Source: Holosporaceae bacterium (GTDB lineage: Bacteria > Pseudomonadota > Alphaproteobacteria > UBA3830). Taken from it: DNA of 8,629 nucleotides. Where the stretch lies: the NCBI GenBank assembly GCA_031282785.1, contig JAITDB010000041.1, positions 1 through 8,629 on the forward strand. The letters run 5' to 3'. This document shows positions 1-8,629 of this stretch, in pieces. The notes beneath the pieces were generated by a model, which saw nothing but the letters and a program-made list of their open reading frames with translations, searched no databases and was not told the DNA's origin. Within the stretch, counting starts at the first letter, position 1. Every line of letters starts with the position of its first letter. A program made the position numbers and the translations under genes.

Positions 1-10
1 TGAACCTAAA

Positions 11-283
11 TTAATTAACTGCTTCCTTGAGATTTTTACCAATCTTAAATTTTACTGTCTTCGAAGCTGAAATTTCAACACTTTGACCGGTTCTGAAGTC
101 GCGTCCGGTTCTTGCGCTGCGTTCAGCCCTTGAAAAAGTACCAAATCCTACCAAAGCAACATCGTTTCCTCTAGAGAGTGCATCTGTCGTAACATCAACA
201 AAGGCGTCCAGAAACTTTGTTGCATCTTTTATGGTAAACCCCGATTCCTCAGAAATCGCTTTTGCAAGCTCGTTTTTAGTCAT
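11..283 (-). CDS. hup: HU-family nucleoid DNA-binding protein
   Basis: A 90-residue protein of normal HU length. HU dimers bind and bend DNA in the nucleoid without strict sequence specificity. The N-terminal helices (1-40, beginning MTKNELAKAI) form the dimer body, GFGTF at 46-50 is the family signature, and the DNA-binding arm follows (about 52-76). The arm tip reads G60-R-D-F-R-T-G66, where the family normally has GRNPxTG. The intercalating Pro63 is therefore Phe63 and Asn62 is Asp. The C-terminus FKIGKNLKEAVN is typical. The ATG at 283-281 follows a purine-rich GAGAGAG ribosome site, and a plausible promoter lies just upstream. HU and IHF subunits share this fold, and the central GFGTF and short C-terminus favour HU. 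The gene is transcribed away from the tRNA-tig-clpP block; in many alphaproteobacteria a hup gene instead lies downstream of clpP-clpX-lon, so this neighbourhood looks rearranged. Confidence 0.95.
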   Translation of the reverse strand: MTKNELAKAISEESGFTIKDATKFLDAFVDVTTDALSRGNDVALVGFGTFSRAERSARTGRDFRTGQSVEISASKTVKFKIGKNLKEAVN

Positions 284-808
284 TGTTTTTCTCTCTCTCT
301 TAACATTTATCTGGTTGTATCATAATAAAATCGGAATAGCAAATACAATTTAAAGAAATTAATAGCGTTCTGTAGCATAAAATTTGCTCTAGCAATTTAC
401 TATCAGCCCATAATATAAAGTGCAGCAGAATGCATTGCAGAAAAATTTCTTATAATAATTTAAAAGAAGAAAAATAAAAATTCGCGTGTAAAAACAAACA
501 AAAAAGTAATACATATAATATATTATCGGAACAAGTTTTTATGAAACTATTTATATACAAAAACATAAATGCAAAATTATTGCGATATCATTCATAAATT
601 ATGTATTGCCAAGTCTTGTTATTTGCAACTATTATATGTATTTTTTTTTATCGCCAAATATCGCATAAGAAGCGAAGCAATAGATCCTACAAAATCATAT
701 TGCAGAAAAAAATCACAAAGCAATAGTTTTTTGCGGATAAAATTGCTATAACTACGATTGGTTTCTTTCGCACGTTCGAGCTATGTGGTATTTATGGCTT
801 TGTATTGT
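284..808. other. AT-rich intergenic region between hup and tRNA-Leu
   Basis: No gene is supported here. It holds the candidate hup promoter on the left. The promoter of the tRNA-tig-clpP unit should lie on the right, but no strong -35/-10 pair is visible; TTGGTT (758-763) with TATGTG (782-787) at 18 bases, or TATTTA at 789-794, are weak candidates. It also contains a 12-base perfect AT palindrome (515-526), a short TTGCT-CT-AGCAA inverted repeat (384-395) and a T run near 641-649. A 60-codon open frame at 569-751 has no ribosome site and unconvincing composition. A small RNA cannot be excluded by eye. Confidence 0.6.
319..348 (-). promoter_or_regulatory. Candidate sigma-70 promoter of hup
   Basis: On the minus strand TTGTAT (348-343) is followed after 18 bases by TATGAT (324-319), a good -35/-10 pair. 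Transcription would start near 312, giving a leader of about 29 bases to the HU start codon. This was found by eye only; AT-rich DNA produces such matches by chance. Confidence 0.4.
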
Positions 809-893
<85 letters not shown>

Positions 894-927
894 AAAAGAA
901 TTTTATGTTACTTATATGGAGCAGTTA

Positions 928-2676
928 ATGAAGATTTTATCAAAAACGAGCGATAATCTTAAGAGAAGCTATAACGTCCTGATAGATATTGAAGAAGTTA
1001 ATCGAGCAGTTGATAACAAGCTAGGGGAAGTTGCTCAAAGAACTAAAATGGACGGTTTTCGTCCTGGAAAAGTTCCCATTGACGTTATAAGGCGTCTACG
1101 CGGAGAAACTGTAAAGGCAGATGCCCTGAAAAGTCTTGTGGCCGAGACGGCCCAGAGAATTCTGAGGGAAGAGAATTCGCCTCCGTCGTTTGGTTTGACG
1201 ACTAGTGTTGTCAGGGAAGACGCAGAAGGCGTTGAGTTTTCAATGAATTTTGAATTAATTCCCTCGGTGGAGCTCATAGATTTTTCTACAATTGAGATTG
1301 TAAAGTATATTCCAGAAGTAACAGAAAAAGAAATAATCGAAGTTTTTGATGAGCTGCGGGAACATTATAAAAAATGGGTCGAGGAGCCAGAAGATACGCT
1401 TATAGAGATTGGGCATAAAGTTTTTGTGGATTTGGCCATCAAAACTAAGCTAAAAAAACATATAAACGAGACAGCCAACGACGTCAACTTTGTAATTGGA
1501 GACGCAGAATTAATAGAAGACTTCTGGAAACCACTTCTGGGAGCGAAAGTCGGCGATACCAAGGAATTTGTGGTTAATTATTCGGCAGACTTGGCGGACA
1601 AAGTTTTGGCAGGAAAAACAATTGAATATTCTGCTTCCGTTAAGAAAGTTCAGAAAGCCGTAGATTATGAGCTGGACGAGGAATTTGCCAAAGCCATTGG
1701 TCACGATGATATGGAAAAAGCTCGAGAATGGGCAAAACAGCGAGCATGGGTTCGTTATGATTATATCAGCAAGGATCTCATGAAGCGCGATTTGCTGGAA
1801 AAAATTTCTGAAATGTTCGATTTTGCAATACCAGGCAGTATGTTGGATCTGGAATATTCCGAAGTTGTACGCCAAATCATCGAAGAAGCCAAAAAGATCA
1901 ACAAAAAAATAACTTCGGTAATACTGAGAGAGTGCAGAAAAATTGCTGAACAGCGTGTTCGCATAGGATTCGTGGTAGCAGAAGTGGCGAAAAGGGAAAA
2001 TATAGTCGCCACCAGGAGCGAAGTTAGCAAGACCATTCAAAGCATTGCCACAATGTATCCAGGACGCGAAAAAGCTATCTGGGAAATGTATTCCAATGGT
2101 GAGGCCGTTGGCGCCATAGTTGGTCCGATTCTTGAATCGAAAGTTGTTGCTTTTTTGTTTGATCGGATCAAGATACGCGAAGAAATTTGTTCCGTGGAAA
2201 GACTGATAGAACTCGACGAAGAACCGTTCGACTTCTTCAAGGATGATGAGGATCAATCCAATACTTCAAACGATAATGCAGAGCAGGTAAAAGCTCTTGA
2301 CGCTCCAAAATCAGAGCAGACAGAAACTCCTGAGACACAACCAGAAGTTCTCGAAACACAAACAGAAACTTCTGAGACACAGCCAGAGATTCTCGAGGCA
2401 CAAACAGAAACTCCTGAGACACAGCCAGAGATTCTCGAAGCACATAAAGCTCATAAATCAAAGCAAATAGAAACCAAAGCACATAAATCCGAGCAGGCAG
2501 AAGCGGCTCCCAAGGCACATAAGTCAAAGCAGACAGAAACTTCGAAAACGCATCAGTCGGAGCACGTAGAAAACGATGTTTCTGAAGTGAAAAAGCCTAG
2601 AAAAAAGCTCCCTGCAGAAGCGTCTTCATCGGAGAAAGCTCCGAAAAAAACTCGCAGAAAAAAAACCGAAGAGTAG
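928..2676 (+). CDS. tig: Trigger factor (ribosome-associated chaperone) with long repetitive C-terminal tail
   Basis: Trigger factor docks at the ribosome exit tunnel and shields nascent chains. The N-terminal ribosome-binding domain (1-115) carries the signature GFRPGKVP at 43-50. A PPIase/FKBP-like domain follows (about 155-243), then the helical chaperone arms (about 245-435). The FKBP part lacks the usual FxGG and PGFE-type segments (the region reads IEDFWKPLLGAKVGD at 195-209), so isomerase activity is doubtful. The protein is 582 residues against about 430-450 usually. The excess is a Glu/Thr/Gln then Lys/His-rich tail (about 440-582) with tandem repeats. The start at 928 is preferred: GGAG at 918-921 is 6 bases upstream and MKILSKTSDNLKRSY matches the family N-terminus. 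An in-frame ATG at 916 is the alternative; reading further upstream would only translate the tRNA. clpP follows after 30 bases. Confidence 0.95.
   Translation: MKILSKTSDNLKRSYNVLIDIEEVNRAVDNKLGEVAQRTKMDGFRPGKVPIDVIRRLRGETVKADALKSLVAETAQRILREENSPPSFGLTTSVVREDAEGVEFSMNFELIPSVELIDFSTIEIVKYIPEVTEKEIIEVFDELREHYKKWVEEPEDTLIEIGHKVFVDLAIKTKLKKHINETANDVNFVIGDAELIEDFWKPLLGAKVGDTKEFVVNYSADLADKVLAGKTIEYSASVKKVQKAVDYELDEEFAKAIGHDDMEKAREWAKQRAWVRYDYISKDLMKRDLLEKISEMFDFAIPGSMLDLEYSEVVRQIIEEAKKINKKITSVILRECRKIAEQRVRIGFVVAEVAKRENIVATRSEVSKTIQSIATMYPGREKAIWEMYSNGEAVGAIVGPILESKVVAFLFDRIKIREEICSVERLIELDEEPFDFFKDDEDQSNTSNDNAEQVKALDAPKSEQTETPETQPEVLETQTETSETQPEILEAQTETPETQPEILEAHKAHKSKQIETKAHKSEQAEAAPKAHKSKQTETSKTHQSEHVENDVSEVKKPRKKLPAEASSSEKAPKKTRRKKTEE
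2320..2445 (+). repeat. Three tandem 42-base repeats inside tig
   Basis: Three contiguous in-frame copies (2320-2361, 2362-2403, 2404-2445) each encode 14 residues of the form TET(P/S)ETQPE(V/I)LE(T/A)(Q/H), residues 465-506 of trigger factor. The copies differ at only a few bases, so the duplication is recent or kept similar. The unit length is a multiple of three, so copy changes would keep the frame. Confidence 0.9.
2446..2577 (+). repeat. Degenerate KAHKS(K/E)Q repeats inside tig
   Basis: Directly after the 42-base repeats, residues 507-550 of trigger factor contain a second, looser repeat family. KAHKSKQIET (507-516), KAHKSEQAEAAP (517-528) and KAHKSKQTETSK (529-540) are followed by a decayed THQSEHVE (541-548). 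The period is 10-12 residues. A related APKSEQTET precedes the first repeat block at 459-467, suggesting that both blocks grew from one low-complexity tract. Confidence 0.75.
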
Positions 2677-2706
2677 TGTCAGTTTTTGTTAACAGGAGGA
2701 AGAGCA

Positions 2707-3333
2707 ATGGTCGATATTATGAACACCTTGATTCCAATGGTTGTGGAGCAGACATCCCGCGGCGAGAGGTCTTTTGACATATATTCGCGATTACTAAAGG
2801 AGCGGATTGTGTTTTTGACCGGAGAGGTCGAAGACGTGTCTGCGAGTCTGATATGCGCGCAATTGCTTTTCCTTGAGTCGGAAAATCCTAAAAAAGATAT
2901 TTACCTATACATTAATTCTCCTGGAGGAGTTGTAACGTCAGGTATGTCGATATACGACACCATGCAGTACATTTCTCCCGAAATTACGACATTGTGCATG
3001 GGACAAGCTGCCTCTATGGGATCGCTGCTGCTGACAGCCGGAGCTCCGGGAAAAAGGTTCTCTCTGCCAAACTCCAGAATAATGATACACCAACCGTCCG
3101 GTGGATTCAGAGGACAAGCCAGCGACATCGCCATTCACGCAAAAGAAATACTCGATCTGCGCGCACGGCTCAATAAAATCTATGAAAAACATACAAAAAT
3201 GTCGCTGCAGGAAATCGAAAAAGCCGTAGAAAGAGATAATTTCATGCATCCTGAAGAAGCCAAAAAACTAGGCCTTATTGATGATATTATCGTAAAAAGA
3301 GAGTCTCTTTTTCCTGAGCCATCCGCAACGTAG
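2707..3333 (+). CDS. clpP: ATP-dependent Clp protease proteolytic subunit
   Basis: ClpP forms the two-ring serine protease chamber that degrades proteins fed by ClpX or ClpA in the cytoplasm. The product has 208 residues, the usual length. The catalytic triad is Ser103 ([11 protein letters not shown]), His128 ([10 protein letters not shown]) and Asp177 (ERDNFM); spacings of 25 and 49 match those of the E. coli enzyme. NSPGG at 70-74 is the conserved oxyanion-region glycine motif, and [20 protein letters not shown] near the N-terminus is the family signature. The ATG at 2707 follows a strong AGGAGG (2694-2699) by 7 bases; an upstream in-frame TTG at 2686 has no such site. The gene follows tig by 30 bases without a terminator, as in many bacteria. 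clpX, the usual next gene, is not downstream here. Confidence 0.97.
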
Positions 3334-3378
3334 CAGTTTTTTTTCCAGGGCCACCAAACTGTTTGAAAAAAAAATGCT
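3332..3378. terminator. Inverted repeat between convergent clpP and glycosyltransferase genes
   Basis: AGCAG-T8-C (3332-3345) can pair with G-A9-TGCT (3365-3378), 14 positions with one mismatch, around a 19-base loop. A competing 6-base stem CAGTTT/AAACTG (3334-3339, 3356-3361) lies inside. The position between two convergent genes suits a bidirectional terminator, but the stem is A/T-rich and the classic order of GC stem then U run is absent, so the call is weak. Confidence 0.35.
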
Positions 3379-3408
3379 CAGAAATTGTCGAAAAATTTTT
3401 GGGGATAC

Positions 3409-4281
3409 TTAGGATATTTTTATCTCCCAAATTTTAAGTAATCTGAAAAGATAATATCGTTTGACGGTTTTCCATTCGCGGATTTCCATTAGTGGGATTC
3501 CGCAGAAACAATGGATTATTTTTCGCCGCACATAGCATTTTTCGTCGCAAATTATGGAGTGCTTTTCGATAAAATCTATGAACTCGAGCCGAGCGTTTAT
3601 GTAATCCTGCTGTTTGCGATCTGTCATTGTCCTAATTATGGACTCAGTATTAACCCAATAGTGATACACAATGTCCGGTACAACCACCATATCTTTCAGG
3701 AGATACAAAGCCTGATAGGAGAAATACATATCCTCAAAATAGACTCTCTCTCTGAACATAATATGATGTTTTTCCAGTTCAGATCTTCTATAAATTTTAT
3801 GCCAAATGTAGCAGCGTCTTGGCACATCTGTTGCCTTGTATTTAGCTTCGGGCGACGAGAAAACCTCTTCCTTGGTAAATTTCAACAGCATTTTGCTTCT
3901 GCCGTAGGAATATATCCTTTCGATGGAGGCGCAGGCGATGTCGGCATTTTGTTTTTTCGCGGCCAGATATAATTTCTCAAAAAAATCGACATCGATCCAG
4001 TCGTCGGCGTCGACAAATCCAACGTATTCTCCTACGGCCATGCCCAGCGCGACGTTGCGAGCAGCGCCATTTCCCCTATTCTGCTGATTAATTATGGTAA
4101 TTCGCGGATCTTTCTGCGCATATTTTTCCAAGATATCCAAAGATTTGTCGGTGGATCCATCGTTTACGCATATTATTTCTATTTCGCGCAATGTCTGATT
4201 TATGAGGCTATCCAGACATCTGGACAAAAGTTTTTCCATATTATACACGGGAATAATTACCGAAATTTTTATGAGATTCAT
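3409..4281 (-). CDS. Family 2 glycosyltransferase
   Basis: A GT-A fold, GT2-family enzyme that transfers a sugar from a nucleotide-sugar donor, most likely for lipopolysaccharide, capsule or another envelope glycan. It has 290 residues and no membrane segment, so it acts at the cytoplasmic face. Visible motifs are KISVIIPVYN (5-14), the donor-binding VNDGSTD (39-45), NRGNGAARN (68-76), the metal-binding DxD-type DADD (91-94), and a FED acidic motif (182-184) where the catalytic base usually sits. The ATG at 4281 is chosen because GGAG lies 9 bases upstream and the GT2 fold starts at once. In-frame ATGs at 4308 and 4392 lack a ribosome site and would add unrelated residues. It stands alone, convergent to clpP and divergent from the M16 operon, so acceptor and sugar cannot be inferred. 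Confidence 0.9.
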   Translation of the reverse strand: MNLIKISVIIPVYNMEKLLSRCLDSLINQTLREIEIICVNDGSTDKSLDILEKYAQKDPRITIINQQNRGNGAARNVALGMAVGEYVGFVDADDWIDVDFFEKLYLAAKKQNADIACASIERIYSYGRSKMLLKFTKEEVFSSPEAKYKATDVPRRCYIWHKIYRRSELEKHHIMFRERVYFEDMYFSYQALYLLKDMVVVPDIVYHYWVNTESIIRTMTDRKQQDYINARLEFIDFIEKHSIICDEKCYVRRKIIHCFCGIPLMEIREWKTVKRYYLFRLLKIWEIKIS

Positions 4282-4317
4282 CTGTTCTGGCTCCAAAAAT
4301 TTGCTCATGGAGAGTGT

Positions 4318-4347
4318 TGCATAATGAAATATTTTCTGCAAGAACAA
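4318..4347 (-). promoter_or_regulatory. Candidate promoter of the glycosyltransferase gene
   Basis: On the minus strand TTGTTC (4347-4342) and TATGCA (4323-4318) are 18 bases apart, placing a start near 4311 and a leader of about 30 bases to the ATG at 4281. The match to consensus is moderate. Confidence 0.25.
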
Positions 4348-4428
4348 GCAAGAAGAGGTCCGAACAGCAAAAAATCCAACTAATACCAGCATTTATGCGT
4401 CGTGAAATGCAAAAGCTGAAGATCTTAG

Positions 4429-4458
4429 TTGATAAAATCGCATTTTTTCTGATATCAT
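4429..4458 (+). promoter_or_regulatory. Candidate sigma-70 promoter of the M16 operon
   Basis: TTGATA (4429-4434), an 18-base spacer and TATCAT (4453-4458) give a good -35/-10 pair, with expected start near 4465 and a leader of about 26 bases to the TTG start at 4491. If correct, the in-frame ATGs at 4395 and 4407 lie upstream of transcription and cannot be the start of the first M16 gene. Confidence 0.45.
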
Positions 4459-4473
4459 CGCTCATATCATCGC
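4452..4473 (+). repeat. Tandem 10-base direct repeat over the M16 promoter
   Basis: ATATCATCGC occurs at 4452-4461 and again at 4464-4473, separated by two bases (period 12, about one helical turn). It covers the predicted -10 box and transcription start, where a bound repressor would block polymerase. It may equally be a chance duplication. Confidence 0.6.
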
Positions 4474-4490
4474 AGAAAGTAGGGAATATT

Positions 4491-5807
4491 TTGAAAAAAT
4501 TTTTGTTGCTATGTGCTTTGCTGGTATCCAGCGTTTTTCATTTGGACGCCAGGTACGATCTAAGCGAATTTACCCTAAAAAACGGATTACGAGTGGTTTG
4601 TCTTAAGAGAAATTCCTCTCCGATAATATCGTTTCTGATATTATACAATTGTGGATCCATGCACGACGCTATTTCCAAGTCTGGAGTCGCGCATTATCTG
4701 GAGCACATGGCCTTCGAGTTCAACGGAGGAGAATTCAGCAAATTCCTAGAAAGCATTGGAGCCGAAACAAACGCCTACACGTCACTGCGATCTATTTGTT
4801 TCTATGAAATAATTCCCAGCGAACACATCGAAGCCGTATTTGAGCACGAGTCCATGCGCATGAAGTCCATCGACATCGACGAAAACGTATTTCTGGCGGA
4901 AAAAGGCGCGATTCTAGAGGAGCGAAACATGAGACATGACTCCAGTCCCCAGGGAGCAGCCTACGAAGCGCTCACCTCCAACGCCTTCAATAGAAGTGCC
5001 GGCGGCATAAGCGTCATCGGATGGAAATCGGAGATAAAGTCCATTCAGCCTCAGGATCTGCAAGATTTTCACGCCATTTGGTTTGCTCCCAACAACGCCA
5101 CTATTTTAATTGTCGGAGACATAGTCGATGTGAACCAAATAAAAACATTGGCGGAAAAATATTTTGGAAATCTGGAACCAAAAGAAATTCGACGAAACCA
5201 GGAAGACTCCACTCGACCTTCCTGCGTTAAGGAAATCACCTATTCATCTCCGAAAATTAGCATGGTTTCCCTTGGTTACATATACCATGTGCCTTTTTCG
5301 CATCGGCAGAATTTTAGAAAAAGCATGAGTTTGACCCTAGCGCTCAGTGTGTTGAATCAGCCGGATTCTTTTCCAAGAAAAATCCTGGAACACGATTGGA
5401 AAAAAGCCAGCAACGTAACTTTCGCATACATGGAGGGATATTTTCCCTACGACGTTGTGGAAACCGGCATAGATTCTTCCGTAAAAAACATCGCCGAGGC
5501 CGAAAAAATTTTCGCTCGTCTGATGAAGAGGCTCCTCGCCGTTGGTATAGCCAAACGCGATCTGGATACCGTAAAAAAACAGTGGGAGCTGTCGATGGCG
5601 TACAAAAAAGACGACATTGGCGACATAACCGATTACATCGCACATCTGCTGTCCCACGGATATCTGCTGGAGGAAATTCAATCCATTGACGAAACCATTC
5701 AATCCATAACCATCGACGAATGCAACGCAGTTTTGAGAGAGGTCTTTTCCGCGAATCCAGTAATAATTTCGAGAATTATGCCGAAGGAGTATAATCGTGA
5801 TCAATGA
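4491..5807 (+). CDS. Secreted M16-family zinc metallopeptidase (catalytic subunit)
   Basis: An insulinase/pitrilysin/MPP-type peptidase of 438 residues, M16B length, probably periplasmic. The Sec signal is MKKFLLLCALLVSSVFHLDA (1-20). The N-terminal M16 domain starts FTLKNGLRVV, with the inverted zinc motif H68-Y-L-E71-H72 and the distal ligand Glu144 in ILEERN, all present, so it should be active. GWKSEI (177-182), where the family usually has a G-x-x-x-x-I strand, and the GDI strand (209-211) fit the family. In the second domain the usual R-x6-Y substrate motif is not recognisable (LNQPDSFPRKILEHDW instead of a GGG-SRL...R...Y stretch). The TTG start at 4491 is chosen because AGGG (4481-4484) precedes it by 6 bases and a clean signal peptide results; ATGs at 4395 or 4407 would bury that signal. 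It overlaps the next gene by 11 bases. Substrate unknown. Confidence 0.88.
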   Translation: MKKFLLLCALLVSSVFHLDARYDLSEFTLKNGLRVVCLKRNSSPIISFLILYNCGSMHDAISKSGVAHYLEHMAFEFNGGEFSKFLESIGAETNAYTSLRSICFYEIIPSEHIEAVFEHESMRMKSIDIDENVFLAEKGAILEERNMRHDSSPQGAAYEALTSNAFNRSAGGISVIGWKSEIKSIQPQDLQDFHAIWFAPNNATILIVGDIVDVNQIKTLAEKYFGNLEPKEIRRNQEDSTRPSCVKEITYSSPKISMVSLGYIYHVPFSHRQNFRKSMSLTLALSVLNQPDSFPRKILEHDWKKASNVTFAYMEGYFPYDVVETGIDSSVKNIAEAEKIFARLMKRLLAVGIAKRDLDTVKKQWELSMAYKKDDIGDITDYIAHLLSHGYLLEEIQSIDETIQSITIDECNAVLREVFSANPVIISRIMPKEYNRDQ

Positions 5808-7170
5808 ATTAATGGCTTGTTGCCGTTTCGCAATATTTTTGGTCTGCTGTCTGGCACTTCCGCTGGCCAATTCATGCAGAGCTGCTCCCGCCAACGACGA
5901 TGGCAAAAAATACGCCCGATTATCAAATGTAAAAGATCTGAAAAGCAATCTCGGCATCAGATTTTTATTCATGCGCGACACCAGCGCGCCGTTGGTTCAT
6001 GTGTGCATATCGTTCAAGTACGCCGGATCCGCCTATCAGGAGAAAAATAAAAGCGGACTGCCAGCATTTTATGAAAAATCGGTATCCTGCGGCAGTGGAA
6101 AATATTCGCAGGTTCAATTTCAGCAGGAATTGAACAATCGAATGATCGGCATGAGCTGTTACAGCAACGAAGACGACTTTTCCTTCAGCATGACAGCACC
6201 GAAAATCGTTTTGAATGAAGCTGCAGCACTGTTCAACGTCTATCTTCAGGATCCGGTCTTCGAAAAACATAAGGTAAAATGCGCTCAGGAGAAATTATCC
6301 GCACAGCTGCAGAGCTACGCAGAAAATCCCAGCATGGCTGCCGTCAAGATGTTTCTTCCGGCGCTTATTTTCAAGTCGCATCCCTACGAAAACGGCGTTT
6401 TCGGAACCGCAGAAAATATTACGATGCTCTCCATCGACGACCTAAAAAAATATAAATCGGATTTTCTCGTGACCAGCAATGCCGAGGCCTGTATTTTTGG
6501 AGATCTGTCTGAGGAAGAAGCAAAAAATTTGCTGGACAAAATTTTTCGCAATGTTCCTCGGGGAGTTCCGGCAAAAGATTCGGTACCGGACACGGATCTG
6601 CTTCTGGAATCTGCTTCCAAAGAATATTACGCTCAGAGTCCTCAGAGTACCATCGTATTTGCTATGAAAACGATGCGGAATCATTCGCCTCAACAGTACG
6701 TGGCGACGGTGCTGTCGTTTATACTCGGTGGCGGCATGATGAAAAGCAGAATCATGGCACAGCTGCGCACCAAAGAAGGACTGATCTACTCCGGCCATAC
6801 GAGAATCGTGCACATGAACCACGCTAGTCTCATTATAGGGACTTTGAAAACAGATAACACCAATGTAAAAAAAGCCATTGAATCGCTGAAAAAAATAGTG
6901 ACTGATCTCCGGGAAAATGGCATTAGCGAAGACGATCTCGCGTTCGCAAAAAGCAATATCAGCGGTTCTATGCTGGTGTCTCTGAGGACGTCCGGAGATC
7001 TGTGTAATTTTTATTTTGCGAAAATGCAGCGAGGATTCGGAGCAGACGCTCTGAAAGAAGCTCTAAAAGGCATTAACGCCGTTACGGTCGAAGATGTAAA
7101 TACCCTCTCGAAAAAAATAATGGACGAAAATAATATGGCGTTTGTAATAATTGGTGGAAACGAACAATGA
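5797..7170 (+). CDS. Secreted M16-family non-catalytic partner with R/Y motif
   Basis: A 457-residue M16-like protein in which the zinc site is gone: where the family has HxxEH this has A90-F-Y-E93-K94, after SGLP. The C-terminal domain is well kept, with ILGGGMMKSRIMAQLR (309-324) and KEGLIYS, giving the Arg324/Tyr331 pair that in M16B heterodimers helps hold substrate in the partner's active site. It is therefore likely the non-catalytic half of a dimer with the preceding gene product. A Sec signal lies at 1-30 (hydrophobic FAIFLVCCLALPLA), with likely cleavage near CRAA/PAN; NSC does not make a good lipobox. The GTG start at 5797 has an excellent AAGGAG (5784-5789) 7 bases upstream; the start lies inside the previous gene (11-base overlap), which implies translational coupling. 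The next gene overlaps by ATGA. Confidence 0.88.
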   Translation: MINELMACCRFAIFLVCCLALPLANSCRAAPANDDGKKYARLSNVKDLKSNLGIRFLFMRDTSAPLVHVCISFKYAGSAYQEKNKSGLPAFYEKSVSCGSGKYSQVQFQQELNNRMIGMSCYSNEDDFSFSMTAPKIVLNEAAALFNVYLQDPVFEKHKVKCAQEKLSAQLQSYAENPSMAAVKMFLPALIFKSHPYENGVFGTAENITMLSIDDLKKYKSDFLVTSNAEACIFGDLSEEEAKNLLDKIFRNVPRGVPAKDSVPDTDLLLESASKEYYAQSPQSTIVFAMKTMRNHSPQQYVATVLSFILGGGMMKSRIMAQLRTKEGLIYSGHTRIVHMNHASLIIGTLKTDNTNVKKAIESLKKIVTDLRENGISEDDLAFAKSNISGSMLVSLRTSGDLCNFYFAKMQRGFGADALKEALKGINAVTVEDVNTLSKKIMDENNMAFVIIGGNEQ

Positions 7171-8423
7171 TAAAAAGAATTGTATGCCTAATACTGCTGC
7201 TACTGCTGCAAAATTCGTTCGCCAAAAATGATAATGAAAAAAAAATCAAAGAATGTGCTCTGCAGAACGGCATAAAAGTCGTGCTGCACGAGGATTTCAA
7301 GATGCCTCTGGTAATGATTGGGATTATTTTTCATGTGGGCGAAGCAGACGAGCCAACTGATAAATTTGGCATGATTGATCTAGTAAAAAAAGAATTTGTA
7401 AACTCCGAGCTCTACGATAAATTTTTCGATCTCGGCATAGAGTGTCATATGAATTCCGGTTATTTTTACACTCAGCTTCTGGCGTCCATGAATCCCAAGA
7501 GCGCGCGGGATTTTTTTGCGCATCTGAGCAAAGCGATCCCTGAAATATTTCCGGAAGATCTCGAAATATACAAGAAGCAGCTCCTGCTCGAGTACAAATT
7601 GTCCTCCTATTGCTTCAGTGACGCTTTTTCCAACAACATAGCGGCAAATGTGAGACTTTCGAACGGCAACTCACTGCCGATGTTTCAAGAAAAATCGCTG
7701 AATTCTGTTACGGAATCCGATCTAAAACTTTTTTACAAAAATAATTTCAGAGATTGTCCGATTACCGTGATTGTCAGCGGAGCCATTGGCTACAAAAGTC
7801 TTCTGAAAATATTGCACGATTCTCTGAGTAATTTGCCTCCGCGAAGAGCGCGTCCTCCGTTTTCCCTGGCGAAACACGAATATCGAGACGTCTCTTTGGA
7901 AAATAAATTCACAGGAAACTCCGTTAGCTATGCCTATGCCCTGTCTCCGGAGGATAATCTGAAATTCGGAAGTTTTTTCGATTACACATTACAGCACGAA
8001 ATAGAAAAATATTTCAACGGCATATATAAAATCGCGCATTGCAGCGTAGGAGATCTTCTGAGAAACGATCGGTGCGTAAAATTGATTAGTCTGTCGCAGA
8101 TCTCGACCATTTCTCTGGAAACATTGAACAGTATCTACCGAGCTTTTCTGAAAAAAATATCTACGTCGGGAGTCAGTTTAGAATCTCTGGAAAAAATTGC
8201 CGAAAGAAAAAGAGTCTCCGATCGCATTATTTTCGTCGATCTCGAAGATATGTGCTACGCTATGCTCTGCGAATGCCTCTGCAATAGAGATGTAAACGGC
8301 ATATATACTGCTGCCGATGATCTGAAAACAATTAATCCAAAGGAGTTTCGCTCTTTTCTGGAAAAAATTTTTCAGCAGAACGCGCTTTTTAGAATCACAA
8401 CGAAATTTAAACTGGATGAGTAA
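7167..8423 (+). CDS. Third M16-like protein, fully degenerate pseudo-peptidase
   Basis: A 418-residue exported protein with M16 architecture but no M16 chemistry. The signal peptide is MIKRIVCLILLLLLQNSFA (1-19). The first M16 strands are recognisable: ALQNGIKVVLHEDFKMPLVM (31-50) and HVGEADEPTDKFGMIDL (56-72). At the zinc site it has D71-L-V-K74-K75 in place of HxxEH. The second domain lacks the GGG-SRL and R-x6-Y motifs; the region around 269-290 reads SFFDYTLQHEIEKYFN. It keeps the M16 length and the late helix region (DDLKTINPKEFRSFLEKIF, 384-402). A structural or regulatory subunit of an M16 complex is the likeliest role, by inference only. The ATG at 7167 overlaps the preceding TGA (ATGA) and follows GGTGGA. 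The intact frame and tight coupling argue against a decaying gene. Confidence 0.8.
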   Translation: MIKRIVCLILLLLLQNSFAKNDNEKKIKECALQNGIKVVLHEDFKMPLVMIGIIFHVGEADEPTDKFGMIDLVKKEFVNSELYDKFFDLGIECHMNSGYFYTQLLASMNPKSARDFFAHLSKAIPEIFPEDLEIYKKQLLLEYKLSSYCFSDAFSNNIAANVRLSNGNSLPMFQEKSLNSVTESDLKLFYKNNFRDCPITVIVSGAIGYKSLLKILHDSLSNLPPRRARPPFSLAKHEYRDVSLENKFTGNSVSYAYALSPEDNLKFGSFFDYTLQHEIEKYFNGIYKIAHCSVGDLLRNDRCVKLISLSQISTISLETLNSIYRAFLKKISTSGVSLESLEKIAERKRVSDRIIFVDLEDMCYAMLCECLCNRDVNGIYTAADDLKTINPKEFRSFLEKIFQQNALFRITTKFKLDE

Positions 8424-8425
8424 TG

Positions 8426-8629
8426 ATGAAACATAAAAAGCTAAAAATAATTACGTCCATTGCGGTAATTGCGTTGGTATCGATTCCTATTTTTTTAAAA
8501 GACGAAAAGCAATCTCTGGAGCTCGTAACTGTTGGCAACGACATGGACATAAAAACATCTCTGGTGTACATAAACAGCGAAGACGTGATATACATAAAAT
8601 GCAAATTCAAAAATGCCGGAGTCCGCTGC
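8426..8629 (+). CDS. Fourth gene of the M16 operon, N-terminal fragment, membrane-anchored, probably M16-like
   Basis: Open frame running off the right edge, 68 residues visible. Lys-rich MKHKKLK is followed by a hydrophobic stretch (about 8-24, IITSIAVIALVSIPIFL) without a clear cleavage site, so it looks like a signal anchor or inner-membrane tether. The following SLVYINSEDVIYIKCKFKNAGV lines up with the first M16 strands of the neighbours (compare LFMRDTSAPLVHVCISFKYAG in the second gene). It may be a fourth M16-like subunit; the alignment is short, so this is tentative. ATGs at 8423 and 8426 are both in frame; GGATGAG (8414-8420) suits 8426 better. The start lies at or against the stop of the third gene, so it is co-translated with it. 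Confidence 0.7.
   Translation, partial: MKHKKLKIITSIAVIALVSIPIFLKDEKQSLELVTVGNDMDIKTSLVYINSEDVIYIKCKFKNAGVRC

Follow-up and report, generated by a model that had tools for sequence, protein, structure and literature searches.

Why would a small bacterial genome carry three or four M16-family genes in a row when only the first of them encodes the zinc motif HxxEH? The stretch of DNA analyzed here (the window, 8,629 nt) is the entire contig G000:C73 of a draft genome of 0.82 Mb that is 85% complete. Its M16 set, consisting of genes 1–3 and the start of gene 4, follows tRNA-Leu, trigger factor, ClpP and a divergent glycosyltransferase (Table 1), and the window also contains a gene that, from its sequence, we take to be HU-like. 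A preliminary description of this DNA had read the set as an operon with split catalytic and substrate-binding roles. To address what such a set might do, we combined a survey of related genomes with profile searches, structure prediction, phylogenetic analyses and comparisons of evolutionary rates.

Gene layout and M16 identity of the four chains

In the window, genes 1 and 2 overlap by 11 nt and genes 2 and 3 by 4 nt (ATGA), while gene 4 is truncated after 69 aa by the end of the contig. The same arrangement recurs in relatives, where the longest frames of genes 1 and 2 overlap in 27/27 loci, those of genes 2 and 3 overlap in 28/28, and those of genes 3 and 4 are spaced by −4 to +2 nt in 21/21. 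Because the frames overlap or abut at all three junctions, translation of genes 1–4 is likely to be coupled. The conserved order and frames also rule out a chance arrangement of M16 genes. A search of the region for sigma-70-like sites returned 6, compared with a mean of 8.1 in shuffled sequence, and hence no excess over chance.

Table 1. Positions of the M16 genes, their motifs and a promoter-like site in the window
Feature	Position	Strand	Description
Gene 1	4491..5807	+	M16B zinc-bearing (alpha-type) chain, 438 aa; TTG start; signal-peptide-like N terminus
Gene 1, HYLEH zinc/catalytic motif	4692..4706	+	Read from sequence; invariant in 19/19, then 27/27 orthologues
Gene 1, distal Glu zinc ligand (E144 of alignment)	4920..4922	+	Invariant in 27/27
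Gene 2	5797..7170	+	M16B R/Y-bearing (beta-type) chain; GTG start; signal-peptide-like N terminus
Gene 2, R-x6-Y substrate-binding pair	6766..6789	+	R and Y in 28/28 orthologues
Gene 3	7167..8423	+	Pseudo-M16, likely alpha-type; signal-peptide-like N terminus; no zinc motif, no R/Y
Gene 4, 5′ part	8423..8629	+	Pseudo-M16, likely beta-type, predicted membrane-anchored; ATG at 8423 or 8426
Gene 4, predicted N-terminal membrane-anchor helix	8447..8497	+	Hydropathy across orthologues
Sigma-70-like site	4429..4458	+	10/12 matches; ends 32 nt upstream of gene 1; not above chance

Genes 1 and 2 pass the curated cut-offs of Pfam PF00675 and PF05193 (Peptidase_M16 and Peptidase_M16_C), and the window proteins score 702 and 701 bits against the gene 1 and gene 2 profiles, respectively. 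The window gene 3 protein scores 555 bits against the gene 3 profile, and its profile, a PDB profile search and its fold all assign it to M16, ruling out a place outside the family that a sub-threshold Pfam score had hinted at. The 69-aa gene 4 fragment scores 77.9 bits over positions 1–69 of the gene 4 profile. Reading gene 4 in relatives revealed a full-length M16 chain (longest frames of 417–485 aa, and one of 403 aa truncated where its contig stops) and ruled out a non-M16 protein; its membership is supported by its profile, by PDB profile matches and by the fold of an orthologue. Indeed, the AlphaFold models of gene 3 (pLDDT 89.8, pTM 0.86) and of the gene 4 orthologue at locus L035 (pLDDT 85.9) each form a complete M16 half. 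The three consecutive export-type M16 genes of the preliminary description are thus confirmed as overlapping M16 genes with signal-peptide-like N termini, and genes 3 and 4, the latter only a probable member in that description, both belong to M16 by profile and fold.

Motifs, N termini and distribution of the set

PMC12731061 tabulates the M16 pattern HXXEH-E. The aligned H, E and H and the distal Glu are found in all 27 gene 1 sequences, as they are in 6/6 zinc chains of ordinary M16B pairs, and HxxEH occurs in 0/28 gene 3, 0/24 gene 4 and 0/11 gene 5 sequences. The R and Y residues are present in every gene 2 (28/28) and in 6/6 partner chains of the ordinary pairs. At the corresponding columns, gene 4 has R in 15/24, Y in 11/24 and both in 8/24 sequences. 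The eight that retain both have a loop shorter by one residue, and the pair is absent from gene 4 of L035 and L036, the nearest relatives of the window. A reading in which gene 4 is simply devoid of R/Y was dropped, since a third of the sequences, as counted above, retain both residues. LRx6Y matches in two gene 3 sequences, at frame positions 185 and 363, were counted as chance. The division of roles in the preliminary description therefore holds across relatives, with the zinc site confined to gene 1, R/Y invariably present only in gene 2 and no zinc motif in gene 3. By these motifs, genes 1 and 2 are classed as an M16B pair and genes 3 and 4 as M16-fold pseudopeptidases. HxxEH and the distal Glu on gene 1, together with R/Y on gene 2, are the motifs of an active M16B heterodimer, and the gene 1:gene 2 product is predicted to be an active zinc peptidase of this type. 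The gene 3:gene 4 combination does not carry this motif set, as it is without HxxEH and has the R/Y pair in only a minority of its gene 4 chains.

Hydropathy of the N termini is signal-peptide-like in genes 1–3 and anchor-like in gene 4. A small-x-small motif, as found at signal-peptide cleavage sites, lies close to where the N-terminal uncharged run ends in 26/27 gene 1, 27/28 gene 2 and 27/28 gene 3 sequences, compared with 6/24 for gene 4, while at least two K/R residues directly follow the run in 21/24 gene 4 sequences, compared with 2, 3 and 4 sequences of genes 1, 2 and 3, respectively. A hydrophobic N-terminal run is present in 23 of the 24 gene 4 sequences, the remaining one (L068) being cut by a contig end. 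In a simple cleavage-motif count, A-x-A falls within the helix in four gene 4 sequences and small-x-small near the helix end in six; a description of the gene 4 N terminus as having no A-x-A was softened to reflect these 4/24. Four single M16 proteins of the mitochondrial processing peptidase (MPP) type have no such N terminus. Gene 4 is thus predicted, on the basis of its sequence, to be anchored in the inner membrane by its N-terminal helix.

The family of the window comprises 40 genomes, in which presence was counted from strong profile scores. Genes 2 and 3 are each found in 33, gene 1 in 32 (in two of them in pieces) and gene 4 in 31. The gene 4 count takes in the window fragment and the copy in G016, which lies at a contig end and is the sole member of the four found there. 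The profile search found none of the four in G011, G013, G015, G018, G050 and G051. Gene 4 is present in 30 of the 33 genomes with gene 3 and adjoins gene 3 in 28 of these; in G005 and G012 it is unlinked, at other loci, and in G008, G017 and G023, which have genes 1–3, it was not found. The cassette is collinear although its neighborhoods differ. In most family members, three or four M16 genes with overlapping or abutting frames are thus inherited together. The suggestion that gene 4 joins the set, made from a fragment, is borne out by these relatives, and the set is conserved as a unit. Neither outcome that would have spoken against the preliminary reading was observed, as genes 3 and 4 are M16 chains and are linked to the pair. 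A further gene, gene 5, is a single motif-less M16 that mostly holds the lspA site in this family, the gene 1–gene 2 pair lying elsewhere with genes 3 and 4; the neighbor presumed to be lspA was named from its sequence.

Outside the family but within its order, the gene 3 profile was searched across nine genomes and the gene 4 profile was scored on fetched loci. No strong gene 3 match was obtained in these nine genomes. An ordinary pair of HxxEH and R/Y chains is present in 5/5 of those read (G024, G026, G027, G029 and G030, representing three families), with G030 harboring in addition a second, fragmentary M16 set, and the other four each gave a single weak gene 1 match. Among 289 genomes of the class, drawn evenly from a larger group, the gene 3 profile at E ≤ 1e-15 retrieved only G000, G012 and the canonical zinc chain of G071 (71 bits). 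The gene 4 profile at E ≤ 1e-30, a threshold that the window's own fragment does not reach, retrieved G012 (512 bits) and six partial matches (110–127 bits). A PF05193 survey of 190 class genomes found at least 18 with no fewer than four matches, of which two belong to the family of the window. By coordinates, with the DNA read for four, the other 16 contain one tandem triple and no four in a row; this survey gives a lower bound, as it covers genomes with at least four matches and PF05193 would miss gene 3-like genes. Finally, a search of ~5.8 billion protein sequences, in which ~8000 candidates were scored for each of the two genes, yielded at least 17 strong gene 3 clusters, including that of the window itself, and at least 39 strong gene 4 clusters. 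The named sources are Holosporaceae and “Alphaproteobacteria bacterium,” and the protein names are generic peptidase or hypothetical ones. One cluster is named muramoyltetrapeptide carboxypeptidase and has extra domains.

Origin and evolutionary rates of genes 3 and 4

Profile comparisons with hhalign gave the highest scores for gene 3 with gene 1 (165) and gene 4 with gene 2 (159), followed by genes 1 and 2 (117), 3 and 4 (87), 4 and 1 (61) and 3 and 2 (58). The two profiles also differ in their matches to the Sphingomonas enzyme: that of gene 3 matches 3amj_C (“active subunit”) at 8.7e-10 and has no match to 3amj_B at E ≤ 0.01, while that of gene 4 matches 3amj_B (“inactive subunit”) at 2.4e-10 and 3amj_C at 3e-4. 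MPP-beta chains, which are of the zinc-chain type, outrank 3amj_B for the gene 4 profile (1.4e-12), so the PDB matches give the gene 4 assignment partial support and do not settle it by themselves. In a maximum-likelihood tree of 57 rows, the beta chains group with genes 2 and 4 (support 96/89) opposite the alpha chains with genes 1, 3 and 5 (99/98), and every gene forms one clade at 100. The ordinary pair nearest to genes 1 and 2 is that of G071. The alpha/beta split was the same in a quick tree of 72 rows; the 57-row tree omits 15 of these rows (loci L051, L053, L058, L066 and L075), partly for their long branches, and frames under 370 aa were excluded from all trees.

Because the branches are long, AU tests leave alternative placements: genes 3 and 4 together (p 0.37), gene 3 with the beta side (0.15) and gene 4 with the alpha side (0.26) are not rejected. 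A recent duplication within the family, which would make genes 1 and 3 or genes 2 and 4 sisters, was set aside on the deeper placement in the maximum-likelihood tree, with AU values of p 0.30 and 0.37 that likewise do not reject it. As the AU tests reject no move of gene 3 or gene 4, the case for their origin rests on the agreement of methods rather than on exclusion. Collectively, the data suggest that the zinc chain likely gave rise to gene 3 and the R/Y chain to gene 4, a whole pair having been duplicated and one copy having decayed.

Both genes show signs of selection and of evolution in step with the pair. dN/dS is 0.05–0.34 in 26/26 pairwise comparisons. Gene 3 evolves the fastest of the four, with a mean patristic distance of 2.02 compared with 1.27–1.59 for the others. 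Distances among the 21 complete cassettes correlate for all genes (0.89–0.96). When the other two genes are removed, the partial correlations are 0.65 for genes 3 and 4, 0.47 for 1 and 2, 0.42 for 2 and 4, 0.27 for 1 and 3, 0.22 for 1 and 4 and −0.12 for 2 and 3. The split of genes 1 and 2 from genes 3 and 4 was best in 993/1000 subsamples, each drawing 14 of the 21 loci, and the split of 1 and 4 from 2 and 3 in 2 of 1000. With ClpP as a control, in subsamples of 12 of the 17 loci with a fetched ClpP, the former split was best in 959/1000 (ClpP alone) and 977/1000 (ClpP plus the other two genes); with ClpP alone all six correlations lie between 0.84 and 0.92 and the differences are small. Since the distances depend on one another and both gene 3 and gene 4 evolve fast, the rate correlation supports but does not prove a 3:4 pairing. 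The pattern of rates is better matched by two distinct pairs, 1:2 and 3:4, than by subunits added to one clamshell. The enlarged envelope complex envisaged in the preliminary description is thus supported in part: the three- to four-member set is conserved, and the anchor-like N-terminal helix of gene 4 makes membrane tethering plausible, but the rates favor separate pairs over an enlargement of one.

A model of two pairs and its comparison with known M16 systems

The reading that we prefer, to which we give about an even chance, is that of two M16B heterodimers, a live zinc peptidase formed by genes 1 and 2 and a duplicated, dead, membrane-anchored clamshell formed by genes 3 and 4. The products of genes 1 and 2 would form the usual closed chamber and cleave periplasmic peptides, and the gene 3 chain, of probable zinc-chain descent, would pair with the gene 4 chain, of probable R/Y-chain descent. 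This dead shell would bind the same class of peptides without cutting them, and the gene 4 helix would hold both these peptides and the live enzyme to the inner membrane, so that peptides would be captured and passed on. A small-genome bacterium would likely use such a system to process or salvage peptides that enter its periplasm. A more ambitious version, which we put forward only tentatively, is a four-chain, inner-membrane-anchored M16 machine in which a dead shell that would have arisen from the pair duplication captures peptides and may pass them to the live shell. It would be a bacterial counterpart of the mitochondrial processing-peptidase chains that became core subunits of a membrane complex. 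Co-inheritance and correlated rates could also arise from shared constraint without contact, the correlation of genes 3 and 4 may reflect only that both are fast, and some gene 4 chains keep both R and Y; these observations weigh against the two-heterodimer model. In addition, the genomes in which gene 3 occurs without a found gene 4, or gene 4 is unlinked, indicate that the 3:4 pair may not be obligate.

Mixed clamshells are conceivable as well, in which gene 3 would rival gene 1 for gene 2, gene 4 would rival gene 2 for gene 1, and the pseudo-chains would act as brakes or decoys. Since gene 3 is alpha-like and gene 4 beta-like by hhalign, such partner exchange is possible, and the three genomes that retain gene 3 without a found gene 4 fit it; however, the weak partial correlations of the pairs it requires (2 and 3, 1 and 4) and the near absence of the corresponding split among the subsamples make it unlikely. 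It is also improbable that genes 3 and 4 merely share the operon and function independently or with different partners, acting for instance as chaperone-like or substrate-binding proteins of the envelope. Although gene 4 stands solitary at other loci in two genomes and as the sole gene at a contig end in a third, it lies directly behind gene 3 in 28 of the 30 genomes with both, across several flanks, and the strongest rate correlation is that between these two genes. Functionless relics of a duplicated pair in the course of decay could account for the lost motifs and for the fast evolution of gene 3, but open, full-length, overlapping frames throughout the depth of the family, dN/dS never above 0.34 and well-folded models make this reading highly improbable. 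The two-heterodimer model makes the concrete prediction of a 3:4 shell anchored by gene 4.

A literature search of titles and abstract openings found no four-gene M16 set, and a term search of the available main texts of PMC11909080 and PMC9992710 found no mention of peptidase, protease or insulinase. Section 9 of PMC12731061 describes prokaryotic M16B enzymes as homodimers, heterodimers or fused halves, and none with four chains appears in that part of the review. Thus, SPH2681/SPH2682 of Sphingomonas sp. A1 (PDB 3ami and 3amj) is an M16B heterodimer of two chains (PMC12731061); the available text of that article mentions for it neither a second motif-less pair, which the window set has, nor a membrane-anchored chain, which it is predicted to have. 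AlbE/AlbF, TTHA1264/TTHA1265 and FusC/PqqL are likewise bacterial M16B pairs or fused pairs, with two halves per enzyme (PMC12731061), as is YmfF/YmfH, known here from PDB match titles and a search listing. The ordinary alphaproteobacterial pair, nearest to genes 1 and 2 in the tree (for example G071 and L076, beside the presumed lspA), has the same order of zinc chain and then R/Y chain, but remains a pair, unlike the window set with its genes 3 and 4. The tandem triple of G146 (L118), arranged beta-alpha-beta, is likewise a run of more than two M16 genes. However, its zinc chain has HxxEH, both of its beta-like chains have an R-x6-Y match and its scores to the gene 3 and gene 4 profiles are low, and it is therefore not a decayed second pair.

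A further parallel is offered by MPP and the bc1 core, M16B chains of which some lack the zinc motif and are regarded as structural subunits of a membrane complex (PMC12731061). By contrast, genes 3 and 4 probably descend from a bacterial pair, were seen in a single family and showed no sign of association with a respiratory complex. The bc1 core proteins are the known motif-less M16 chains thought to be structural (PMC12731061), and the set described here offers a bacterial system in which the role of inactive M16 chains, a question it shares with them, could be tested. M16 enzymes are chambers built of two halves. Here a whole M16 pair was seemingly duplicated and the copy was freed of catalysis, yet selection has maintained it and it has kept pace with the live pair throughout the family. 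This extra pair, likely a duplicated and largely dead copy, would serve to retain substrate or to tether the working enzyme to the membrane. Judged from sequence comparison, the four-gene set thus appears to be a variant on the known M16B pair, in which the additional dead pair seems to be new.

A motif-less gene and a possible ancestral site

The fifth M16-like gene, g5, separate from the four-gene cassette, lacks HxxEH and any R-x3-G-x2-Y match in all 11 loci of its set (L054, L061–L067 and L077–L079), and its type in the tree is that of the zinc chain. A pgi-like gene comes after it, and an lspA-like gene comes before it in 10 of the 11 loci, both names being our assumption from sequence. 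This gene may be a decayed remnant at the ancestral site of the pair. At locus L120, an ordinary pair is followed by what we take to be an xseA-like gene, and a gene resembling it comes after gene 3 in L039, L041 and L042, hinting at an ancestral neighborhood.

Presumed TolC-like genes lie near the cassette in several relatives (L040, L043, L063, L075, L084, L085), in some loci accompanied by genes that we likewise take to be PopZ-like and gltX-like; in L063 all three lie near g5.

Features and their positions
Feature	Location	Description
Ordinary pair	L120 (G226:C4), 2507-7558	Additional frame between both chains; xseA-like gene (presumed) follows
g5	L054 (G000:C72), 7096-8415	M16-like; signal-peptide-like N terminus
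tRNA-Leu gene	window 809-893	
Trigger factor C-terminal tail	window 2320-2444	Repetitive; 42-base tandem repeat, 3 copies
M16 tandem triple	L118 (G146:C315), 2898-7110	R/Y chain, zinc chain, R/Y chain

Trigger factor gene in the window

The longest trigger factor frame, from 805, spans the tRNA-Leu gene (window 809-893), and the real start must therefore lie further downstream. Beyond the repeat tail, the protein end is lysine-rich.

Multiple M16 genes in other genomes

Genome G009 carries two cassettes of different types, L036 and L046 (G009:C91 and G009:C69), one with four genes and the other with genes 1–3 that stop 388 bases short of a contig end. Because this genome is 4% contaminated, a second organism may be present. 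The tandem triple of G146, a genome from another alphaproteobacterial family, is a different form of having more than two M16 genes.
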